Source: Chloracidobacterium sp. N
Lineage (GTDB): Bacteria > Acidobacteriota > Blastocatellia > Chloracidobacteriales > Chloracidobacteriaceae
NCBI RefSeq assembly: GCF_018304765.1
Contig: NZ_CP072642.1
Span: 1,099,501-1,163,500 of the forward strand
Direction of reading: 5' to 3'
DNA: 64,000 nt
The notes beneath the pieces were generated by a model. The model was given only the letters and a program-made list of their open reading frames with translations. It had not been told where the DNA came from and ran no database searches. Numbering within the stretch: the stretch's first letter is position 1; each line of letters opens with the position of its first letter. Positions 1 to 64,000 of the stretch are shown here, piece by piece. The position numbers were made by a program, and so were the translations under genes.

Positions 1-648
1 CATGACCGCATCATCATCAGCACGAAAATTTCGGAAGTGCAGGACCTGGTTGAGGTCTATCGGGCCATTGCCGCCCGGTGCGACTACCCGCTGCACGTCG
101 GTTTGACCGAAGCCGGCATGGCCACGAAGGGTATTGTGGCCAGCGCCATCGGTATCGGTTTGCTGCTTCAGGAGGGCATCGGGGATACCATCCGCGTGTC
201 CCTGACGCCGACCCCCGGCGGCGACCGGACTGAGGAAGTGCGTGTCGCCCAGACGATTCTGCAAACCATGGGCATCCGCAGCTTCACGCCCTTGGTCACA
301 GCCTGTCCGGGGTGCGGGCGCACGACGAGCACCCTGTTTCAGGAAATGGCGCAGGACATCCAGACCTATTTGCGGGAACAGATGCCCGTCTGGAAAACCC
401 GCTACCCGGGGGTTGAAACGCTCAAGGTGGCCGTCATGGGGTGCATTGTCAACGGCCCCGGCGAATCCAAGCATGCCGACATCGGGATTTCGCTGCCGGG
501 CACCGGAGAAGACCCCAAAGCTCCGGTCTTCGTGGATGGCGTCAAAGTCACCACGCTCGAAGGCGAGCGCATTGTTCCGGCATTCATTGACATTCTCAAT
601 GACTATGTTGCGCGGCGCTTTGGGGCGTCTGCGGGTGTAGGTCGCTGA
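1..648 (+). CDS. ispG: 4-hydroxy-3-methylbut-2-enyl diphosphate synthase, C-terminal part
   Basis: The reading frame is already open at base 1, so the gene is cut by the window edge. It encodes the C-terminal 215 residues of IspG (GcpE), which in the MEP pathway reductively converts methylerythritol cyclodiphosphate to HMBPP for isoprenoid, carotenoid and chlorophyll-tail synthesis. The [4Fe-4S] ligands are visible: ACPGCGRTT gives a CxxC pair, and [11 protein letters not shown] gives the third Cys followed by the conserved NGPGE. Motifs and C-terminal length match the family. It meets the MATE gene tail to tail, with only three bases between the stop codons and no obvious terminator. Confidence 0.95.
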
Positions 649-651
649 GCC

Positions 652-2058
652 TCATCTCTGGAGCGGAACGGCACGCGGCTCAGGTGTCGGACGGCTCAGG
701 GCCTGAAAACGCAGGAAAAACAGGACAGCCGCCGTGGCCAGCCCGACGACATAGCCCATCCAAATCCCGACTTCCCGCCAGCCCAGCCGGAACGCCAGTC
801 CGTAGCTCGTCGGCAGCGCCACCAGCAGGTAGGCAATGAAAGCCAGAACGGTGGGCAGCAGGGCATCGGTCATGGCACGCAAGGCGGACAGGAGCACCAC
901 CTGTAGCCCGTCGAAAAGCTGAAATACCGCCGCGACCAGCAGGAGCGTGGCGGCGATGCTGACTACCGCCGGGTCGGTGGTAAACAGGGTCGGCAGCCAG
1001 TGCCGCAGCGCGACGAAGACCAGCGCTGTAAAGCCCATGTACACCAGGACGATATGCATGGCCGCCAGTCCGGCGGCCCGCATGGCGCGCCGCTCGCCCG
1101 CGCCAAGGTAGTGACTGACCCGGATCGTTGCGGCGGCGGCAATCCCCGAAGCTCCCATGAATGTCAGCGAGGCCAGCCCAATGGCAATCTGGTGCGCGGC
1201 CAGTTCAAGCTTGCCGAGCCAGCCCATCATGACGGCTCCGGCCGCGAACGCACCCACTTCAAGCACGAACTGTCCGCCCAGCGGCAGGCCCAGCCGCAGG
1301 TAGCGCCGGATGGCGGCCCCGTCCCACGGTGTCCGGCGCAGGGCCGCGCGATAGGGGGCAAACATGCGGAGGCGGATGAAGCACAGGGCGAAGGTCCCCG
1401 CCAGGACCATGCGCACGAGCAGGGTGGCCACTCCGGCTCCCACGATACCCAGGCGCGGGAAGCCCCCGTGCCCGAAAATCAGCAGGTAGTTCAATCCCAC
1501 ATTGAGCAGGACTTCCAGAACCGTGATGAGGGCCGCGAGGCGCGTATTCCCCAGCCCTTCCGTAAACTGCCGGAACGTCTGAAAGACCATGACCGGCAGC
1601 AGCGAGGCCGCCAGAAGCAGGTAGTAGGGACGGGCCGTGGCCGTCACCTCCGGCGTCTGGCCAAACGCATCGAGCCACGGGTAGAGCGCCAGCAGCACAA
1701 GGGTGATGAGCAGCGCCACCGCCACGTTGACCGCCAGCCCGTGGCTGAGCCACTGCGTTGCTGCGCCGACATCCCCGGCCCCCCGCGCTGCGCCGACAAG
1801 GGGCGTCATGGCCAGGGTAAAGCCCACACCGAAAACCAGCCCGATGACGAACACGCTCTGCCCAAAGGCGGAAGCCGCCAGGGCGGTCGTGTCGTAGTGA
1901 CCGAGCATCAGGCTGTCTGTAAGCTGCACGATGAGGTGGCCCATCTGGGAAAACATGACGGGCAGCGCCAGTTTGAGATGGGCGGCGTAGTGACTGGCCG
2001 GGCGGTGGTGGCGCGTGTCGGCCGGCGCGCAGCCGGAAGCAACCGGGACGGAAGCCAT
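652..2058 (-). CDS. MATE-family multidrug efflux transporter
   Basis: A 468-residue, very hydrophobic protein with the spacing of about twelve membrane segments in two homologous halves. It opens with the MATE hallmark region LPVMFSQMGHLIVQLTDSLM followed by LGHYDTTALAASAFG. MATE (NorM-like) proteins export cationic drugs and metabolites in exchange for Na+ or H+ across the inner membrane. I chose the ATG at 2058; the longer frame starts with a TTG two codons upstream. The substrate cannot be inferred from sequence. The gene stands alone between ispG, which converges on it, and the PuhE-CobW gene upstream. Confidence 0.9.
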   Translation of the reverse strand: MASVPVASGCAPADTRHHRPASHYAAHLKLALPVMFSQMGHLIVQLTDSLMLGHYDTTALAASAFGQSVFVIGLVFGVGFTLAMTPLVGAARGAGDVGAATQWLSHGLAVNVAVALLITLVLLALYPWLDAFGQTPEVTATARPYYLLLAASLLPVMVFQTFRQFTEGLGNTRLAALITVLEVLLNVGLNYLLIFGHGGFPRLGIVGAGVATLLVRMVLAGTFALCFIRLRMFAPYRAALRRTPWDGAAIRRYLRLGLPLGGQFVLEVGAFAAGAVMMGWLGKLELAAHQIAIGLASLTFMGASGIAAAATIRVSHYLGAGERRAMRAAGLAAMHIVLVYMGFTALVFVALRHWLPTLFTTDPAVVSIAATLLLVAAVFQLFDGLQVVLLSALRAMTDALLPTVLAFIAYLLVALPTSYGLAFRLGWREVGIWMGYVVGLATAAVLFFLRFQALSRPTPEPRAVPLQR

Positions 2059-2140
2059 AACCAAAGGCGTCTGAAGACCAACGGCTGATTCAATGGCCAG
2101 GGGTGGCAGCAGGCATCATCCCTGACCACGTACCGTGCGT

Positions 2141-3892
2141 CTAGCTCGCCGTGGTGAGGTAGTGGGCTTCGGCGGGTGAAACAACAGCCGGAGCCGAAGC
2201 AGCCGTCGGCGCAATGATTGTCTGACGAACCGCCGCCAGCAGGTTGGAACTGGGTTCGCGTCCGATGACCACCAGCGAGCTTTCCGATGCGGCAGCGCAG
2301 GGGTTGAGGCTCATCGCCTGCCCGGCGTATTCCAGCCGCAGCCAGCCGCCGGTGGTTTTGAACACGCCTTTGGCGCGGGAGATGTCGCCAAAATCTCCGG
2401 CCGTCATTGCCTCGAACACCTGCTGTAATCCGGCCGCGTCAAAGACGGCCGAGAACGTTTCCGAGATTTGCCGGAAGGCCAGGCGTGGGGCAAGGGTTTC
2501 GCCCAGGCAGGCGTCATCCTGCGTGTCGCTGAGGTCGCGGAGATCAAGCCGCCCAAAGCTCGTGTAGATGACCTTGGCTGCAGGGTTGCAACCGGCAAGG
2601 CGCTGCTGGAGCCGGGCCAGTTCCACCTGTGAAAGACTGTCGCACTTGTTGATGACGACCGTGGCTGCCGCTTCAACGTAGGCGGCAATGGCCATCTGTA
2701 CGGCACGGTCAGCCAGCAGCCACTGTTTGCCGTCCACAACCGCCACGACGCGAATCGGGCCGAGCAGTTCCCGGCAGCCCGGCTGGTGGAGCGTTCCCAG
2801 CAGGTCACTCAGGGCGGCCGCGCCAGAGGGTTCAATGAGGATGCGTTCCGGCGCATGCTCCCGGATGATGCGCGAAAGCGTGGCCGCGACATTGCGCGAC
2901 AGCGTGCAGCACAGGCAGCCACCGGCGAGTTCGACCACGGGGGCGTCTTCGGTGCTGCCCTCGCGCAGGCGTGCGCCATCCAGTCCGACATCGGCAAACT
3001 CGTTGACGAGCACCACGGTCTTGTCGCCAAGTTGCGGCAGCAGGTGGCGCAAAAGTGTCGTTTTGCCGGAGCCAAGAAAACCGCCGATGACATCCACAGT
3101 GGGTTTGACTTCCGGCGCGCGGCGCGACAGCAAGCCCCACGCCCAGACGCCAACCGGCTGCGGCAGGATGAGCCACCAGTGCTCCAGAATCGCCAGCGCC
3201 ATCAGGACACTCGCCAGCCCGTAGGCCGTGGCTGTAAACGCATCGGGCGCCTGCAGGGCGCGGTAAAACAGCCAGTGCGCCCAGGCGGTCGAAATCGTGA
3301 CCGAGAAGGGGAAAAACCAGTTGATGGGGCGTTTGGAGAAAAACTGCGTCATCCGGCGCAGGTGCTCCGGCAGGTATTCCTCATTGAGGTTGCGGACGCC
3401 AAAAAACACGTTGAGCTTGGCCGACTGGTGCATCCACCAGTGAATGGTGAACGTCCACAGCGCAACCTGGTTCGGCCCGGGTGTGGCCCACCAGACGAGT
3501 GCAAAGCCGACAAAAATCGAAAGCTCGTGGTAGAGATTGGCTTTGACGCCATGGATGAAGTGCCGCCAGCCACCGCACTGTGGCGGACACGGCGGCACTT
3601 CCATGCCGACGACATAGCCGGTGTAGTAACTCGTCTCAAACCATCCCCAGGCGACAATCCCGGCCAGAAATCCCAGCGCCGCGCCCAGTGGTGTCGTCAT
3701 GTGGCTGATGGCAGGCATCCCGGCCAAGGCTGCGACGGACACTAGGGATGACAGCACGATGACCGCCCGCCGCCAACTGCGACGCCCGCAGGCAAAAATG
3801 ATGATGACCGTGGCCGCCCACCAGACGGCGACGGCAAACAGGGAGAGTCCGAGCCAGAACAGCCAGGGAGATTGCAGCAGGGTGAAAGCCAT
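2141..3892 (-). CDS. PuhE-like membrane domain fused to a CobW/G3E-type GTPase
   Basis: A two-part protein of about 583 residues. Residues 1-258 form a polytopic membrane domain resembling DUF3623 (PuhE, a photosynthetic-complex assembly protein): WGWFETSYYTGYVVG, then CPPQCGGWRHF, then PNQVALWTFTIHWWMHQSAK, then EEYLPEHLR. From about residue 262 a G3E-family GTPase follows, with Walker A GGFLGSGKTTLL, the metal-binding signature GGCLCCT near residue 320, and a G4 motif NKCD. G3E proteins insert or deliver Ni, Co or Zn. The ATG at 3892 matches the usual PuhE N-terminus; a TTG at 3937 would add 15 residues. No frame break separates the halves. The fusion suggests metal handling tied to chlorophyll or reaction-centre assembly, which is my inference. 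Confidence 0.82.
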   Translation of the reverse strand: MAFTLLQSPWLFWLGLSLFAVAVWWAATVIIIFACGRRSWRRAVIVLSSLVSVAALAGMPAISHMTTPLGAALGFLAGIVAWGWFETSYYTGYVVGMEVPPCPPQCGGWRHFIHGVKANLYHELSIFVGFALVWWATPGPNQVALWTFTIHWWMHQSAKLNVFFGVRNLNEEYLPEHLRRMTQFFSKRPINWFFPFSVTISTAWAHWLFYRALQAPDAFTATAYGLASVLMALAILEHWWLILPQPVGVWAWGLLSRRAPEVKPTVDVIGGFLGSGKTTLLRHLLPQLGDKTVVLVNEFADVGLDGARLREGSTEDAPVVELAGGCLCCTLSRNVAATLSRIIREHAPERILIEPSGAAALSDLLGTLHQPGCRELLGPIRVVAVVDGKQWLLADRAVQMAIAAYVEAAATVVINKCDSLSQVELARLQQRLAGCNPAAKVIYTSFGRLDLRDLSDTQDDACLGETLAPRLAFRQISETFSAVFDAAGLQQVFEAMTAGDFGDISRAKGVFKTTGGWLRLEYAGQAMSLNPCAAASESSLVVIGREPSSNLLAAVRQTIIAPTAASAPAVVSPAEAHYLTTAS

Positions 3893-4029
3893 GAACACGA
3901 CCGGGGGCGCATCAGGTTCGTCGGGCGCAAGCGCCAAAACCTGTCACCAACCTACTTTGCCCCTGGCACAAGCCGCAATGAAAACCCTTGTGCAGAACCG
4001 GCTGCCCCGCTGCCGGCGCCGTTGACCGG

Positions 4030-4941
4030 CTAGGCCGGCGGCGTTCCGGCGATGAACCGGACAATGACCTGGGCGAGTTCTTCGCCTTTGTCTTCCTGCA
4101 GGAAGTGTCCCGCGCCCCGGATGGTCGTGTGCGGCTGGTGGCGCGCGCCGGGCACGAGCTTCTGAAACACGGCGTCACCGCCCTTTGTCACCGGATCGCT
4201 GTCGCTGAACGCCGTCAGAAACGGTTTTTCCCACTGCTGAAGGCGTTGCCATGCCTGGCGGTTGGCTGGGGCTTCCGGGTCGTCGGGCGTGGTGGGCACC
4301 AGCATAGGGAAAGCACGTGCGCCGGCCAGGTAGCGTTCATCGGGGAATGGCGCATCGTAGGCCGCGATGACTTCCGGGGCGAGTTCCGTCACACAGGCCC
4401 CTTTGACGATGCCGCCGGCGTGAAAAACCGGCGTGGTCTGGGAGTAGTCCCGCCAGCGGAAAAAGGCTTCCGGCAGGGGATGATCGCCGGTTGGCAGGCC
4501 CGTATTGCCAACGACGATCCGGGCAAAGCGTTCCTCCAGGGCAACGGCCACGCGCAGCCCGATGAGTCCGCCCCAGTCCTGGCCAAAGAGCGTGACCCGG
4601 TGCAGATCGAGCGCCTCAACAAAGCGCGTCATCATGGCGACGTGAAACCGGTAGCTGTAGTCCTCCCGGTGGAGCAGCTTGTCCGAGCGCCCAAACCCGA
4701 TGAGATCAGGCGCTACCGCGCGGTAACCGGCCGCCACAATGACCGGAATCATCTTTCGGTAGAGATAGCACCACGACGGTTCGCCATGGAGCAGCAAAAC
4801 CGTTTCGGTGGCGTCGCGCGGGCCCTCATCCAGATAGTGCATCCGCAGACCGTCGAGTTCGATGTAGTGCGGCGCAAAGGGAAAGTCCGGCAGGTCGGCG
4901 AAGCGTTCGTCGGGGGTACGCAATACGGAGGCAGCAGACAT
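4030..4941 (-). CDS. haloalkane dehalogenase (alpha/beta hydrolase)
   Basis: A 303-residue cytoplasmic hydrolase that should cleave carbon-halogen bonds to give an alcohol and halide. The oxyanion-hole motif HGEPSW, the nucleophile elbow FGQDWGG near residue 120 (Asp nucleophile followed by the halide-binding Trp) and the catalytic His in GAGHFLQED near residue 277 are all present. An Asp nucleophile in place of Ser separates dehalogenases from esterases in this fold. The open frame extends upstream to 5265, but the N-terminus beginning at the ATG at 4941 (MSAASVLRTPDERFADLPDF) is what the family shows. It is divergent from the ABC exporter operon, with a 271-base intergenic region. Confidence 0.88.
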   Translation of the reverse strand: MSAASVLRTPDERFADLPDFPFAPHYIELDGLRMHYLDEGPRDATETVLLLHGEPSWCYLYRKMIPVIVAAGYRAVAPDLIGFGRSDKLLHREDYSYRFHVAMMTRFVEALDLHRVTLFGQDWGGLIGLRVAVALEERFARIVVGNTGLPTGDHPLPEAFFRWRDYSQTTPVFHAGGIVKGACVTELAPEVIAAYDAPFPDERYLAGARAFPMLVPTTPDDPEAPANRQAWQRLQQWEKPFLTAFSDSDPVTKGGDAVFQKLVPGARHQPHTTIRGAGHFLQEDKGEELAQVIVRFIAGTPPA

Positions 4942-5118
4942 GGCGCTGTACCTTACGGTGTGGAGTGTGACCGGCAAGACGGCATCAGACCGCAACCGCG
5001 GCCTATGGTGTGCAAACTGTAATGTCAAGCCGGCTGCGGAGCGCCGGGCGCAGGTCGGCGGAACGTTCCGGCGGCCTTGGGGCTTATGGAAGGGGCGGCC
5101 GCCTCTGCCGGGTCTGGC

Positions 5119-5147
5119 TTGACACGCTGCGGGGGACTCCATAACTT
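5119..5147 (+). promoter_or_regulatory. sigma70-type promoter of the ABC exporter operon
   Basis: A perfect -35 hexamer TTGACA (5119-5124) is followed after 17 bp by TAACTT (5142-5147) as a weak -10. The predicted start near 5154 falls at the edge of the palindrome at 5157-5176, and the operon's first ATG lies about 60 bases further on. The rest of the 4942-5212 intergenic region shows nothing else I can support. Confidence 0.45.
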
Positions 5148-5156
5148 GTACAAGCG

Positions 5157-5176
5157 ATTCAAACAGTTGTTTGAAT
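5157..5176. promoter_or_regulatory. 20-bp palindromic operator overlapping the transcription start
   Basis: ATTCAAACA-GT-TGTTTGAAT is a perfect inverted repeat with 9-bp arms and a 2-bp centre, placed just downstream of the -10 element and 36 bases before the permease ATG. The size and position suit a dimeric repressor of TetR or similar type. No regulator gene lies next to the operon. Confidence 0.6.
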
Positions 5177-5212
5177 TCTGTGTGCTTTCTCACCAAGTGG
5201 AGAACAAACGTC

Positions 5213-6340
5213 ATGTGGCGGATTGGTCTGAAAATGCTGATGGGCGACCGCGCCAAGTATTTCACCCTCGTGGGCGGGGTCTCGGTGGTCGTCTTTCTGT
5301 TCGTTCAGCAGGGATCGGTCTTCTGCGGTCTGATTGGGCGGACAGCCAAGCCGGTGGAAGCCATCGGCGCGCCCATCTGGGTGGTGGACCGCAACCTGCA
5401 GGTCGTGGATGAGTTCAAAGGGCTGCTGGATACCGACCTGCTGCGGGTGCGGAGTGTGGAAGGCGTCAAATGGGCGGTGCCGCTGTTCATCCGCCAGGCC
5501 CAGGTACGGCTGCCGAACGGCAAGTTCCAGGCCGTACGCCTCGTCGGTATTGACAGTGCGACACTCGTCGGGCGGCCGCCACGTTTGCTTGAAGGAAACA
5601 TCGAAGACCTCAACGCGCCGGATGCTGTCATTGTCGGACGCGCCGAAATGGAGCGGCTGGGCAGTCCCAAAATTGGCGACACCTTTGAAATCAATGACCG
5701 CCGGGCGCGGGTGGTCGGCATTGCCGACGTGCCACGCGATTTTCTTTCCAACCCGTACCTCTACACGACGTTCGAGCGAGCCGTGCAGTACGTGCCGCGT
5801 GAGCGCAAGCTGATGAACTACATTCTGGCGGCGCCGAAAGAGGGGTACACCACTCAGCAGGTGCTGGAAAACATCCAGCGCACGACCGGGCTGGCGGCCT
5901 ACGACGAAGATGGCATGCGGTGGTTGACGATGAACTACTACATGCGCAACACCGGTATTCCGGTCAACATCGGCATTTCCGTCGTGCTCGTGTTTCTGGT
6001 CGGGATGGCCGTCATCGGACAGACTTTCTACGCCTTCGCACTGCAAAACGAAAAGTATTTCGGGGCGCTCAAAGCCATGGGCGCCGGGAGCGGGACGCTG
6101 GTCGGGATGATCGTCCTGCAAAGCATCATCGTCGGGCTGATTGGCTACGGCATTGGCGCGGGCGGTGGTTCGCTCGTCGGCTATCTGGGCGGGCGCGGCG
6201 CGGGCAAACTGGCCTTTTACACCCCCTATCAGCTTCTCATTATTTCCTTTGCCGCCACGATGCTGATCTGCGTGCTGTCCAGTCTGCTCAGCATCCAGCG
6301 GGTGTTGCGGCTTGAACCGGCGGTCGTTTTCCGAGGATAG
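5213..6340 (+). CDS. DevC/FtsX-type ABC transporter permease
   Basis: A 375-residue inner-membrane protein with the MacB/FtsX layout: one N-terminal membrane segment (residues 20-40), a soluble domain of about 200 residues, then three membrane segments from about residue 255, including LKAMGAGSGTLVGMIVLQSI. The ATG at 5213 follows a GGAG-type ribosome-binding site; an upstream non-ATG start at 5171 would lie inside the operator. In cyanobacteria DevC works with DevA (ATPase) and DevB (adaptor) to export glycolipids. All three partners follow here in the order C, A, B, but no TolC-like outer-membrane channel is adjacent. The substrate is unknown. Confidence 0.85.
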   Translation: MWRIGLKMLMGDRAKYFTLVGGVSVVVFLFVQQGSVFCGLIGRTAKPVEAIGAPIWVVDRNLQVVDEFKGLLDTDLLRVRSVEGVKWAVPLFIRQAQVRLPNGKFQAVRLVGIDSATLVGRPPRLLEGNIEDLNAPDAVIVGRAEMERLGSPKIGDTFEINDRRARVVGIADVPRDFLSNPYLYTTFERAVQYVPRERKLMNYILAAPKEGYTTQQVLENIQRTTGLAAYDEDGMRWLTMNYYMRNTGIPVNIGISVVLVFLVGMAVIGQTFYAFALQNEKYFGALKAMGAGSGTLVGMIVLQSIIVGLIGYGIGAGGGSLVGYLGGRGAGKLAFYTPYQLLIISFAATMLICVLSSLLSIQRVLRLEPAVVFRG

Positions 6341-6354
6341 GTCGAGGATAGGTT

Positions 6355-7107
6355 ATGGCAAAAGCAACGGCGATCGCCGCCGCAGGTGAACAACCGACAA
6401 CAATCATGGCCCCGGCCGTTTCCCTTCAGCATGTCAACAAGAGCTTCGGGGTCGGCAACACGTACCTGTCGGTGCTCAAGGACATCAGCCTCGACATCCG
6501 ACGTGGCGAACTGCTGCTGCTGGTCGGGCCGTCGGGCTGCGGGAAAACCACACTTTTGTCGGTGATGGCCGGCATTCTGGATACCGATGACGGTGTGGTG
6601 GATGTGTTCGGTACACGGGTGGATCGGCTGTCGCAGTCCCAGAAAACCCGTTTCCGGCAGCAGACCATCGGGTTCATTTTCCAGCAGTTCAACCTCATTC
6701 CGACCTTGACCGCGACGGAAAATGTCGCCGTACCGCTCATCATCAACGGGCGTCCCTACCGGGAGGCGCTGGGCCGCGCCGAGCACTACCTGGACCTCGT
6801 GGGCTTGGGAAATCGTCTGGATCACTTCCCAACCCAGCTTTCCGGCGGACAGCAGCAGCGGGTGGCCATTGCGCGGGCGCTCGTGGCCGAGCCACGGCTG
6901 GTTGTCTGCGATGAGCCGACGGCGGCGCTCGACGGCGCAACGGGACAGATGGTGATGGAGATGTTCCGCAAGGTGGCCCTGAGCGCCGACCGGGCCATTG
7001 TGGTCGTCACGCACGACAACCGCATTTTTCCCTACGGCGACCGCATTGCCGAAATGCTCGATGGGCGCATTGTGGATGTGCATGACAACCCTGACCACAT
7101 CAAGTGA
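6355..7107 (+). CDS. DevA/MacB/LolD-type ABC transporter ATP-binding protein
   Basis: A 250-residue ATPase carrying Walker [10 protein letters not shown], the Q-loop region [10 protein letters not shown], the ABC signature [15 protein letters not shown], Walker [13 protein letters not shown] and the switch His in VVVTHDNRI. About 20 extra residues precede the domain. It starts 14 bases after the permease stop and is followed 9 bases later by the adaptor gene, so the three genes form one transcription unit. In this subfamily the ATPase drives mechanotransmission by the permease rather than classical alternating access. Confidence 0.92.
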
Positions 7108-7116
7108 GATACAGCC

Positions 7117-8211
7117 GTGATCAAGAAAGTTTTGTCCGTGGTGTTGCCGATTATCGGTTTGAGCTTTGCCATCTGGTGGGTCATTGCCACGGCGCGGCAG
7201 CCGATAGCGGCTCCGCCCGTTTCCCCACCGGCCGAAAGCCGCTTTGACCGCCGTATTGCCGGAGCCGGGATTGTCGAAGCCGCCACGCGCAACGTCAGCG
7301 TTGCGCCGCCGCTTCCGGGACTGGTCACGGCGGTGTTTGTCAAAGAAAACGACGTGGTGCGTGCTGGCGACCGGCTCTACCAGATTGATGACCGGGAGCA
7401 GCGCGCCCGGGTGGCGGCCGCGGAGGCCAACATTGCCCGCGCCGAGGCCGCTGTCGCCACGGCCAAGGCTGACCTGTCCAATGGACAAGAAGCCGTCCGC
7501 GTTGCCCAGTCCAACCTGGACAGCGCCCGTGCCAATCTCGCCGCCGTCGAAGCACAGTTGGTGGATGCCGAGCAGATTGTTGCCCGCAACGAAAAACTTT
7601 ATGCCGCCGGCGACATTGCCGAACGGGTGCTCATTTCAAGTCGCGCGGCCAGGGATGCCGCCCAGGCGCGGGTGTCCCAGGCCCGGGCGCAGGTCACTCA
7701 GGCGCAGGCGCAGATTGCACAGGCCGAAGCCCAGGTGCGGAGCGCCGAAGCCCGGCTGCACGAGGCCGAAGCCCAGGTGGCCGTGCTGCGCGCCCAGCGC
7801 ACCGAACTCACGGTGAACCTGTCGCGTCTGACCGTCGTGGCCCCCCAGGATGGAAAAGTGCTTCAGGTCAATGTCCGCGTGGGTGAGACCTTGCCCATGA
7901 CGCCTGCCACCCCGCCCGTGCTGCTCGGCAATACGGACTACCTGCAACTGCGTGTGGATGTGGATGAAATCAACGCCTCGCGGATCAAGCCCAACCTCAA
8001 GGCCACGGCCAGCCTCAAGGGCGACGCCACGAAAACCGTGGATTTGGAGTTCGTGCGCATTGATCCCTACATCCTGCCGAAGCGCAGCCTGACGGGGGAC
8101 AATGCCGAACGGGTGGATGTACGGGTGCTCCAAGTGATTTACCGTTTCAGGCCGCCGGCCTTTCCGGTCTATGTCGGGCAGCAGATGGATGTCTTCATTG
8201 ATGCCGAGTAA
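7117..8211 (+). CDS. HlyD/DevB-type periplasmic membrane-fusion protein
   Basis: A 364-residue adaptor starting with GTG. It has one N-terminal membrane anchor (VLSVVLPIIGLSFAIWWVIA), a biotinyl-lipoyl-like half motif near residue 60, a long alanine- and glutamine-rich coiled-coil hairpin (about residues 95-230, heptads such as RAQVTQAQAQIAQAEAQVRS) and a C-terminal barrel region with VVAPQDGKVLQVNVRVGETL. It would bridge the permease to an outer-membrane channel. The coiled coil is long enough to reach a TolC-type partner, which must be encoded elsewhere. It is the last gene of the exporter operon and converges on rmlB 41 bases later. Confidence 0.88.
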   Translation: MIKKVLSVVLPIIGLSFAIWWVIATARQPIAAPPVSPPAESRFDRRIAGAGIVEAATRNVSVAPPLPGLVTAVFVKENDVVRAGDRLYQIDDREQRARVAAAEANIARAEAAVATAKADLSNGQEAVRVAQSNLDSARANLAAVEAQLVDAEQIVARNEKLYAAGDIAERVLISSRAARDAAQARVSQARAQVTQAQAQIAQAEAQVRSAEARLHEAEAQVAVLRAQRTELTVNLSRLTVVAPQDGKVLQVNVRVGETLPMTPATPPVLLGNTDYLQLRVDVDEINASRIKPNLKATASLKGDATKTVDLEFVRIDPYILPKRSLTGDNAERVDVRVLQVIYRFRPPAFPVYVGQQMDVFIDAE

Positions 8212-8252
8212 GCCGGGTCCCGCTGGGGCCGCCGAATGAAGCCGGCACGCCG

Positions 8253-9260
8253 TCAGAGCGCGCCATACATCCGGGCGTAGTACTGGCGATACTCACCGCT
8301 GCGCGCACGCGCCACCCAGGTCGGGTGTTCCCGATACCAGGCAATGGTTTGCGCCAGCCCTTCCACAAAGGGAATCTGCGGCCGCCAGCCCAGCTCGCGT
8401 TCGATCCGGGAACAGTCCACAGCATAGCGCCGGTCGTGCCCCAGGCGGTCGGCGACTTCGGTCAGCAGGGAAGCCGGCTTTCCAAGCAGGTCCAGCAGGG
8501 TCAGCAGCACCGTCCGGTTGGGGAGCGGAGAGCGCCCGCCGATGTGGTAGGTTGCGCCGGGTTGACCTTTTTCAAGAACGACCCGCAGCGCCGCACAGTT
8601 GTCGTCCACGTGAATCCAGTCACGTACCTGCTGGCCGTCGCCATAAACCGGAATCGGACGGTTTTCCAAAGCATTGGTCAGCGCCAGCGGAATAAGCTTT
8701 TCGGGAAACTGATAGGGGCCGTAGTTGTTGCTCGTACGGGTGATGACGGCATCGAGACCGAACGTGTGGGCGGCCGCGCGCACAAGGTGCTCGGCGGCGG
8801 CTTTGCTGGCTGCGTAGGGGCTGCTCGGCACGAGTGGGTCATCCTCGCGGAAAAACCGTCCTTCGGGAAGGCTGCCGCCCACTTCATCCGTGGAAATGTG
8901 CAGGAAGCGCCGGACGCCCTTTTCCCGCGCCACATCGAGCAGCACCTGCGTTCCCAGAACGTTGGTCAGGATGAACTCACGGGCGCTCAGAATGCTGCGG
9001 TCCACGTGGGATTCCGCCGCGAAGTGAACAATGGCGTCGCATCCGTCGGGAATGGCGGCGCGCAAGGCTTCGGCGTCGCAGATGTCACCGTGGATGAAGC
9101 GGTAGGTTGGGTGGCGTGCGGCTTCGGCCACGTTGTCGAGGTTGCCGGCATAGGTCAGTTTGTCAAAGTTGATGACGGTTTCAGCCGGATAGCGTTCGAT
9201 CCACGTCCGAATGAAAGCCGAACCGATGAAACCGGCGCCGCCGGTGATGAAAAGCGCCAT
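8253..9260 (-). CDS. rmlB: dTDP-glucose 4,6-dehydratase
   Basis: A 335-residue extended short-chain dehydrogenase. The N-terminal NAD site FITGGAGFIGS, the catalytic Asp-Glu in STDEVGG and the YAASK catalytic pair (YxxxK) are all present. The reaction gives dTDP-4-keto-6-deoxyglucose, the entry to dTDP-rhamnose and other deoxysugars. Family members usually read DEVYG; here the Tyr is Gly. The ATG at 9260 puts the Rossmann motif at residue 5 as expected. No rmlA, rmlC or rmlD is adjacent, so the pathway is split. A palindrome lies 40 bases upstream of the start. Confidence 0.92.
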   Translation of the reverse strand: MALFITGGAGFIGSAFIRTWIERYPAETVINFDKLTYAGNLDNVAEAARHPTYRFIHGDICDAEALRAAIPDGCDAIVHFAAESHVDRSILSAREFILTNVLGTQVLLDVAREKGVRRFLHISTDEVGGSLPEGRFFREDDPLVPSSPYAASKAAAEHLVRAAAHTFGLDAVITRTSNNYGPYQFPEKLIPLALTNALENRPIPVYGDGQQVRDWIHVDDNCAALRVVLEKGQPGATYHIGGRSPLPNRTVLLTLLDLLGKPASLLTEVADRLGHDRRYAVDCSRIERELGWRPQIPFVEGLAQTIAWYREHPTWVARARSGEYRQYYARMYGAL

Positions 9261-9299
9261 GGAAGTGCCTCGTGAACAGATTTGCGGAGGATATAGCAC

Positions 9300-9315
9300 G
9301 CACCCAGTTGGGTGC
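9300..9315. promoter_or_regulatory. palindrome upstream of rmlB
   Basis: GCACCCA-GT-TGGGTGC is a perfect inverted repeat with 7-bp arms and a 2-bp centre, 40 to 55 bases upstream of the rmlB ATG in the 314-base divergent region shared with the cytochrome-assembly gene. It could be an operator for rmlB; I recognise no known binding consensus. The remainder of 9261-9574 holds the promoter noted at 9429-9456 and nothing else I can support. Confidence 0.35.
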
Positions 9316-9428
9316 ACAGTTTTGCGGCCAAAGGCGGACAAGTCCGCGCGCGGCCGTCCGGGCCGCCGGCAGGGGTGGTGTCCGTGCCAGGCATGAAGTA
9401 AGAGAAGGAAAAGGGGGCCGCCACGTGT

Positions 9429-9456
9429 TGCCCCTCCGGCCGGCGCTCGGTATAGT
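9429..9456 (+). promoter_or_regulatory. candidate promoter for the cytochrome c assembly gene
   Basis: TTGCCC (9429-9434), a 16-bp spacer and TATAGT (9451-9456) face the gene at 9575, which would leave an untranslated leader of about 110 bases. The -10 is good and the -35 is moderate. Confidence 0.35.
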
Positions 9457-9574
9457 TTCACACGTTTAGCCACGACCGCCGCGTGGCGCTGTCCGTCCGG
9501 TACCTGTTGGTTGCCCTGCGCCCGCTCCCCCCGACGGCAAAGCCTGCGTATGTTTCACCCACCGAGGATTCGCA

Positions 9575-11206
9575 ATGTCAACTGATGCACTCAAACTGGA
9601 GTCGTCCCTGACTTCTTCGCCCTCATCGCCGGAAGCCAGGGCATCAACCTGGCCGCGCAGTCTGCTGTTTGTCGTTCCCATTCTGGCGGCTACCGCTTTG
9701 GTTCTGGTGCGCGCCTCCGGGACGGCCCCGACCGTGCTCAGGGAAGGGAATCTCACGGTGTTGGCGCTGCTTGCCTACCTGGGGGCGACAGCGGCCTTCG
9801 TCATGTGGATGCTGGGACGCGAGTCGCTGCTTCAGCGCATTGGCATCGGCACGATGGCCTTTGGCTACGTCATGAACCTTGCCGCGTGGGGCATCCGGTG
9901 GATTGAGTACATCGAGTTTGAGAAGACCAAGCCGGCGATGCAGGCCATCTGGCACACGCTGCCGCTGATGGAAAAGATTACGCACACCTATCCGCTCAAC
10001 AACCTCTACGACATCGGCCTGGCTTTTACGGGCTTTGCGGTACTTTCCAGTCTCATCCTGACCACGCAGGACAAATACCGTTTCATCGGCGCCATGACGA
10101 TGCCGCTGGCGGCGCTGACGCTGACGCTCGTCGTCTTTCTGGGCAGCGAAGTGACCACGTTGCAGCCCATTTTGCGCAGCTACTGGCGTCCGATTCACGT
10201 CAGCATTGCGGCCATCAGCTATGGCGTCTGTCTCGTCAGCTTTGGTATCGCGCTGCTGTATCTGCTCAAGGATGGAGTGCGGGTCGAAAGCACGGCGTTG
10301 TGCGTGGCAATCTTCGGGCTTGTCACCTACGCCACGATTGGCGACTTCAAGGTGCTGACGACCGGCACGTACGGGTTGGGTGTCCGCTGGATGGGCAGCG
10401 GTCTCAACCTGTCCGGCGGCGGCGCGCTGCGGGCGACACTGCCCGGTGTGGGCACGCTCATGCAGCTTGGCTGGCTGGTGTATGCCGCCGCCGGCATCGC
10501 GCTGGCGGTCTATTTCTTCCGCAATGACCAACTGGCGCGGCAGTGGGGCAATCGCCTCATGGTGGCGGCGCTCATCGTGCAGGTACTCATCTTTGGCGCC
10601 ATTTTCTACCGGATGAAGTCGCCGATGGACATCAACGCGGCCATTCATCCGGGGCAGCATCAGGCGTTTGGGGCCTGGCTGGCGAAGCGTTCCGACATTG
10701 ACCCGGCGACGCTCGCCCCACAGCAGCTTCAGGCGGAAGGCGCGCGCTGGCTGAACCAGAATGCCAGTGCCCTGGAAATCAGCTTCAACTCGAATCCGGT
10801 CGAGCTGGCGACCATTCTCACCCTCATTGCCTGTACGGTTTTTGTCGTCCTGTTTGCCTGGCGCGGCGCGGCGATGCTCGAAAAACTGCCGAATCTCGAT
10901 ACGCTCGACGATCTGACCTACAAGACGGTTTCGGTTGCTTTTCCGCTGCTGCTGATGATGCTGGTGACGGGTGCGGTCTGGGCGAATGAGTCGTGGGGGA
11001 CGTACTGGAGCTGGGACCCGAAGGAAACCTGGGCGCTTGTGACCTGGCTGGCCTATGCGGGGTATCTCCACACGCGGATCGTGCACGGGTGGAAGGGACG
11101 CACGTCGGCTTACTTTGCCGTTCTGGGCTTTATCTTCGTGCTGTTCACCTACCTGGGCGTGAGTTTCCTGTTGCCAGGGCTGCATTCCTACGCCGGCGTG
11201 GACTAA
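9575..11206 (+). CDS. ccsA: CcsA/ResC-type cytochrome c biogenesis protein (heme handler)
   Basis: A 543-residue polytopic membrane protein of system II cytochrome c maturation, which carries heme to the outer face and, with CcsB/ResB, attaches it to CXXCH motifs of apocytochromes. The heme-binding Trp-rich segment lies near residues 472-490 (SWGTYWSWDPKETWALVTWL), followed by conserved His residues in YLHTRIVHGWKG and the C-terminal signature LPGLHSYAGVD. It is longer than the usual 320-400 residues, mainly through extra N-terminal membrane segments and a loop near residues 270-400. No ResB partner is adjacent. It converges on prmA with 75 bases between. Confidence 0.88.
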   Translation: MSTDALKLESSLTSSPSSPEARASTWPRSLLFVVPILAATALVLVRASGTAPTVLREGNLTVLALLAYLGATAAFVMWMLGRESLLQRIGIGTMAFGYVMNLAAWGIRWIEYIEFEKTKPAMQAIWHTLPLMEKITHTYPLNNLYDIGLAFTGFAVLSSLILTTQDKYRFIGAMTMPLAALTLTLVVFLGSEVTTLQPILRSYWRPIHVSIAAISYGVCLVSFGIALLYLLKDGVRVESTALCVAIFGLVTYATIGDFKVLTTGTYGLGVRWMGSGLNLSGGGALRATLPGVGTLMQLGWLVYAAAGIALAVYFFRNDQLARQWGNRLMVAALIVQVLIFGAIFYRMKSPMDINAAIHPGQHQAFGAWLAKRSDIDPATLAPQQLQAEGARWLNQNASALEISFNSNPVELATILTLIACTVFVVLFAWRGAAMLEKLPNLDTLDDLTYKTVSVAFPLLLMMLVTGAVWANESWGTYWSWDPKETWALVTWLAYAGYLHTRIVHGWKGRTSAYFAVLGFIFVLFTYLGVSFLLPGLHSYAGVD

Positions 11207-11281
11207 GCCCAACCGGTCAGTTCTTCGCACAGCAGCCCAAAGCGGCCGTCCGTCCACTTCGGGCAGGCTGCCTTGGGCGCG

Positions 11282-12181
11282 TTATGCTGGCGTGTCACCA
11301 GGGCGGCGCTGGGCCAGAGCGGCCCACCATTCGCCGTCGGTCTGCGTCTGCCGCAGGTCAAGCCCGGCGGCCGTCAGGGCTGCCGCTACGCCGGCCTGGC
11401 GCTCGCTGAGAATGCCGGCCGCGATGAGGTGCCCCTGCGGACGCAGAACACGCGCCAAATCCGATGCCAGCGCCGTGATGACTTCGGCGGTCAGATTGGC
11501 CAGCACCAGGTCGAAATAGCCGTCCGGGTAGGCGGTGACGCTCCCGACGTGCGTCTGAAGGCGCCCGCCAACGCCGTTGTCCTGGGCATTGACCGCCGCA
11601 ATGGCGACGGCATCGGGGTCGGTATCGCAGGCGCTGCACACCGCGTCGGGAAACCGCTTTGCCGCTGCAATAGCCAGAATGCCGGTCCCGGTGCCCACAT
11701 CGAGCAACCGCTCCGGTGTTGTGGGGAGCTGTTCAAGCAGCGTCAGACAGGCCCGGGTCGTGGCGTGCGTGCCGGTGCCAAAGGCCATGCCGGGTTCAAT
11801 GACAAGAGGCAGGCGGCCCTGCCATTCGGGATTGGCTGCGGCTTCAGCGCGTTGCCAGGGTGGAACGATGAGCCACCGTTGTCCAACAGGCTGAACCCTC
11901 CAGTCGGCTTTCCACTTCACCAGCCAGTCTTCATGCGGACGGCGCTCGATGGCGAAATCCCGGAGATGCCCTTCGTGGTCGTCAAATGCCGCCAGTGTGT
12001 GTTCGAGCGCCGCCAGCAGGTTTTCGGCCGCCGGGGCTTCCGGGAAGTAGGCGCGCAGGGTGGTGCTGGTGTCCGTCTCGGCGACGGTTTCGAGACCCTG
12101 GGCGCCAGCCTGCCAGAAGGTCTCGCCAATGGCTTCAGCGGTGTGGGCCGGGACGGTGACGTGAACGATATGGAAGTCCAT
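11282..12181 (-). CDS. prmA: ribosomal protein L11 methyltransferase
   Basis: A 299-residue cytosolic SAM-dependent enzyme that trimethylates ribosomal protein L11. The central motifs PGMAFGTGTHATTR and LLDVGTGTGILAIAAAKR (SAM loop) and the later DLVLANLTAEVI are the PrmA signature. The ATG at 12181 gives an N-terminal domain of the expected length (MDFHIVHVTVP); the longer open frame adds an unrelated 18 residues. Gene order on this strand is plsC, era, prmA; the 108-base gap to era may hold a separate promoter. Confidence 0.93.
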   Translation of the reverse strand: MDFHIVHVTVPAHTAEAIGETFWQAGAQGLETVAETDTSTTLRAYFPEAPAAENLLAALEHTLAAFDDHEGHLRDFAIERRPHEDWLVKWKADWRVQPVGQRWLIVPPWQRAEAAANPEWQGRLPLVIEPGMAFGTGTHATTRACLTLLEQLPTTPERLLDVGTGTGILAIAAAKRFPDAVCSACDTDPDAVAIAAVNAQDNGVGGRLQTHVGSVTAYPDGYFDLVLANLTAEVITALASDLARVLRPQGHLIAAGILSERQAGVAAALTAAGLDLRQTQTDGEWWAALAQRRPGDTPA

Positions 12182-12289
12182 ACTCGAATCCGGTAAGGGG
12201 CCAGTGACGCCCCGGAGAAAACGCCGGTTGCCCACGGGAAGCCGGAACCGACCACAACACGGTCAGCCGCACATCCTGGCGCAGGCAGC

Positions 12290-13246
12290 CTAGCGAATCC
12301 CCAGCTCGTCGAGGCGGCGTTCGTTGTTGCGCCAGTGTGGCTCGACCTTGACGAAGATTTCGAGAAAAACGTGGCGGCCCAGCATGGTCTCGATTTCGGT
12401 GCGGGCGGCGGCGGCCATATCCCGCAGGCGCAGGCCGCCGCGCCCCAGGACAATGGCGCGTTGTGACTGCCGTTCCACAAGGATGACACAGGCCAGGTGA
12501 AGGCTGCCGTCTTCCCGCTCCTCCCACTTTTCGACAGCCACCGCCACGACGAAAGGCAGTTCGTCGGAAAGCTGCCGGAGCAGTTGTTCGCGCAGAAATT
12601 CCGCGACGAGGGTGCGCTCGGTCTGATCCGTCAGATCGTCTTCGGCAAAGGGCGGCGGCGCGACGGGGAGATGGTCCAGCAGGCGGTGCAGGAAAACGTC
12701 TGTTCCTTCGCCCGTGAGCGCCGAGATGGGAATGTAATCCAGAAAATCGTGTTCGTGGCGATAGAAGTCAATCAGCGTCAGCAGCCTGCTTTTGTCGCCG
12801 AGCCGGTCAATCTTGTTGAGCGCCAGCAGCGCCGGGCGTCCCGACTGTTTGACAAGGTTGAGCACAAACCGGTCGCCGTTGCCCGTGGAGACGGAGGCAT
12901 CGCGCAGAAGCACGACGATGTCCACCGTCGCCAGCGCGTCAAGGACAGCCTGCATCATCCGTTTGTTGAGCCGGTAGCCCGGCTTGTGGACGCCGGGCGT
13001 ATCCACAAACACGATTTGCCCTTCCGGGCGCGTGACGATGCCCAGGATACGGGTGCGGGTCGTCTGGGGCTTGTCGGAGACCGCCGCGATTTTCTCTCCA
13101 ACCAGGTAGTTGATGAGCGTGGATTTGCCGGCATTGGGGCGCCCGATGAAGGCGACGAAGCCGCTGCGGAGGGCAGGCGAAGCCGGAGACTCCGGTGCAG
13201 ACTCCGTGGCAGGTATCAGCGGGGCATTGGAAACTTCGTGCTCCAT
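12290..13246 (-). CDS. era: GTPase Era
   Basis: A 318-residue GTPase needed for 16S rRNA 3'-end maturation and small-subunit assembly. G1 GRPNAGKST, G3 DTPG and G4 NKID are clear, with the switch region KPQTTRTRILGI. A C-terminal KH domain follows, ending in the typical VKVEPHWRNNERRLDELG. About 30 residues precede the G domain, more than in E. coli, rich in Pro, Ala and Ser. I used the ATG at 13246; the longer frame begins with TTG. Confidence 0.96.
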   Translation of the reverse strand: MEHEVSNAPLIPATESAPESPASPALRSGFVAFIGRPNAGKSTLINYLVGEKIAAVSDKPQTTRTRILGIVTRPEGQIVFVDTPGVHKPGYRLNKRMMQAVLDALATVDIVVLLRDASVSTGNGDRFVLNLVKQSGRPALLALNKIDRLGDKSRLLTLIDFYRHEHDFLDYIPISALTGEGTDVFLHRLLDHLPVAPPPFAEDDLTDQTERTLVAEFLREQLLRQLSDELPFVVAVAVEKWEEREDGSLHLACVILVERQSQRAIVLGRGGLRLRDMAAAARTEIETMLGRHVFLEIFVKVEPHWRNNERRLDELGIR

Positions 13247-13296
13247 GGAATTCAAGGTGCTGTCGTCGCCGCAGAATGCGGACTGCTGGAGAAACG

Positions 13297-14064
13297 TTAC
13301 TGCGAGGGGCCTGATTCCGAGGCCGGTCGGGTGATACTGCCCGGCACGAGACTTTCCGCCGCGGCTTTCAGTTCATCGAACATCACCCGTACCCGCTGCC
13401 AGCAGGCCGTGGCAAATTGTTCTTTCGTCGGAAAATCGGTGGGCAGCAGCGGTTGGCCGTACTTGATCCAGACCCGCGTCGTGAGCTGTTCAATAATTTT
13501 TTCCGAGCCGAAAATGGCAATCGGGACGACAGCGATGTTTTCCTGCCAGGCCGTCCAGATGAGGCCCCAGTGCGGTTCGGGCTTGGGTTCGCCGGTTTTG
13601 CTGCGGGTGCCTTCGGGAAACAGGTAAATCGAGCTGACTTCGCGGATACGCCGGATGGCGTCGCGCTGGACGCGCTTGCGGTCTTCCGGGTCGGCCCGGT
13701 CGAACAGCAGGTTGCCGCCAATGTTGCCGGCAAAGGCAATGATGGGAACGCGCAGCACTTCCTTTTTGCCGATGAAGGGATAGGGACTCAGCGAGAGCAG
13801 CAGTGGCGTATCGGCCAGACTCAGGTGGTTGCTGATGAACAGGTGATTGCGCGTCAGCGGCCCACGGGTGTGCTCGTGGCCTTCGGCCGTCAGCCGCACC
13901 CCGAAAACCCACCGCAGCAGGTAGGAAAAGAACTTGAACGGGTACGTCATGATGCGCGTCCGCATGGGTTGCCGGAAGGGAAGGGCAATCCAGGCCGGAA
14001 CGAGCAGAATCAGTGCCGCCAGAAGAAGGGTTGCTGCCAGGCGTAACCCGGTGATGATCTTCAT
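13297..14064 (-). CDS. plsC: 1-acylglycerol-3-phosphate acyltransferase
   Basis: A 255-residue membrane-anchored acyltransferase of the PlsC family, making phosphatidic acid from lysophosphatidate. One N-terminal hydrophobic segment (residues 8-30) precedes the catalytic NHLSLADTP, a variant of the NHxxxxD box, and FPEGTRSKTGE for acceptor binding. It starts 9 bases after the surE stop and is followed by era after 50 bases, so surE, plsC and era are probably cotranscribed. Confidence 0.9.
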   Translation of the reverse strand: MKIITGLRLAATLLLAALILLVPAWIALPFRQPMRTRIMTYPFKFFSYLLRWVFGVRLTAEGHEHTRGPLTRNHLFISNHLSLADTPLLLSLSPYPFIGKKEVLRVPIIAFAGNIGGNLLFDRADPEDRKRVQRDAIRRIREVSSIYLFPEGTRSKTGEPKPEPHWGLIWTAWQENIAVVPIAIFGSEKIIEQLTTRVWIKYGQPLLPTDFPTKEQFATACWQRVRVMFDELKAAAESLVPGSITRPASESGPSQ

Positions 14065-14073
14065 ACTTTTCCT

Positions 14074-14829
14074 TCAGAGGTTTTCGGTTTCCCAGCTCTT
14101 GAGGTGTGCCAGGGCGCTGCGGTCGGTGAGGTCATTGCGCAGGGGGGTGATCGCCACCAACCCTTCGGCAATGGCCGTGTAGTCCACGTCCGGCGCTTCG
14201 TCGCGTCCGTCGGCTTCCGTACCAATCCAGTAGTAGGGCCGTCCGCGTGGGTCAAACCGTTCCTCGATGTTGGTACAAAGCAGCTTGGTTCCGGTCCGCG
14301 TGAACCGGTAGCCGCGAATCGGCCCTGGCGGAATGTTGACATTCAGCAGGGTGTGTTTGGGAAGGCCGGCCTGCAGGACTTTGCGGGTCAGGCGGGCAGC
14401 AAAGGGCGCTGCGTGGGTGTAATCAAACTCTGTCCGCGAAACGAGCGAGAAAGCAAGGCTTGGGATGCCATTGACTGCACCTTCGAGCGCCCCAGCCACA
14501 GTGCCGGAATAGGTGACACTGTCACCCAGATTGGCGCCGCGATTGATGCCGGAAACGACGATGTCCGGGCGGGGCTGGCCCTTCAGAAGCCAGTGCAGCG
14601 CCAGCACGATGCAGTCCGTCGGCGTGCCTTCCACGGCATACCATCCGTCCCGCTCGCGCTGTTTGCGAATGCGGAGTGGGCGCCCCAGCGTCACCGAGCG
14701 GGAGCAACCGCTGTGTTCGCTGGCCGGGGCAACGACCATGACTTCGCCCAGGGGCTGAAGCTGCTCAACCAGCGCGCGCAGCCCGGAGGCATAGATGCTG
14801 TCGTCATTCGTGACCAAAATGAGTGGCAT
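14074..14829 (-). CDS. surE: 5'-nucleotidase SurE
   Basis: A 251-residue metal-dependent nucleotidase of the SurE family, acting on nucleoside 5'- and 3'-monophosphates. The N-terminus MPLILVTNDDSIYASGLRAL carries the metal-binding Asp pair. The sequence VAPASEHSG and the segment VSGINRGANLGDSVTYSGTV supply the remaining metal and phosphate ligands. The ATG at 14829 sets the NDD motif at the usual position; the longer frame runs into the tRNA gene and is not used. It is the first gene of a likely surE-plsC-era unit, starting 58 bases downstream of the tRNA-Pro terminator. Confidence 0.95.
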   Translation of the reverse strand: MPLILVTNDDSIYASGLRALVEQLQPLGEVMVVAPASEHSGCSRSVTLGRPLRIRKQRERDGWYAVEGTPTDCIVLALHWLLKGQPRPDIVVSGINRGANLGDSVTYSGTVAGALEGAVNGIPSLAFSLVSRTEFDYTHAAPFAARLTRKVLQAGLPKHTLLNVNIPPGPIRGYRFTRTGTKLLCTNIEERFDPRGRPYYWIGTEADGRDEAPDVDYTAIAEGLVAITPLRNDLTDRSALAHLKSWETENL

Positions 14830-14886
14830 GGCGTAGTCAATAGCGCAACTCGGTAACTGTGCCAAGTGTGTTTGGCACTGTGACAA

Positions 14887-14921
14887 AGCAAAACGGCGAG
14901 GCGGGAAGTCCCGTCTCGCCG
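14887..14921 (-). terminator. intrinsic terminator of tRNA-Pro
   Basis: On the minus strand a 13-bp stem (14909-14921 pairing with 14894-14906, one G-T wobble, 2-base loop) is followed directly by TTTTGCTTTG. It starts 9 bases past the CCA end of the tRNA gene, so it ends that transcript ahead of surE. Confidence 0.8.
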
Positions 14922-14930
14922 TGTGAAACG

Positions 14931-15007
14931 TGGTCGGGATGACTGGATTTGAACCAGCGACCTCACGCACCCCAAGCGTGCGCGCTACCAGGCTGCGCCA
15001 CATCCCG
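14931..15007 (-). tRNA. tRNA-Pro(GGG)
   Basis: A complete cloverleaf on the minus strand: 7-bp acceptor stem CGGGATG/CATCCCG, D stem GCGC/GCGC, anticodon stem CACGC/GCGTG around the loop TTGGGGT (anticodon GGG), and T arm GCTGG-TTCAAAT-CCAGT. The 3' CCA is encoded (plus-strand TGG at 14931-14933) after discriminator A. The leading CGGGATGTGGCGCAGCCTGG is typical of proline tRNA. Confidence 0.95.
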
Positions 15008-15046
15008 TCAGGCGTGCCGCCATCAGCGACAAGCCGCCATTCAATC

Positions 15047-15064
15047 ACAAGCGACGCCGCTTGT
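15047..15064 (-). other. stem-loop between the kinase gene and tRNA-Pro
   Basis: ACAAGCG-ACGC-CGCTTGT forms a perfect 7-bp stem with a 4-base loop, 35 bases downstream of the kinase stop and upstream of tRNA-Pro. It has no T-tract, so it may be a weak terminator or a processing site. The rest of 15008-15098 shows nothing clear. Confidence 0.35.
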
Positions 15065-15098
15065 CACGCCTTCACTGTCCTTGGTTGGCTTGGTTCTT

Positions 15099-18000
15099 TC
15101 ACTCCGGCAAAATCAACTTTTTGTGGAGTGGTTGCGTGTCAGGGCTGGTGCTGGCGTCAGTCGGCGACCGCACCAGCAATTGGGTTGGCGATCGCTCCAG
15201 CAATGTGTCTTGCGATGCTTCCTGCATCATCTCCTCTTTTTCGGCCGTGTTGGTACGGGAAGGGAAAGACACCCGCCCGGTCGTGGCCGTGACACCCCGG
15301 TAAGGTTGCATCCCGGCCGCCGCCGCGAGACGATTGCCAAACTCGCGCGCCGTCGGACGTTCGTCAGGTGACTTGGCCAGCGCCTGCAGAACCACGTCGG
15401 CCACTTTTGCCGGGATACCTTCCAGCGGCGGCGGGGGCTGCCTGAGGTGTCCGATGATGACGCCCAACGTGCCTTTGCCAGTGGATGGGAAGGGCACCCG
15501 CCCGGTGAGCATCTCGTACAGCACGACTCCGGCGCTATAGACATCCGAGCGCCCATCGTAGGGACGATCATCGAGCCGCTCTGGCGACATGTAGATGGGC
15601 GTTCCCACGACGCCGCCGGTTTCGGTGATCCCGGCCAGCGGGTCGTCGGCGTCCGGCTCCAACAACTTGGCAATGCCGAAATCCACGACCTTGACGACTT
15701 CACCCTCCGGTGTCTGGTGCAGAAAGATGTTGTCCGGTTTGATGTCGCGGTGAATGACCCCGGCCTCATGCGCCGTGGCCAGCACGTCACACACCGGCAG
15801 CATGATGGCGATGCTCCGTTCAACCGGGAGCGCCCCGCAGAGTTTCAGTTCCGTGGCCAGGGAAACGCCCTGGAGCAGTTCCATGGCCAGATAGGCAATG
15901 CCATCCTCCGACACGCCGAAGTCAATCACACTGACCGCATTTGGGTGATTGATGCGGCAGGCCGAAATGCCTTCGCGCCGGAAACGCTCGACACTGGCTG
16001 TCGTGGCGTTTTTGCCGCTGGGACGAAAAATCTTGACAGCCACCGGGCGTTGCAGAGCAACTTGTTCCGCCTGATAGACGACGCCAAACCCGCCCCCGCC
16101 AATCTTTTTCACCAGTCGGTACTTGCCGGCGATGACCGTTCCCGGCAGGACATCCGTCAGGGCGGTGAAAATCGCGTTGGCCTGGCGGTGTAGCTCCAGC
16201 AACGCCTCATTTTTGCGGCCCAGTTCCCGGTTTTTGAGGTTGGCTTCCTGCTGGGCCGCCTGAATTTCCTGGAGTGCGCGTTCCAGCGCCGCATTCTTTT
16301 CGTTGAGCTGCGCCGTACGGACAGCAACCTGTCGCTCCAGTGCAGCCGCCCGGCGCTGGAGCGCCAGGTTGCGCCAGCGAAATCCACCCAGAACCAGCAG
16401 ACTGAGCACCAGCAGCCCCAGCCCACGGGCCCAGAGGGTCTGGTAAAAGAACGGCTTGACCACGAGGGTCGCTGTTGTGCCGGACTCGTTCCACACGCCG
16501 TCGTTGTTGCAGGCCGTGACATGGAACCGGTACGTCCCCGGCGGGAGGTTGGTGTAGTAGGCCGTACGGCGCGTCGCCGCTTCCACCCAGCTTTCGTCAA
16601 AGCCTTCGAGCCGAAAGCGGAAGCGCATCCGTTGGGGCGCCAGAAAGCTGAGCGCCGTGTAGTGAATCTCGAATTTCCCGGTGCCGGGTTCGATGACCAC
16701 CTGGGTCGGCGCCAAAAAGGTTTGTCGTTCCGTGATGACACTTTCGATGACGACGGCCGGCGGCTGGGCGTTGAACGGCAGCCGTTCGGGAGCCAGCAGG
16801 GCAAGTCCGCCGATTGTGGCAAAGGCCAGCCGTCCGTCCCGCAACCGCATGGCGCAGGGTTGGGACGTGCCGTTGCACTGGTTGGCCCCCATACCGTCGC
16901 TGAGATCAAACGTTGTGCAGTTGACCTGGGATTGTGCGCCGGACAAAAAGGCTTCGCGTTCCCGCCGGTCGAGACGGAAGATGCCACGGTTGCAGCTCAT
17001 CCAGAAGTTGTCGGCGGCATCGGGAAGGATGGCAAACACGGTGTCGTCGAAGAGTCCGTCTTTGTGAGTGATCGTCCCAAAACGTCCCTCGCGGTACCAG
17101 GCCAGTCCGCCGCCGGTGCCAATCCACAGTGTGCCATCGGCAGCTTCATGAAGGGCAAAAACCAGATTGCTGGGGAGCCCTTCCTTGACGGTGAAACGGG
17201 TGATGTCCTCACCCTGGACGCGAATCAGACCGCGCCCGTTGGTGCCAATCCACATCGCGTTGTCGCGCAGTTGCGCGATGACGCGAATGTTGCCACCGGT
17301 GATGTTTTCACTCTGGGCGTCAATGGTGCGGATGACTTGCCCCTCCCGCAGAACATTGATCCCGCCGCCGACCGTTCCGACCCAGAGCGTTCCATCCTGT
17401 GCGGCACAGACGGCATAGACGTTGTCGTTGGTGAGGCCGTCGGCCGTTGTGATGGAGCGCCACCGTCCATTGGTGAAACAGAGAATGCCTCCCTGGTTGA
17501 GTCCGAACCAGATACGCCCTTGGGTGTCTTCGGTGATGGACCGGACGCCCAGGGTTTTCATGCCGGTTTCCAGCCCGTAGTGCTTCCACTGTCCTTTTTC
17601 GAGGCAGTCAATGCCAGCTTCATCGAGACCGACCCAGAGCCGGCCCTGGCTGTCCTCCAGGACGACGCGCACATTCGCATCGGTCAGCCCATGGTACGTG
17701 CTCAGGTTGACGATCCTGGCTTCACGCAGGCGGTTGAGACCGCCATTCGTGCCGACCCAGCAACTCCCTTCGTGGTCGCGGCAGATGGCCCGTACGAACC
17801 GGTGCAGAAGCCCATCTTTGGGGGTGCGCCAGTCCCATTGTCCCTGCGAGAAGCGCCCCAGTCCGCCATTTTCGATGCCGATCCAGAGCGCGCCGTCGGT
17901 ATCTTCATACAGGGCATGAACGGCATCATCGGGAAAACCCGTTTGGCGTGCATACTGGGCAAGCACATGTCCTTCGGCATCGAGGTGCAGCAGCCCCTGC

Positions 18001-18695
18001 TGGTTCGTCCCGGCCCACACCGTTCCATCCCGCGCAACGTGCAGGGCAAAAACGATGTCGTTCGGTTTGCCGCCGTTGAGGGAATGATTGTGAAAGACGC
18101 CGTTCCGAAAGGCCGACAGGCCACGCCCGTACGTGCCAATCCAGAGCGTTCCGTCGGGGGCCAGGGCAAGCTGCTGGAGGCTGTCGAGGGGGAGTCCATC
18201 CTTGGTCGTCAGTGTTTGCCACTGGCCTTGATGCCAGCGGGTCAGCCCACGGCTGGTAGCGAACCAGAGCGCACCATCCGGGGTTTGGGCAATGTCCAGC
18301 ACGAAGTCACTGGCCAGTCCCTGTTCCGTGGTCAGGGGTTCAAAAACGCCATCCCGGTAGCGCACGACGCCGCCGCCAAACGTCCCAATCCACAGCGTGC
18401 CGTCGCGGTCCTCAAAGATGCACCGGATGTTATGGTTGCGGAAGGCGGGCGTGGTGCGCTTGTCAAAAGTGGCGAAGCGGACGCCATCGAAGCGCACCAG
18501 ACCTTCGTAGGTGCCAATCCACAGGTAGCCCTGGCGGTCCTGCGCCAGCGCCAGAACGGCGGCCTGTGGCAGTTCATCCCGCCAGGCATCCAGCGTGTAG
18601 TCACGCAGTGAACGGCCCTCGGAGGCCATTCCGAGCGCCCACCACAGGCACACCCAGATACCGATTCCGAACAGATGCGCACTTAATCGGGACAT
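15099..18695 (-). CDS. propeller-sensor / Y_Y_Y / Ser-Thr protein kinase fusion
   Basis: A 1198-residue membrane receptor. After a signal peptide (residues 1-24), about fourteen propeller strands of the two-component-regulator propeller type fill residues 35-620, with repeated cores such as DGTLWIGTFGGGVVRY. A Y_Y_Y domain follows (about 640-745), ending LPPGTYRFHVTACNNDGVWN. Then come one membrane segment (about 750-770), a coiled coil (about 775-850) and a complete kinase domain (about 857-1128): GGGGFGVVY loop, Lys in VAVKIF, HRDIKPDN, DFG and SPERL. The first part is the usual sensor of hybrid histidine kinases; here the output is a Ser/Thr kinase. It probably senses a periplasmic ligand. 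The target is unknown. Confidence 0.88.
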   Translation of the reverse strand: MSRLSAHLFGIGIWVCLWWALGMASEGRSLRDYTLDAWRDELPQAAVLALAQDRQGYLWIGTYEGLVRFDGVRFATFDKRTTPAFRNHNIRCIFEDRDGTLWIGTFGGGVVRYRDGVFEPLTTEQGLASDFVLDIAQTPDGALWFATSRGLTRWHQGQWQTLTTKDGLPLDSLQQLALAPDGTLWIGTYGRGLSAFRNGVFHNHSLNGGKPNDIVFALHVARDGTVWAGTNQQGLLHLDAEGHVLAQYARQTGFPDDAVHALYEDTDGALWIGIENGGLGRFSQGQWDWRTPKDGLLHRFVRAICRDHEGSCWVGTNGGLNRLREARIVNLSTYHGLTDANVRVVLEDSQGRLWVGLDEAGIDCLEKGQWKHYGLETGMKTLGVRSITEDTQGRIWFGLNQGGILCFTNGRWRSITTADGLTNDNVYAVCAAQDGTLWVGTVGGGINVLREGQVIRTIDAQSENITGGNIRVIAQLRDNAMWIGTNGRGLIRVQGEDITRFTVKEGLPSNLVFALHEAADGTLWIGTGGGLAWYREGRFGTITHKDGLFDDTVFAILPDAADNFWMSCNRGIFRLDRREREAFLSGAQSQVNCTTFDLSDGMGANQCNGTSQPCAMRLRDGRLAFATIGGLALLAPERLPFNAQPPAVVIESVITERQTFLAPTQVVIEPGTGKFEIHYTALSFLAPQRMRFRFRLEGFDESWVEAATRRTAYYTNLPPGTYRFHVTACNNDGVWNESGTTATLVVKPFFYQTLWARGLGLLVLSLLVLGGFRWRNLALQRRAAALERQVAVRTAQLNEKNAALERALQEIQAAQQEANLKNRELGRKNEALLELHRQANAIFTALTDVLPGTVIAGKYRLVKKIGGGGFGVVYQAEQVALQRPVAVKIFRPSGKNATTASVERFRREGISACRINHPNAVSVIDFGVSEDGIAYLAMELLQGVSLATELKLCGALPVERSIAIMLPVCDVLATAHEAGVIHRDIKPDNIFLHQTPEGEVVKVVDFGIAKLLEPDADDPLAGITETGGVVGTPIYMSPERLDDRPYDGRSDVYSAGVVLYEMLTGRVPFPSTGKGTLGVIIGHLRQPPPPLEGIPAKVADVVLQALAKSPDERPTAREFGNRLAAAAGMQPYRGVTATTGRVSFPSRTNTAEKEEMMQEASQDTLLERSPTQLLVRSPTDASTSPDTQPLHKKLILPE

Positions 18696-18808
18696 GTCAT
18701 CGGGAAGCCGTCGGCCGGCTGTTCAGGCTTTGTGGGACAGGCTGTTATATGCCGGGGGACGTGAGAACAGGGACACTGCCCACCAGATGTGAGTGATGGC
18801 TTCACCGT

Positions 18809-19495
18809 TTAGATGTTCATGGCCCAGCGGGGCAGAATTTTTGGGTCATCGTACCATGTCAGCAGCGGAACGGGCAGGTGATACACGCCTTCAAGCCGGA
18901 TGACTTCCGAACCTTCCAGCGCCATGCAGGGTTCCGGCACGATGCCATCGCCCCAGACATCCCCCGGCGCACCCAGCAGGCTTTCATACAGGGCATAGGC
19001 TGTCCGTTCAGCCAGCGTTCCTTCACGGTTGCCCCGGATGTACCGGCTGATCACGCTCACATAGCGGATTTTCGGAGCAAAAAACGCGCCGGGATAGTGC
19101 TCATTGGCCCAGCGGGTCGAGACCGAACTGGCCGGGGCCGAGCTGTGGTGCGGCGTGCCAAGGCAGACCAGCGTGGTGACGAAGCGATGGCCGGCGTAAT
19201 GGCGTCCGCAGTAGTCATCCTCGCCGAGAAACTTCCGTGTCAGCCGCCCGCCGGCGCTGTGGCCGATGACCGTGACCGGCGCACCGGTCTGTTCAGCGAC
19301 GGTTTCAATGCACTGCGCGATCACGTCAATGACCGGGCGGAAGTTGGCCCCGGAGGACTGCCACCAGTGGTACGGCTCGATGGGAGCAATCCACACCTGC
19401 CGGTTGAAGGGTTCGGCCCGCAGACGGTTGGCAAGGGGAAGATAAGCCCGCCATTCAAGGAAGTGACCGGCAACGATGACAATGGGGGAAGGCAT
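18809..19495 (-). CDS. lipase-like alpha/beta hydrolase
   Basis: A 228-residue hydrolase. VIGHSAGG near residue 85 is the Ser nucleophile elbow, and the N-terminus MPSPIVIVAGHFLEWRAYLP looks like the first strand plus oxyanion loop of lipases related to PGAP1 or DUF676. A final His in GVYHLPVP could complete the triad. The open frame continues upstream to 20257, but that part overlaps the methyltransferase on the other strand and is not coding. Similar hydrolases occur in cyanobacteria; the substrate is unknown. It lies 113 bases downstream of the big kinase gene start region and may form its own unit. Confidence 0.72.
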   Translation of the reverse strand: MPSPIVIVAGHFLEWRAYLPLANRLRAEPFNRQVWIAPIEPYHWWQSSGANFRPVIDVIAQCIETVAEQTGAPVTVIGHSAGGRLTRKFLGEDDYCGRHYAGHRFVTTLVCLGTPHHSSAPASSVSTRWANEHYPGAFFAPKIRYVSVISRYIRGNREGTLAERTAYALYESLLGAPGDVWGDGIVPEPCMALEGSEVIRLEGVYHLPVPLLTWYDDPKILPRWAMNI

Positions 19496-19632
19496 GGTTG
19501 TGTTGGGAACGGGCTGGCGGGTGACGTTCCGGGTTGCGTTTCCCCGGACTGTTGTTGAATATAGCGCATACACACGCTGTGGCCGCCGCTTTTGCCCATT
19601 TGTGGGCTGCCTGCCAGGTTTGGCGGTCTTGT

Positions 19633-19705
19633 TTTCCAGGGCCTGATTTCGAGGGCCTGACTTTCCAGGGACTAAACCAGGGTTTCGAGCCAGGGGTTTC
19701 CAGGG
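19633..19705. repeat. short iterated motif upstream of the methyltransferase
   Basis: TTTCCAGGG occurs three times (19633-19641, 19662-19670, 19697-19705), TTTCGAG twice (19647 and 19683) and GGCCTGA twice, all within 75 bases ending just before the ribosome-binding site at 19717-19721. The rest of the 19496-19732 gap shows nothing further. Confidence 0.5.
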
Positions 19706-19732
19706 GAACTTCCGCTGGAGGTAGTGTGTGTC

Positions 19733-20710
19733 GTGACCCTCGATACCGTCGTGCACGGCGATTGCCTGGCCGTGTTGCGCCAACTGCCGTCGGAAATGGC
19801 TGACCTGACCTTTGCCGACCCGCCTTTCAATCTGTCCAAAAAATACCGGAGCTATGATGACCAGCGGAGCAGTGACGAATATCTCGACTGGTGTCGGCGG
19901 TGGTTGCAGGAACTGCTCCGCATCACCAAACCAACGGGGAGCATCGTGGTTCATAACATTCCCCGGTGGTTGACTCACTACGCCGCCTTTCTCAACGAAA
20001 GAGCTGACTTCCGCCACTGGATTGCCTGGGAGGCGCTGGGGATGCCGTTGGGAAAGACGCTCATGCCGCGTCACTACGGCATTCTGTTTTATGCACGGGA
20101 CAAACGGCAGCAGAAGTTTTATGAAATCCGCCACCCGCACCGGCGCTGTCGCAAGTGTGGTGTCCTGCACCGGGACTATGGCGGGAAAAAACACGGGTTG
20201 CATCCTTTCGGGCCGCTCGTTTCGGATGTCTGGAGTGACCTCCACCGTGTCAAGCATGCCTCACGCCGTGACTCGCATCCCTGCCAACTGCCGGAAACCC
20301 TGCTCGAACGGCTGCTGCTGATGACGACCGACGCCGGAGATGTCGTCGTTGATCCCTTTGCCGGCACGGGCACGACGCTGGTTGCCGCCAAAAAGCTGGG
20401 GCGGCGCTATCTGGGGATTGAGATTGACGCCGGCTATGTCGCCGTAGCCCGCGAACGGTTGTCCCAGACCCAGGCCACGTCACGGATTGGGGAAGTCTGG
20501 GTCAGTCAGGTACGTGGTGCTCTGGTGACGATTCGGGATTGCGACTGGCCCTATCTGCAAGCGTACTACGCCATTCCTGCGTCAGCCGCCGCCATCGAGG
20601 CGGCTCCGATTGCTTTTGACCAGCGGTTGGCGCCCATGATTGCGCGGTCAGGCCCGACGCTGACGGAAACTTCAGCCACGCCAGCCATGCGCCGGCGAAA
20701 AACGGCTTGA
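19733..20710 (+). CDS. DNA N6-adenine/N4-cytosine methyltransferase (orphan)
   Basis: About 325 residues with catalytic motif IV DPPF near residue 30 and SAM motif I DPFAGTGTT near residue 210. This is the beta-class order of the N6_N4_Mtase family. The middle holds CRKCG followed by a His/Gly-rich stretch, possibly a small zinc site. The GTG at 19733 is 11 bases after GGAGG; an in-frame GTG at 19724 is too close to it. No restriction endonuclease or specificity gene is adjacent, so it is probably a regulatory or solitary methyltransferase. The last 80 residues are not part of the catalytic fold I recognise. Confidence 0.85.
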   Translation: MTLDTVVHGDCLAVLRQLPSEMADLTFADPPFNLSKKYRSYDDQRSSDEYLDWCRRWLQELLRITKPTGSIVVHNIPRWLTHYAAFLNERADFRHWIAWEALGMPLGKTLMPRHYGILFYARDKRQQKFYEIRHPHRRCRKCGVLHRDYGGKKHGLHPFGPLVSDVWSDLHRVKHASRRDSHPCQLPETLLERLLLMTTDAGDVVVDPFAGTGTTLVAAKKLGRRYLGIEIDAGYVAVARERLSQTQATSRIGEVWVSQVRGALVTIRDCDWPYLQAYYAIPASAAAIEAAPIAFDQRLAPMIARSGPTLTETSATPAMRRRKTA

Positions 20711-20784
20711 CCGGGAAACGGGTTGTTGCACAGGCTGCATTTCCAGTCTGCCGTTGCGTGGAAAGGCAGCACGGAACCCAGCCC

Positions 20785-22368
20785 ATGTCCCTGTCTGTCA
20801 CCAGTGGTTTGCGTCTGCCCTTTGCCGTTTGGGGGCCGCTGGCTGCCGCCAGCCTGTTTCCGGTCTGGTGTGGCTGGGGGCAGGGGTTCAACCTCAACGA
20901 CGACGCCTACATCACCCTGACCTACGCCAAAAATCTGGCTGCCGGACGTGGTTTTGTGTTCAACCACCCGCCGCCCACCTTTGGCACGACGACCCCGCTG
21001 CTCACTCTGCTCGTCGCGGCGCTGGCGGCGCTGCTGCGCCAGATTCCGGTGGATGTGGTGGCTGTGTGGGCAACGGTGCTGGCGTGGCTGGCGGCCGGGT
21101 GGATGTTCTGGGTGTTTCGCCGGGTCTGGCATCTGGATGACCGGTCAGCCTGCCTTGTGGCGGTGTCCGTGCTGCTTGGTGGCTGGGCCGGGCCGCTGGG
21201 GGTTCTCGGCTCGGAGGTCTTTCTGTTTCACGCTTTGTTGATCCTTGCCCTGTCACTGCACCTGGCCGGGAAAGCCTTTCCGGCCGGAATCGTGGCCGGG
21301 TTGCTGTTTCTGACCCGTGGCGAAGGCGTGCTGGTTCTGGGGGTCATGGGGCTGTCCCTGGGGTATCGCCGGTTCGTCGGTTCCGAAGGTGAGTCAGAAC
21401 CGGAAGACTGGCGGGACTGGGGCAAGTATTTCCTCGCGCACGTCGGGCGGCTGCTGGCCGGTTTTATGCTGGTGTTGACGGTATGGGCGATCTATGCCTA
21501 CCGCACCTTTGGGCAGGTACTGCCGGCGACGCTGGCCGCCAAGCGAACTCAGGTGGCGTTGGGATGGCCGAGCTTCACGCATGAGCTGCTGACCAACTGG
21601 TGGCGCACCTGGGGCGGGGCAAGCGTGGGGCATCCCCTGCTGGGTTTGTGGTGGGTGCTGGTCGTCGTGGGGTTGGTGACGGCCCTCCGGTGGCGGCCCC
21701 GCTGGGGACTGTTTCCCCTGTGGCTCGTGGGGTATGTGGGGGGATATGTCGTGCTGGGGGTGGCCGGTTACTGGTGGTATCAGGTGCCGGTCTTTCTTTC
21801 GCTTCAGGTACTGTTTGCGCTGGGGTTGGTCACGTGTTGGGAAATGCTTGAAAGGCGTTTCACGCGGTATGGACACCGGATGGGGCTGGCTGTCGCCATC
21901 TGTGGGTTGGCCTGGATACTGTGGCCGGCCGCCAGAGCCGTGGTCATGTACGATGGCGACTGGCGGGCGGCTTCCTACCGGACGCTGGCGGCCTGGTTGC
22001 GTGTCCATGCCCGACCCGCGGACCGGGTTGCCTTTCATGAAGTCGGCTACCTGGGGTTTTACAGCGAGCAGCGCATCGTGGATTTGTGCGGTCTGACGAC
22101 GCCGGAAGTTCTGCCGCACTTTGCCCGCCGGGACCTGACCTGGCCCCTGCGGACCCTGCTCCCGGAGTGGTATGTTGCCAGTCCCACGTGGGACATCCTG
22201 CCGGCGCTGCGTGAAGACGGTTGGCTGGACCGGCACTACCGCCGCGTCGCCGCCCTGCCGGCCCCCGATGGCGGGCAACTCCAGATTTTTCAACGCTTTG
22301 AGTCTCCTGAAAGCCAGGTGAACCACCATGCCGACGTTGACGCTGGGCTATTCGCCCTGTCCGAATGA
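20785..22368 (+). CDS. GT-C fold membrane glycosyltransferase
   Basis: A 527-residue protein with about ten or more membrane segments. The first loop reads NLNDDAYITLTYAKNLAAG, the acidic DD motif of polyprenyl-phosphate-sugar dependent GT-C enzymes, as in AftB-like arabinosyltransferases and ArnT or PMT relatives. A soluble C-terminal domain begins near residue 400. It probably transfers a sugar from a lipid carrier on the outer face of the membrane. I preferred the ATG at 20785 over the TTG that overlaps the methyltransferase stop. Its 3' end overlaps mqnD by 41 bases in another frame. Confidence 0.75.
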   Translation: MSLSVTSGLRLPFAVWGPLAAASLFPVWCGWGQGFNLNDDAYITLTYAKNLAAGRGFVFNHPPPTFGTTTPLLTLLVAALAALLRQIPVDVVAVWATVLAWLAAGWMFWVFRRVWHLDDRSACLVAVSVLLGGWAGPLGVLGSEVFLFHALLILALSLHLAGKAFPAGIVAGLLFLTRGEGVLVLGVMGLSLGYRRFVGSEGESEPEDWRDWGKYFLAHVGRLLAGFMLVLTVWAIYAYRTFGQVLPATLAAKRTQVALGWPSFTHELLTNWWRTWGGASVGHPLLGLWWVLVVVGLVTALRWRPRWGLFPLWLVGYVGGYVVLGVAGYWWYQVPVFLSLQVLFALGLVTCWEMLERRFTRYGHRMGLAVAICGLAWILWPAARAVVMYDGDWRAASYRTLAAWLRVHARPADRVAFHEVGYLGFYSEQRIVDLCGLTTPEVLPHFARRDLTWPLRTLLPEWYVASPTWDILPALREDGWLDRHYRRVAALPAPDGGQLQIFQRFESPESQVNHHADVDAGLFALSE

Positions 22369-23158
22369 TACGTACATTTTTGGCGCGCTGGCCTTGGGGA
22401 TTGTCCGCGTTCCGGGGTTGGCGTTCGACATCCGGCTGGCCGACGTTCAGACCCTCAACGAGTGGGCGCTGGAAGGCCGGCTGGATGTCACGAAGCTTTC
22501 GTTTGCGGCGTGGCTGACGCCGGAGGTCTCGGCGCCGTACGCCCTGCTGGAAGTCGGCGCGGCGCTCGGACGCAACTGCGGCCCACTGGTCGTTGCCCGT
22601 GAGCCAATGGAACTGGGGACACTACGCAACAAGCAGGTGGTGACTCCGGGAAGGTTGACGACGGCCCACCTGCTGCTGCGTCTTTTCACCGGCGACGCGC
22701 CGATTGCTGCTGAACTGCCGTTTGAGCGCATCATGCCGGCGGTGGCCGGGGGGCTTTACGATGCCGGCGTCATCATTCACGAAAGCCGCTTTGTCTATCC
22801 AGACTTTGGGTTGGTCTGCCTGGTGGATTTGGGCGAATGGTGGGAACGTCAGACCGGGCTGCCCCTGCCGCTGGGGTGCATTGCCGCCCGGCAGACTCTG
22901 GATGACACCACGCAGGCGCTTGTGACCCGGGCCATTCGGGAAAGTCTGGTCTATGCCGATGCCCATCCAGAGGTCATCTGGCCCTACATTGCTGCTCACG
23001 CGCAGGAAATGTCGGCGGAAGTTCAGGCGCAGCACATTGCCCTCTACGTCAACGATTTCACGCGGGAATTGGGCGCCGAGGGCCGGCAGGCCATCGAAAC
23101 CCTGCACCAGTATGCCCGGCGACTGGCATCACCGCCGGGTGCCAGCCAGGCGGTTTAG
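22328..23158 (+). CDS. mqnD: 1,4-dihydroxy-6-naphthoate synthase
   Basis: A 276-residue periplasmic-binding-protein-fold enzyme of the futalosine menaquinone pathway, which turns cyclic dehypoxanthine futalosine into 1,4-dihydroxy-6-naphthoate. The N-terminus LGYSPCPNDTYIFGAL is the family hallmark, followed by SFAAW and the GRLTTAHLLLRLF stretch. Presence of MqnD means menaquinone is made by the futalosine route rather than through MenF/MenD. Other mqn genes are not in the window. The start lies inside the preceding glycosyltransferase gene, so translation may be coupled. Confidence 0.93.
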   Translation: MPTLTLGYSPCPNDTYIFGALALGIVRVPGLAFDIRLADVQTLNEWALEGRLDVTKLSFAAWLTPEVSAPYALLEVGAALGRNCGPLVVAREPMELGTLRNKQVVTPGRLTTAHLLLRLFTGDAPIAAELPFERIMPAVAGGLYDAGVIIHESRFVYPDFGLVCLVDLGEWWERQTGLPLPLGCIAARQTLDDTTQALVTRAIRESLVYADAHPEVIWPYIAAHAQEMSAEVQAQHIALYVNDFTRELGAEGRQAIETLHQYARRLASPPGASQAV

Positions 23159-23703
23159 CCGGGTGGCAGCCATGAAAGCACCATGGCGGTGACGAGTCCG
23201 GTGGGTGGCTCGTTGAAGAAATCGAAGCCGCTGACGCGCCTGAACCCCAAGGCTTCGAGGCCACGGTAGCGCGCCAGTCCCGTAACCCGTGACCAGTAGG
23301 CAAGCACGGTTCTGGCCCCGGCCGCGCGGGCGGCTGCCAGCCGGATGTCGTCGAAGCGCCGGCTCAGTCCCTGACGGCGGACGTCAGGGTGCACCACCAG
23401 CCGGTTGAGGGAAGCAATGGGTGGCGTGAGCTCGACGGGAAGCTGGGCAAACAGGTGTCCGCCGGGAGCTTCTGCAAGGCGTTCGTGGATGGAAAGCCGT
23501 CCAGCGGCAACCAGTCGCGCGCCGGCAAAAGCCGCCCAGTGCCGGAACGGTGGCTGTTCCTCGCCGGGATCACACCACTGGCCGTCAGGAAAAACGGTTG
23601 CCGGAAGCCCGGTTGTCATCCAGCACTCCGCACGCAGGCGCTGAATGCGCCGGATGGTGTCGGGGTCGGTCACTTCCGCAATGCGAAGCTCGTCATTGAT
23701 CAC
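23155..23703 (-). CDS. GNAT-family N-acetyltransferase
   Basis: A 182-residue protein with the GNAT core: the strand SLNRLVVHPDVRRQGLSRR carries the acetyl-CoA pyrophosphate loop (R/Q-x-x-G-x-G/S), followed by RAAGARTVLAYWS and the C-terminal GFRRVSGFDFF. It starts with GTG at 23703, nine bases after AGGAGA. Acyl-homoserine-lactone synthase-like or amino-acyl substrates are both conceivable; none can be inferred. Its last codons overlap the mqnD stop by four bases on the opposite strand. Confidence 0.75.
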   Translation of the reverse strand: MINDELRIAEVTDPDTIRRIQRLRAECWMTTGLPATVFPDGQWCDPGEEQPPFRHWAAFAGARLVAAGRLSIHERLAEAPGGHLFAQLPVELTPPIASLNRLVVHPDVRRQGLSRRFDDIRLAAARAAGARTVLAYWSRVTGLARYRGLEALGFRRVSGFDFFNEPPTGLVTAMVLSWLPPG

Positions 23704-23835
23704 GGCGTGTGTTCTCCTGGCAACCAGAGTGGATCGTGTCCCAGCGTGGGCCAGCGGCACCGGATGACCGGAGTACCGCCGGGAATAGGGCATTGCCGGG
23801 AGAGGTTGACCAGCACCCGCGTGGTGTGGGGCAGG

Positions 23836-25200
23836 CTATGCTGACTGGCGTGGCGCAACGGTAAAGGTTGGAATACTCCCGCCGCCAGCGCTGACATTGA
23901 TGACGGCGCTCTGGGATGTCCGCACGACCGCTCCGGCAATCTGCCCGCCAAGGTAGAACGGGTTGGCGTTGTATTTCATCGGCTCAAACGTGAATGTCCC
24001 GTCCGCGTGATGAATCGGGAAGGTCTCGACGGGTGTTGCCACCCGTTGCTGCACCACCCAGAGGGCATCATCCCGGACGGCCCGGCGCAGCGCCTGCTCC
24101 CATGTGGCGTCATCGGTTTCGCTGCCGACATAGACATTGGTTCCGCCATAGGCATCGGCCGGTTTGAGTACGAATGCTGCGCGGTGACAGGCGACATGCT
24201 CGCACAGGTCCACGCGCTGGCCATTGGGCAGGGTGGTGTGCTGCTCCGCCACGATGCGCGTCCAGGGAAGATGCTTCAGCAGCGTGGCGCGGGCCTCGTC
24301 AGAGAGAAAGGAAAGCTGGGATGGGTCGGTGAGAAAAGCGAAGAAAGCTTTGTTTTCGCTGACGCGACAGCGGAACGAGTTGATGAAGCAGGCCGCCCGG
24401 ATTTCGTAGGCCGTTGTGAAGTCACGGGTTTCATCGAGTCTGGTCAGCAGTTCACTCGTCACGACGCGCCGGTAAACAATATCCAGGCGGGTATCCCCGG
24501 CGTAGAGCCGGCCGTCCCGCAGTTCGACTTCGCGCGGATCGGCAATGACCGCGTGGTAGCCTTCGCGGATGAAGTAGTCCCGCAGGATGATCTGGTCGGC
24601 GGACGTGCGAACGTCCGTCCAGTCCACGATCCCGATGTTGGGATGTTCCTGCCCGCCAAAGTCGCGGTAGGTCGTGAGCAGCGCCGCCAGCAGCGCCGGA
24701 CGTGGTTCGTCGGATTCGAGGACATACTGTTCGGCAAAACGCCGGACGATGGGCAAATCCAGATAAATTTCCGTCATCGCGGCCGAATAGCCGACACCGG
24801 CCGGTGCATCGTGGTTGAATTCCAGGAAAAATATGCCGTCTGGCGTTGGAAAAGCGTCCAGACGGGTCCAGACCACCGGGTTGTCATAGCCTGGATCGGT
24901 TCGCAGCAACTGGCGCTCGGCATCCTGAATGCGGAGCGCCTCAAAAAGGGCTTCCCGGTTGCCCCCGAACAGCCCTTTTTCAGCCGCAAGGGCGGCGTGA
25001 AGCACACTGGCGGCAGCCGTTTCAAGCTGGCGGCGCTGCTCGCGGGAAAAGAAGTGTGGACGCAGATGGGCTGGCATCGCTTTGCCGGCAAACAGGATGC
25101 CACGGGCGATGAAGGCAGCATCAAGTTGTTCGACAGCCGCCCGGGCCGCCACAACATCTTCCATAATGAGCCGGTGAAAGTCATCAATAGCAGGTTGCAT
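23836..25200 (-). CDS. circularly permuted ATP-grasp protein
   Basis: A 454-residue cytosolic protein with ATP-grasp features: FLEFNHDAPAGVGYSAA near residue 125, the nucleotide-binding Lys in FVLKPADAYGGTNVYVG near residue 345, and late acidic and Asn residues in FTFEPMKYNANPFYL. The order of elements resembles the circularly permuted ATP-grasp type 2 and glutathionylspermidine-synthase-like families, which ligate a carboxylate to an amine. No peptide-synthesis partner is adjacent, and the substrate is unknown. It lies 30 bases downstream of the DUF4870 gene stop and could be the last gene of the kinase/HtrA operon. Confidence 0.65.
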   Translation of the reverse strand: MQPAIDDFHRLIMEDVVAARAAVEQLDAAFIARGILFAGKAMPAHLRPHFFSREQRRQLETAAASVLHAALAAEKGLFGGNREALFEALRIQDAERQLLRTDPGYDNPVVWTRLDAFPTPDGIFFLEFNHDAPAGVGYSAAMTEIYLDLPIVRRFAEQYVLESDEPRPALLAALLTTYRDFGGQEHPNIGIVDWTDVRTSADQIILRDYFIREGYHAVIADPREVELRDGRLYAGDTRLDIVYRRVVTSELLTRLDETRDFTTAYEIRAACFINSFRCRVSENKAFFAFLTDPSQLSFLSDEARATLLKHLPWTRIVAEQHTTLPNGQRVDLCEHVACHRAAFVLKPADAYGGTNVYVGSETDDATWEQALRRAVRDDALWVVQQRVATPVETFPIHHADGTFTFEPMKYNANPFYLGGQIAGAVVRTSQSAVINVSAGGGSIPTFTVAPRQSA

Positions 25201-25230
25201 GGCGGATAGACACAGCCGATTTCAGCCGGC

Positions 25231-25680
25231 TTACGATTGCTTTTCAGCCAAATCGCCCAGGAGCGGCAGCTTGGTCATTTCATTACCGTACGCCTTGACC
25301 ATCAGGAAAATGGAAGCGCCAAGGGAGGCCAGAAAAATAACCAGGCCAAAAAGCGTCGAAAGCAGCGACAGAACACCGCTGATTTGACCGAGCACCCTGC
25401 CCAGAATTGAGTTCAGAATTTCAATGACGACTACGATGAGGTGAAAAAACAGTCCCTGCCAGGCATGAAACTTGACAAAGCGGTTGGATTTTTCCACGAC
25501 AATAAAAATGATGGACATAATCAGCCCAATACAGCAGGGAGCATAAGCCAGCAGTCCGGCGACATTGGGTTGCAGCCCCAGGGGGCCGGGAGGTTGTCCG
25601 CCGCCAGGCATCATGGGGGACGGCTGGTATGGCTGGGAGGGCGGATAAGGCATCTGCCCGTAGGGATTCTGCGGGGTCAT
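25231..25680 (-). CDS. DUF4870-type small membrane protein
   Basis: A 149-residue protein with a Pro/Gln/Met-rich cytosolic head (residues 1-38) and about three membrane segments from residue 42, including NRFVKFHAWQGLFFHL. That FHAWQ-type motif is typical of the DUF4870/Tic20-like family. Its function is not known. It follows the HtrA protease gene by 72 bases on the same strand. A Pro-rich head next to kinase and protease genes suggests an envelope-stress membrane factor, which is conjecture. Confidence 0.72.
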   Translation of the reverse strand: MTPQNPYGQMPYPPSQPYQPSPMMPGGGQPPGPLGLQPNVAGLLAYAPCCIGLIMSIIFIVVEKSNRFVKFHAWQGLFFHLIVVVIEILNSILGRVLGQISGVLSLLSTLFGLVIFLASLGASIFLMVKAYGNEMTKLPLLGDLAEKQS

Positions 25681-25752
25681 AGGGTAGCAAGGGTCTCCTT
25701 GTGGAGATTACCACTCGGCTGCGAGTGGATGTGGCGGGCTGAAACGCAGGGA

Positions 25753-26787
25753 TTATTTCTTTTCGATGGGGGTGGCGGCAACCGTATATTCTTTTTCTTC
25801 GCGGCGGATGCGAATCTGGATGGCCGTTCCCGGACGGCTGCGGGCAATGAGCCGGTTGAAGTGACCACTCGACATCACTGGCGTTCCCTCGACGGCAACA
25901 ACGATGTCGCCACGTCGCAGACCAGCCTGATCGCCGGGCAGCCCCCGCTCGACCTTTGCCACCCGTACCCCACGGACAGCGCCGGCAAGACCGGTTCCAC
26001 GCCGGTCCAGCGCCGATATATCCACGGCTTCGACGCCAATCGAGCTTCGGCGCACCCGGCCAATCGAACGCAGATCGGGGAGCAGTTCTTTCAGAATGTT
26101 GACCGGAATCGCAAAGCCCAAGCCCTGGCCACGGGCGAGCACGAGCGTGTTGATGCCGATGACCTCGCCTGTGAGCGCCACCAGCGGGCCGCCTGAGTTG
26201 CCAAAGTTGATCGCCGCATCGGTTTGCAGGAAATCATCATAGGCGCCGTCGAGTCCACTCCGCCCCTTGCCGCTGATGATGCCGACCGTCACCGTGTGGT
26301 CGAGTTCAAAGGGGCTGCCAATGGCAATGACCCAGTCGCCGACGCGCACGGCGTCGCTGTCACCGAGCGGCAGCGTTGGAAGGGGTTGCCGGCCGAGGTC
26401 AACTTCCAGCAGAGCCAGATCGGTAGCTTCATCGTAGCCCCGGACACTGGCCGTCAGGATACGACCATCCTGGGTGACGGCCAGAATGGGGCCGCCAATT
26501 TTGAGAGCATCCCGGATGACGTGAAAGTTGGTGACGATTTCGCCTTTGGCGTCGAGGCAGAAGCCACTGCCAATCGAAGTGCCGCCGTCTTCGGAAACCG
26601 ACTGGATGTTGACTACGCCGCCGTTCGTGCGGGCCACAACATCAGCAATGTTGGGAAGCTGCGGCGTCGGGAGCGTTGTCTGTGATTTGGCGCGCGCGCC
26701 GGGTTGTTGTTGCGCAAGGGGAAACGATGCAGGCAAACCCAGCCATATCAGAAGACAGACAGCAAACTGAAGACGGAACAAGGTCAT
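25753..26787 (-). CDS. HtrA/DegP-type S1C serine protease
   Basis: A 344-residue periplasmic protease: signal peptide (residues 1-25), then trypsin-like domain with His in NFHVIRDA, Asp in EATDLALLEVD and the nucleophile in FGNSGGPL, then one PDZ domain (about 245-335) starting IGVEAVDISAL and containing GDQAGLRRGDIVVAVEG. It degrades or refolds damaged envelope proteins. Its ATG overlaps the stop of the small upstream gene (ATGA, 26784-26787), so translation is coupled to the kinase operon. The single PDZ domain resembles DegS and HhoA rather than the two-PDZ DegP. Confidence 0.93.
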   Translation of the reverse strand: MTLFRLQFAVCLLIWLGLPASFPLAQQQPGARAKSQTTLPTPQLPNIADVVARTNGGVVNIQSVSEDGGTSIGSGFCLDAKGEIVTNFHVIRDALKIGGPILAVTQDGRILTASVRGYDEATDLALLEVDLGRQPLPTLPLGDSDAVRVGDWVIAIGSPFELDHTVTVGIISGKGRSGLDGAYDDFLQTDAAINFGNSGGPLVALTGEVIGINTLVLARGQGLGFAIPVNILKELLPDLRSIGRVRRSSIGVEAVDISALDRRGTGLAGAVRGVRVAKVERGLPGDQAGLRRGDIVVAVEGTPVMSSGHFNRLIARSRPGTAIQIRIRREEKEYTVAATPIEKK

Positions 26788-26972
26788 TGGCTCGACGGCG
26801 ATTGCACCCAGAGGGGGAGAGAATCGGAGGTCGGCTCATCGGAGGAAGGCCTGGACGGTGTGTCTTCACGCCGCAGCCGGGCCGCAAGCTGTTCGGCGTC
26901 ATAGCCACAGACTTCGGCAAGTTGTTCCCGAATGGCGTGAAGTTTCTCCAAAAAACGTGGCTTGCGATACAT
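26784..26972 (-). CDS. small conserved-type hypothetical protein in the kinase/HtrA operon
   Basis: A 62-residue protein starting MYRKPRFLEKLHAIREQLAE. This layout (M, aromatic, basic, then a helix with RxIREQ and a following C/N-Y-D) is common in small uncharacterised proteins of cyanobacteria and others, some encoded near toxin genes. A longer frame from 27086 overlaps the kinase and is less likely. It lies 20 bases after the kinase stop and overlaps the htrA start by 4 bases, the main reason for accepting it. The C-terminal half is Pro/Ser/Asp-rich. Confidence 0.6.
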   Translation of the reverse strand: MYRKPRFLEKLHAIREQLAEVCGYDAEQLAARLRREDTPSRPSSDEPTSDSLPLWVQSPSSQ

Positions 26973-26992
26973 CAGCAGTTGGTCTTCCGGCT

Positions 26993-28729
26993 TCAGTGGG
27001 GTGTCGTGGTCAGGCGAAACACGTTGATCAGTGTGCGCGGCGTCTGCCGTTCGATGTTGACGTAGGCGTGGGCGGCTGGCACCCAAGCGTCGTCGAGTAT
27101 CATACCGCGTGGCTGGTATTCGGCAATCGGCAATCCGTCTGAAATCAGCGAAATCCGCCCGGAAGCGTGAAAAAACGTGACGAAGTGGGTGTGGTTTTTC
27201 GTGGCATAGACGGCCTCACCCAAATCCATTTCCGCCAGTTCGCGGTCGCCGGCAAAGGTGGCCAGGCGCATCGGCTGCTGGTCGCCATCACCAAAAAGCA
27301 CCAGGTGGAAATCACCCCCCACCGACGAGGGCATCAGCGCCAGCGCCGGTGAACCCAGCGGAATCTGGTACTTGATGCGGCCGGAGGCATCCAGACACAT
27401 CACTTTGGGGCGAATGGGGCCGGATGTCACCAGGATGTCATCGTCACCCAGCACCAGAAGCTGTGGTGCCTGCAAGTAGTTACACACTTCCAGTTCCCAG
27501 CATTGCCGTCCCTCCGGCGAGTAGCCGGACAGGCGCGTGTCGTTGGCCAGAAGAAACAGGTTTTCGGCCGGGGTCACCGCCAGACTGGTTACAGGAAAGG
27601 GGAGTGAAAACAGTCGCCGGGGCGACATGTCACCGGCCGCAAGCGCGTACAGGCTGCGGTTTGTGGCGAAATAGCTTGTTGTCGCCTCAGCGTGGGGCAC
27701 TGTGGTCGCCGTAATGCGCTCCGGCAGAAAGTAGGGCACAAAGCGCCGCCGGTCGAGTTCCAGAAAGCCGGTCGTGCGGGCATCCACGATATAGACAGCC
27801 GGGCGTTGGAGTGGGTTGATGACAAAGAGCTGCTGGCTGCCAGCGAGTTCGAGGGTAAACCAAGGGTCGAGTTGCTGGGTTTGCGCGATCACCGTGGCCG
27901 TGCCGGGTGCATCGCTGGCTGTATCAGGAGCACACGCGGCCATCGGTGCCGCCGGATCGTCGAGTGTGTCGAGGGCTTCCAGGAGAGCCTGGGCCGACTT
28001 CATCCGTTCTCCGGACGTCTTGTGCAGGAGCGCCGCCACAATGGGGCGCACCGGCTCTGGAATCCGGCTCAAATCAGGTGGTTGCTTGGCATGTTTGGTG
28101 AAAAGCTCCTCCGGCAGACCATGGAAAGGACGATCACCGGTCAGAAGTTCGTAAAAAATCACGCCCAGGGAGTACAGGTCGCTGGCATAGGTTGAAAAGT
28201 CATAAAACTGCTCCGGCGCCATGTAAGCCGGCGACCCGTTTGGCTTTTGCTGATCGAAAACATTGGCCAGGTGATTGGCGATGCCCAGGTCCGCAATCTT
28301 GTAGCGGTTGGCGCCGGTGGGCGGGTCGGGAAAGACCAGGATGTTTTCAGGTTTCAGATCGCGGTGCAGAATCTGCCGGCTGTGGGCATAAGCCAGCCCG
28401 GCGGCCACATCCCGGATCACCCGGACGGCTTCCGCCACCGGCAGTACGGTCTGCTGGTTGAGAACGTCGCGCAAGCTACCACCGGCGGCATATTCCAGCA
28501 CCAGCTTGTTGCGCGTGTTGCCCTGTCCGTAAATGAGGTCAACGCAACGGACGACATTCGGATGTTGCAGGGTCGTCAGGGAAGCCAGTTCACGGAAAAA
28601 GAGTTGGGCGGCTCTGCCGCCGCCCAGAAACTCCTTGATGGCATACAGTTCACCGGTGGTTGAGTCGCGCGCCAGATGGACAATGGCATGAGCGCCGCTA
28701 CCGATAACCTTGAGCGTTTCGTACGTCAT
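26993..28729 (-). CDS. Ser/Thr protein kinase with C-terminal propeller-like domain
   Basis: A 578-residue soluble kinase. The N-terminal domain (1-265) has the loop GSGAHAIVH, Lys32, the catalytic HRDLKPEN near residue 122, DLG in place of DFG at 147-149 (the Asp is kept) and APE in YMAPEQF. A linker rich in Ala and Pro follows, then residues 300-575 with repeating beta-strand patterns such as PVTSLAVTPAENLFLLAND, probably a propeller. There is no membrane segment. It heads an operon with the 62-residue protein, HtrA, DUF4870 and perhaps the ATP-grasp gene, suggesting a role in envelope-stress signalling. Confidence 0.88.
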   Translation of the reverse strand: MTYETLKVIGSGAHAIVHLARDSTTGELYAIKEFLGGGRAAQLFFRELASLTTLQHPNVVRCVDLIYGQGNTRNKLVLEYAAGGSLRDVLNQQTVLPVAEAVRVIRDVAAGLAYAHSRQILHRDLKPENILVFPDPPTGANRYKIADLGIANHLANVFDQQKPNGSPAYMAPEQFYDFSTYASDLYSLGVIFYELLTGDRPFHGLPEELFTKHAKQPPDLSRIPEPVRPIVAALLHKTSGERMKSAQALLEALDTLDDPAAPMAACAPDTASDAPGTATVIAQTQQLDPWFTLELAGSQQLFVINPLQRPAVYIVDARTTGFLELDRRRFVPYFLPERITATTVPHAEATTSYFATNRSLYALAAGDMSPRRLFSLPFPVTSLAVTPAENLFLLANDTRLSGYSPEGRQCWELEVCNYLQAPQLLVLGDDDILVTSGPIRPKVMCLDASGRIKYQIPLGSPALALMPSSVGGDFHLVLFGDGDQQPMRLATFAGDRELAEMDLGEAVYATKNHTHFVTFFHASGRISLISDGLPIAEYQPRGMILDDAWVPAAHAYVNIERQTPRTLINVFRLTTTPH

Positions 28730-28896
28730 GGCGGGGGGATGACCAGCGGGCAGGATGAACGCTGGGAGTAAGCCTTATGGATGAACAACCGGCAAGTGAC
28801 GGCCAAACCATACCGGCCCGGTGGGCAGACCAAGTACGTACCGGGGGAGTACAGAAGCCGGGTGTGCATACCAGAAAACTGGCCGGAAAACCAGCA

Positions 28897-29535
28897 CTAG
28901 ACGGTTTCAACAACCTGCTCGTGCGTCATGCCGGACTTGATTTTTTCACTGATTCCACGCAGGCGCGCCGCGCCGGTCACCACAAAGCGGCTGGCTTCGG
29001 CGCCACGTGAAATACACTCTGTCTGGACACCATCAAGGTCCTGGCCGCTCATATAGCTCAGCATGCCGGCGAGAATCCCGGCGATCATGGGGTCTGAAAA
29101 CTCATCTTCGTCCCGGATGACCTCGGCGAAGATGGAGTCTTCGAGTGCCGCCGTCACGATGCCTGTTTCACGCGCCCGTGAGACATCAATCGTCATCAGG
29201 CCCCAGCCGTGATAGACGAAGTATTCGCGGAAAAACCGCAGGAACATGCTCACCGGCAGTTCACGAATCTGGAGGTTGCCCACCACCTGGGCTTCCCGCT
29301 CCAGACGGCGCATGATGCGTTCGCCCCAGATGCGCCCACAGGTTTTGAAAATAACGGGCCAGGCCGGGCCGGCTTCATCCTTGACCGCATTATAGACCCC
29401 GGTCAGGAAATCATTGGAGAGCAGGCACAGGCGCGTCTTGGCGGGATTCCACAGGACGCCTTCGCGCAGGTCAAAGCCAATCCGGCCTTCGTCAAAAAAA
29501 GTCTCCAGACCTTCAAGTAAATCCGTCGTCGTCAT
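28897..29535 (-). CDS. V4R-domain protein coupled to the phycobiliprotein-like globin
   Basis: A 212-residue protein whose C-terminal half is a V4R (4-vinyl-reductase) type domain: GILAGMLSYMSGQDLDGVQT, then ECISRGAEASRFVVTG. V4R domains bind small hydrophobic molecules and were first noted in BchJ, linked to chlorophyll 8-vinyl metabolism. The Cys-x(6)-Cys pair usual near the end is reduced to one Cys (174); the second is Ser. The N-terminal half has CLLSNDFLTGVYNAVKDEAG and FFREYFVYHGWG. The ATG overlaps the globin stop (ATGA, 29532-29535), a strong sign that the two products act together. A companion V4R gene lies three genes upstream. Confidence 0.75.
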   Translation of the reverse strand: MTTTDLLEGLETFFDEGRIGFDLREGVLWNPAKTRLCLLSNDFLTGVYNAVKDEAGPAWPVIFKTCGRIWGERIMRRLEREAQVVGNLQIRELPVSMFLRFFREYFVYHGWGLMTIDVSRARETGIVTAALEDSIFAEVIRDEDEFSDPMIAGILAGMLSYMSGQDLDGVQTECISRGAEASRFVVTGAARLRGISEKIKSGMTHEQVVETV

Positions 29536-30131
29536 GCTCCGTAATCCTCCGACAAAACATTCATGGCAAGGTCAAGATAAGGGGCCATCAACCGGAAGCT
29601 CGTGGGCTGCAATTCCTGCTGACACTCGCGCTTGATGACGAAATACATGTGGTAGATGGACTTGACCTTGCCCTTGAAAGACTTGAGTTTTGCCGCCAGT
29701 GTCGGATCAATCCTGGAAAAGGCTTCCCGCATGGCTTCTGTTTGACCGGTTTCCGGGAACTCAAAGGACTGGAGAATGGTCTTCATCCAGATAAGCAGCT
29801 TGTCTTCAAACCAGCGCGGGTCATCAATAAGCATGGAGAGCGTGGCGTACGAAAGCACGTAGCGCGCATCACGGACACATTTTGCCGTGGCATGCTCATG
29901 GTGCTGTTCGTAGGGGTACATCGTGTAAATCTCTTTCACGCTGCGCCCCACGATGCCGGTTTCCTTGGCGCGTATGTCTTTGGCTGCCTCGATGTGCGCC
30001 TTGAGGTTGGGGTAAAGACTTTCCAGCTTGGCAAACTCGGCATCCGTGAAGTATTTGCCTTCGGCTTGCCGGAACATGTTCGCCAGCTCAGGATGACGAT
30101 GTGGGGGAAGTGCCACGGCAGGTGATGTCAT
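29532..30131 (-). CDS. phycobiliprotein-like globin with bilin-attachment motif
   Basis: A 199-residue protein that I align by eye with allophycocyanin subunits: a GKYFTDAEFAKLESLYPNL start resembling the first helices, then a long helix, then ATAKCVRDARYVLSYATLSM, matching the bilin site (Cys-x-Arg-Asp) at Cys85, Arg87 and Asp88, then LIDDPRWFEDKLL in place of the conserved acidic-turn helix, and a C-terminal MAPYLDLAMNVLS like the last helix. It has about 35 extra residues between the last helices (Lys-rich SFKGKVKSIYHMYF). Phycobiliproteins carry linear tetrapyrroles; whether this one does is unproven. The start at 30131 follows GGAGG. A non-heme or sensor globin is the alternative. Confidence 0.72.
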   Translation of the reverse strand: MTSPAVALPPHRHPELANMFRQAEGKYFTDAEFAKLESLYPNLKAHIEAAKDIRAKETGIVGRSVKEIYTMYPYEQHHEHATAKCVRDARYVLSYATLSMLIDDPRWFEDKLLIWMKTILQSFEFPETGQTEAMREAFSRIDPTLAAKLKSFKGKVKSIYHMYFVIKRECQQELQPTSFRLMAPYLDLAMNVLSEDYGA

Positions 30132-30148
30132 AGATGTGGATGACCTCC

Positions 30149-30176
30149 AAAAAAGCCTTGGTGCGGGAAGCCCAAG
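30149..30176 (-). terminator. attenuator-like hairpin in front of the globin gene
   Basis: On the minus strand CTTGG-(10)-CCAAG is followed by GC and six T residues (30149-30154), directly before the GGAGG of the globin gene. The stem is short (5 bp), so it would be a weak terminator or a partial attenuator between the linker-protein gene and the globin/V4R pair. Confidence 0.35.
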
Positions 30177-30239
30177 CACTGCTGACAAGCACGACAGCCC
30201 GCAGACATCTGTGGGGTCTGGTGCGCGCAGGGCGTGGGG

Positions 30240-30800
30240 TCAGTTTTTGGATTTTGAAGCGCGCACGGCGCTTTCCGTCGCTGCGCGCAGGAAGTCACTT
30301 GTCCCGGCGCCTGACCAGGGGGAGCGCCCGGAGCGGGTACTGCCGCCGCCTGGGTTCCAGGGAATACTCTGGAAGAAGGCCAGTGCCGTTTCTTCGTCAG
30401 CAGTCGTGGTATCGGCGGTACCCACAACCAGGGAGGCGGCGACCGAGGCTGCTACCGCGGCCGGTGGTGTGACAGCCGGCGCCGGCGCGGAGGCCGCGCC
30501 AGACGCAACCCCAGATGCGACGGCTGTCGGAAGCGGCGGCAGCGCACCGGTGGTGCGGGCGGCAGCCGTCAAACGGGTTGTGGACGGACGAACGACGACG
30601 GATCGCACCGCAGCCGCGCCACGCTGGGTCCAGGGCACCATTTCCGTGAAGAAGACCTCGGCCGTGTCTTCCAGACTCAGTGCCACACGGGCGCGCTGCA
30701 TCGCCAGGTTGAGTTTCTCACGGCACCGTGCGATGCGTGCCAGCAGGGCTTCCTGTTCGTCGAGCAAATCTTGGGGGAGTGAAAGGCTCAGTGTTGTCAT
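30240..30800 (-). CDS. unrecognised linker protein with two FF..PW motifs
   Basis: A 186-residue protein I do not recognise. Residues 1-45 form a likely amphipathic helix (LLDEQEALLARIARCREKLN). FFTEMVPW lies at 50-57 and FFQSIPW at 142-148, each after an acidic helix (SLEDTAEV, DEETALA). Between them are about 80 residues made mostly of Ala, Val, Pro and Thr, and the tail is Ser/Gly/Arg-rich with another PWSG. The layout suggests two short docking motifs on a flexible tether, that is, a scaffold. The longer open frame to 30887 overlaps the hairpin and lacks a good start; the ATG at 30800 is used. The neighbours are V4R2 and the globin. Confidence 0.7.
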   Translation of the reverse strand: MTTLSLSLPQDLLDEQEALLARIARCREKLNLAMQRARVALSLEDTAEVFFTEMVPWTQRGAAAVRSVVVRPSTTRLTAAARTTGALPPLPTAVASGVASGAASAPAPAVTPPAAVAASVAASLVVGTADTTTADEETALAFFQSIPWNPGGGSTRSGRSPWSGAGTSDFLRAATESAVRASKSKN

Positions 30801-30841
30801 GGAGTTTTCGATGTGTGCGTGATGTCGGCAGATAATGTCAA

Positions 30842-30869
30842 CGGCGGTGGATGACGGACACCACCGCCG
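30842..30869 (-). other. stable intercistronic hairpin after the V4R2 gene
   Basis: CGGCGGTGG (30842-30850) pairs perfectly with CCACCGCCG (30861-30869) around a 10-base loop, 19 bases after the V4R2 stop on the minus strand. No T-tract follows (TTGACATT), so it more likely stabilises the upstream message or marks a processing site than terminates. Confidence 0.6.
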
Positions 30870-30887
30870 GTGTTGCACGCAAGGCAA

Positions 30888-31550
30888 TCAGTCAACGAGC
30901 TTTTCCATGATTTCTTTGGCTGACGCACCTTCACGGCGCCAGAATTCAGCCGCATTGACCTTTTTCTGCGAGCCAACAATGAACTTGCAGCAGTCATTTC
31001 CCATCGAGTAGCACTGCACTTCGATACCACCCCGTTCCTCGCGGTCAAACACGCTGAAAACACCGGCAAACATGCCGGCATACATGTAGCAGACCGGTTT
31101 TCCGACCTGCTCCATAGCTTTGGCAACGGCTGAATTCTTGATGGTGACAAAGACCATGCCCTGCTTTTCAAAGCTGAAATCAATTGCCCAGGCTCCCCAG
31201 CCTTCAGTCGTCAGCGGCCACCACCAAGACTCCAGTACGAACTTGCGGTTCATCTGCCATATATCGAGCTTTCCGCCGCCAAATTCATGACGCATTTTTT
31301 CGGCAAAACGCTTCATGTCGCTGACGCCCCATTCGTAGCCGTTTTTGTACATGACAAGGCTGGAAGCGTCACCGACTTCTTCATCGAGTCCGGCGTGGAG
31401 GCTGGTGATGAAATCTTCAGAAGCATAGACACCACGCTGCCCATCCCGAAGCCGGATGGTGCGGGTGCGTGAGTCACGGGAAAGGAAGTCTTCAGGGACA
31501 AAGTAGTTGTGGTAGTTCTTGATACCACCATCGGCCACATTAATTGCCAT
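30888..31550 (-). CDS. V4R-domain protein, first gene after a strong promoter
   Basis: A 220-residue soluble protein. The C-terminal half is a V4R-type domain: CYMYAGMFAGVFSVF followed by EVQCYSMGNDCCKFIVGS, keeping the Cys pair (180, 187/188) plus Cys154 that the partner V4R protein at 28897-29535 lacks. The middle is rich in Trp and Phe (ESWWWPLTTEGWGAWAIDF), suited to a hydrophobic or tetrapyrrole ligand. The N-terminal part has FLSRDSRTRTIRLRDGQRG. It is preceded by a consensus-like promoter (31622-31650) and followed by a stable hairpin, so it may be the most abundant product of the cluster. V4R proteins include BchJ; the actual ligand is unknown. Confidence 0.8.
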   Translation of the reverse strand: MAINVADGGIKNYHNYFVPEDFLSRDSRTRTIRLRDGQRGVYASEDFITSLHAGLDEEVGDASSLVMYKNGYEWGVSDMKRFAEKMRHEFGGGKLDIWQMNRKFVLESWWWPLTTEGWGAWAIDFSFEKQGMVFVTIKNSAVAKAMEQVGKPVCYMYAGMFAGVFSVFDREERGGIEVQCYSMGNDCCKFIVGSQKKVNAAEFWRREGASAKEIMEKLVD

Positions 31551-31621
31551 GGGCGGACACTCCTCAGCAAGGTTGGGGTGAAAATGGATGCGTTGGCGGG
31601 GTGTTATGTCTGATGCTGTGA

Positions 31622-31650
31622 ACGTTACTGCTTTTTTTAGCCGTTGTCAA
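31622..31650 (-). promoter_or_regulatory. strong sigma70-type promoter for the V4R/globin genes
   Basis: On the minus strand TTGACA (31645-31650) is separated by exactly 17 bp from TAACGT (31622-31627), about 65 bases before the V4R2 ATG. The region is notably A/T-rich compared with the surroundings. The 161-base gap 31551-31711 also has a weak GCCGGGC/GCCCGAT hairpin near 31664-31684 that may end the ferredoxin transcript. Confidence 0.6.
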
Positions 31651-31711
31651 TTTGTTTTAGATCGGGCTGCTTGACATCGTGCCCGGCTTTTTCAGGCGGC
31701 TGACGCCACGT

Positions 31712-32185
31712 TCAGGAAGCTGACGCCGCGAGCTTCGACATGTCAAAATCTTCGCCTTCCAGCTCCAGGATTCTGGACTTCGTGATGATTTTCCCGCGTT
31801 CAATGAGCACCCGACCATCGCGGGGGTGCAAAATTGGCACCTCGGCCCGCTTGCCGACGAGCACGCGGAGGTCTTCGATGTCCTGGAGATACATGCCTTC
31901 AGGGAGTTCGACGACCACGCCATCACCAATGATGCGCGCCTGGCAGGAGAGCCGTGACCGGGCCGTAGCGCCGGTAATCGTGCCCAGCGTGCGAATCTCC
32001 CGTTCGGTGCGGGGCGTGAGACTTTCCTCACCCTTGATGACAAACACGTGACAGGTTGCACACAGACCCATGCCGCCGCACGCCATGGCCACTTCGCACT
32101 GTGAGGCCAGCAGGGTGTCGAGAACCTTGGTGTCCGTTTTGACCGAAATCGTTTTGTTGATCGGTTGCAGGGTGAGAGTTTTCAT
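31712..32185 (-). CDS. [2Fe-2S] adrenodoxin-type ferredoxin with C-terminal extension
   Basis: A 157-residue protein. Cys36-x5-Cys42-x2-Cys45 and Cys81 form the vertebrate/adrenodoxin-type [2Fe-2S] site within the typical beta-grasp frame (GEESLTPRTEREIRTLG). A further Cys30 is present. Residues 98-157 are an extension absent from simple ferredoxins: LQDIEDLRVLVGKRAEVPIL then HPRDGRVLIERGKIITKS, ending in ELEGEDFDMSKL. It starts 5 bases after the stop of the FNR-fold gene, so the two are coupled and probably pass electrons to each other. Chlorosome-envelope ferredoxin proteins of green bacteria are a possible analogy, not shown here. Confidence 0.87.
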   Translation of the reverse strand: MKTLTLQPINKTISVKTDTKVLDTLLASQCEVAMACGGMGLCATCHVFVIKGEESLTPRTEREIRTLGTITGATARSRLSCQARIIGDGVVVELPEGMYLQDIEDLRVLVGKRAEVPILHPRDGRVLIERGKIITKSRILELEGEDFDMSKLAASAS

Positions 32186-32190
32186 GGGGC

Positions 32191-32886
32191 TTAGCTCCAG
32201 CGTTCGACAAAAATACTTGTTTTGGGAATCTCAGCCGACTGGAGAGTTTGCTGATAGAACTTTACTTCAGGATATTCACCGGCGACGTAAAATTTCGTAT
32301 TGGGATTTTCAAGGTAAAGGCTTCCCACCATGACCGGCGTGACACGTCCCAGACCTCCGAACCACCCTGCCGGGCGGGTTGGCTGGTCGAGCAGGATGAC
32401 ACGGGTCAGGGGACTGTTCTGCTCAAAATGCTTAAACTCAGCATCGTAGAGTACCTGACTGGGATCAGTGACTTCATGAAAGAGCGTCATGCGTCGTTCC
32501 GGCTGACGGACAAGCATGTAGTAAAAAAAGCTGCGTGCGGCCGGAATACAGTAGTTACAGCCAATGAAACAGACCGGATCGAGGCTGTCTGTCTGAAGCT
32601 TGAGTTGTCCCATCGGACGCCCGATGGAAACGGTGTCTCCAACCTGCATCCGGTCGTAAAACTGCGTGCCAAAGTTGCCGGTCCTTTTGACCGTTAGCTG
32701 GAAGTACTTTTGATCGTGAGGAGATGAACTGATGGTCAGCGGCGCCTGGTGTTTGTCATCAAGATGAACAATGATGAACTGCCCCGGTATGAAACCAAAA
32801 GGTTGATCGCCAAAATCAAAGATAAATGAACGCACGTCCGGCGTTTCCTGGATGATACGGCGCAGGATGTAAGGGTGCGTTTTCAT
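32191..32886 (-). CDS. ferredoxin-NADP reductase-fold protein with altered cofactor motifs
   Basis: A 231-residue protein with the FNR two-domain plan. The flavin-domain motif is APLTISSSP (48-56), where the family's Arg of R-x-Y/F-T/S is Ala48. The pyridine-nucleotide loop, normally GGTGxxP, reads GCNYCIPAARS (109-119). The late CGP motif reads AGEYPEV (202-208). The C-terminal VERWS resembles the family's E-R-W/F end. The fold is thus kept, but NAD(P) binding looks weakened or replaced, and a CxxC (110, 113) has appeared. Next to the ferredoxin it may be a redox partner using another donor, or a structural relative. Confidence 0.75.
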   Translation of the reverse strand: MKTHPYILRRIIQETPDVRSFIFDFGDQPFGFIPGQFIIVHLDDKHQAPLTISSSPHDQKYFQLTVKRTGNFGTQFYDRMQVGDTVSIGRPMGQLKLQTDSLDPVCFIGCNYCIPAARSFFYYMLVRQPERRMTLFHEVTDPSQVLYDAEFKHFEQNSPLTRVILLDQPTRPAGWFGGLGRVTPVMVGSLYLENPNTKFYVAGEYPEVKFYQQTLQSAEIPKTSIFVERWS

Positions 32887-32984
32887 GAGTTAACTGCCAC
32901 AAGCTTGGGTTATGCCGGGGTGGCGAGGCGATGGTACCGATGGGAATGCGGTGAAAACTTGGTATTCTGAGTTTCAGTGTTGAA

Positions 32985-33881
32985 CTAGCGGGAGCGCAGG
33001 CTGGCCAGTTCCTGTTCCAGCGCCCGGATGTGCTTCGCCGTCATTTCATTGGTCTGGGCCGCTTCTGCAACAAGGGTATCTATTTCTTGCGTGAGCCGTG
33101 CATTTTCGGCGAGAGATTCACCATACACCCGGGCAAACAACCTGTGTTGACGATGTACCTGCTGGGATAGAAGGTCAAGTTCACCTTCGGTTTCTTTCGC
33201 CACTTCAAGCATGCCAAACAACGCCAAGTCGGCAACCTCAATCCGCCGTCCAAGCTGCTGAAGATGGCGGCGCACCGCCAGTTCGAGATCGTTCAGATCG
33301 GCCTGGACCTCCTCCATGTCCACAGCCGCTTCCTGCAAGCGGTATTGAAGCTGGAGAATGTCACCTTCACGCTGATGGAAATAGTGACGCACGGTCTCTT
33401 CAATATCGTCCAGATCAGCCTGGGCTTCCTGCATATCCATTGCGGCTTCCTGCAAACGGTACTGAAGCTGAAGGACATTGCTTTCGCGGTGGGACAGATG
33501 TTCGGCAACGTGCCTGTTGTATGTCAACAACGCCTGCCGGATGTCCTCCATCTCGCGGGTGACTTCGCTGACTACCGAGAACAGGTTGCGTACGGCGGTG
33601 TCGTAATGCGCCAGTTCCTGGTTGCGTTCACGCAGAAAACCCAGCGCTTCATCCCGTTCCTGGCGGAGACGGCGGATGGTCATTTCGGCTGCCTCAAGGC
33701 GGCTAATTCCGTGCTGAAGTGCCGGGAACCGCTCCAGGGTGCGATTGATGAGACCCACACACCAGCGGTACACCAGGCGGGTCAGGGCTGGCAAAACCTG
33801 AAGGGAATCTTTCGGCCCGCTTTCCGGTGGGGATGAGACCGGGGACAGGGACGTATCGCTGACAGACATGGGGGCTGACAT
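32985..33881 (-). CDS. coiled-coil protein with tandem 39-residue repeat
   Basis: A 298-residue protein, unrecognised by family. A Ser/Pro-rich head (1-30) is followed by a short helix containing RLVYRWCVGLINRTLERFPA, perhaps membrane-binding, then nearly continuous coiled coil from about 60 to 298. Two copies of a 39-residue unit (about 128-205) share LQLQYRLQEAA and DM-x-E-x-QADL. The C-terminus reads KHIRALEQELASLRSR. It has no enzyme motif. It could be a scaffold or tether. It precedes the FNR and ferredoxin genes by 98 bases and has its own candidate promoter at 34059-34086. Confidence 0.75.
   Translation of the reverse strand: MSAPMSVSDTSLSPVSSPPESGPKDSLQVLPALTRLVYRWCVGLINRTLERFPALQHGISRLEAAEMTIRRLRQERDEALGFLRERNQELAHYDTAVRNLFSVVSEVTREMEDIRQALLTYNRHVAEHLSHRESNVLQLQYRLQEAAMDMQEAQADLDDIEETVRHYFHQREGDILQLQYRLQEAAVDMEEVQADLNDLELAVRRHLQQLGRRIEVADLALFGMLEVAKETEGELDLLSQQVHRQHRLFARVYGESLAENARLTQEIDTLVAEAAQTNEMTAKHIRALEQELASLRSR
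33267..33500 (-). repeat. in-frame 117-bp tandem duplication
   Basis: The DNA around CTTCCTGCAA recurs exactly 117 bases apart (33329 and 33446), giving two 39-residue coiled-coil units in the protein above. The copies differ at many third positions, so the duplication is not recent. Confidence 0.75.
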
Positions 33882-34058
33882 GGCGTGCGTTACCTGCTTT
33901 GGGGGATGGTATGCGAAACAGACTCACCGGGGCTTATGATGACCAGACACCCCTGCCACCCGTGGGTCTGACGGCCTGCTGCGCCACTCGGACGGAGGGG
34001 CCACTTCACAGGCAGGTGAGGTGCAGGCTGGTGATTCGGCATCACACCGGAGACTCCT

Positions 34059-34086
34059 AGCATAGCTGGATTTGCGAAAAAGTCAC
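34059..34086 (-). promoter_or_regulatory. candidate promoter for the coiled-coil/FNR/ferredoxin genes
   Basis: On the minus strand GTGACT (34081-34086), a 16-bp spacer and TATGCT (34059-34064) precede the coiled-coil gene, with a leader of about 170 bases. The 33882-34176 gap of 295 bases shows nothing else I can support. Confidence 0.35.
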
Positions 34087-34176
34087 GGTATTTTTCCTGC
34101 CACTTGTCCGGCGCATGTACGCTGGGATGGCTGTCGGGTGCCGTCATGAGAGCCTTGCCTGGGAGCCTTTTTGTGT

Positions 34177-35340
34177 TCACTCCGTGGTTGTGGGTGCGGC
34201 CTCTGCCCGTGCGAGCTGGTCTGCGGGGGTGGTGTCGTGTGCTTCATGCAGCAGGTCAAGGGCCTTCAGCCCATTGGCAAGAAACTTGAGAACGGCGGCC
34301 TGGTCAGGCAGGGGGGCTGCAATCTCCCCAAACGTGCGCTGTCCGTCGAACAGGTGCAGCAGGTGGGTTGCCTGCTGCGGGAAGTCCGCGGATGCAAGAC
34401 GGTGCGACAGTTCGGGCGCCAGGGCGTAAACCTTCGACGCCTCGACGGGGGACGCCAACATGTGATCGGCCAGAGTCAGTATCAAGGCAGCGGCTTTGAG
34501 CGCCGCTTCGGTCATCTGGCGTTCCGTGGCTGGCACGGCAGTGAACGGCTGCCCATTCACTTTGTCTTCTTCCTGATCACCCGGCGGCTGGGGCGCTGCC
34601 ATGCGTCCGGCTTCCACGTCTGGCTGGGGTGGACGGTGGGGCGCTGCGCCGGCCCGGGAGCGGGCTTCCTCGGCTTCATCCCGGCGGCGGAAGGCTTCCA
34701 TCAGCAGCCCCATGAGGCGGTCATGGAGTGTTTTCGGAGGGGGCGTCGCTGGCAGTGTCGCCATCTGAAGCTTGACCGCTTCCCACAACAGGATGTCGTA
34801 TGCTGCGGTTTCACCGGAGCTTTCGCCGGTTTCGGCGTGAAAGAGGTCGCCGTCGCAGAAGTAGAGATACCCCACGCGCCCGTTGGCCGTAACCCGCAGG
34901 GCGCAGCTTTTGCGCTCAGTTTCCAGAAGCTGGAGAAATGAAGGCAGGGTCAACCCCTGGATGACACCCTGCTGACGGGCGTCGAGTTCATTGCAGATCA
35001 GGTTATGGAGCGCCGTGACGCTGAGCGGCTTGCGGATGACCGGAAAGGCGCCGACGCCCTGCAGGCGGTTTTCGACAGCGCTGACCACCATGGCGGTCAT
35101 GATGATGATGGGGATGTGGACCTGCTCGCTGAGCAGGTGGGCAATCAGCTCGAAGCCATCCATCACGGGCATCTGGAGGTCCGTCACCACGACATCCACG
35201 GGTTGGTGCATCAGGATGTCAAGCGCCTCCCGTCCGTGTTCGGCCGTGATGATGGTGAAGGTGTCCTGGTAGCGGCTGAGCCACTTGGATACAATCTGGA
35301 GTACGGCCTGGTCGTCATCAACCAATAGAACTCGCTTCAT
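34177..35340 (-). CDS. PatA-like response regulator (receiver + DUF4388)
   Basis: A 387-residue cytosolic protein. Residues 1-125 form a receiver: acidic pair in LLVDDDQAV, phospho-acceptor Asp in VVVTDLQMP, Lys in VIRKPL. Residues 128-210 match the DUF4388/PatA N-terminal type (GVIQGLTLPSFLQLLETERK, then GYLYFCDGDLFHAETG). A Pro-rich linker and a helical C-terminal region follow, with ASPVEASKVYALAPELSHRL. Proteins of this kind occur in cyanobacterial phototaxis and heterocyst control and in gliding bacteria, and have no DNA-binding domain. No histidine kinase is adjacent. It lies upstream of the V4R/globin cluster and may regulate it, which is inference. Confidence 0.85.
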   Translation of the reverse strand: MKRVLLVDDDQAVLQIVSKWLSRYQDTFTIITAEHGREALDILMHQPVDVVVTDLQMPVMDGFELIAHLLSEQVHIPIIIMTAMVVSAVENRLQGVGAFPVIRKPLSVTALHNLICNELDARQQGVIQGLTLPSFLQLLETERKSCALRVTANGRVGYLYFCDGDLFHAETGESSGETAAYDILLWEAVKLQMATLPATPPPKTLHDRLMGLLMEAFRRRDEAEEARSRAGAAPHRPPQPDVEAGRMAAPQPPGDQEEDKVNGQPFTAVPATERQMTEAALKAAALILTLADHMLASPVEASKVYALAPELSHRLASADFPQQATHLLHLFDGQRTFGEIAAPLPDQAAVLKFLANGLKALDLLHEAHDTTPADQLARAEAAPTTTE

Positions 35341-35386
35341 GACAGTGCGTGAGCCTCTCCGGCGAAGGATGTCGTCAGCGTGGGCG

Positions 35387-35851
35387 CTAGATACCGGTCA
35401 TCACCAGAAACTCAGGGGTTACGATGATGGGGCAGGGAAAGCCGCTGATGAGGTTGAAGCGCCGCACCCGTGCCTGTCGGTGGATACTGGCAATATGCCC
35501 GAAATTCCACGTCACAAAAAAGTCTATGTTGTGAACTGAGGCCAGGGCGACGTGAAAGGCATCGGCCAGAAACCGCCGGTGAAAGATACCGCCGCCAACG
35601 TAGCCAGCGGCCAGCATGGTGGCTTCATCCCGGAGCGGCAGTTGTGGGAGCGGACGGATGAGGTTGAGGTAGGCGGAGCGGTACGGTTCGGCGAGTTGCT
35701 CCAGTTCGTGGTAAACTAGCGGCGAGACAAACGCCTGGTATTCCCCCATGTCATACTCCCACCACCGCAGGGTGAGGTCACGGCGGAAGGGGTCATCGTT
35801 GTCCAGGTACGCGCCAACAACCGAAGTTTCAAGATAGAGTGTCAGTTTCAC
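35387..35851 (-). CDS. PIN-domain protein (VapC-like)
   Basis: A 154-residue protein starting with GTG: LYLETSVVGAYLDND gives the first acidic residue of the PIN active site, EATMLAAGYVGGG and LADAFHVALA supply the next acids, and FFVTWNFGHI the C-terminal one. PIN proteins are metal-dependent RNases, often toxins of VapBC pairs. No antitoxin frame is visible upstream (35852-36013 holds the prkA promoter) or downstream, where the response regulator begins 46 bases later. It may therefore be a solitary nuclease or a degenerate toxin. Confidence 0.78.
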   Translation of the reverse strand: MKLTLYLETSVVGAYLDNDDPFRRDLTLRWWEYDMGEYQAFVSPLVYHELEQLAEPYRSAYLNLIRPLPQLPLRDEATMLAAGYVGGGIFHRRFLADAFHVALASVHNIDFFVTWNFGHIASIHRQARVRRFNLISGFPCPIIVTPEFLVMTGI

Positions 35852-35885
35852 CGGAAGCCCTCAAGCCGTTCCATCTATGTGACAA

Positions 35886-35914
35886 TTGACGCTGACGCCG
35901 AATGCGCCCATACT
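35886..35914 (+). promoter_or_regulatory. promoter of prkA
   Basis: TTGACG (35886-35891), exactly 17 bp, then CATACT (35909-35914), giving a leader of about 95 bases before the prkA ATG. The element lies in the divergent region shared with the PIN gene. Confidence 0.5.
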
Positions 35915-36013
35915 TTTCCCGCATCGTCAGCCTGCGTCCCCGACGCAGCTACCCCGCGCAGTCTGTTTGCGCCTGATGTCTGCATCTCATCGTCCGTGAC
36001 GGGAGTCGCTACC

Positions 36014-37945
36014 ATGTCTGATACCGAAACCTCAAAGCCCGATATTGCCCAACTTTTGGAAGCACACCGGCGTGATCGTGCTTCGCTGCACTGGGAAGGG
36101 ACGTTCCGTGAGTACTTTGAAATGGCGGTCAAGCGGCCTCAGCTCACGCAACTGGCACATGCCCGCATCTGCGACATGATTCTGGCTGCTGGCACGACGG
36201 TCATCAATCCAGGCACGCGAGATGAGATCACGCGCTACAACTTTTTCAGCGAGGAGCTTTTCGGCATTGATGAGGCGATTGAACAGTTGGTCGAGTACTT
36301 CAAGTCGGCGGCCCAACGCCTGGAGGTGCGGAAGCGGATTCTCCTGCTGATGGGCCCGGTCGGGGGAGGAAAGTCCACCATCGTCACTTTGCTCAAGCGG
36401 GGACTGGAGAAATGGACACGCACCGAGGCGGGCGCCGTGTATGCCATCAAGGGCGATCCGATGCACGGCGACCCCATGCATCTCATTCCCCAGGAACTGC
36501 GCCCCGAAATCCAGAAGCACTACGGCATCTACATTGAAGGTGAACTCAGCCCGCAAGCCCGCTACGATCTGGAGCACACCTACAAGGGACGGCACGAGGA
36601 TGTCATTGTCGAACGGATTGTCTTTTCGGAAAAAGATCGGGTGGGCATTGGCACGTTCGCACCAAGCGATCCCAAATCCCAGGATGTCTCCGAGCTGACC
36701 GGCTCGATTGACCTTTCAACGATTGGCGAAGTCGGAGTGGAAAGCGATCCACGCGCCTATCGCTTCGATGGCGAACTCAATGTTGCCAATCGCGGCATGA
36801 TGGAGTTCATCGAAATCCTCAAGTGCGATGAGAAATTTCTCTACTCACTGCTGACACTGTCGCAGGAGCAGGCCATCAAAACCGGCCGGTACGCGATGAT
36901 CTACGCCGACGAGGTCATCATTTCGCACACCAACGAAAATGAGTACCAGGCGTTTGTCGGCAACAAGAAAAATGAAGCCTTGCAGGACCGGATCATCATG
37001 ATCAAGGTGCCCTACAACCTCAAGGTTTCAGAGGAAGAGCGAATCTACAAAAAACTGCTCTCGCAAAGCAGCCTGCAGGGCGTGCACATTGCCCCTTACA
37101 CCCTGCGCGTCGCCGCTATGTTCGCCGTGCTGACCCGCCTCGAACCACCCAAGCGCGCCAATGTGGACCTCGTCAAGAAAATGAAACTCTACGACGGGGA
37201 GGATGTGGATGGCTTCAAGAGCAAGGATGTCAAGGAACTCAAGGCCGAAACCGTCCGGGAGGGAATGTTTGGCATCTCGCCGCGCTACATCATCAACCGC
37301 CTGTCCAATGCCCTGGTGCAGGAATCAAAGAAGTACATCACGCCGATTGATGCGCTGCGGGCCATCCGGGATGGTTTCGAGCAGCACACCGGAATTACGG
37401 CTGAAGAGCGCGAGAAGTACCTCAACCTCATCACACTGGTGCGCAAGGAGTACGACGAAATCGCCAAGACCGAAGTGCAGCGGGCCTTTGTCTATTCGTT
37501 TGAAGAAATGGCCAAAAACATCTGCGACAACTACCTGGATAATGTCGAGGCTTACTGCAACAAGGAAAAAATCAAGGACGCCATCACAGAAGAGGAAATG
37601 GAGCCGGATGAACGGCTGATGCGCTCCATTGAAGAGCAGATTGGGATTTCAGAAAATGCCAAAAACATGTTCCGGCAGGAAATCCTCATCCGCATTTCGA
37701 CGTATGCGCGCAAAGGCAAGCGGTTTGAGTACAATTCCCACGAGCGGCTCAAAGAAGCTATCGAGAAAAAGATATTTGCTGATTTGAAGGACATCGTCAA
37801 AATCACCACCTCGACCAAGTCACCGGATGCTGATCAGTTGCGGCGGATCAACGAAGTCATTGACCGGCTGGTGAAAAAGCATGGGTACACCCCCGAAAGC
37901 GCCAACGAGCTGCTCAACTACGTGGGGAGCCTGCTGTCACGGTGA
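36014..37945 (+). CDS. prkA: PrkA-family AAA+ serine protein kinase/protease
   Basis: A 643-residue cytosolic protein of the PrkA/YeaG family, described as a serine kinase and later in Bacillus as a Lon-like AAA+ protein. The AAA+ region has Walker A GPVGGGKST near residue 114, an acidic Walker B-like MIYADEVIISH, and a long helical C-terminus with DEIAKTEVQRAFVYSFEEMA. Length and order fit the family. The ATG at 36014 follows a leader; the open frame to 35879 crosses the promoter. Usually prkA is followed by yeaH/DUF444 and spoVR genes; here aroA follows instead, with overlapping start and stop. Confidence 0.94.
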   Translation: MSDTETSKPDIAQLLEAHRRDRASLHWEGTFREYFEMAVKRPQLTQLAHARICDMILAAGTTVINPGTRDEITRYNFFSEELFGIDEAIEQLVEYFKSAAQRLEVRKRILLLMGPVGGGKSTIVTLLKRGLEKWTRTEAGAVYAIKGDPMHGDPMHLIPQELRPEIQKHYGIYIEGELSPQARYDLEHTYKGRHEDVIVERIVFSEKDRVGIGTFAPSDPKSQDVSELTGSIDLSTIGEVGVESDPRAYRFDGELNVANRGMMEFIEILKCDEKFLYSLLTLSQEQAIKTGRYAMIYADEVIISHTNENEYQAFVGNKKNEALQDRIIMIKVPYNLKVSEEERIYKKLLSQSSLQGVHIAPYTLRVAAMFAVLTRLEPPKRANVDLVKKMKLYDGEDVDGFKSKDVKELKAETVREGMFGISPRYIINRLSNALVQESKKYITPIDALRAIRDGFEQHTGITAEEREKYLNLITLVRKEYDEIAKTEVQRAFVYSFEEMAKNICDNYLDNVEAYCNKEKIKDAITEEEMEPDERLMRSIEEQIGISENAKNMFRQEILIRISTYARKGKRFEYNSHERLKEAIEKKIFADLKDIVKITTSTKSPDADQLRRINEVIDRLVKKHGYTPESANELLNYVGSLLSR

Positions 37946-37947
37946 CC

Positions 37948-39255
37948 ATGGCCGCAGAGTCTGGCATCGCCCGGCGTCTTGAACCTGTCCGGCGGCTGCG
38001 GGGAAAGGTCAGCCTGCCCGGTGACAAATCCATCTCGCACCGCATGGCGATACTGGCTGCCATTGCTGAAGGCGAGACCTTCATCGAGGGCTATTCGGAG
38101 AGTGCGGACTGTGCCGCGACCTTGGACTGCCTCCGCCGACTTGGCGCCAGCCTTCAAGTAGCAGACGGCGGTGTGCGTATCCGCGGGGTGGGAAGAACCG
38201 GCTTGCAGCCGAGCGCGGAGATGCTGGATGCCGCCAACTCCGGGACAACCATCCGCTTGCTGGCCGGTATCCTTGCCGGCCAGCCCTTTGAGACGAGCAT
38301 TACGGGGGATGCCTCGCTGCGCCGCCGTCCCATGCGCCGCATCATTGAACCCTTGCGGCAGATGGGGGCAACTATCTCTGCCACGGACGACAATCTCGCC
38401 CCGCTCACGATCCGGGGTGGGGCCTTGCGTGGCATCACCTACGAGCCGCCGGTTGCCAGCGCCCAGGTCAAGTCCTGCCTGCTGCTGGCCGGCTTGTTTG
38501 CTGAAGGTGAAACGACAGTGCTGGAGCCGGTTCCGACCCGTGACCATACCGAGCGTCTGCTCCGTGCTTTTGGTGTATCCGTCACCTGCCGGGGCGCAGC
38601 GCGTACCGTGAGCGGGCATAGCCGGTTACAGAGTCCCGGACGGCTGCGCGCGCCGGGAGACTTTTCTGCCGCAGCGTTTTGGTTGGCCGCCGGCTTGATG
38701 GTTGAATCGGCTGAACTGGTCCTCGAAGATGTCGGACTCAACCCGACCCGGACCGGGCTGCTGACTGTGCTTCGGGAAGCCGGATGCGCCATCGAGGTCG
38801 TCAATGAGCGTCTGGTTGGCGGCGAACCCATCGGTGACTTGCAGGTGAACGCCGGAACCCCGCGTCCGTCGCAGCCACTGCGGCTGAAAGGGGCGTTGAC
38901 GGCCAATGCCATTGATGAAGTGCCGGTGCTGGCCGTTCTGGGGGCGTGTTTCCACGGAGTTGACGTTGCCGATGCCAGCGAGCTGCGGGTCAAGGAAAGT
39001 GACCGCCTGGCGCTGATTGTGCGCAACCTGCGCGCCATGGGCGTGGAGGTTGAAGAGCGTGCCGACGGCCTGACGGTGCCCGGCGGCCAACACTTTCGGG
39101 GCGCCAGCATCGAAACAGCCGGCGATCACCGGATTGCCATGGCCTTTGCCGTTGCCGCGCTGGTGGCAGACGGGCCAACCACCCTGGATGATGCTGGCTG
39201 TGTGGGCGTATCATTCCCAAACTTCTTCACTGTTTTGGAACAGCTCCGGGGCTAG
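37948..39255 (+). CDS. aroA: 3-phosphoshikimate 1-carboxyvinyltransferase (EPSP synthase)
   Basis: A 435-residue shikimate-pathway enzyme joining shikimate-3-phosphate and PEP. The N-terminal SLPGDKSISHRMAILAAIAE, the mid-protein AANSGTTIRLLAG (PEP/S3P site) and the late RVKESDRL signature are all present, with AGDHRIAMAFAVAAL near the end. The ATG at 37948 is two codons after an in-frame GTG that overlaps the prkA stop. Coupled translation with prkA is likely. Product chorismate feeds aromatic amino acids and, through MqnD at 22.3 kb, menaquinone. Confidence 0.95.
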   Translation: MAAESGIARRLEPVRRLRGKVSLPGDKSISHRMAILAAIAEGETFIEGYSESADCAATLDCLRRLGASLQVADGGVRIRGVGRTGLQPSAEMLDAANSGTTIRLLAGILAGQPFETSITGDASLRRRPMRRIIEPLRQMGATISATDDNLAPLTIRGGALRGITYEPPVASAQVKSCLLLAGLFAEGETTVLEPVPTRDHTERLLRAFGVSVTCRGAARTVSGHSRLQSPGRLRAPGDFSAAAFWLAAGLMVESAELVLEDVGLNPTRTGLLTVLREAGCAIEVVNERLVGGEPIGDLQVNAGTPRPSQPLRLKGALTANAIDEVPVLAVLGACFHGVDVADASELRVKESDRLALIVRNLRAMGVEVEERADGLTVPGGQHFRGASIETAGDHRIAMAFAVAALVADGPTTLDDAGCVGVSFPNFFTVLEQLRG

Positions 39256-39287
39256 GGGCCGGTGTGGCTGTGCGTTGGGGTTGAAAC

Positions 39288-40694
39288 ATGCCAAGGAAAG
39301 GCTCGCTGCTGGTTGTTGATGATGAGGAAGTCATGCGCGACGTGCTGGAGACGTTGCTCTCCAGCGCCGGGTACAGCGTCAAGCTGGCCCGAACCGGTGA
39401 GGAAGGGCTGAACCTTTACCGGGAGCACGTTTTCGATGTTGTGCTCCTCGACGTTTCAATGCCGGGGATAGGGGGGCTTCCCACCCTGGAGTCCCTGCTG
39501 GCCCATGACCCGGAAGCTGTCGTCATCATGATTACCGCCTATGCCACGTTTGAAACGGCCGTCAGTGCCTGGCAGCGTGGCGCTTTCAACTGTATCCGTA
39601 AACCCTTTGAAAACGAGGATATTTTGCGGGTTGTCGAGGCCGGTATCCGGCGCCGGCGCAAGGACGAAGAACACGCTCAGCTCAGACGCACCCTTCAGCA
39701 AAGTGCCGACAAGCTGGGCATCATTGCCCGCAGCGCCGCCATGCGGGACATCCTGGCCCTCGTTGAGCAGATTGCGCCCGCCCGGACGACGGTTCTGATT
39801 CAGGGGGAATCAGGAACCGGCAAGGAACTCATTGCGCGTGCCATCCACTTTGCCAGCCCACGGGCCAAGACCGGGCAGTTCGTTCCCGTCAACTGTGGCA
39901 ACATTCCCACCGAACTTCTGGAAAGCGAACTTTTCGGTCATTCACGGGGCGCTTTTACCGGCGCTTTTACCGCCAAAAAAGGTCTCTTTGACATTGCCGA
40001 CGGCGGGACACTGTTTCTGGATGAAATTGGCAACATCTCCTTTGAAACCCAGAGCAAACTGCTGCGCGTCATCCAGGAGCGGGAGTTCATCCCACTGGGG
40101 GAAACCACACCCCACCGGGTGGACACCCGCATCGTGGCCGCCACCAATCTCGACCTGAAACAGGCCGTGATGGACGGCAAATTTCGGGAAGACCTGTTCT
40201 ACCGCCTGAATGTCATCAACATCAAGCTCCCGCCCCTGCGTGAGCGCCCGGAGGATATTCTGCCGCTGGCGCGGCATTTCATCCGCAAGTACAACGCAGA
40301 AAACCAGCGTCAGATGTCAGAAGACATTGACCCCGACGTGCTGGCGCTGCTTGAAGCCTATCCCTTTCCGGGAAACGTGCGCGAACTGGAAAATGTCATC
40401 GAGCGGGCCGTTGTCATCTCACGGACGAACTCCCTGACCATGGAGTGTCTGCGGGATGAGATTCTCAACCCTCCGGTACAGGGAGAGCTTCAGTCCCTGC
40501 CTGGTGGGTTGCTGTCATCCTCACTCGACATTTCCCATGGCATACGTTTTTACGATGTCGTGGCACAGTTTGAGATTGAGCTGATTCGTCGCGCTCTGGA
40601 GCTGACCCGCAACCACCAGAGCCGTGCGGCCAAGCTGCTGGGTCTCAATCCAACCACCCTCAACAGCAAGATAAAAAATTACAACATCAAGTAA
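39288..40694 (+). CDS. NtrC-family sigma54-dependent response regulator
   Basis: A 468-residue activator. Receiver (1-125): acids in LLVVDDEEV, phospho-acceptor Asp in VVLLDVSMP, Lys in IRKPF. AAA+ (about 145-380): Walker A GESGTGKE, the sigma54-contacting GAFTGA loop near residue 226, Walker B GGTLFLDEIG, arginine finger region FREDLFYRLN. A Fis-type helix-turn-helix ends the protein (NHQSRAAKLLGLNPTTLNSK). It activates sigma54 promoters when phosphorylated. No sensor kinase is adjacent; the following gene is a polysaccharide synthase. Target genes are unknown. Confidence 0.95.
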   Translation: MPRKGSLLVVDDEEVMRDVLETLLSSAGYSVKLARTGEEGLNLYREHVFDVVLLDVSMPGIGGLPTLESLLAHDPEAVVIMITAYATFETAVSAWQRGAFNCIRKPFENEDILRVVEAGIRRRRKDEEHAQLRRTLQQSADKLGIIARSAAMRDILALVEQIAPARTTVLIQGESGTGKELIARAIHFASPRAKTGQFVPVNCGNIPTELLESELFGHSRGAFTGAFTAKKGLFDIADGGTLFLDEIGNISFETQSKLLRVIQEREFIPLGETTPHRVDTRIVAATNLDLKQAVMDGKFREDLFYRLNVINIKLPPLRERPEDILPLARHFIRKYNAENQRQMSEDIDPDVLALLEAYPFPGNVRELENVIERAVVISRTNSLTMECLRDEILNPPVQGELQSLPGGLLSSSLDISHGIRFYDVVAQFEIELIRRALELTRNHQSRAAKLLGLNPTTLNSKIKNYNIK

Positions 40695-40729
40695 CCCGGC
40701 TGCCGATTGGAGCTGCTGCTGCCTTGCTT

Positions 40730-42373
40730 ATGAATCCCATCCTGCCTGATTTGAATACAAACGGTTTTGTTTCCCTGCTGGAGAGCGCTGCCCGGATGCT
40801 GCCCGGACTGGAGAGATTTTCACGTACTAACAACATCAGCTACCTGTACACCTCGGACGCACTGGACTGGACAATTTTCATTCTCTACTTTGGACTGCTG
40901 TTCATCCTTGCTGTTTACGGTGCTTATCGCCTGAGAATCACGTACCTGTTTTTACGTTATCACCAGTTCCGTCCGCAGCCGAAAGCCCGTTTTGACGAAG
41001 ATAATCTGCCACATGTGACCGTTCAGCTTCCGCTGTTCAATGAAATGTATGTGGTCGAGCGCCTGCTGGCTGCCTGTGCGGCACTGGATTATCCAAAGGA
41101 CAAGTTGGAAATTCAGGTCCTTGATGATTCAACGGACGAAACCCGGGCCATTGCCAAAGCGGCTGTTGAGCGGTATGCCGCCCAAGGATTGGATATGGTC
41201 TATCTTCACCGGACGAACCGTGCCGGTTTCAAGGCCGGGGCGCTCAGCGAAGGTCTCAAGGTGGCCAAGGGGCAGTTCATTCTGATTTTTGATGCTGATT
41301 TTCAGCCCAAGCCCGACTGCATCCGTAAGATGATTCACTATTTTACGGAGCCACGGGTGGGGGTTGTCCAGTTCCGGTGGAGTCACCTCAATGCTGACTA
41401 CAATCTGTTGACCCGTGTGCAAAGCGTCATGCTGGATGGGCACTTTGTCATCGAGCACACGGCACGCCACCGCAGTGGCGGCTTTTTCAATTTCAACGGA
41501 ACGGCCGGCATGTGGCGGCGGGAAGCCATTGTCTGGTCGGGCGGCTGGCAGGCTGATACCCTGGCCGAAGACACTGACCTCAGCTATCGCGCCCAGCTTC
41601 TGGGGTGGAAATTTGTTTATATTCTCGATGAAGACGTACCGGCTGAACTTCCGGTTGACATCAATGCTTTCAAGGTTCAACAGCGTCGTTGGGCAAAGGG
41701 CTATACGCAGGTGGCCCTGAAAATCCTGCCCCGCCTGGGTGGATTGAACCTGCCGCTTCATGCCAAAATTGAAACCTTCTTTCACCTGTCAGGCAATCTC
41801 ATCTACCCGCTCATGATTGTCTTTCACCTGCTTCACCTTCCAGTCCTGATTGTGCGCTACAATCAGGGGTTGTTTCATCTCATGCTCCTGGATGTCCCCT
41901 TTCTGCTGCTCTCAACGTTTTCAGTGACATCATACTACTTTATATCCCTCAAAGAGCTTCATGGGAGCACCTGGAAGAACCTGCTGCTCATATATCTGGC
42001 CATGTCCATCGGAGTTGGGATTTCAATCAGCAACGCCAAGGCTGTTTTGGAGGCATTGCTCGGTATTCAGAGCGGTTTTGTCAGAACACCAAAATATGCT
42101 ATTGATGAGAAAACACAGGAAAAAAGCTGGCAGCAGAAAAAATACCGCAGGACGATGGGCTGGCTCCCCCTGCTTGAGATTGGCATGACCCTGTACTTTG
42201 TGCTGACGATTGCCTATGCCGTTCACAGTGAAATCTGGGGTGTGCTGCCGTTTCTTTCCATCTTTGTCCTTGGCTACGGCTATGTTGGCGTGGCCTCACT
42301 GCTCAATGGTCTGGGTGTGAGGAAGTCCACCAGCCTGCCGGGTGGTCATCAGCTTTCACCAGCTACAGACTGA
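40730..42373 (+). CDS. cellulose-synthase-like processive glycosyltransferase (GT2)
   Basis: A 547-residue inner-membrane enzyme. Two N-terminal membrane segments precede a GT-A domain with VLDDSTDETR, the metal-binding FDADF, the NFNGTAGMWRREAI acceptor site, EDTDLSYRAQLLGW and the processivity motif QQRRW (the Q/RxxRW box). Four or more membrane segments follow from about residue 360. It polymerises a beta-linked glycan from an NDP-sugar; cellulose, mannan or another glucan cannot be told apart. There is no PilZ domain. I used the ATG at 40730. It follows the NtrC-like regulator by 35 bases. Confidence 0.92.
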   Translation: MNPILPDLNTNGFVSLLESAARMLPGLERFSRTNNISYLYTSDALDWTIFILYFGLLFILAVYGAYRLRITYLFLRYHQFRPQPKARFDEDNLPHVTVQLPLFNEMYVVERLLAACAALDYPKDKLEIQVLDDSTDETRAIAKAAVERYAAQGLDMVYLHRTNRAGFKAGALSEGLKVAKGQFILIFDADFQPKPDCIRKMIHYFTEPRVGVVQFRWSHLNADYNLLTRVQSVMLDGHFVIEHTARHRSGGFFNFNGTAGMWRREAIVWSGGWQADTLAEDTDLSYRAQLLGWKFVYILDEDVPAELPVDINAFKVQQRRWAKGYTQVALKILPRLGGLNLPLHAKIETFFHLSGNLIYPLMIVFHLLHLPVLIVRYNQGLFHLMLLDVPFLLLSTFSVTSYYFISLKELHGSTWKNLLLIYLAMSIGVGISISNAKAVLEALLGIQSGFVRTPKYAIDEKTQEKSWQQKKYRRTMGWLPLLEIGMTLYFVLTIAYAVHSEIWGVLPFLSIFVLGYGYVGVASLLNGLGVRKSTSLPGGHQLSPATD

Positions 42374-42459
42374 TGGATGCCAAATTGGCTTCACTGCCAA
42401 CACTTTGTGAGCACATTGCCAATCGCCGGAGCCTGAACGGCTTTCCTGGAGAAAGGAAA

Positions 42460-42770
42460 ATGACGATGCCAGCATTGTTTTTCCCAAGATTTTCAAGAGT
42501 CTTTGGTATGGGTTTTTCGCGTCCTGGCTGGGCAGCCATTCAGGTTGTTTGCTGGACGTGGCTATGGGGTGTGGGCTGGTTGTAGGGCAGACGACAGACC
42601 AAGCTCCCAATGAGTACGATGGGCAAGGTTGGAAAACGCAGATTGCCAAACAGTATGGCGTCACGGCGATTCCTTTCACGTTACTTATTGGACGCGATGG
42701 CAAGATCGCGGCTGTTGACCCCCGTGGAGAAAAGCTCGAACCAGCCATACGGGCGGCGCTGGCCAAGTAA
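42460..42770 (+). pseudogene. remnant of a thioredoxin-family (TlpA/ResA-like) gene
   Basis: A start with a good GGAGAAAGG ribosome-binding site at 42460 opens a short frame (MTMPALFFPRFSRVFGMGF) that stops at 42585. In another frame, up to the stop at 42770, the C-terminal third of a TlpA-like thiol-disulfide protein is readable: YDGQGWKTQIAKQYGVTAIP followed by FTLLIGRDGKIAAVDPRGEK. The cis-Pro loop is intact, but the catalytic CxxC region that should precede it is absent. The likely cause is an internal deletion plus frameshift. The 42374-42459 stretch shows nothing else. Confidence 0.6.
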
Positions 42771-42881
42771 GTTTCTGTTGGCATAAGCGGCTGCCGGGTG
42801 CACAGCAACGTCCCTGTTATGTGGGATGTCCGCCGTCTGGCAGCCGCATCCGTCTCTTTCAAGTCTCTCTGGCAGGACGAC

Positions 42882-43388
42882 TTAGGACTGCGGCTGACGC
42901 CCGAACTTGGACTGGAGACGGGCTTCGACAATCGGTGGCACGAACGGCTGGACCGAGCGCCCAAGGAAACAGATTTCCTTGACCAACCGTGAACTGACGA
43001 AGCTGTACGTGTCGGCTGACATCAGAAAGACCGTCTCGATGTCGGGTTGCATGTGCCGGTTCATCTGGGCCATCTGGAGTTCGTATTCGTAGTCGGAAAC
43101 CGCGCGCAAGCCGCGAACAATACAGTTGGCCCGCTTGCGCTTGGCGAAGTCCACCAAAAGCCCTTCAAAACTGTCCACCTCGATGGTTGTCCGGGTGGTT
43201 TCAGCCAGGGGCGTGACGACAGCCTGAATCATCTCGATGCGCTCCGCTACAGTGAACAGCGGGCTTTTCTGTTCATTGTTGAGAACGCCAATGGTGATGT
43301 GATCAAAGAGCATGCAGCCCCGACGGATGATGTCGAGATGCCCGTTGGTGATAGGGTCAAAGGACCCCGGATACACAGCACGGCACAC
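42882..43388 (-). CDS. coaD: phosphopantetheine adenylyltransferase
   Basis: A 168-residue enzyme making dephospho-CoA from 4'-phosphopantetheine and ATP. The nucleotidyltransferase signature PGSFDPITNGHLDI near residue 8, the substrate segment CIVRGLRAVSDYEYELQMA and the SSRLVKEI near the C-terminus are diagnostic. It starts with GTG. It is a single-gene unit, convergent with the thioredoxin remnant. The 152-base gap upstream (43389-43540) shows no clear promoter or hairpin. Confidence 0.95.
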   Translation of the reverse strand: MCRAVYPGSFDPITNGHLDIIRRGCMLFDHITIGVLNNEQKSPLFTVAERIEMIQAVVTPLAETTRTTIEVDSFEGLLVDFAKRKRANCIVRGLRAVSDYEYELQMAQMNRHMQPDIETVFLMSADTYSFVSSRLVKEICFLGRSVQPFVPPIVEARLQSKFGRQPQS

Positions 43389-43540
43389 AGCGCGCAGTTA
43401 CCTTTCCAAAAGGGCGGAATAGCTCAGGGACAGGTGCTGATCGGTCGTAGCGATGCCGTGCAGCAAGGGCTTCCTGAAACCTGAAAACTGCAAGTGTACT
43501 GTGTCCTTCAGGGCTTGTCGAATCCCGGCCAGGCGACCCT

Positions 43541-44830
43541 TCAGCCGGCCGGATTGCCAACGGCTGCATGGGCTATCTCGCGCAGGTCTTCCGGGAAGCA
43601 CAGCCGACGCAGGCGGTAGGGACGCAGGCCCTGCACGGCCGCCGAGACTTCGGAAATCTCACGCGGGCGGGGGTGCGTCTGATGGTCTTCGACGATGATG
43701 TACCGTTCGGGCGCATCGGGCAGGTAGGGGTCAAAGTACGGTACGTCTCCGGCATCGTCTTCGAGCAGGTAGAACTCCGGCGGCCAGCCGCGCCGGGCCA
43801 GAGCTGCTTCCAGAGTCATCCGAAGCTCTGCGATGGCTTCTGATGAGAGGGCCGAAACGTCGAGCGACTTGAAAAGCCGCCGCTCCAGAAAACGTCCGGC
43901 CAGGTCAGACAAAATAGGGTCGGGGTCGCGTTGCCACTGCTTGATGTGAAACAGCACGTCGGCGTCGTCGAGGCTGAGATATTCGGTTGTCGTCAGCGGG
44001 GCGCCGGTGATGAGTTTGTCCATGGCGGTGCCGGAAAGCCGAAAGGCGAGTCGGCCTTCGTGGGTCAGCGTCACAGCCCGCCGGAACATGGCCACCAGCA
44101 TGTTTTCGGCCGCCCGCAGGGCGTGGTGGAAATACACCCGGCGGAACATGTGGTAGCGCGCAAACAGGTATTCCTCCACGGCCAGCACCCCCCGCGCACG
44201 GACGATGAGGCTGTCGTTGGTGGTATCCACCGTCAGGGCATGGAGAATCCACGGCAGGTCATAGCCGCCGTAACTGACGCCCGTCATGAGGCTGTCCCGC
44301 AGCAGGTAGTCGAAGCGGTCGCAGTCAAGTTGTGAGGAAACCAGTTGTGCTGCGAAGCGCGGGCGAAACTGGCCCTCCAGCAGGGCAATCAGGGTGTCCG
44401 GCAACTGTGGGTCGTGATCGGTAAGCCGTCCGTGAATGGCGGTTGCCGGATCGCCGATGATGCGTTTGGTCCAGTCTTCATGGCGCTGGTGGAGAACTTT
44501 CTCCATGACGTGCGAAAACGGCCCGTGGCCGATGTCGTGCAGAAGCGCCGCCAGACGCGCCAGCCCGCAGACCTGGGCATCGAGCCGGACGCCGCTGCGC
44601 TGTAGCGTATCCAGCGCTAACGTCATCGTGTGCATCACGCCAAGGCTGTGGGCAAACCGGCTGTGTTCGGCCCCCTGAAAAACGACAAAGGCCAGTCCGA
44701 GTTGGCGAATCCGGCGCAGCCGCTGAAACTCCGGCGTGTCAATGAGCGCCATCAACAGCGCATCAAAGGGCAGGCTTCGGTCGAGCGTGATGATGCGGTG
44801 TACCGGGTCGCTGTAGCGGCGCAGTGCCAT
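43541..44830 (-). CDS. HD-domain phosphohydrolase (dGTPase/SAMHD-like)
   Basis: A 429-residue cytosolic protein with the HD-domain metal site: His in HSRFAHSLGVMHT, HD in LAALLHDIGHGPFSHVME, and a later Asp in SQLDCDRFDYLLRDSL. The fold matches the YdhJ-type and dNTPase-like family, which hydrolyses phosphate esters or dNTPs. The N-terminal ATG at 44830 gives the usual start (MALRRYSDPVHRII). It may be cotranscribed with nothing; flavin reductase lies 66 bases upstream. The substrate is not deducible. Confidence 0.88.
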   Translation of the reverse strand: MALRRYSDPVHRIITLDRSLPFDALLMALIDTPEFQRLRRIRQLGLAFVVFQGAEHSRFAHSLGVMHTMTLALDTLQRSGVRLDAQVCGLARLAALLHDIGHGPFSHVMEKVLHQRHEDWTKRIIGDPATAIHGRLTDHDPQLPDTLIALLEGQFRPRFAAQLVSSQLDCDRFDYLLRDSLMTGVSYGGYDLPWILHALTVDTTNDSLIVRARGVLAVEEYLFARYHMFRRVYFHHALRAAENMLVAMFRRAVTLTHEGRLAFRLSGTAMDKLITGAPLTTTEYLSLDDADVLFHIKQWQRDPDPILSDLAGRFLERRLFKSLDVSALSSEAIAELRMTLEAALARRGWPPEFYLLEDDAGDVPYFDPYLPDAPERYIIVEDHQTHPRPREISEVSAAVQGLRPYRLRRLCFPEDLREIAHAAVGNPAG

Positions 44831-44896
44831 AGCTAACACCTTGTCCTTCGGACTGGCCGGCCTCTTCCGGTTGTCCGTGCTCAGGGCTTCAGCATT

Positions 44897-45388
44897 TCAG
44901 TAGTCAAAACCATTTTTCCGAATGCGAATCATCGGCTCGCCCTCGCTCGTGACGCTTCCGGCTACGACTTCACCCAGAAACAGGATGTGGTCGCCAGCGG
45001 TGACTTCCTGCCGCAGGACACAATCCAGATAAGCCAGGGCTTCCGGGATCACCGGCACGCCTGTCACAGCCGGCTCATGGGGAATCCCCTCGAACGCCGG
45101 CTCATCGAGTGCGAACCCCTTGGCAAAGTGCGCCACGAGTTTGCCGTTTTGCTTGTGGCAGATGTTGACGGCAAAAGCGCCGCTTTCCCGCAGGCGCGTC
45201 AGGATGGGCCGTCCCTGCCGCACCGCCGCCATGACCATCGGCGGGTGAAAGCTCACCTGCTTGATGAAGGAAGCCAGCATCCCGGTCGCCTTGGGACCGG
45301 CGCCGGTGGTGAGAATGAAAATGCCACTGGAAATCCGGCCGAGCGCCGCGCCAATGGATGCCTGTTCGGTCGGCTGTGTGTCTGTCAT
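44897..45388 (-). CDS. flavin reductase-domain protein
   Basis: A 163-residue protein of the flavin reductase-like family that binds FMN or FAD: GRISSGIFILTTG at the N-terminus, then the substrate strand FIKQVSFHPPMVMAAV, and the C-terminal DHILFLGEVVAG. It supplies reduced flavin to a monooxygenase, or acts alone as a quinone/nitroreductase. The frame extends upstream to 45520, but the start at 45388 is the family start. No monooxygenase gene is adjacent. It is divergent from the small membrane protein gene. Confidence 0.87.
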   Translation of the reverse strand: MTDTQPTEQASIGAALGRISSGIFILTTGAGPKATGMLASFIKQVSFHPPMVMAAVRQGRPILTRLRESGAFAVNICHKQNGKLVAHFAKGFALDEPAFEGIPHEPAVTGVPVIPEALAYLDCVLRQEVTAGDHILFLGEVVAGSVTSEGEPMIRIRKNGFDY

Positions 45389-45505
45389 CGGATTGTCTCC
45401 TGCTGGAAAGATTCTGGGAAAGTTTCGCCGAAATTGAACGACCAGGCTGTGGTCGGCAAGATTTTCGTTGTACGTTGGGGCAGGGATTGAGTACGCTAGG
45501 GGCAC

Positions 45506-45555
45506 CCTACGACGGATCATCTTTCACACGGCGTCCCCGACACAACCTACGACGG
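45506..45555. repeat. direct repeat in a divergent intergenic region
   Basis: CCTACGACGG occurs at 45506-45515 and 45546-45555, 40 bases apart, about four helical turns, in the 263-base gap between the flavin reductase and the small membrane protein genes. It could be a pair of operator half sites. No convincing promoter hexamers were seen beside it. Confidence 0.45.
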
Positions 45556-45651
45556 CATTCCGGCTGGCTTTGGCCCCTGACGGCTGATGCAGGGAAAAGG
45601 TCACAAGGCCCGGAATGCATAGCCAGTTTACGTGCGAGGTACGCAGTCGTT

Positions 45652-46026
45652 ATGAGCGAAACCACCGCCCTCCCTCCTGTGACCGAACGTGGCTTCACCA
45701 ACCTGATGATTACCGGTTTCGTCTATCCGATGACCGTGCTGCCGGTAACACCGCTGCTTGGTATTTACCGCTCCGGGAAAGAAACCTACCGCTTTCTTGA
45801 AGGGACGCCCTTTGGCAGTAATGACTTCATCCGCATCGGGGTCACTGTGCTGGCCACCCCCTTCGTGGCGCTGTTTATGCTCTGGCCCTTCGGCATTATC
45901 GAGGGGACAGAGCTGATCTCTGACCAGGTGGCCCGGCTGGGCCTCGACAAAGCCGTAGAAAACACCATCCACGGCGTGGCCGACAGCATCTTTGGCACGA
46001 TTGGCTCGCTGCTTCCCAAAGAGTAA
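45652..46026 (+). CDS. unknown small membrane protein
   Basis: A 124-residue protein I do not recognise. It has an N-terminal acidic stretch, about two hydrophobic segments (LMITGFVYPMTVLPVTPLLG and VTVLATPFVALFMLWPFGII) separated by YRSGKETYRFLEG, then a C-terminal amphipathic helix with GLDKAVENTIHGVADSIFGT. No signal peptide cleavage site or cofactor motif is visible. The predicted topology is two membrane spans. Codon use fits its neighbours. It faces away from the flavin reductase and converges on the DAHP synthase gene. Confidence 0.65.
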   Translation: MSETTALPPVTERGFTNLMITGFVYPMTVLPVTPLLGIYRSGKETYRFLEGTPFGSNDFIRIGVTVLATPFVALFMLWPFGIIEGTELISDQVARLGLDKAVENTIHGVADSIFGTIGSLLPKE

Positions 46027-46050
46027 GTCTGGTTCCAGTTATCTTGACAA

Positions 46051-46079
46051 GACGCGGGGACTGGCTTCAGCCCCGCGTC
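46051..46079. terminator. hairpin between convergent genes
   Basis: GACGCGGGG (46051-46059) pairs perfectly with CCCCGCGTC (46071-46079), with an inner CTG/CAG pair in the loop. It overlaps the last codons of the DAHP synthase gene and lies 25 bases past the stop of the membrane protein gene. No T-tract follows on either strand, so it may be a rho-type pause or mRNA end-stabiliser. Confidence 0.4.
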
Positions 46080-47134
46080 TGTGACTGCCGGCGAAGGCGT
46101 ACCGCCTGGGCCAGTTCGGCCAGAAGCTTCTCCGTTTCCTCCCAGCCAATACAGGCGTCGGTAATGCTTTGCCCATAGACCAGTGGCCGCCCTGGTACGT
46201 GGGTTTGTTTGCCTTCGACAAGGTGGCTTTCGATCATTGTGCCAATGATTGCCCGGTTGCCTTCCGCAATCTGGGTGGCCACATTGTGGCACACCACCGG
46301 CTGCCGCCGGTGGTCTTTGCCGGAGTTGGCATGGCTGCAATCAATCATGATGCGTGCCGGCAGGCCGGCGCTTTCCATCAACTGAACGGCTTCCGCCACG
46401 TGGTGCGCGTCGTAGTTGGGCACCCGCCCTCCGCGCAAAATGATGTGGCAATCCGGGTTGCCTGTCGTACGAAACAACGCCGAGCGGCCGTCCTTGGTGT
46501 GTGACAGGAAGGCGTGGGGTTCGCGCGCCGAGCGCACGGCATCCACTGCGATTTGAATCGTACCACCAGTGCCGTTCTTGAAGCCGACCGGGCAGGACAG
46601 CCCGGAAGCCAGTTCACGATGTGACTGGCTTTCCGTGGTCCGCGCACCAATGGCCCCCCAACTGACGAGTTCGGCCGTGTACTGTGGGGAAATCAGGTCC
46701 ACGAACTCACTCCCGGCCGGAACCTGCATTTCAGCCAGCTCCACGAGCAGGTGGCGGGCCAGCCACAGGCCGCGTCGTACATTGAACGTTCCGTCCAGGT
46801 TGGGATCGTTGACGAGTCCCTTCCAGCCGACGGTCGTGCGGGGTTTTTCAAAGTACACCCGCATCGTAATCACCAGATCATCAGCATATTCCTGACACAG
46901 GGGGCGCAGGCGGGCAGCATACTCCATCGCCGCCTGTGGGTCATGAATAGAGCAGGGGCCGACCACCACCAGCAGGCGGTCATCTTCGTGGCGCAGGATG
47001 CGCTTGATGGCTTCACGGGTACGGTACACCGTCTCGGCAGCCCGGTCGCTGACGGGAAGGGCGTCCCGCAGTTCACTTGGGGTTGGGATTGGCTCGAAGG
47101 ATTGAATACGAACGTCGTCAATGAGATGGCGCAT
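46067..47134 (-). CDS. aroG: 3-deoxy-7-phosphoheptulonate synthase (DAHP synthase, class I)
   Basis: A 355-residue enzyme catalysing the first shikimate step from PEP and erythrose-4-phosphate. VVVGPCSIHDP, the metal-binding Cys in that motif, FEKPRTTVGWKGL, GARTTESQSHRELAS and the late DCSHANSGKDH match the AroG/AroF/AroH type. I start at the ATG at 47134, which gives the usual length; a longer start at 47185 would place the upstream hairpin inside coding sequence. The enzyme is often feedback-controlled by Phe, Tyr or Trp; which isoform this is cannot be told. Confidence 0.94.
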   Translation of the reverse strand: MRHLIDDVRIQSFEPIPTPSELRDALPVSDRAAETVYRTREAIKRILRHEDDRLLVVVGPCSIHDPQAAMEYAARLRPLCQEYADDLVITMRVYFEKPRTTVGWKGLVNDPNLDGTFNVRRGLWLARHLLVELAEMQVPAGSEFVDLISPQYTAELVSWGAIGARTTESQSHRELASGLSCPVGFKNGTGGTIQIAVDAVRSAREPHAFLSHTKDGRSALFRTTGNPDCHIILRGGRVPNYDAHHVAEAVQLMESAGLPARIMIDCSHANSGKDHRRQPVVCHNVATQIAEGNRAIIGTMIESHLVEGKQTHVPGRPLVYGQSITDACIGWEETEKLLAELAQAVRLRRQSQTRG

Positions 47135-47137
47135 GGC

Positions 47138-47161
47138 AAAAAGCCCCATAGCCGGATGGGG
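47138..47161 (-). terminator. terminator-like hairpin in the DAHP synthase leader
   Basis: On the minus strand CCCCAT-(6)-ATGGGG is followed by C and five T residues (47138-47142), only four bases before the aroG ATG. It can act as an attenuator or cover the ribosome-binding site. The stretch upstream to the rsmI stop (47162-47215) is short. Confidence 0.45.
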
Positions 47162-47215
47162 GGCCGGAAGCATAGGGTTACACACGGGCTGATGAGCGTA
47201 AACAAGGCATAGCAG

Positions 47216-48064
47216 TTATGCTCCGCGTGGTGCAACGGCCCGGTGACGTAGCCACTGCTGATAGACCTGGCGGCGGGGGAGTCCGTAACGCTGTGCTGTC
47301 TGCCGGATGGCTTCTGTGGCGCTCAGCCCGTGTTCCGCGATGCCCCGTTCGATTTCCGCCAGAAGTCCCCCGTCGTCCGGCGGTGAAGGTGGCGCTGTGG
47401 GCTTCCCGTCAATGAGGACGACAATCTCTCCACGCGGTGCCTCCGCCCCGAAATGCGCCGTAAGGGTGGCCAGCGTCCCCCGGACGTAGGTTTCGTGGAG
47501 TTTGGTCAACTCCCGCGCCACGACGGCCGGGCGGTCGCCCAGTATGGTCAGGGCATCCTGCAGGAAAGCCAGCAGCCGGTGGGGCGCTTCGTAAAACACC
47601 AGGGTGACCGGTTCCTCAGCCAGCCCTCCCAGCGCCTTGCGCCGGGCCGCCGACTTGGGCGGAAGAAAACCGACGAAGTGAAACCCCTCGGCCGACAGTC
47701 CGGCGGCGCTCAACGCCGTGGTGGCGGCACAGGGGCCGGGCAGGGCGCTGACGGGCAACCCCTCATCAATGGCGGCGCGCAGGAGCTGTCCGCCCGGGTC
47801 TGAAATGAGCGGCGTGCCGGCGTCGCTGACCAGGGCTATTGTGTCGCCCGCCCGCAGCCGTTCCAGCAGTTCACCTGTCCGCAGCCGTTCGTTGTGTTCG
47901 TGATAGCTGACGAGTGGCGTCGAAATGCCGTAGTGGTGCAGCAGTTGGCGCGTCCGGCGCGTATCTTCGCAGGCAATGAGGTCGGCTTCGCGTAAGACCC
48001 GAACAGCGCGGTAGGTGATGTCTTCCAGATGGCCAATGGGGGTTGGCACCACGTAGAGCGGCAT
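47216..48064 (-). CDS. rsmI: 16S rRNA (cytidine-1402-2'-O)-methyltransferase
   Basis: A 282-residue SAM-dependent enzyme of the tetrapyrrole-methylase fold, 2'-O-methylating C1402 of 16S rRNA. The N-terminus VVPTPIGHLEDITYRAVRVL and the EDTRRTRQLLHHYGI signature are characteristic, as is SDAGTPLISDPG. It lies 9 bases downstream of the hydrolase gene and upstream of aroG, forming a likely unit with yebC. Confidence 0.94.
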   Translation of the reverse strand: MPLYVVPTPIGHLEDITYRAVRVLREADLIACEDTRRTRQLLHHYGISTPLVSYHEHNERLRTGELLERLRAGDTIALVSDAGTPLISDPGGQLLRAAIDEGLPVSALPGPCAATTALSAAGLSAEGFHFVGFLPPKSAARRKALGGLAEEPVTLVFYEAPHRLLAFLQDALTILGDRPAVVARELTKLHETYVRGTLATLTAHFGAEAPRGEIVVLIDGKPTAPPSPPDDGGLLAEIERGIAEHGLSATEAIRQTAQRYGLPRRQVYQQWLRHRAVAPRGA

Positions 48065-48073
48065 GCAGGGCGG

Positions 48074-48937
48074 TTAGCTGGAGAGAAACTGTCTGGCCAG
48101 TTGGTTGAACCGGTCGGCGTGTTCGTCGTGCGGCAGAAGCGCGCAGTTCTCAAACAGGATGAGTCGGGTCTCCGGTTTGCGTGCGAGGAAATCTTCGGCC
48201 TGACGTGCCGGTGTGGTACGGGCGTTCCGGCCCCAGACCAGTTGCACCGGCTGCGGAAGCCGACCGAAGGTATGGCTGATGTCGCAGTTGGCCATGCCGG
48301 TCAAAAAGGCGATGGGGGCATATTTGGCATTTTTGGCCCGCATGGTGCGGTAGAGATAGTCGGCGTGCTCGTGTGTGAAACACCGCGCATCATGAAAGCC
48401 CTGGTTCGTCATGAAGTAGCGGATGACCGGCCGCGTGCTGAGCACCCGGAAGAACAATGTCCCCACCGGGGAAAACAGGATGTTGCGCGCCGTTCGGCGC
48501 AGGCGCGTGGGACGTTCATCGGCCAGGGCGCGAATGCCGGTGGGCGCAATGAGGATCAGTTTGCGGAACAGTTCCGGCGCCAGACCCGCAGCGCGGATGG
48601 CATAGGCCGCGCCAAGCGAGCTGGCAATGACATGGCACGGGATGCCGATGCGCGCGCGGCAAAAATCAAGGATGAAGTCCGTATAGAGATTGGCTGTGTA
48701 GTCCATCCGCCGGCGCTCGGAAGCGCCAAAGCCGGGCAGGTCCGGGGCAATGACATCGAAGGTATCCTCCAGCCCCAGAAACACCTTGCGCATTTCGTAG
48801 GCCGAGGCGGCAGCGTTAAGGCTGTGGATAAGCAGCACCGGCTCCCCGCTCCCGCGCCGGGCGTAGTGCATGCGCTGTCCACGCCACATCCAGACGGAAG
48901 TCAGCGCATGCACGGGAGCTTCGGCGAGAGATGACAT
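48074..48937 (-). CDS. alpha/beta hydrolase
   Basis: A 287-residue hydrolase. The first strands read LLIHSLNAAASAYEM and VIAPDLPGFGASE; the nucleophile elbow is IASSLGAAYA with Ser as nucleophile. The C-terminal LPHDEHADRFNQLARQFL carries the catalytic His. The closest general class is haloperoxidase- or epoxide-hydrolase-like esterases; the residues do not allow a substrate call. It begins 13 bases after the yebC stop and precedes rsmI by 9 bases. Confidence 0.82.
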   Translation of the reverse strand: MSSLAEAPVHALTSVWMWRGQRMHYARRGSGEPVLLIHSLNAAASAYEMRKVFLGLEDTFDVIAPDLPGFGASERRRMDYTANLYTDFILDFCRARIGIPCHVIASSLGAAYAIRAAGLAPELFRKLILIAPTGIRALADERPTRLRRTARNILFSPVGTLFFRVLSTRPVIRYFMTNQGFHDARCFTHEHADYLYRTMRAKNAKYAPIAFLTGMANCDISHTFGRLPQPVQLVWGRNARTTPARQAEDFLARKPETRLILFENCALLPHDEHADRFNQLARQFLSS

Positions 48938-48950
48938 ACAGGGCAGGGAA

Positions 48951-49697
48951 TTACTTCAACCGGTCGAACTCGGCATCATCAATCTCGAAGTTGGTCGAGA
49001 TTTTCTGCACGTCATCGTGGTCGTCGAGGGCGTCGTAGAGCTTGAGCATCTGCTGGGCGTCTTTGCCTTCAAGACGAACGAAGGTTTTGGGGACGCGCGT
49101 TATGTCTGCCGAAACCGTTGGGACGCCGGCCGCCTTGAGGGCTGCCAGGACAGCATCGAACGCCTCCGGTTGGGTCTGAATTTCCCAGTATTCGCCCAGG
49201 TCGCGCAGGTCTTCAGCGCCAGCGCCGACGGCAATCTCGAAAAGTTCTTCTTCTGACTTCACATCCTTTTCGAGCGTGATGACGCCTTTGGGATCGAAGA
49301 GCCAACTTACACTGCCGGTTTCACCCAGGTTGCCGCCGTTCTTGGAAAAAAGATGGCGGAGTTCACTGACCGTACGGTTGCGGTTGTCAGTCGCAGCTTC
49401 GAGCAAAACGGCAACGCCTGCCGGGCCGTAGCCCTCATAGATGATTTCTTCGTAGGCTGCGCCCTCGATTTCACCCGTGCCCCGCTTGATGGCCCGCTCG
49501 ATGGTGTCGTTGGGAATGTTCTCCGCCTTGGCATCGGCAATGGCCTTGCGGAGACGCGGGTTGGCGGCCGGATCGCCCCCTCCAACCCGCGCCGCAACGG
49601 TCAGTTCCTTGACGAGCCGGGTGGTGATTTTGCCCCGCTTGGCGTCGAGCGCGCCTTTTTTGTGTTTGATGGTATGCCACTTACTATGACCAGACAT
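48951..49697 (-). CDS. yebC: YebC/PmpR-family regulatory/translation protein
   Basis: A 248-residue cytosolic protein of the TACO1/YebC family: [20 protein letters not shown], with [20 protein letters not shown] and [16 protein letters not shown] in the middle. Members act as transcription factors in some bacteria and promote translation of proline-rich sequences in others. The open frame continues upstream, but the family always starts with MSGHSKWH. It may be the first gene of a yebC-hydrolase-rsmI-aroG unit. Confidence 0.93.
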
Positions 49698-49734
49698 GGC
49701 TTTTCGGTCTTCCTCAAAAAGAAACGATGTCGAG

Positions 49735-49762
49735 AAAAAAGCTCGGCGGGCCGCCCGGCCCG
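49735..49762 (-). terminator. possible terminator between the HD-GYP and yebC genes
   Basis: On the minus strand CGGGCC-GGGC-GGCCCG (49747-49762), six bases, then TTTTTT (49735-49740). The gap between stem and T-tract makes it a poor intrinsic terminator, but nothing else in the 49698-49928 gap looks like one. Confidence 0.35.
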
Positions 49763-49928
49763 TGCGGCTGAATCTAGCACAGAAATCCTGCCGGTCGGCG
49801 CCATGCAGGCGAAAGCGGACAGCACGGAAGGGTTTGTGATGCCACCTCAAGCCGTGCCGTCGGGAAGGGGCTGGCCACCGGGCGATAACGAAACCGTCGG
49901 AAGTGTCTCCCCGGACGTTGCGGAGAAC

Positions 49929-51086
49929 TCAGCCCTGTGGCTGAAAGTAGGGTGGCAGGTGGTGTTTTTCGTCCGGCACGAGCCGCTGGTGGCTGCCGCT
50001 GTGTTTGGCCGCTGCGGCCGTCGTGGCCGCCTTTTCCGTGTAGCGTTCACGAATCTGTAAAATCTTGGGCAGGATGGACTTGAAAGCTTCCACGAGGTTG
50101 GGATCGAAGTGCCGGCCGCTCTGCCGGTCAATCTCGGCAATGACCTCTTCGACGGACCAGGCCTGTTTGTACGGCCGCTCCGTCGTCAGGGCATCAAACA
50201 CGTCGCACAGCGCCACAATCCGTCCCACGATGGGAATCTGCTCGCCCTTGAGACCGTTGGGGTAGCCTGACCCATCCCATTTCTCGTGGTGGGAAAGGGC
50301 AATCTCCATCGCCATGTGCATCAGGGGGGACGTTGAGCCACTGAGGAGTTCGGCCCCGATGGTGGCATGGGACTTCATCACTTCCCATTCTTCAGGCGTC
50401 AGTTTGCCTTCCTTGAGAAGGATGCGGTCGGGAATGCCGATTTTTCCAATGTCATGCATCGGGCTGGCATGCAGAAGCATTTCACAGGCTTCATCGTCCC
50501 AGCCGATGGCGCGGGCCAGTTCGGCGCAGTAGTGGCTCATGCGGATGACGTGCATGCCGGTGACATTGTCGCGGTATTCTGCGGCACGTCCCAACCGCCG
50601 CACAATTTCCAACTGCGTTTCACGGAGTTGCTGCGTGCGCTGGCGCACTTTTTCTTCCAGAACCCGGTTCTGTTCCCGGACCTCATTGTGCAGCAGCCGC
50701 ACCTCGATCATGTTGCGGATGCGGGTCAGCGCCTCGACGTGCTCAAACGGTTTGCTCAGAAAGTCGCGCGCGCCGGATTCAAGGGCGCGCAGGCGGGTGG
50801 CGTGATCGGGCAGTCCGGTCAGCACCAGAACGGGAATGTAGGAATCGTGCTCGATTTCGCGCAGGTCTTCCATCACCTGGAAGCCGTTGCGGTGGGGCAT
50901 GTGCAGGTCAAGGATGACCAGGTCGGGCGACAGCTCGCGGTAGAGTTCCACAACCTGCCGTGAGTCCGTCGTGCTGAAAACCCGCCGGTAGCCGGCTTCT
51001 GCCAGGAGATTTTCCAGCAGCTTGATGTTTAGTTCAAGGTCATCAACAACAAGAATCCGTGCATCCCGAATGCGAGCGTCATCCAT
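49929..51086 (-). CDS. HD-GYP response regulator
   Basis: A 385-residue protein: receiver (1-130) with VVDDLELN, VILDLHMP and LSKPFEH; a coiled-coil signalling helix (about 130-170); and an HD-GYP domain (about 170-345) with HDIGKIGIP, HHEKWDGSGYPNGL and the accompanying E/R residues. HD-GYP proteins hydrolyse cyclic di-GMP. The intact GYP suggests activity. No kinase is adjacent. The C-terminal tail is His- and Pro-rich. Confidence 0.93.
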   Translation of the reverse strand: MDDARIRDARILVVDDLELNIKLLENLLAEAGYRRVFSTTDSRQVVELYRELSPDLVILDLHMPHRNGFQVMEDLREIEHDSYIPVLVLTGLPDHATRLRALESGARDFLSKPFEHVEALTRIRNMIEVRLLHNEVREQNRVLEEKVRQRTQQLRETQLEIVRRLGRAAEYRDNVTGMHVIRMSHYCAELARAIGWDDEACEMLLHASPMHDIGKIGIPDRILLKEGKLTPEEWEVMKSHATIGAELLSGSTSPLMHMAMEIALSHHEKWDGSGYPNGLKGEQIPIVGRIVALCDVFDALTTERPYKQAWSVEEVIAEIDRQSGRHFDPNLVEAFKSILPKILQIRERYTEKAATTAAAAKHSGSHQRLVPDEKHHLPPYFQPQG

Positions 51087-51139
51087 AGCCTTGTACTCAC
51101 CCAGAGATCAAAAACAGAAAAGCGTGACGATGTCGGCCT

Positions 51140-52960
51140 TTAGTTGAAACGAAGCAGGAAGGGAAGCCGGGCATAGACGCCGAGCGGATCGTTGAACGCA
51201 GCCAGCGCCGCCGTTTCGGCCCACAACTGCTCCAGTTCACGTTGTACCGGCCCCTGCACCAGACGCTCCGGCTCCTCATCCGTGAACAGCTTGGCAAGCT
51301 GCTCAGCCAGGTTGCGCCGCTTGGGATACTCGGCAATTTTCCAGTCATTCCCCAGCTTGGCCAGTTCGGCAGCCGCCTGAATGGCCGCCTCCAGCCCGCC
51401 AAACTCATCCACGAGTCCGAGTCGTTTGGCTTCCGCTCCCGACCAGACGCGCCCCTGTGCAATTTCCTGTACGTTTTCCTTGGGTAGCTTCCGGGCTTCC
51501 GCCACCCGTGTCAAGAACTCATCGTAGATGCGATCCACATTGGCCTGAATGAGTTTCAGTTCGTCTTCGGTCTTGGGGCGGGTGATCGTGCCCAGGTCGG
51601 CGTAGCGATTGGTTTTGGCGGTGTCCCACTTGACGCCGTAATCGCCGGCCAGTTTCTGAACGTTGGGCAAAACACCAAAAACGCCTATTGAGCCGGTAAT
51701 GGTGTTGGGCGCGGCAAAGATTTTGTCGCTGGCCGTGGAAATCCAGTACCCGCCGGAAGCCGCTACCGTACCCATCGAAACCACCACGGGCTTGCCGGCC
51801 CCACGGGTTTCGGCCAGTTCACGGCGGATGACCTCCGAGGCCAGTGCGCTGCCGCCGGGGCTGTTGACGCGCAGCACGACGGCCTTGATCTGGTCGTCCT
51901 GCCGGAGCTTGCGCAGTTCTTTTGCCAGGCGGTCGCCGCCGATCTGACCATCGCCGCCGGCCCCATCCACGATCTCCCCTTCGGCATAGATGACGGCAAT
52001 GATGTTCCGTGAGGTGCGTTCCAGACCGAGTGAGCGCCGTGATACGCGGGCATAGGCGGGAAGCGTCACCTGCCGGAAAGGCGCTTTGTCGTCATTGACC
52101 TCAGTCAGCTTGCGCAACGCGCCGAGCACCTGGTCGAGATAGGCTGTCTCGTCGGCCAGTTTGGCGGCAACAGCTTCCTGTCCCGCCAGCAAGGCCTTTT
52201 CGTTGGCCAGACGCTGGAGGTCATCCGGCGTCAGTTGCCGGGCCGCTGCCACGCCACTGACGAACTCGCCCCACACGTCGTCCAGCAGCTTTTGGGTCTG
52301 CTCCCGGTTTTCAGGACTCATTTTGTCGAACAGGAGGGGTTCGACTGCCGATTTGTACTTGCCGACCCGTGTGACCTGAATGCCGACACCGTATTTCTTG
52401 AAGGCTTCGCCCAGAAACATCATCTCCGAGGCGAGGCCATTCATTTCAATGGCGCCAAAGGGGTTGAGAAAGATTTTGTCCGCCACGGACGCCAGGTAGT
52501 AATCGCGTTCGCTATACACCTGGTTGTAGGCGTAGATGGGCTTTTTGGACGCCTTGAAGCGCAGCAACGCCTCACGGACTTCCCGCAGCGCAGCGAAGCC
52601 GGAGCCGTAACCGTCCGTGGACAGGTTGCCGTGCAGGTACAGCCCCACCACCCGTTTGTCCGCGGCGGCCTTGTCCAGGCAGTCCAGAACGGTGCTCAGG
52701 GGCAGGATTTTCCCTCCACTGCCGCGCAGCAGCCGCTGCACGTCCACTTCGCGGCCGTCATCGCTGGGCGCGATGTCGGAAATCGTGGCCGAAAGGTCGA
52801 ACACCAGCACTGTTTTGTCCCGTACGTCGGGTTCCGGACTGCGCCCACTGGACAGTGAGGCCACCGAAGCCAGCAGCAGCAGGATGCCGCCAAAGACAAG
52901 CCCGAAGAAAATGAGGGTGCCGGTCAGGCTGGCAAACACGTACTTCAGAAAATCGCGCAT
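51140..52960 (-). CDS. sppA: signal peptide peptidase SppA, 67-kDa type
   Basis: A 606-residue membrane-anchored serine protease with two homologous halves. An N-terminal membrane segment (about 8-32) is followed by half one, with the Lys side (SKKPIYAYNQVYSERDY) and half two, with the Ser in VSMGTVAASGGYWISTASDK. The sequence GRVWSGAEAKRLGLVDEFG is a family hallmark. It degrades cleaved signal peptides in the inner membrane. It starts its own unit. Confidence 0.93.
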   Translation of the reverse strand: MRDFLKYVFASLTGTLIFFGLVFGGILLLLASVASLSSGRSPEPDVRDKTVLVFDLSATISDIAPSDDGREVDVQRLLRGSGGKILPLSTVLDCLDKAAADKRVVGLYLHGNLSTDGYGSGFAALREVREALLRFKASKKPIYAYNQVYSERDYYLASVADKIFLNPFGAIEMNGLASEMMFLGEAFKKYGVGIQVTRVGKYKSAVEPLLFDKMSPENREQTQKLLDDVWGEFVSGVAAARQLTPDDLQRLANEKALLAGQEAVAAKLADETAYLDQVLGALRKLTEVNDDKAPFRQVTLPAYARVSRRSLGLERTSRNIIAVIYAEGEIVDGAGGDGQIGGDRLAKELRKLRQDDQIKAVVLRVNSPGGSALASEVIRRELAETRGAGKPVVVSMGTVAASGGYWISTASDKIFAAPNTITGSIGVFGVLPNVQKLAGDYGVKWDTAKTNRYADLGTITRPKTEDELKLIQANVDRIYDEFLTRVAEARKLPKENVQEIAQGRVWSGAEAKRLGLVDEFGGLEAAIQAAAELAKLGNDWKIAEYPKRRNLAEQLAKLFTDEEPERLVQGPVQRELEQLWAETAALAAFNDPLGVYARLPFLLRFN

Positions 52961-53064
52961 GGGCTGATTGCTTTCCTATCCTGTCCATAAAGCCGGCGGT
53001 GTGTATTCCGGCCGGGACTGACGCCCTTTGTGGCCAAAGGCGCAAGCGGTGACTATACACAGTC

Positions 53065-54273
53065 TCAGCGTTGCTGGACAAAGGATGCCAGCCGGGCATA
53101 GACCTCCCGCAGGGTGTCAGGCGGGGGTAGAAAGACGATGCGGAAAAAGCCATCGTGCGGGTTCAGCCCGAAGCCGGAGCCGTGCACAAAGAGCACGCCA
53201 GTGGCCCGCAGCAAGGCCAGCACGAATGCCTCATCCGTCTGTCCCTTCAGGTCAGCCACCTGTCCCATGGCATAGAAAGCTGCCTGGGGGGCGACACAAC
53301 GGATGCCGGGGATGGCATTGAGAGCTTCGACGGTAATGGCCGCCCGCAGTTTCATTTCCTCGATGAGGGACGGCAGATGTGACTGGTTTTCCAGGGCCAC
53401 AGGAAGCACTTGCTGCGTCGGCAATGGACTGCAAATCCGGGCTTCAGCAATCTTGCGGACGGCAGCAATCACTTCCCCAAAACGCTGTGTGTTGGTGTAG
53501 GTCATCCAGCCCACGCGCCAGCCCGGCACCAGATGCGACTTCGAGAGGCTTTCCAGCGTGACGACCGGCACATCCATTCCAGCCGCGAGTTGGGCCATGG
53601 GCGGCGGCGGCGGGCCGTAGGTCAGCCGGCAATAGACCTCATCGGCAATGACGACCAACCCGTGAGCTTCGGCAATGGTGAGCAGTTCCAGCAGCAGCCG
53701 CGCATCATAGACCGAACCACAGGGGTTGTTCGGGTTGATGATGACGATGGCACGGGTTCGGGGCGTGATCCTGTCCCGGATTTCGTCCGGGTCAGGCAGC
53801 CAGCCCTGCTCCGGGTCAAGCCGGTAGTAGTTTTCACGCGCGCCCAGCTTGGCGGTAATGGCCGTGTAGAGCGGATAGGTCGGGCAGGGCGTCAACACGT
53901 CATCGCCCGGCTCCAGCAACGCACTCAGCACCATGTCAGCCGCTTCCGACGCACCCGAACTGATGACGACATCTTCAGGCGAAAGATACACGCCGCGCTT
54001 TTCGGCTTCCTGAACGACAGCTTCACGCGCAGCCAGCGTCCCCACCGAGGGGGCGTAGCCGTTGTGTCCCTCGCGTACGGCACGGGCCAGGGCTTCCTGC
54101 AGGATGGCGGGCGGCTGAAGCCCGTACAGCACCGGGTCGCCAATGTTGAGATACGTCACCGAACGGCCTTCGGCTTCCACGGCCTTGGCGGCGGACACGA
54201 TGTTGCGGATGGCATAGTTGTAGTTTTTCGTGCGCTCGGCAGGCCGAAACAATGCAGGACTGGGGCTGGTCAT
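53065..54273 (-). CDS. class I pyridoxal-phosphate aminotransferase
   Basis: A 402-residue aminotransferase. The cofactor-binding Lys is in SLSKSHLVPGWRVG; INPNNPCGSVYD and the DEVY motif (ADEVYCRLTYG) are typical. The general class is AlaA/AspC-like; alanine or aspartate are the likely amino donors, which sequence cannot settle. It stands between sppA and lolA with gaps of 104 and 122 bases and no obvious pathway partner. Confidence 0.9.
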   Translation of the reverse strand: MTSPSPALFRPAERTKNYNYAIRNIVSAAKAVEAEGRSVTYLNIGDPVLYGLQPPAILQEALARAVREGHNGYAPSVGTLAAREAVVQEAEKRGVYLSPEDVVISSGASEAADMVLSALLEPGDDVLTPCPTYPLYTAITAKLGARENYYRLDPEQGWLPDPDEIRDRITPRTRAIVIINPNNPCGSVYDARLLLELLTIAEAHGLVVIADEVYCRLTYGPPPPPMAQLAAGMDVPVVTLESLSKSHLVPGWRVGWMTYTNTQRFGEVIAAVRKIAEARICSPLPTQQVLPVALENQSHLPSLIEEMKLRAAITVEALNAIPGIRCVAPQAAFYAMGQVADLKGQTDEAFVLALLRATGVLFVHGSGFGLNPHDGFFRIVFLPPPDTLREVYARLASFVQQR

Positions 54274-54395
54274 ACGCCGTCACCTCAAGGGCAGGAGTGT
54301 CCCGACACCGGGACGCAACCCACGAAGATGTTTTGCTTGGTCAGTCACTTGTAGCGAAATCCGGCGTGGGCTGCAATCTTCGCGGGGGCGATGGG

Positions 54396-55097
54396 TCAGG
54401 GCGTCGCGCGCTGGACCCCGGCCGGTGGAGTAAAGGTAAAGAAGCCGTCCGGCAGAGGCGGATTTTCAACAATCTCCGAAAGCAGGAAGTCGTCCTGTTC
54501 ACCGGCGGCGCTGATGAGTGAAATCCGCGCCAGTTCAAAGGTCGTGGGGTGGCATTCAACCAGTACCGCCGTCACCAGCTCGATGCGCTCCCGTGGTGTC
54601 AGCCGCAGAACGACGTAGCCCGGACGCACCGGCGGTACGGCCGCCAGTTCAACCTGACGGAACAGCCGGGCTGCCCGCCGGTCGCCCAGCAGAAACAGAA
54701 ACGGCGTACGGGGATCACGGCTCGCGCGCACCGGCTCTACGGTGTACCGCTGCCGGGCGGCGCTGTAGAAGTAGGTGTGCTTGCCGTCGCACAGAAACTG
54801 TTTGACGTTGGGCGCGGTGTAATCCCAGCGCATCCGCCCCTGCCGTTGCAGCGCCAGCGTGCCCTGCTCGCGGAGGGTCTGGCGTCCCTGGTGAATCTGG
54901 GTGAATGCGGCCGTGAGCGTGTTCAGGCGGCTGTAGCGCCGGAGAACGGCTTCCAGCAGACGGGCCGCATCGGGCGTCGGGCGTGAGGCGGCATGCCCTC
55001 CAGCCGGGCCGGCCGTCAGCCACCAGCCGAAACCCACCAGGCTTTTCAACAGAAAATGGCGGCGCTGCATGAGCGTAAAACGTTGGCTGAAGCTCAC
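54396..55097 (-). CDS. lolA: LolA-like lipoprotein carrier
   Basis: A 233-residue periplasmic protein of the LolA/LolB fold. After an N-terminal signal with a twin-arginine-like pattern (MQRRHFLLKSLVGFGWW, internal ATG at 55070) come TAAFTQIHQGRQTLREQGTL, the strand GRMRWDYTAPNVKQFLCDGK and the hydrophobic-cavity residues. It ferries lipoproteins from the inner to the outer membrane. The GTG at 55097 overlaps the stop of the VWA gene; if the ATG at 55070 is used, the overlap is lost. Coupling to a VWA protein is unusual for LolA. Confidence 0.75.
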   Translation of the reverse strand: MSFSQRFTLMQRRHFLLKSLVGFGWWLTAGPAGGHAASRPTPDAARLLEAVLRRYSRLNTLTAAFTQIHQGRQTLREQGTLALQRQGRMRWDYTAPNVKQFLCDGKHTYFYSAARQRYTVEPVRASRDPRTPFLFLLGDRRAARLFRQVELAAVPPVRPGYVVLRLTPRERIELVTAVLVECHPTTFELARISLISAAGEQDDFLLSEIVENPPLPDGFFTFTPPAGVQRATP

Positions 55098-56344
55098 TTC
55101 TTGCGCTTGCTGTCATTGCCGCCGGGTTCGATGTAGCTGCGCCGGTGCTGGACTTCGAGGCGCTTGTTATCCGGTTTGCCGTCGCCGTCCACATCCACGA
55201 GCACTTCGATCTTGCGCCGCTTGCCCTCCCGGCGCGGGTTGGTCGGTTCGTAGCCCAGGTTGTACTGGTTGCGCAGCAGGGTATCAATCGAGCGCAGGGT
55301 CGTCGGCAGTTCACCGATGAACGTCACCGGGAAATAGCGCCCGCCAGAGCTTTCGGCGAAGGTGCGCAGGGTGTTGAACGCCTGGAGGAAGGTCAGGTTG
55401 GCCTCCGGCGACAGCCGTGGGTCGTTGAGCTTGTAGAACAGGTTGCCGATGCCGATGCAATACACCGGCACGCCGGCATTTTCGACGATTTTGCGCGCCT
55501 GGTCATAGTTGATGCGGCTGAACGTATCAATGCCAAGGGCAATGAGCAGAATGGCCGTGCGGCCCTGGACTTCTTCCAGCCCGGTGTAGTCCTCGCCGTC
55601 GAGCTTTCCGCCCTTGATGACGAACTTCAGCGTGTCGAAGAGGTTGCTTTCCGTGAAGGCCGGGAAGTTGCGGTACAGGAGCGCGATGTTGGAGCGCAGC
55701 ACGGCCGGGTCGTTCGTGAAGTCCGTGAGCACTTTGGGGCGCAGGTCAAACGCGACGATGGAGATGTAATCGTTGGGGCGTACGAACCGCTCGATGAACT
55801 GCGCCGCCGGTTCGAGCACTTCAAACACAAGCGGCCCAATGACACGGCTGTATTCGAGCACCATGACGAGCGTGAGGTCGCTGTCACCGGCCCGAAAATT
55901 GGTGATTTCCTGTTTGACGCCGTCTTCCAGAATGGTGAAGTTCGCCGGTTTGAGGTCGGTAAAAAGGCGGCCCGTCTTCTTGTCATAGACGACGACTTCC
56001 AGATTGACGACATCCGTCGCCAGCACGATGACATTGCCTTCGTCATCGGTGGTTGGGGCCTTGGTCGGAGGACGCCGGCGCGGCGTGCCCATCGGACGAT
56101 TCGGGTCCTGCCCTTCCTGCGCTTCCTGGGAGGTGCGGCCGGGTTTTGCCGAGGGCTGTTCATCGGGGAGTGTCCGGTTGGGCTTGTCGTTTTCAGGGGG
56201 CGGCGGAGTTGTTTTCCGCGTCGCACCGGACTGCGCCAGCACCGGGCCGCAGGGCAGGACAGACGGCACACCAAGCGCCAGAAGGCACAGGCCGACGAGG
56301 ATGAGACGGCCGGGCATCCGACCAGGGAGCGGGTTCAGGTTCAC
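55094..56344 (-). CDS. VWFA-related Acidobacteria-type secreted protein
   Basis: A 416-residue protein of the VWFA-related Acidobacterial domain type (TIGR03436). A signal peptide (about 10-38) is followed by a Pro/Thr/Asn-rich linker (to about 95), then the domain: DVVNLEVVVYDKKTGRLFTD, LTLVMVLEYS (an incomplete MIDAS motif), then RTAILLIALGIDTFSRI. The start is GTG at 56344, directly after GGAGGTGA; the longer frame to 56734 overlaps the MFS gene. Its function is unknown; it probably binds metal or partner proteins outside the cell. Confidence 0.85.
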   Translation of the reverse strand: MNLNPLPGRMPGRLILVGLCLLALGVPSVLPCGPVLAQSGATRKTTPPPPENDKPNRTLPDEQPSAKPGRTSQEAQEGQDPNRPMGTPRRRPPTKAPTTDDEGNVIVLATDVVNLEVVVYDKKTGRLFTDLKPANFTILEDGVKQEITNFRAGDSDLTLVMVLEYSRVIGPLVFEVLEPAAQFIERFVRPNDYISIVAFDLRPKVLTDFTNDPAVLRSNIALLYRNFPAFTESNLFDTLKFVIKGGKLDGEDYTGLEEVQGRTAILLIALGIDTFSRINYDQARKIVENAGVPVYCIGIGNLFYKLNDPRLSPEANLTFLQAFNTLRTFAESSGGRYFPVTFIGELPTTLRSIDTLLRNQYNLGYEPTNPRREGKRRKIEVLVDVDGDGKPDNKRLEVQHRRSYIEPGGNDSKRKK

Positions 56345-56432
56345 GTCGTCACCTCCAGGAGGATAGTGGCTTGGGTTTGGCGTTGGCAGGGGACGCAGCG
56401 TTGCCTGGCCGTGCCCACACCCGGGCCTTTTG

Positions 56433-57656
56433 TCACACGTCCCTACGGCCCGACAAGTTATCCCCGGACTGATGTTCAACCCGCGCGTCGGGCGAGACCG
56501 TACCCAGCCAAAGGGCGGCCAGCCCGGCTCCGCCCGCCGCCAACCAGAAGGGGGCTGCCGGCGCGACCTGCTCCCAGAGCAGTCCCGCCAGGCTGCTCGC
56601 CACAAGGACGCTGAAGCTGGCCAGCATGGTCTGCAAACCAATGGCTGACCCACGCTGTTCGGGCGGAACAAGGTCGGCAATCCACGCCTTGCTGACGCCT
56701 TCCGTCGCGGCGGCATAGAGACCATACAGCGCAAAGCACAACCAGACCTGCCAGATTTGCGTCAGGAGTGCAAACCCGGCATACACGACGGCATACAGGC
56801 CCAGCCCCAGCACGATGACCTGCCGCTTGCCCAGGCGGTCGGCCAGGTCGCCAGCCGGGTAGGCCGCCAGGGCATAGACCCCGTTGTAAAGCACATAGCC
56901 GCCAATGGCGGCCGTATCCGAAAATCCGACCTGTTTGGCCTTAAGAATGAGAAACACGTCACTGCTGTTGATCAGGCCGAACAGGGTGAGCGCTGCCACC
57001 AGTTGACGATATGCCGCCGGTGCACTGCGCCAGTAGGCAAAGACAGCAAAGGGCGCAAAGCGCCGGCCGGGCGCTGGCTGAAAGGGCACATCCTTGACCC
57101 ACCACACGCAGAGCACGGCCAGGATGCCGGGCAGAAACGCCAGCAGAAACAGCGTGGTGTAGTCGCCGGGCCGCCAGGTGAGAAAGGCAATGGCCAGCAG
57201 TGGACCCAGCACCGCACCAGCCGTATCCATTGCCCGGTGGAACCCAAACACGCGCCCCTGCGCCCCGGCCGGGGCATAACCGGCCAGCAGGGCATCCCGT
57301 GGGGCGCTGCGCAGTCCCTTGCCCAGGCGGTCAGCCAACCGTCCCACGACGACTGCACCGGCGGCCGGCCACAGACCGGGAAGCGGCTTGGAAAGTGCCG
57401 ACAGGGTGTAACCCGCCTGCACGAAGGGCGCGCGCGTGCCGAGCCGGTCGGAGAGCGCGCCGAAGTAGCCCTTGAGAAAACCACCCATGCCTTCGGCAAT
57501 GCCTTCCAGAAGACCGACCAGGACAAGCGAAGCGCCGAGCGGCCCGGTCAGGTAGAGCGGTGCAATCGGGTAGAGCAGCTCGCTGGCCATGTCGGTCAGC
57601 AGGCTGACCAGACCGAGCAGCATAATGGGACGTGAAATGGGCGTGCGGCTGCTCAC
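56433..57656 (-). CDS. major facilitator superfamily transporter
   Basis: A 407-residue transporter with about twelve membrane segments. The first intracellular loop reads GALSDRLGTRAP, and the later DRLGKRQVIVLG is the same motif in the second half, as in MFS. The type resembles quinolone- or sugar-exporting MFS proteins; the substrate is open. It starts with GTG overlapping the phosphoesterase stop (GTGA), so the two are coupled. Confidence 0.87.
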   Translation of the reverse strand: MSSRTPISRPIMLLGLVSLLTDMASELLYPIAPLYLTGPLGASLVLVGLLEGIAEGMGGFLKGYFGALSDRLGTRAPFVQAGYTLSALSKPLPGLWPAAGAVVVGRLADRLGKGLRSAPRDALLAGYAPAGAQGRVFGFHRAMDTAGAVLGPLLAIAFLTWRPGDYTTLFLLAFLPGILAVLCVWWVKDVPFQPAPGRRFAPFAVFAYWRSAPAAYRQLVAALTLFGLINSSDVFLILKAKQVGFSDTAAIGGYVLYNGVYALAAYPAGDLADRLGKRQVIVLGLGLYAVVYAGFALLTQIWQVWLCFALYGLYAAATEGVSKAWIADLVPPEQRGSAIGLQTMLASFSVLVASSLAGLLWEQVAPAAPFWLAAGGAGLAALWLGTVSPDARVEHQSGDNLSGRRDV

Positions 57657-58411
57657 AGGTCGAGTTGAAAAGGCGTGAAATCAAGGCTGTCGGCGCTGAC
57701 CAACTGCAAGCGGGTCCGCCCCAGTTGCCCGTTGAAAGCTGTGGCAATGGCCGCGCCGTGCAGGTGACCATATACACACCAGTCCACATCGTACTCAGCC
57801 AGCAGCTCCGTGAAACCGCTTGGTTCGTGGCGGGCGTTCATTGGGGGATAGTGGAGGATGACCACGAGTTTGTCGAACTCACTCCGGCGCTGGCGGGCGG
57901 CTTCGAGTCCCAGACGCAGCCTTCCGACTTCACGCAGGTAAATCTTGCGGTCCTGCGCGGTGTATTCCCGGCGCACCTTTTCGCGGCGCAACAGGGCTTC
58001 CTGGCGTTCGAGCGTATCAGTGCTTGGTTCATCGCCCGGACACTGCCAGCCGCGTGTCCCGACGAAGGCCACCCGTTCCAGCACAAAGCACGTGGCCTGC
58101 AGGGGGATGATGGAGCGGTCTGCCATGGCCCGTACCTTGGCCAGCGAGTGCCACCAGTAGTCGTGGTTGCCGCGAATGATGAGCTTTCGCCCTGGAAGCC
58201 GGGCGATCCAGTCGAGGTCGGGGCTTACATCTTCAGCGCGCATGGCCCAGGAAAGATCGCCAGCCAGAATGAGAACATCATCGGGCGTTCCCAGTGCCGA
58301 CCAGGCCGCCGCAATCCGGTCGGCGTGGTTGCGCCAGTGCTCACCGAAAATGTGCATGGGCTTGGGGCGGGCGAAGGACAGATGGGGATCACCCAGGGCA
58401 AAGACACGCAT
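57653..58411 (-). CDS. calcineurin-like metallophosphoesterase
   Basis: A 252-residue hydrolase with the five-motif metallophosphoesterase site: GDPHLS near residue 7, LAGDLSWAM, RGNHDYWW, the H in VILHYPP, and YGHLHGAAI. The type resembles YkuE-like or Ser/Thr-phosphatase relatives; substrate unknown. It is the first gene of a pair with the MFS gene, whose start it overlaps by 4 bases, and is divergent from the glycosylphosphotransferase gene. Confidence 0.9.
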   Translation of the reverse strand: MRVFALGDPHLSFARPKPMHIFGEHWRNHADRIAAAWSALGTPDDVLILAGDLSWAMRAEDVSPDLDWIARLPGRKLIIRGNHDYWWHSLAKVRAMADRSIIPLQATCFVLERVAFVGTRGWQCPGDEPSTDTLERQEALLRREKVRREYTAQDRKIYLREVGRLRLGLEAARQRRSEFDKLVVILHYPPMNARHEPSGFTELLAEYDVDWCVYGHLHGAAIATAFNGQLGRTRLQLVSADSLDFTPFQLDL

Positions 58412-58532
58412 GAGCTACCTTTGGAAACGCCATACGGACGGACCGCACTGAAGGAAACCGACTTTTTCGCATCCTCTGGCGTCAAAAATGACGTACATCC
58501 TATGAGAAAGCAGGCTTTTTGAGAAATTCCGG

Positions 58533-58561
58533 TTGAAATTACCGTGCTGAGGTAATGAAAT
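58533..58561 (+). promoter_or_regulatory. promoter with palindrome in its spacer, for the glycosylphosphotransferase gene
   Basis: TTGAAA (58533-58538), 17 bp, TGAAAT (58556-58561). The spacer contains ATTACC-(7)-GGTAAT (58538-58556), a perfect 6-bp-arm inverted repeat overlapping both hexamers by a base. A bound dimer would block the polymerase. The rest of the 224-base divergent gap shows nothing more. Confidence 0.4.
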
Positions 58562-58635
58562 CAGACGCGATATTTCATAGGCTGACGGCGCCTGGCTCGC
58601 GCCGTTCACTTCGTTGTCATTTCCAAAAACAAAGC

Positions 58636-60195
58636 ATGTCACAAACAACGCTTCCGCCGCTTGGGTCGCCTTCATCTTCGACGGCCGTTCCTTTCGTTCG
58701 TCTTGTACCTTCAGTCAGCGACAGCGCGTTTCATTCCCTGGGACCTCTGGTCATTGCCGGGCTGCTGCTTTTCGATGCCCTGGCCGCCACCGGGTCACTG
58801 GCCGCCGGCATCTGGATGGCTTCGACCTTCTGGCAGGTCGAGCCCTCGTTTACCCCCTATGTTCCGTTCCTGCCGACGCTGCTGCTCGTCAGGATACTGA
58901 CACTCCGGCACTATGGACTCTACCGGCTGCGCGGGGCATTTCGATACTCGGACGACCTTCTGGGGGCATTCAAAGGCGTTTCGCTGGGGTGTATCTACGG
59001 TTTCGTAACCCTGCTGTTTTTCCACCGTGGCATTCTCGACCAGCCGCTGTTTCTGTCACGGGTGGTGTTTGTCTGTGACTGGGCCATCATGCTCCTGCTG
59101 GTCGTTGCCAGCCGGGTGCTTCTGCGGCAGGCGCAGTCCTGGGCCCGGAGCGAGGGCTACGGTCTCATCCCGGCGTTCGTGGTCGGCGTCGGGGAGGAAG
59201 CCCGCGTCTGTATTGCGGAAATCAACGAGTCGCCGCGTCTGGGGTACAAGGTGCTGGGGGTCCTCACCACGGAGGAGCGGACGGCGGATGTCCCGGATAC
59301 CATCGAAGATGTGCCGGTCATTGGCACGTTCGATGACCTGCCGGAGCTGGCCCGGGCGCTCGGCATCAAGGAAGTCCTCATCACCGATGCCCAGCTTCAT
59401 CCGCGCCGGATTTTCAATGCCATGATGAATGCCGGCCGGAAACACCACCTCAACTTCCGGGTCGTTCCGAGCCTGTTCAACTGTCTGCCCGAAAAAACCC
59501 AGATCGAGCAGCTTGGCTCACTGCCGATGATCCAGCTTTTTCGTGATCCGCTGTCGGGGGTCAACCGGTTTCTGAAGCGCGCGTTGGATGTGGTGGGCGC
59601 CGGGTTGGGGTTGATCGTGCTGTCGCCGCTCTTGGCCCTGATTGCCATTGCCATCCGCCGTGAGTCGCCGGGTCCGATTTTCTACCGGCAGGAACGGGTC
59701 GGTATGGATGGGCGCACCTTCCAGATGCTCAAGTTCCGTTCGATGTATGCCGATGCCACGGACGAGATTCACCGGCGGTTGATGGTCGAAACGATCAAAT
59801 ATCCGGCCCACGCCAATCGCGGGACGCGCGGAAAACCACTCTACGGCAAGGTGTTCAACGATCCGCGCCTGACGAAAGTCGGCAAGTGGATTCGCCGCTA
59901 CAGCCTCGATGAGCTGCCCAATCTGTGGAACGTGCTCAAGGGCGAGATGAGCCTGGTCGGCCCGCGTCCGCCCATTCCCTACGAGGTTGCCGAGTATCAG
60001 GACTGGCACCGGGCCCGTTTCAATGTCAGAGGCGGTGTGACGGGCCTGTGGCAGGTTTCGGGGCGCAATCGGCTCACGTTTGAGCAGATGGTGCGGCTGG
60101 ACATCTACTACATCGAAAACTGGTCATTGTGGCTCGACATCAAGATTCTGCTCCGCACGATTCCGGTCGTGCTCCGGGGCGACAACACCTACTGA
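58636..60195 (+). CDS. polyprenyl glycosylphosphotransferase (exopolysaccharide priming)
   Basis: A 519-residue WcaJ-like enzyme. Four or five N-terminal membrane segments (to about 160), a CoA-binding-like domain (about 170-300: PAFVVGVGEEARVCIAEINE, then VPVIGTFDDLPELARAL), then the catalytic bacterial sugar transferase domain after a fifth membrane segment: FKRALDVVGAGLGLIVLSPL, KFRSMYADAT and SLDELPNLWNVLKGEMSLVG. It transfers sugar-1-phosphate to undecaprenyl phosphate, starting polysaccharide repeat units. The ATG at 58636 was chosen; the frame to 58555 overlaps the promoter. It precedes xseA. Confidence 0.92.
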   Translation: MSQTTLPPLGSPSSSTAVPFVRLVPSVSDSAFHSLGPLVIAGLLLFDALAATGSLAAGIWMASTFWQVEPSFTPYVPFLPTLLLVRILTLRHYGLYRLRGAFRYSDDLLGAFKGVSLGCIYGFVTLLFFHRGILDQPLFLSRVVFVCDWAIMLLLVVASRVLLRQAQSWARSEGYGLIPAFVVGVGEEARVCIAEINESPRLGYKVLGVLTTEERTADVPDTIEDVPVIGTFDDLPELARALGIKEVLITDAQLHPRRIFNAMMNAGRKHHLNFRVVPSLFNCLPEKTQIEQLGSLPMIQLFRDPLSGVNRFLKRALDVVGAGLGLIVLSPLLALIAIAIRRESPGPIFYRQERVGMDGRTFQMLKFRSMYADATDEIHRRLMVETIKYPAHANRGTRGKPLYGKVFNDPRLTKVGKWIRRYSLDELPNLWNVLKGEMSLVGPRPPIPYEVAEYQDWHRARFNVRGGVTGLWQVSGRNRLTFEQMVRLDIYYIENWSLWLDIKILLRTIPVVLRGDNTY

Positions 60196-60255
60196 CGACC
60201 AACCGGCTCCGGCCGGGCGTAACCTTCGGCAACGGCAAGCCCTGGCGGGTGTGTG

Positions 60256-61650
60256 ATGTGGGAAGCACCGGAAGCACCTCCGCGACTGACGGTTTCGGCG
60301 CTGACAGCTCAGATTCGGCGACAGCTCGAAGGTGAGTTTCGGGAAGTTATCGTCGAAGGCGAGCTTTCCAACTTCGTGGCCCACACCTCCGGGCACTGGT
60401 ATTTCACGCTCAAGGATGCACAGTCCCAAATCCGCTGTGCCTGTTGGAAGGGGACGAACTACCGGATTCGCTTCCGCCCGCGCAACGGCCAGCAGGTGGT
60501 GTGCCGGGGAAAAGTGACCGTCTATGCCCCCAAAGGGGAGTACCAACTGACGGTCGAAGCCATGGCGCCGGTGGGAGTGGGCGAGCAACAGTTGGCCTTC
60601 GAGCAGCTCAGGGCCAAACTGGCGGCGGAGGGACTGCTCGCGCCGGAGCGCAAGCGTCCCCTGCCCCTTGTTCCGCGTCGCATCGGGATTGTGACCTCGC
60701 CGACCGGGGCGGCGATTCAGGACATCCTCAATGTGCTCCGCCGCCGAAACGATGGTGTGAGCGTTCTGCTCTATCCCGCGCAGGTCGAGGGGGCTGAAGC
60801 GGCTGCGAGTGTGGCGGCCGGCATTCGCTGGTTCAGCGAGAACCCGGACCCGGATTTTCCCGTGGACGTTCTCATTGTGGGACGCGGTGGCGGCAGCGCC
60901 GAAGCGCTGTGGGCGTTCAACACGGAAGAAGTCGCCCGCGCCATTGCAGATTCCACGATTCCCGTCATTTCTGCCGTCGGACACGAGATAGATTTCACAA
61001 TCGCGGATTTTGTGGCCGATCTGCGCGCTCCAACGCCATCGGCGGCGGCGGAAATCGTCGCGGCGCGGCGCGCCGACCTGCTCGCCGAAGTCCGGTCCAT
61101 GGCGTCCACATTGACCAAAGTGATGCACATCCGGTTGTTGCGTGAGCGGCAGGCGCTGGAGGCGCTGGCGCGGCATCCTGCCTTTGACGACACCCGGGCG
61201 CGTTTGCGGGATGCGTTGCAGACGTGTGACGAGCTGACCCTGGCGGCGCAATCGGCCGTGCAGAACCGGCTTCGGCTTGCCGGTTGGCGTCTGGAGCGGG
61301 CCGGCAACCGTCTCCGGCGTCACCCGTGGCGACCGTACCTGCAACTCCACGAGCAGCGCCTGGACGAGCTGACCGCGAAGTTGATCGCGGGCGTACAGGC
61401 GCAGGCGGCAGCGGCCCAGCACCGGCTGGCGCAGGCGCTGACCCGTCTCGATACCTTGTCTCCGCTGCGGGTGCTGGCGCGGGGCTACGCCTTGGTACAG
61501 CATCCCGACGGGCGGCTTCTCCGCACCACGAAGGACGCCGTACCGGGGCAGGACATCGTGATCCGGTTGTCCGACGGCCGGCTGCTGGGGCGGGTCGAGC
61601 AGGCGTTTCCAGCGCCGGAAGCGAAGCCGGACCTGCCAGCTCATCCGTAG
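60256..61650 (+). CDS. xseA: exodeoxyribonuclease VII large subunit
   Basis: A 464-residue nuclease subunit. The N-terminal OB fold reads IVEGELSNFVAHTSGHWYFT, with FEQLRAKLAAEGLLAPERKR linking to the catalytic domain (IGIVTSPTGAAIQDILNVLR and VGRGGGSAEALWAFN). A coiled-coil C-terminus follows. It degrades single-stranded DNA together with XseB, whose small gene is not next door. It converges on the GGDEF gene with 5 bases between stops. Confidence 0.93.
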   Translation: MWEAPEAPPRLTVSALTAQIRRQLEGEFREVIVEGELSNFVAHTSGHWYFTLKDAQSQIRCACWKGTNYRIRFRPRNGQQVVCRGKVTVYAPKGEYQLTVEAMAPVGVGEQQLAFEQLRAKLAAEGLLAPERKRPLPLVPRRIGIVTSPTGAAIQDILNVLRRRNDGVSVLLYPAQVEGAEAAASVAAGIRWFSENPDPDFPVDVLIVGRGGGSAEALWAFNTEEVARAIADSTIPVISAVGHEIDFTIADFVADLRAPTPSAAAEIVAARRADLLAEVRSMASTLTKVMHIRLLRERQALEALARHPAFDDTRARLRDALQTCDELTLAAQSAVQNRLRLAGWRLERAGNRLRRHPWRPYLQLHEQRLDELTAKLIAGVQAQAAAAQHRLAQALTRLDTLSPLRVLARGYALVQHPDGRLLRTTKDAVPGQDIVIRLSDGRLLGRVEQAFPAPEAKPDLPAHP

Positions 61651-61655
61651 GCCGC

Positions 61656-63941
61656 TCATTCGTAGGAAGTCGGCAGCTCGCTGTTGTTTGACGGGGCGGC
61701 CGGCCAGCTCCCGCTCTGAAAGCGCCATTCGCCGCTCGTGTAGGTGGTGACGCGGTTGCCGCCAGCCCGTTTGGCGGCGTACATCATCTTGTCGGCGCGG
61801 ATGGTGAGTTCTTCGGCGGATTCGCCGGCATACTCGACGATCCCGAAACTGACGGTCACTTCTCCGTTGAAGCGTTGATAGACGCCTTCGCAAATCCGTT
61901 CGCCGACGCGCCGCGCGGCTTCAGCCGGTGTTTCGGGCAGAATGAGCACGAATTCGTCGCCGCCATAACGGAAGGGCAGGTCCACCTGGCGGCGGATGAT
62001 GGACTGCACCAGCTCGCCCACCCACCGCAGGAGTTCATCGCCGGCCACGTGACCGCGGGTGTCGTTGAAGCGTTTGAAGCCGTCCAGGTCGAAGTAGCAC
62101 AGGGCGAAGGTGGAATCCCGGCGCTGCGCGCGCGCAATCTCGCGGGGCAGCAGGTCCTGGTAGTAGCGTTTGTTGTACAGCCCGGTCAGTTCGTCCGTGA
62201 TGCTCAGTTTGAGGAGCTGTTCCTGCTGGGCGCGGCGTTCGGTGACATCGGTCAACACGAACAAAAAGCCCTCGCTGCGTTTGGCGCGGAGGGGATGGAC
62301 GGACAGGCTGGCATAGAACATGCCACCGTGACGACGCTTGAGGGCAATGTCCGTTTCGCCGAAGTGCACCTGCCGCCCGGCCAGAAGCTTCTCAATGCTG
62401 GTGGCGAGACTGGAATCCTGGAACAGAGGCAGAATGGGCGTGCCGACAACTTCCTTGTCGTCGTAGCCGAACATCATTTCGGCGCCCCGGCTGAAGGTCA
62501 CAATGTTGCCGGCCGGGTCGGTGGAGATGATGGCCATATCCACGGCAACATCGAGAACGGTTTGCAGGTATTCGTGTTCAGCCTGGGCGTTGCGGTACAG
62601 CCGGGTGTTCCGAATGGCAACCGACACTTGCAGCGCCAGGTCTTCTGCAATGGCGCAGTCATCGTCGTCGAACGCCCCCGGACGGACGCTTTCAAACTCC
62701 AGCACCCCCTCAATCGTGCCATCGAGCCAGATGGGCGTTGCGATTTTGGAGCGCGACAGGGTGGAGTGTCCACGCCATTCAGGCAACTGCCGCAGGTCCC
62801 GGCACAGAATCGTCTCGCCGCCTTCCATGGTTTCCCGGATGAGACCGGAGTCGCGTTGCAGCGTCGTGGCGATGACGCTGGTGCGGTTGGCAAGTGTTGA
62901 GGCGATGTGGAAGTTCTCTCCCTGCGGGCCGGTCATGTGTGGGGTGTAAATCGCCACGACCTCGCACTCCATGTAGCGTTGCAGGTGTTCGACGATGTCG
63001 GCGATGACCGTTTCCAGATCGAGGCTGCGCGTCATCTGGCGCGTCACTTCGTTGATGAGAAAGACCTGCTCCCGCTTGCGCTGGACGAAGCGGTACTGGA
63101 GTGCATTGCGGAAGGCATGGTCAAGGTGACGCGACAGCAGCCCCAGTCCCTCGATTTCGACATCGGTCAGTTTGATTCTTCGTGGATAGCCGAGAATGGC
63201 GACGCCGCTGCGCTGTGAACCATGCCGCAACTGAAGGTGGAGTTGATGGCCGTCCACGTGGGTCAGCGTGTCCGGGGCTTCCGGCAGGTTGGCCAGTTCG
63301 ATGGCGGCGGCCTCGGAGGACATTTTCTGGATGACCGGCTCGCCCTGGGGGGAGAGGCTGCCTTCATATCCGAAGTTCCCCCCTTCGCCGGTGATGAGCA
63401 GCCGACCGGTGATGCAGGGGGTCAGGTGGAACAGGGTGCGGAAGGCGGTTTCCACCAGTTCGTCGAGGTCGAGGCTGGCATGCAGGTGGAGCGCAATTTC
63501 GTGCAGGGTTTGTGCAGAAAGCGGAGATGCCGTGACTTCGGTCGCCCGTTCGGCGCGGGCAATGGCCCGGCGCAGACGTTCGCCGGTCAGCGGTGGCGCC
63601 AGCACCAGCGTGACCCCTTCGGCTTTGGCCTTGGCCGCCAAAGCCGTGTCGTCATTGAAGAGACATCCGATGATGGGGAGTTTGGGATTGACCTGATGGA
63701 TGTAGGCCAGATGGCCCCACGTGGCAGGGTCATCTTCCAGGGCCAGCAGGACGACATCAAACTCATACTCGGCCATCAGCGCAATGAGGGAAGTGCCATC
63801 GGCGGCTACGGTGAGTTGCAGGGTGCGACTCCGCTGAAGCAGCGCTTCGATTTCCTGTCCGGCCATGGTCGGGGAAGCTACGAACAGGACCTGCTTCCTG
63901 AACTCTACACGCGACATCTGAATGGTGGCAGGCGCGGGCAT
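61656..63941 (-). CDS. pseudo-receiver/GAF/GAF/PAS diguanylate cyclase
   Basis: A 761-residue signalling protein. Residues 15-130 look like a receiver, but the phospho-acceptor position reads VLLALEDDP (Ala for Asp), so it is a pseudo-receiver. Two GAF domains follow (about 150-290 and 305-450), then a PAS domain (about 455-580, containing IISTDPAGNIVTFSRGAEMM), and a GGDEF domain with DELTGLYNKRYY and RYGGDEFVLI near residue 658. The inhibitory RxxD (RQVD) sits exactly five residues before GGDEF, so product inhibition is expected. It makes cyclic di-GMP, opposite to the HD-GYP protein at 50 kb. Confidence 0.93.
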   Translation of the reverse strand: MPAPATIQMSRVEFRKQVLFVASPTMAGQEIEALLQRSRTLQLTVAADGTSLIALMAEYEFDVVLLALEDDPATWGHLAYIHQVNPKLPIIGCLFNDDTALAAKAKAEGVTLVLAPPLTGERLRRAIARAERATEVTASPLSAQTLHEIALHLHASLDLDELVETAFRTLFHLTPCITGRLLITGEGGNFGYEGSLSPQGEPVIQKMSSEAAAIELANLPEAPDTLTHVDGHQLHLQLRHGSQRSGVAILGYPRRIKLTDVEIEGLGLLSRHLDHAFRNALQYRFVQRKREQVFLINEVTRQMTRSLDLETVIADIVEHLQRYMECEVVAIYTPHMTGPQGENFHIASTLANRTSVIATTLQRDSGLIRETMEGGETILCRDLRQLPEWRGHSTLSRSKIATPIWLDGTIEGVLEFESVRPGAFDDDDCAIAEDLALQVSVAIRNTRLYRNAQAEHEYLQTVLDVAVDMAIISTDPAGNIVTFSRGAEMMFGYDDKEVVGTPILPLFQDSSLATSIEKLLAGRQVHFGETDIALKRRHGGMFYASLSVHPLRAKRSEGFLFVLTDVTERRAQQEQLLKLSITDELTGLYNKRYYQDLLPREIARAQRRDSTFALCYFDLDGFKRFNDTRGHVAGDELLRWVGELVQSIIRRQVDLPFRYGGDEFVLILPETPAEAARRVGERICEGVYQRFNGEVTVSFGIVEYAGESAEELTIRADKMMYAAKRAGGNRVTTYTSGEWRFQSGSWPAAPSNNSELPTSYE

Positions 63942-63963
63942 GAGGACAACCGGAGGAGCAAAG

Positions 63964-64000
63964 GTGAACCGGGCTGTGAGTGATGACGGAGCGAAACCCC
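63964..64000 (+). CDS. possible start of a gene cut by the window end
   Basis: GGAGGA at 63952-63957 lies six bases before a GTG at 63964, and the frame stays open for twelve codons to the window edge. It would be divergent from the GGDEF gene. Too short to identify. Confidence 0.3.
   Translation, partial: MNRAVSDDGAKP

Follow-up and report, generated by a model that had tools for sequence, protein, structure and literature searches.

The BBAG-1 family of bilin biosynthesis-associated globins (BBAGs), together with its gene cluster of a globin, two V4R proteins and a 2Fe-2S protein, was described by Rockwell, Martin and Lagarias in 2023 (PMC10151467). According to that study, BBAGs show low fluorescence and their function is stated to be unknown. 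One BBAG-1 protein, taken from a different bacterium, was photoinert and bound bilin, though poorly, in the absence of a lyase. The pre-1 group of bilin reductases associated with these globins was reported to lack the catalytic residues of PcyA, and the association may include distant members. Acidobacteria are among the hosts of this reductase, and the cluster of Chloracidobacterium is discussed. Heme oxygenase was noted to be absent from Chloracidobacterium, while it is typically present in other pre-1 clusters (PMC10151467).

The second well-described system is the slr0144-slr0152 operon of Synechocystis, in which Slr0149 is the BBAG. Affinity purification showed that Slr0144-Slr0149 interact physically (PMC9880817). 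The operon ends with the kinase gene spkG (PMC11863333) and is linked to photosystem II assembly (PMC11863333, PMC13326532).

In the 64,000-nucleotide stretch of Chloracidobacterium sp. N analyzed here (the window), a gene on the minus strand had been read from the sequence alone as a phycobiliprotein-like globin with an intact Cys-x-Arg-Asp site. Its open reading frame starts with ATG at 30131, preceded by a Shine-Dalgarno-like GGAGG, and its stop codon lies within a 4-nt overlap with the start of the downstream V4R gene. A promoter scan gave nothing above shuffled background. The only Pfam match of the protein (hmmscan) is PF00502 Phycobilisome, with 78 bits against a cut-off of 22.2 bits and E 9.8e-22. 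No other Pfam family was matched at E <= 0.1, so RsbR-type or other non-phycobilisome globins do not provide a better match. The bilin-site triplet is Cys85-Val-Arg87-Asp88, within ATAKCVRDARYVL. When the protein was compared with the PDB (phmmer), its closest solved relatives were allophycocyanin beta chains, and Cys85, Arg87 and Asp88 fell on the C-x-R-D bilin site of chain 1b33_B (E 9.9e-9). Nine orthologues were used to build an AlphaFold2 model (mean pLDDT 82.6). The 50 Foldseek matches listed for it are all phycobiliproteins, among them allophycocyanins and phycocyanins, with TM-scores on the query of 0.45-0.58 and a large rmsd. The fold class of the predicted structure is clear, and its fine geometry is not. 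Both the globin assignment and the intact triplet of the sequence-only reading are thereby borne out.

The likeness to allophycocyanin beta (ApcB) lies in the solved structures and the aligned bilin Cys, whereas the Chloracidobacterium globin has about 40 extra C-terminal residues, lacks an alpha partner and belongs to another clade. A small tree of 24 globins separated, with support of 99/97, the acidobacterial globins and those of the Acaryochloris V4R clusters from phycobiliproteins plus photoglobins. The PF00502 match and the intact C-x-R-D would also suit a light-harvesting phycobiliprotein acquired from cyanobacteria. Against this origin, no second PF00502 gene was found in the genome, which leaves no alpha/beta pair, the protein groups with the V4R-cluster globins outside the phycobiliprotein clade, and BBAGs are of low fluorescence (PMC10151467). 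A light-harvesting role is highly improbable, and it was rejected on the missing pair and the tree position. Photoglobins are related globins that also carry a Cys-containing motif, but in these a B12-binding type domain is fused to the globin, and they form a separate branch. The Chloracidobacterium protein was not accepted as a photoglobin, as its 199 amino acids hold PF00502 only and no B12-binding fusion. Among 396 sampled acidobacterial genomes, PF00502 was matched twice outside the genus, both times in photoglobins with B12-type C-termini. These two proteins (L041 in G070 and L042 in G218) come from other acidobacterial families. Plasmid searches returned cyanobacterial clusters and no further non-cyanobacterial BBAG.

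The tree and the gene-by-gene match of the cluster to that of Acaryochloris place the globin in BBAG-1 as defined in PMC10151467, and this identity is near certain. The kinship to bilin biosynthesis-associated globins suggested from the sequence therefore agrees with both the tree and the published family. The discovery of the globin is not new, since BBAG-1 was already described and the genus named in that work. The expectation that such a protein should not occur in Acidobacteriota does not hold, as the Chloracidobacterium cluster is discussed there (PMC10151467) and the gene is found in all seven Chloracidobacterium genomes.

The genome consists of two contigs of 3.7 Mb in all. Its proteins are about 90% identical to those of the nearest named relatives, metagenome-assembled genomes labelled Chloracidobacterium or Blastocatellia, and the host was correctly taken to be non-cyanobacterial. 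The FMO protein is encoded in the genus and in G007, a member of another phototrophic genus, from which it follows that bacteriochlorophyll is made there. FMO was not detected in the further relative G012, whose assembly is 83% complete. Together, FMO and the nearest relatives identify the host as a chlorophototrophic acidobacterium, and a tetrapyrrole context is less surprising in such a host than first assumed. Chloracidobacterium is a culturable phototroph and has a type I reaction centre only.

Table 1. Genes of the BBAG-1 cluster (window coordinates) and the remote bilin reductase (coordinates on L003)
Feature	Location	Strand	Evidence
Ser/Thr protein kinase with C-terminal domain	26993..28729	(-)	PF00069 E 3.5e-47
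V4R-domain protein, counterpart of cyanobacterial second V4R	28897..29535	(-)	PF02830 E 8.2e-6, under cut-off
BBAG-1 phycobiliprotein-like globin, 199 aa, C85-V-R87-D88	29532..30131	(-)	PF00502, ApcB alignment, fold match, tree
hypX, low-complexity, 186 aa, helix-like N-terminal stretch, two FF-x4-5-W motifs	30240..30800	(-)	no Pfam match
V4R-domain protein, counterpart of cyanobacterial first V4R	30888..31550	(-)	PF02830 E 5.7e-16
2Fe-2S protein (FeS), conserved C-terminal extension	31712..32185	(-)	PF00111 E 2.6e-9
FAD/NAD(P)-binding oxidoreductase (FADox)	32191..32886	(-)	PF00970, PF00175
pre-1-type bilin reductase	L003 6924-7658		PF05996, only Pfam match; PcyA His88 and Asp105 absent

All genes of the cluster (Table 1) lie on the minus strand in the order FADox, FeS, first V4R, hypX, globin, second V4R and Ser/Thr kinase, followed by an HtrA-type protease and others, and the FADox gene is 5 nt upstream of the FeS gene. 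The order from FADox to the kinase is kept in the six fully covered loci of the genus and in G007, and its part from FeS to the kinase is kept in G012. The kinase is thus syntenic in all of these loci. FADox and the Ser/Thr kinase are conserved partners of BBAG-1, and FADox is the probable electron donor. FeS and the first V4R are the most conserved proteins across the genus (92-99% identity, with 94-98% for the first V4R), and hypX varies between 55 and 91%. The first V4R has no sequence match in the PDB. Its model (pLDDT 70) is similar to TRAPP Bet3 and to the domains by which PoxR, DmpR and MopR sense aromatic ligands, a similarity that is consistent with a hydrophobic-ligand pocket. Upstream of the cluster are two genus-conserved, fast-evolving genes, which encode a coiled-coil protein (32985-33881, minus strand, 47-87% identity) and a response regulator with a DUF4388 domain (34177-35340, minus strand, 53-81% identity). 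The sole Rfam match in the window is a tRNA-Pro (GGG) at 14931-15007 on the minus strand.

The gene set of the slr0144-slr0152 type (V4R pair, FeS, BBAG and a small FF-x-W ORF) is present at this locus, with the clusters of Acaryochloris serving as proxy for the cyanobacterial one. The plasmid clusters of Acaryochloris contain, in order, a V4R gene, a small ORF, a second globin, another V4R gene, a 2Fe-2S gene and the globin. Copies of the V4R/FeS/BBAG cluster on the Acaryochloris marina plasmids pREC3 (L046) and pREC2 (L047) are annotated 'allophycocyanin', and the second globin beside them is without the C-x-R-D motif. Identity to this cluster is 43% for the first V4R (to V4R_a), 52-54% for FeS and 29% for the globin. 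The best match of the second V4R is V4R_b, at 29% identity and E 1e-27. The proxy cluster differs from that of Chloracidobacterium in its second globin and in having no reductase. Synechocystis shares the V4R pair, the 2Fe-2S protein, the globin and the terminal kinase gene, whereas Chloracidobacterium has FADox in addition and a type I reaction centre only. With BBAG-1 as published (PMC10151467), the locus shares the C-x-R-D globin, the two V4R and 2Fe-2S proteins in the cluster and a pre-1 reductase in the genome. It differs in that the reductase is 1 Mb off, no heme oxygenase was found, and FADox, the kinase and the FF-x-W protein are extra neighbours.

The bilin site is kept unevenly. C-V-R-D is intact in all seven Chloracidobacterium globins aligned, the globin of G012 has C-P-R-D, and in that of G007 (L025 2771-3355) Ala replaces Cys85, giving AVRD. 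The Arg and Asp do not vary in the alignment, which includes both relatives. The Ala in G007 indicates that covalent attachment is not essential across the lineage. Covalent attachment of a bilin at Cys85 is plausible but not conserved. Loss of the Cys in G007 also favours the possibility that the globin acts as an apoprotein, that is, as a structural or docking subunit in which C-x-R-D is a relic. The motif-free second globin of the Acaryochloris cluster and the failure to find a heme oxygenase point in the same direction. This possibility is unlikely, however, in view of the intact motif in seven of seven genus sequences, the Arg and Asp that are invariant even in G007 and G012, and the retention of the reductase.

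The small cyanobacterial ORF that corresponds to hypX shares with it a repeated FF-x4-5-W motif, in two or three copies each. This motif is present in all eight acidobacterial hypX orthologues and in both Acaryochloris clusters. In a shuffle test, the acidobacterial proteins reached P <= 5e-5 and the two from cyanobacteria about 1e-3, values that are optimistic because the motif was picked after the sequences had been viewed. The shared syntenic position of hypX and the cyanobacterial ORF is a stronger argument than the P values. The Acaryochloris ORFs lie at L047 7536-7898 and at about 5273-5660 of L046, and one plasmid leaves its copy unannotated. A further small ORF follows the third V4R gene beside the reductase (L003, about 8421-8833) and has an ETVxxFFRRxVRP-like ending akin to the FF motif of hypX, an ending that was seen in seven of seven genus genomes examined. 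We infer that the FF-x-W and ETVxxFFRRxVRP-like segments may serve as docking segments.

The genome search for a bilin reductase, which had been proposed along with profile and structure comparisons that gave the results above, found a PF05996 gene about 1 Mb from the globin cluster. It adjoins a third V4R gene and occurs in all seven Chloracidobacterium genomes. Its product aligns with PcyA and other bilin reductases, with Thr77 at the position of PcyA His88 and Glu95 at that of Asp105. A phylum-wide search for the reductase missed the known gene in two genomes (G000 and G005), and its counts are lower bounds that were not used. In G012, a FADox homologue is directly upstream of the reductase gene (L027). 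The position of FADox, upstream of FeS here and of the reductase in G012, suggests an electron path from NAD(P)H through FADox and FeS to the reductase, as far as gene neighbourhood can indicate.

Heme oxygenase (PF01126) was found in none of 14 genomes of the order by a first-look filter that can miss divergent genes. With the same caveat, the DUF2470 type (PF10615) was absent from the genus, and the alternative heme-degrading family PF14518 gave a sub-threshold match only (E 0.01). A cryptic heme oxygenase may exist, given that the reductase was overlooked in this way in G000 and G005. As none was found, the source of bilin is unexplained. A bacteriophytochrome was considered as bilin user and dismissed, since no PHY domain was found in the genome. 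The ligand need not derive from heme: the protein could be a sensor globin for another open-chain or a chlorophyll-derived tetrapyrrole, which would be reduced by the divergent pre-1 reductase. The genus retains reductase and globin in all genomes although no heme oxygenase was found, Glu and Thr occupy the PcyA Asp105 and His88 positions, and bacteriochlorophyll is made in the genus and in G007, as their FMO genes imply. In contrast, G012 has the cluster and the reductase with no FMO detected in its 83% complete assembly, the reductase matches PF05996 only, and heme oxygenase is typical of other pre-1 clusters (PMC10151467). A non-heme-derived ligand is distinctly unlikely on this evidence.

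Taken as a whole, the best explanation is that the globin is a subunit of a V4R/2Fe-2S/BBAG complex whose cyanobacterial counterpart is Slr0144-Slr0149. This explanation, including the mechanism proposed below, is favoured with somewhat better than even confidence. BBAG-1 is most likely the subunit that binds a tetrapyrrole, in a complex that would sense redox state or act in assembly and probably has the kinase as its output. The suggestion that the globin senses light or redox state on its own is unlikely to hold, because its gene is part of a conserved cluster and the Synechocystis counterparts of that cluster show physical interaction (PMC9880817). In the proposed mechanism, the globin would hold an open-chain tetrapyrrole at its C-x-R-D site, covalently where the Cys is present, and the two V4R proteins would supply hydrophobic ligand pockets. 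Binding of bilin by the BBAG-1 of another bacterium, although poor, speaks for such a ligand (PMC10151467). With its FF-x-W repeats, hypX would tether the subunits. NAD(P)H would provide electrons that pass via FADox and the 2Fe-2S protein and could reach the remote pre-1 bilin reductase. The neighbouring Ser/Thr kinase would signal the state of the complex and so regulate the assembly and repair of photosystem or redox proteins. The mechanism is moderately supported at best; we infer its ligand, electron path, tethering and output. Kinase and FADox are likewise putative parts of the complex in Chloracidobacterium, proposed from their conserved gene positions. The lack of a detected heme oxygenase, the Ala for Cys85 in G007 and the distance of 1 Mb to the reductase count against the explanation as a whole, as does the BBAG-1 of another bacterium, which was poorly chromophorylated and photoinert when tested (PMC10151467).

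A bilin-globin system free of heme oxygenase can also be envisaged, in which reductase and globin would act on a chlorophyll-derived or non-canonical open-chain tetrapyrrole and the complex held by FF-x-W would serve assembly or repair of the type I reaction centre. This proposal is quite improbable. If it were true, what the 'photosystem II assembly' cluster of cyanobacteria does would not be tied to photosystem II.

Phycobiliproteins probably have their sister group in the BBAG family, and Chloracidobacterium is a phototroph with a whole BBAG system. Since heme oxygenase is apparently absent, the question of the ligand can be tested directly in this organism. The newly noted FADox, kinase and FF-x-W tether protein are handles on a complex that is linked in cyanobacteria to photosystem II assembly.
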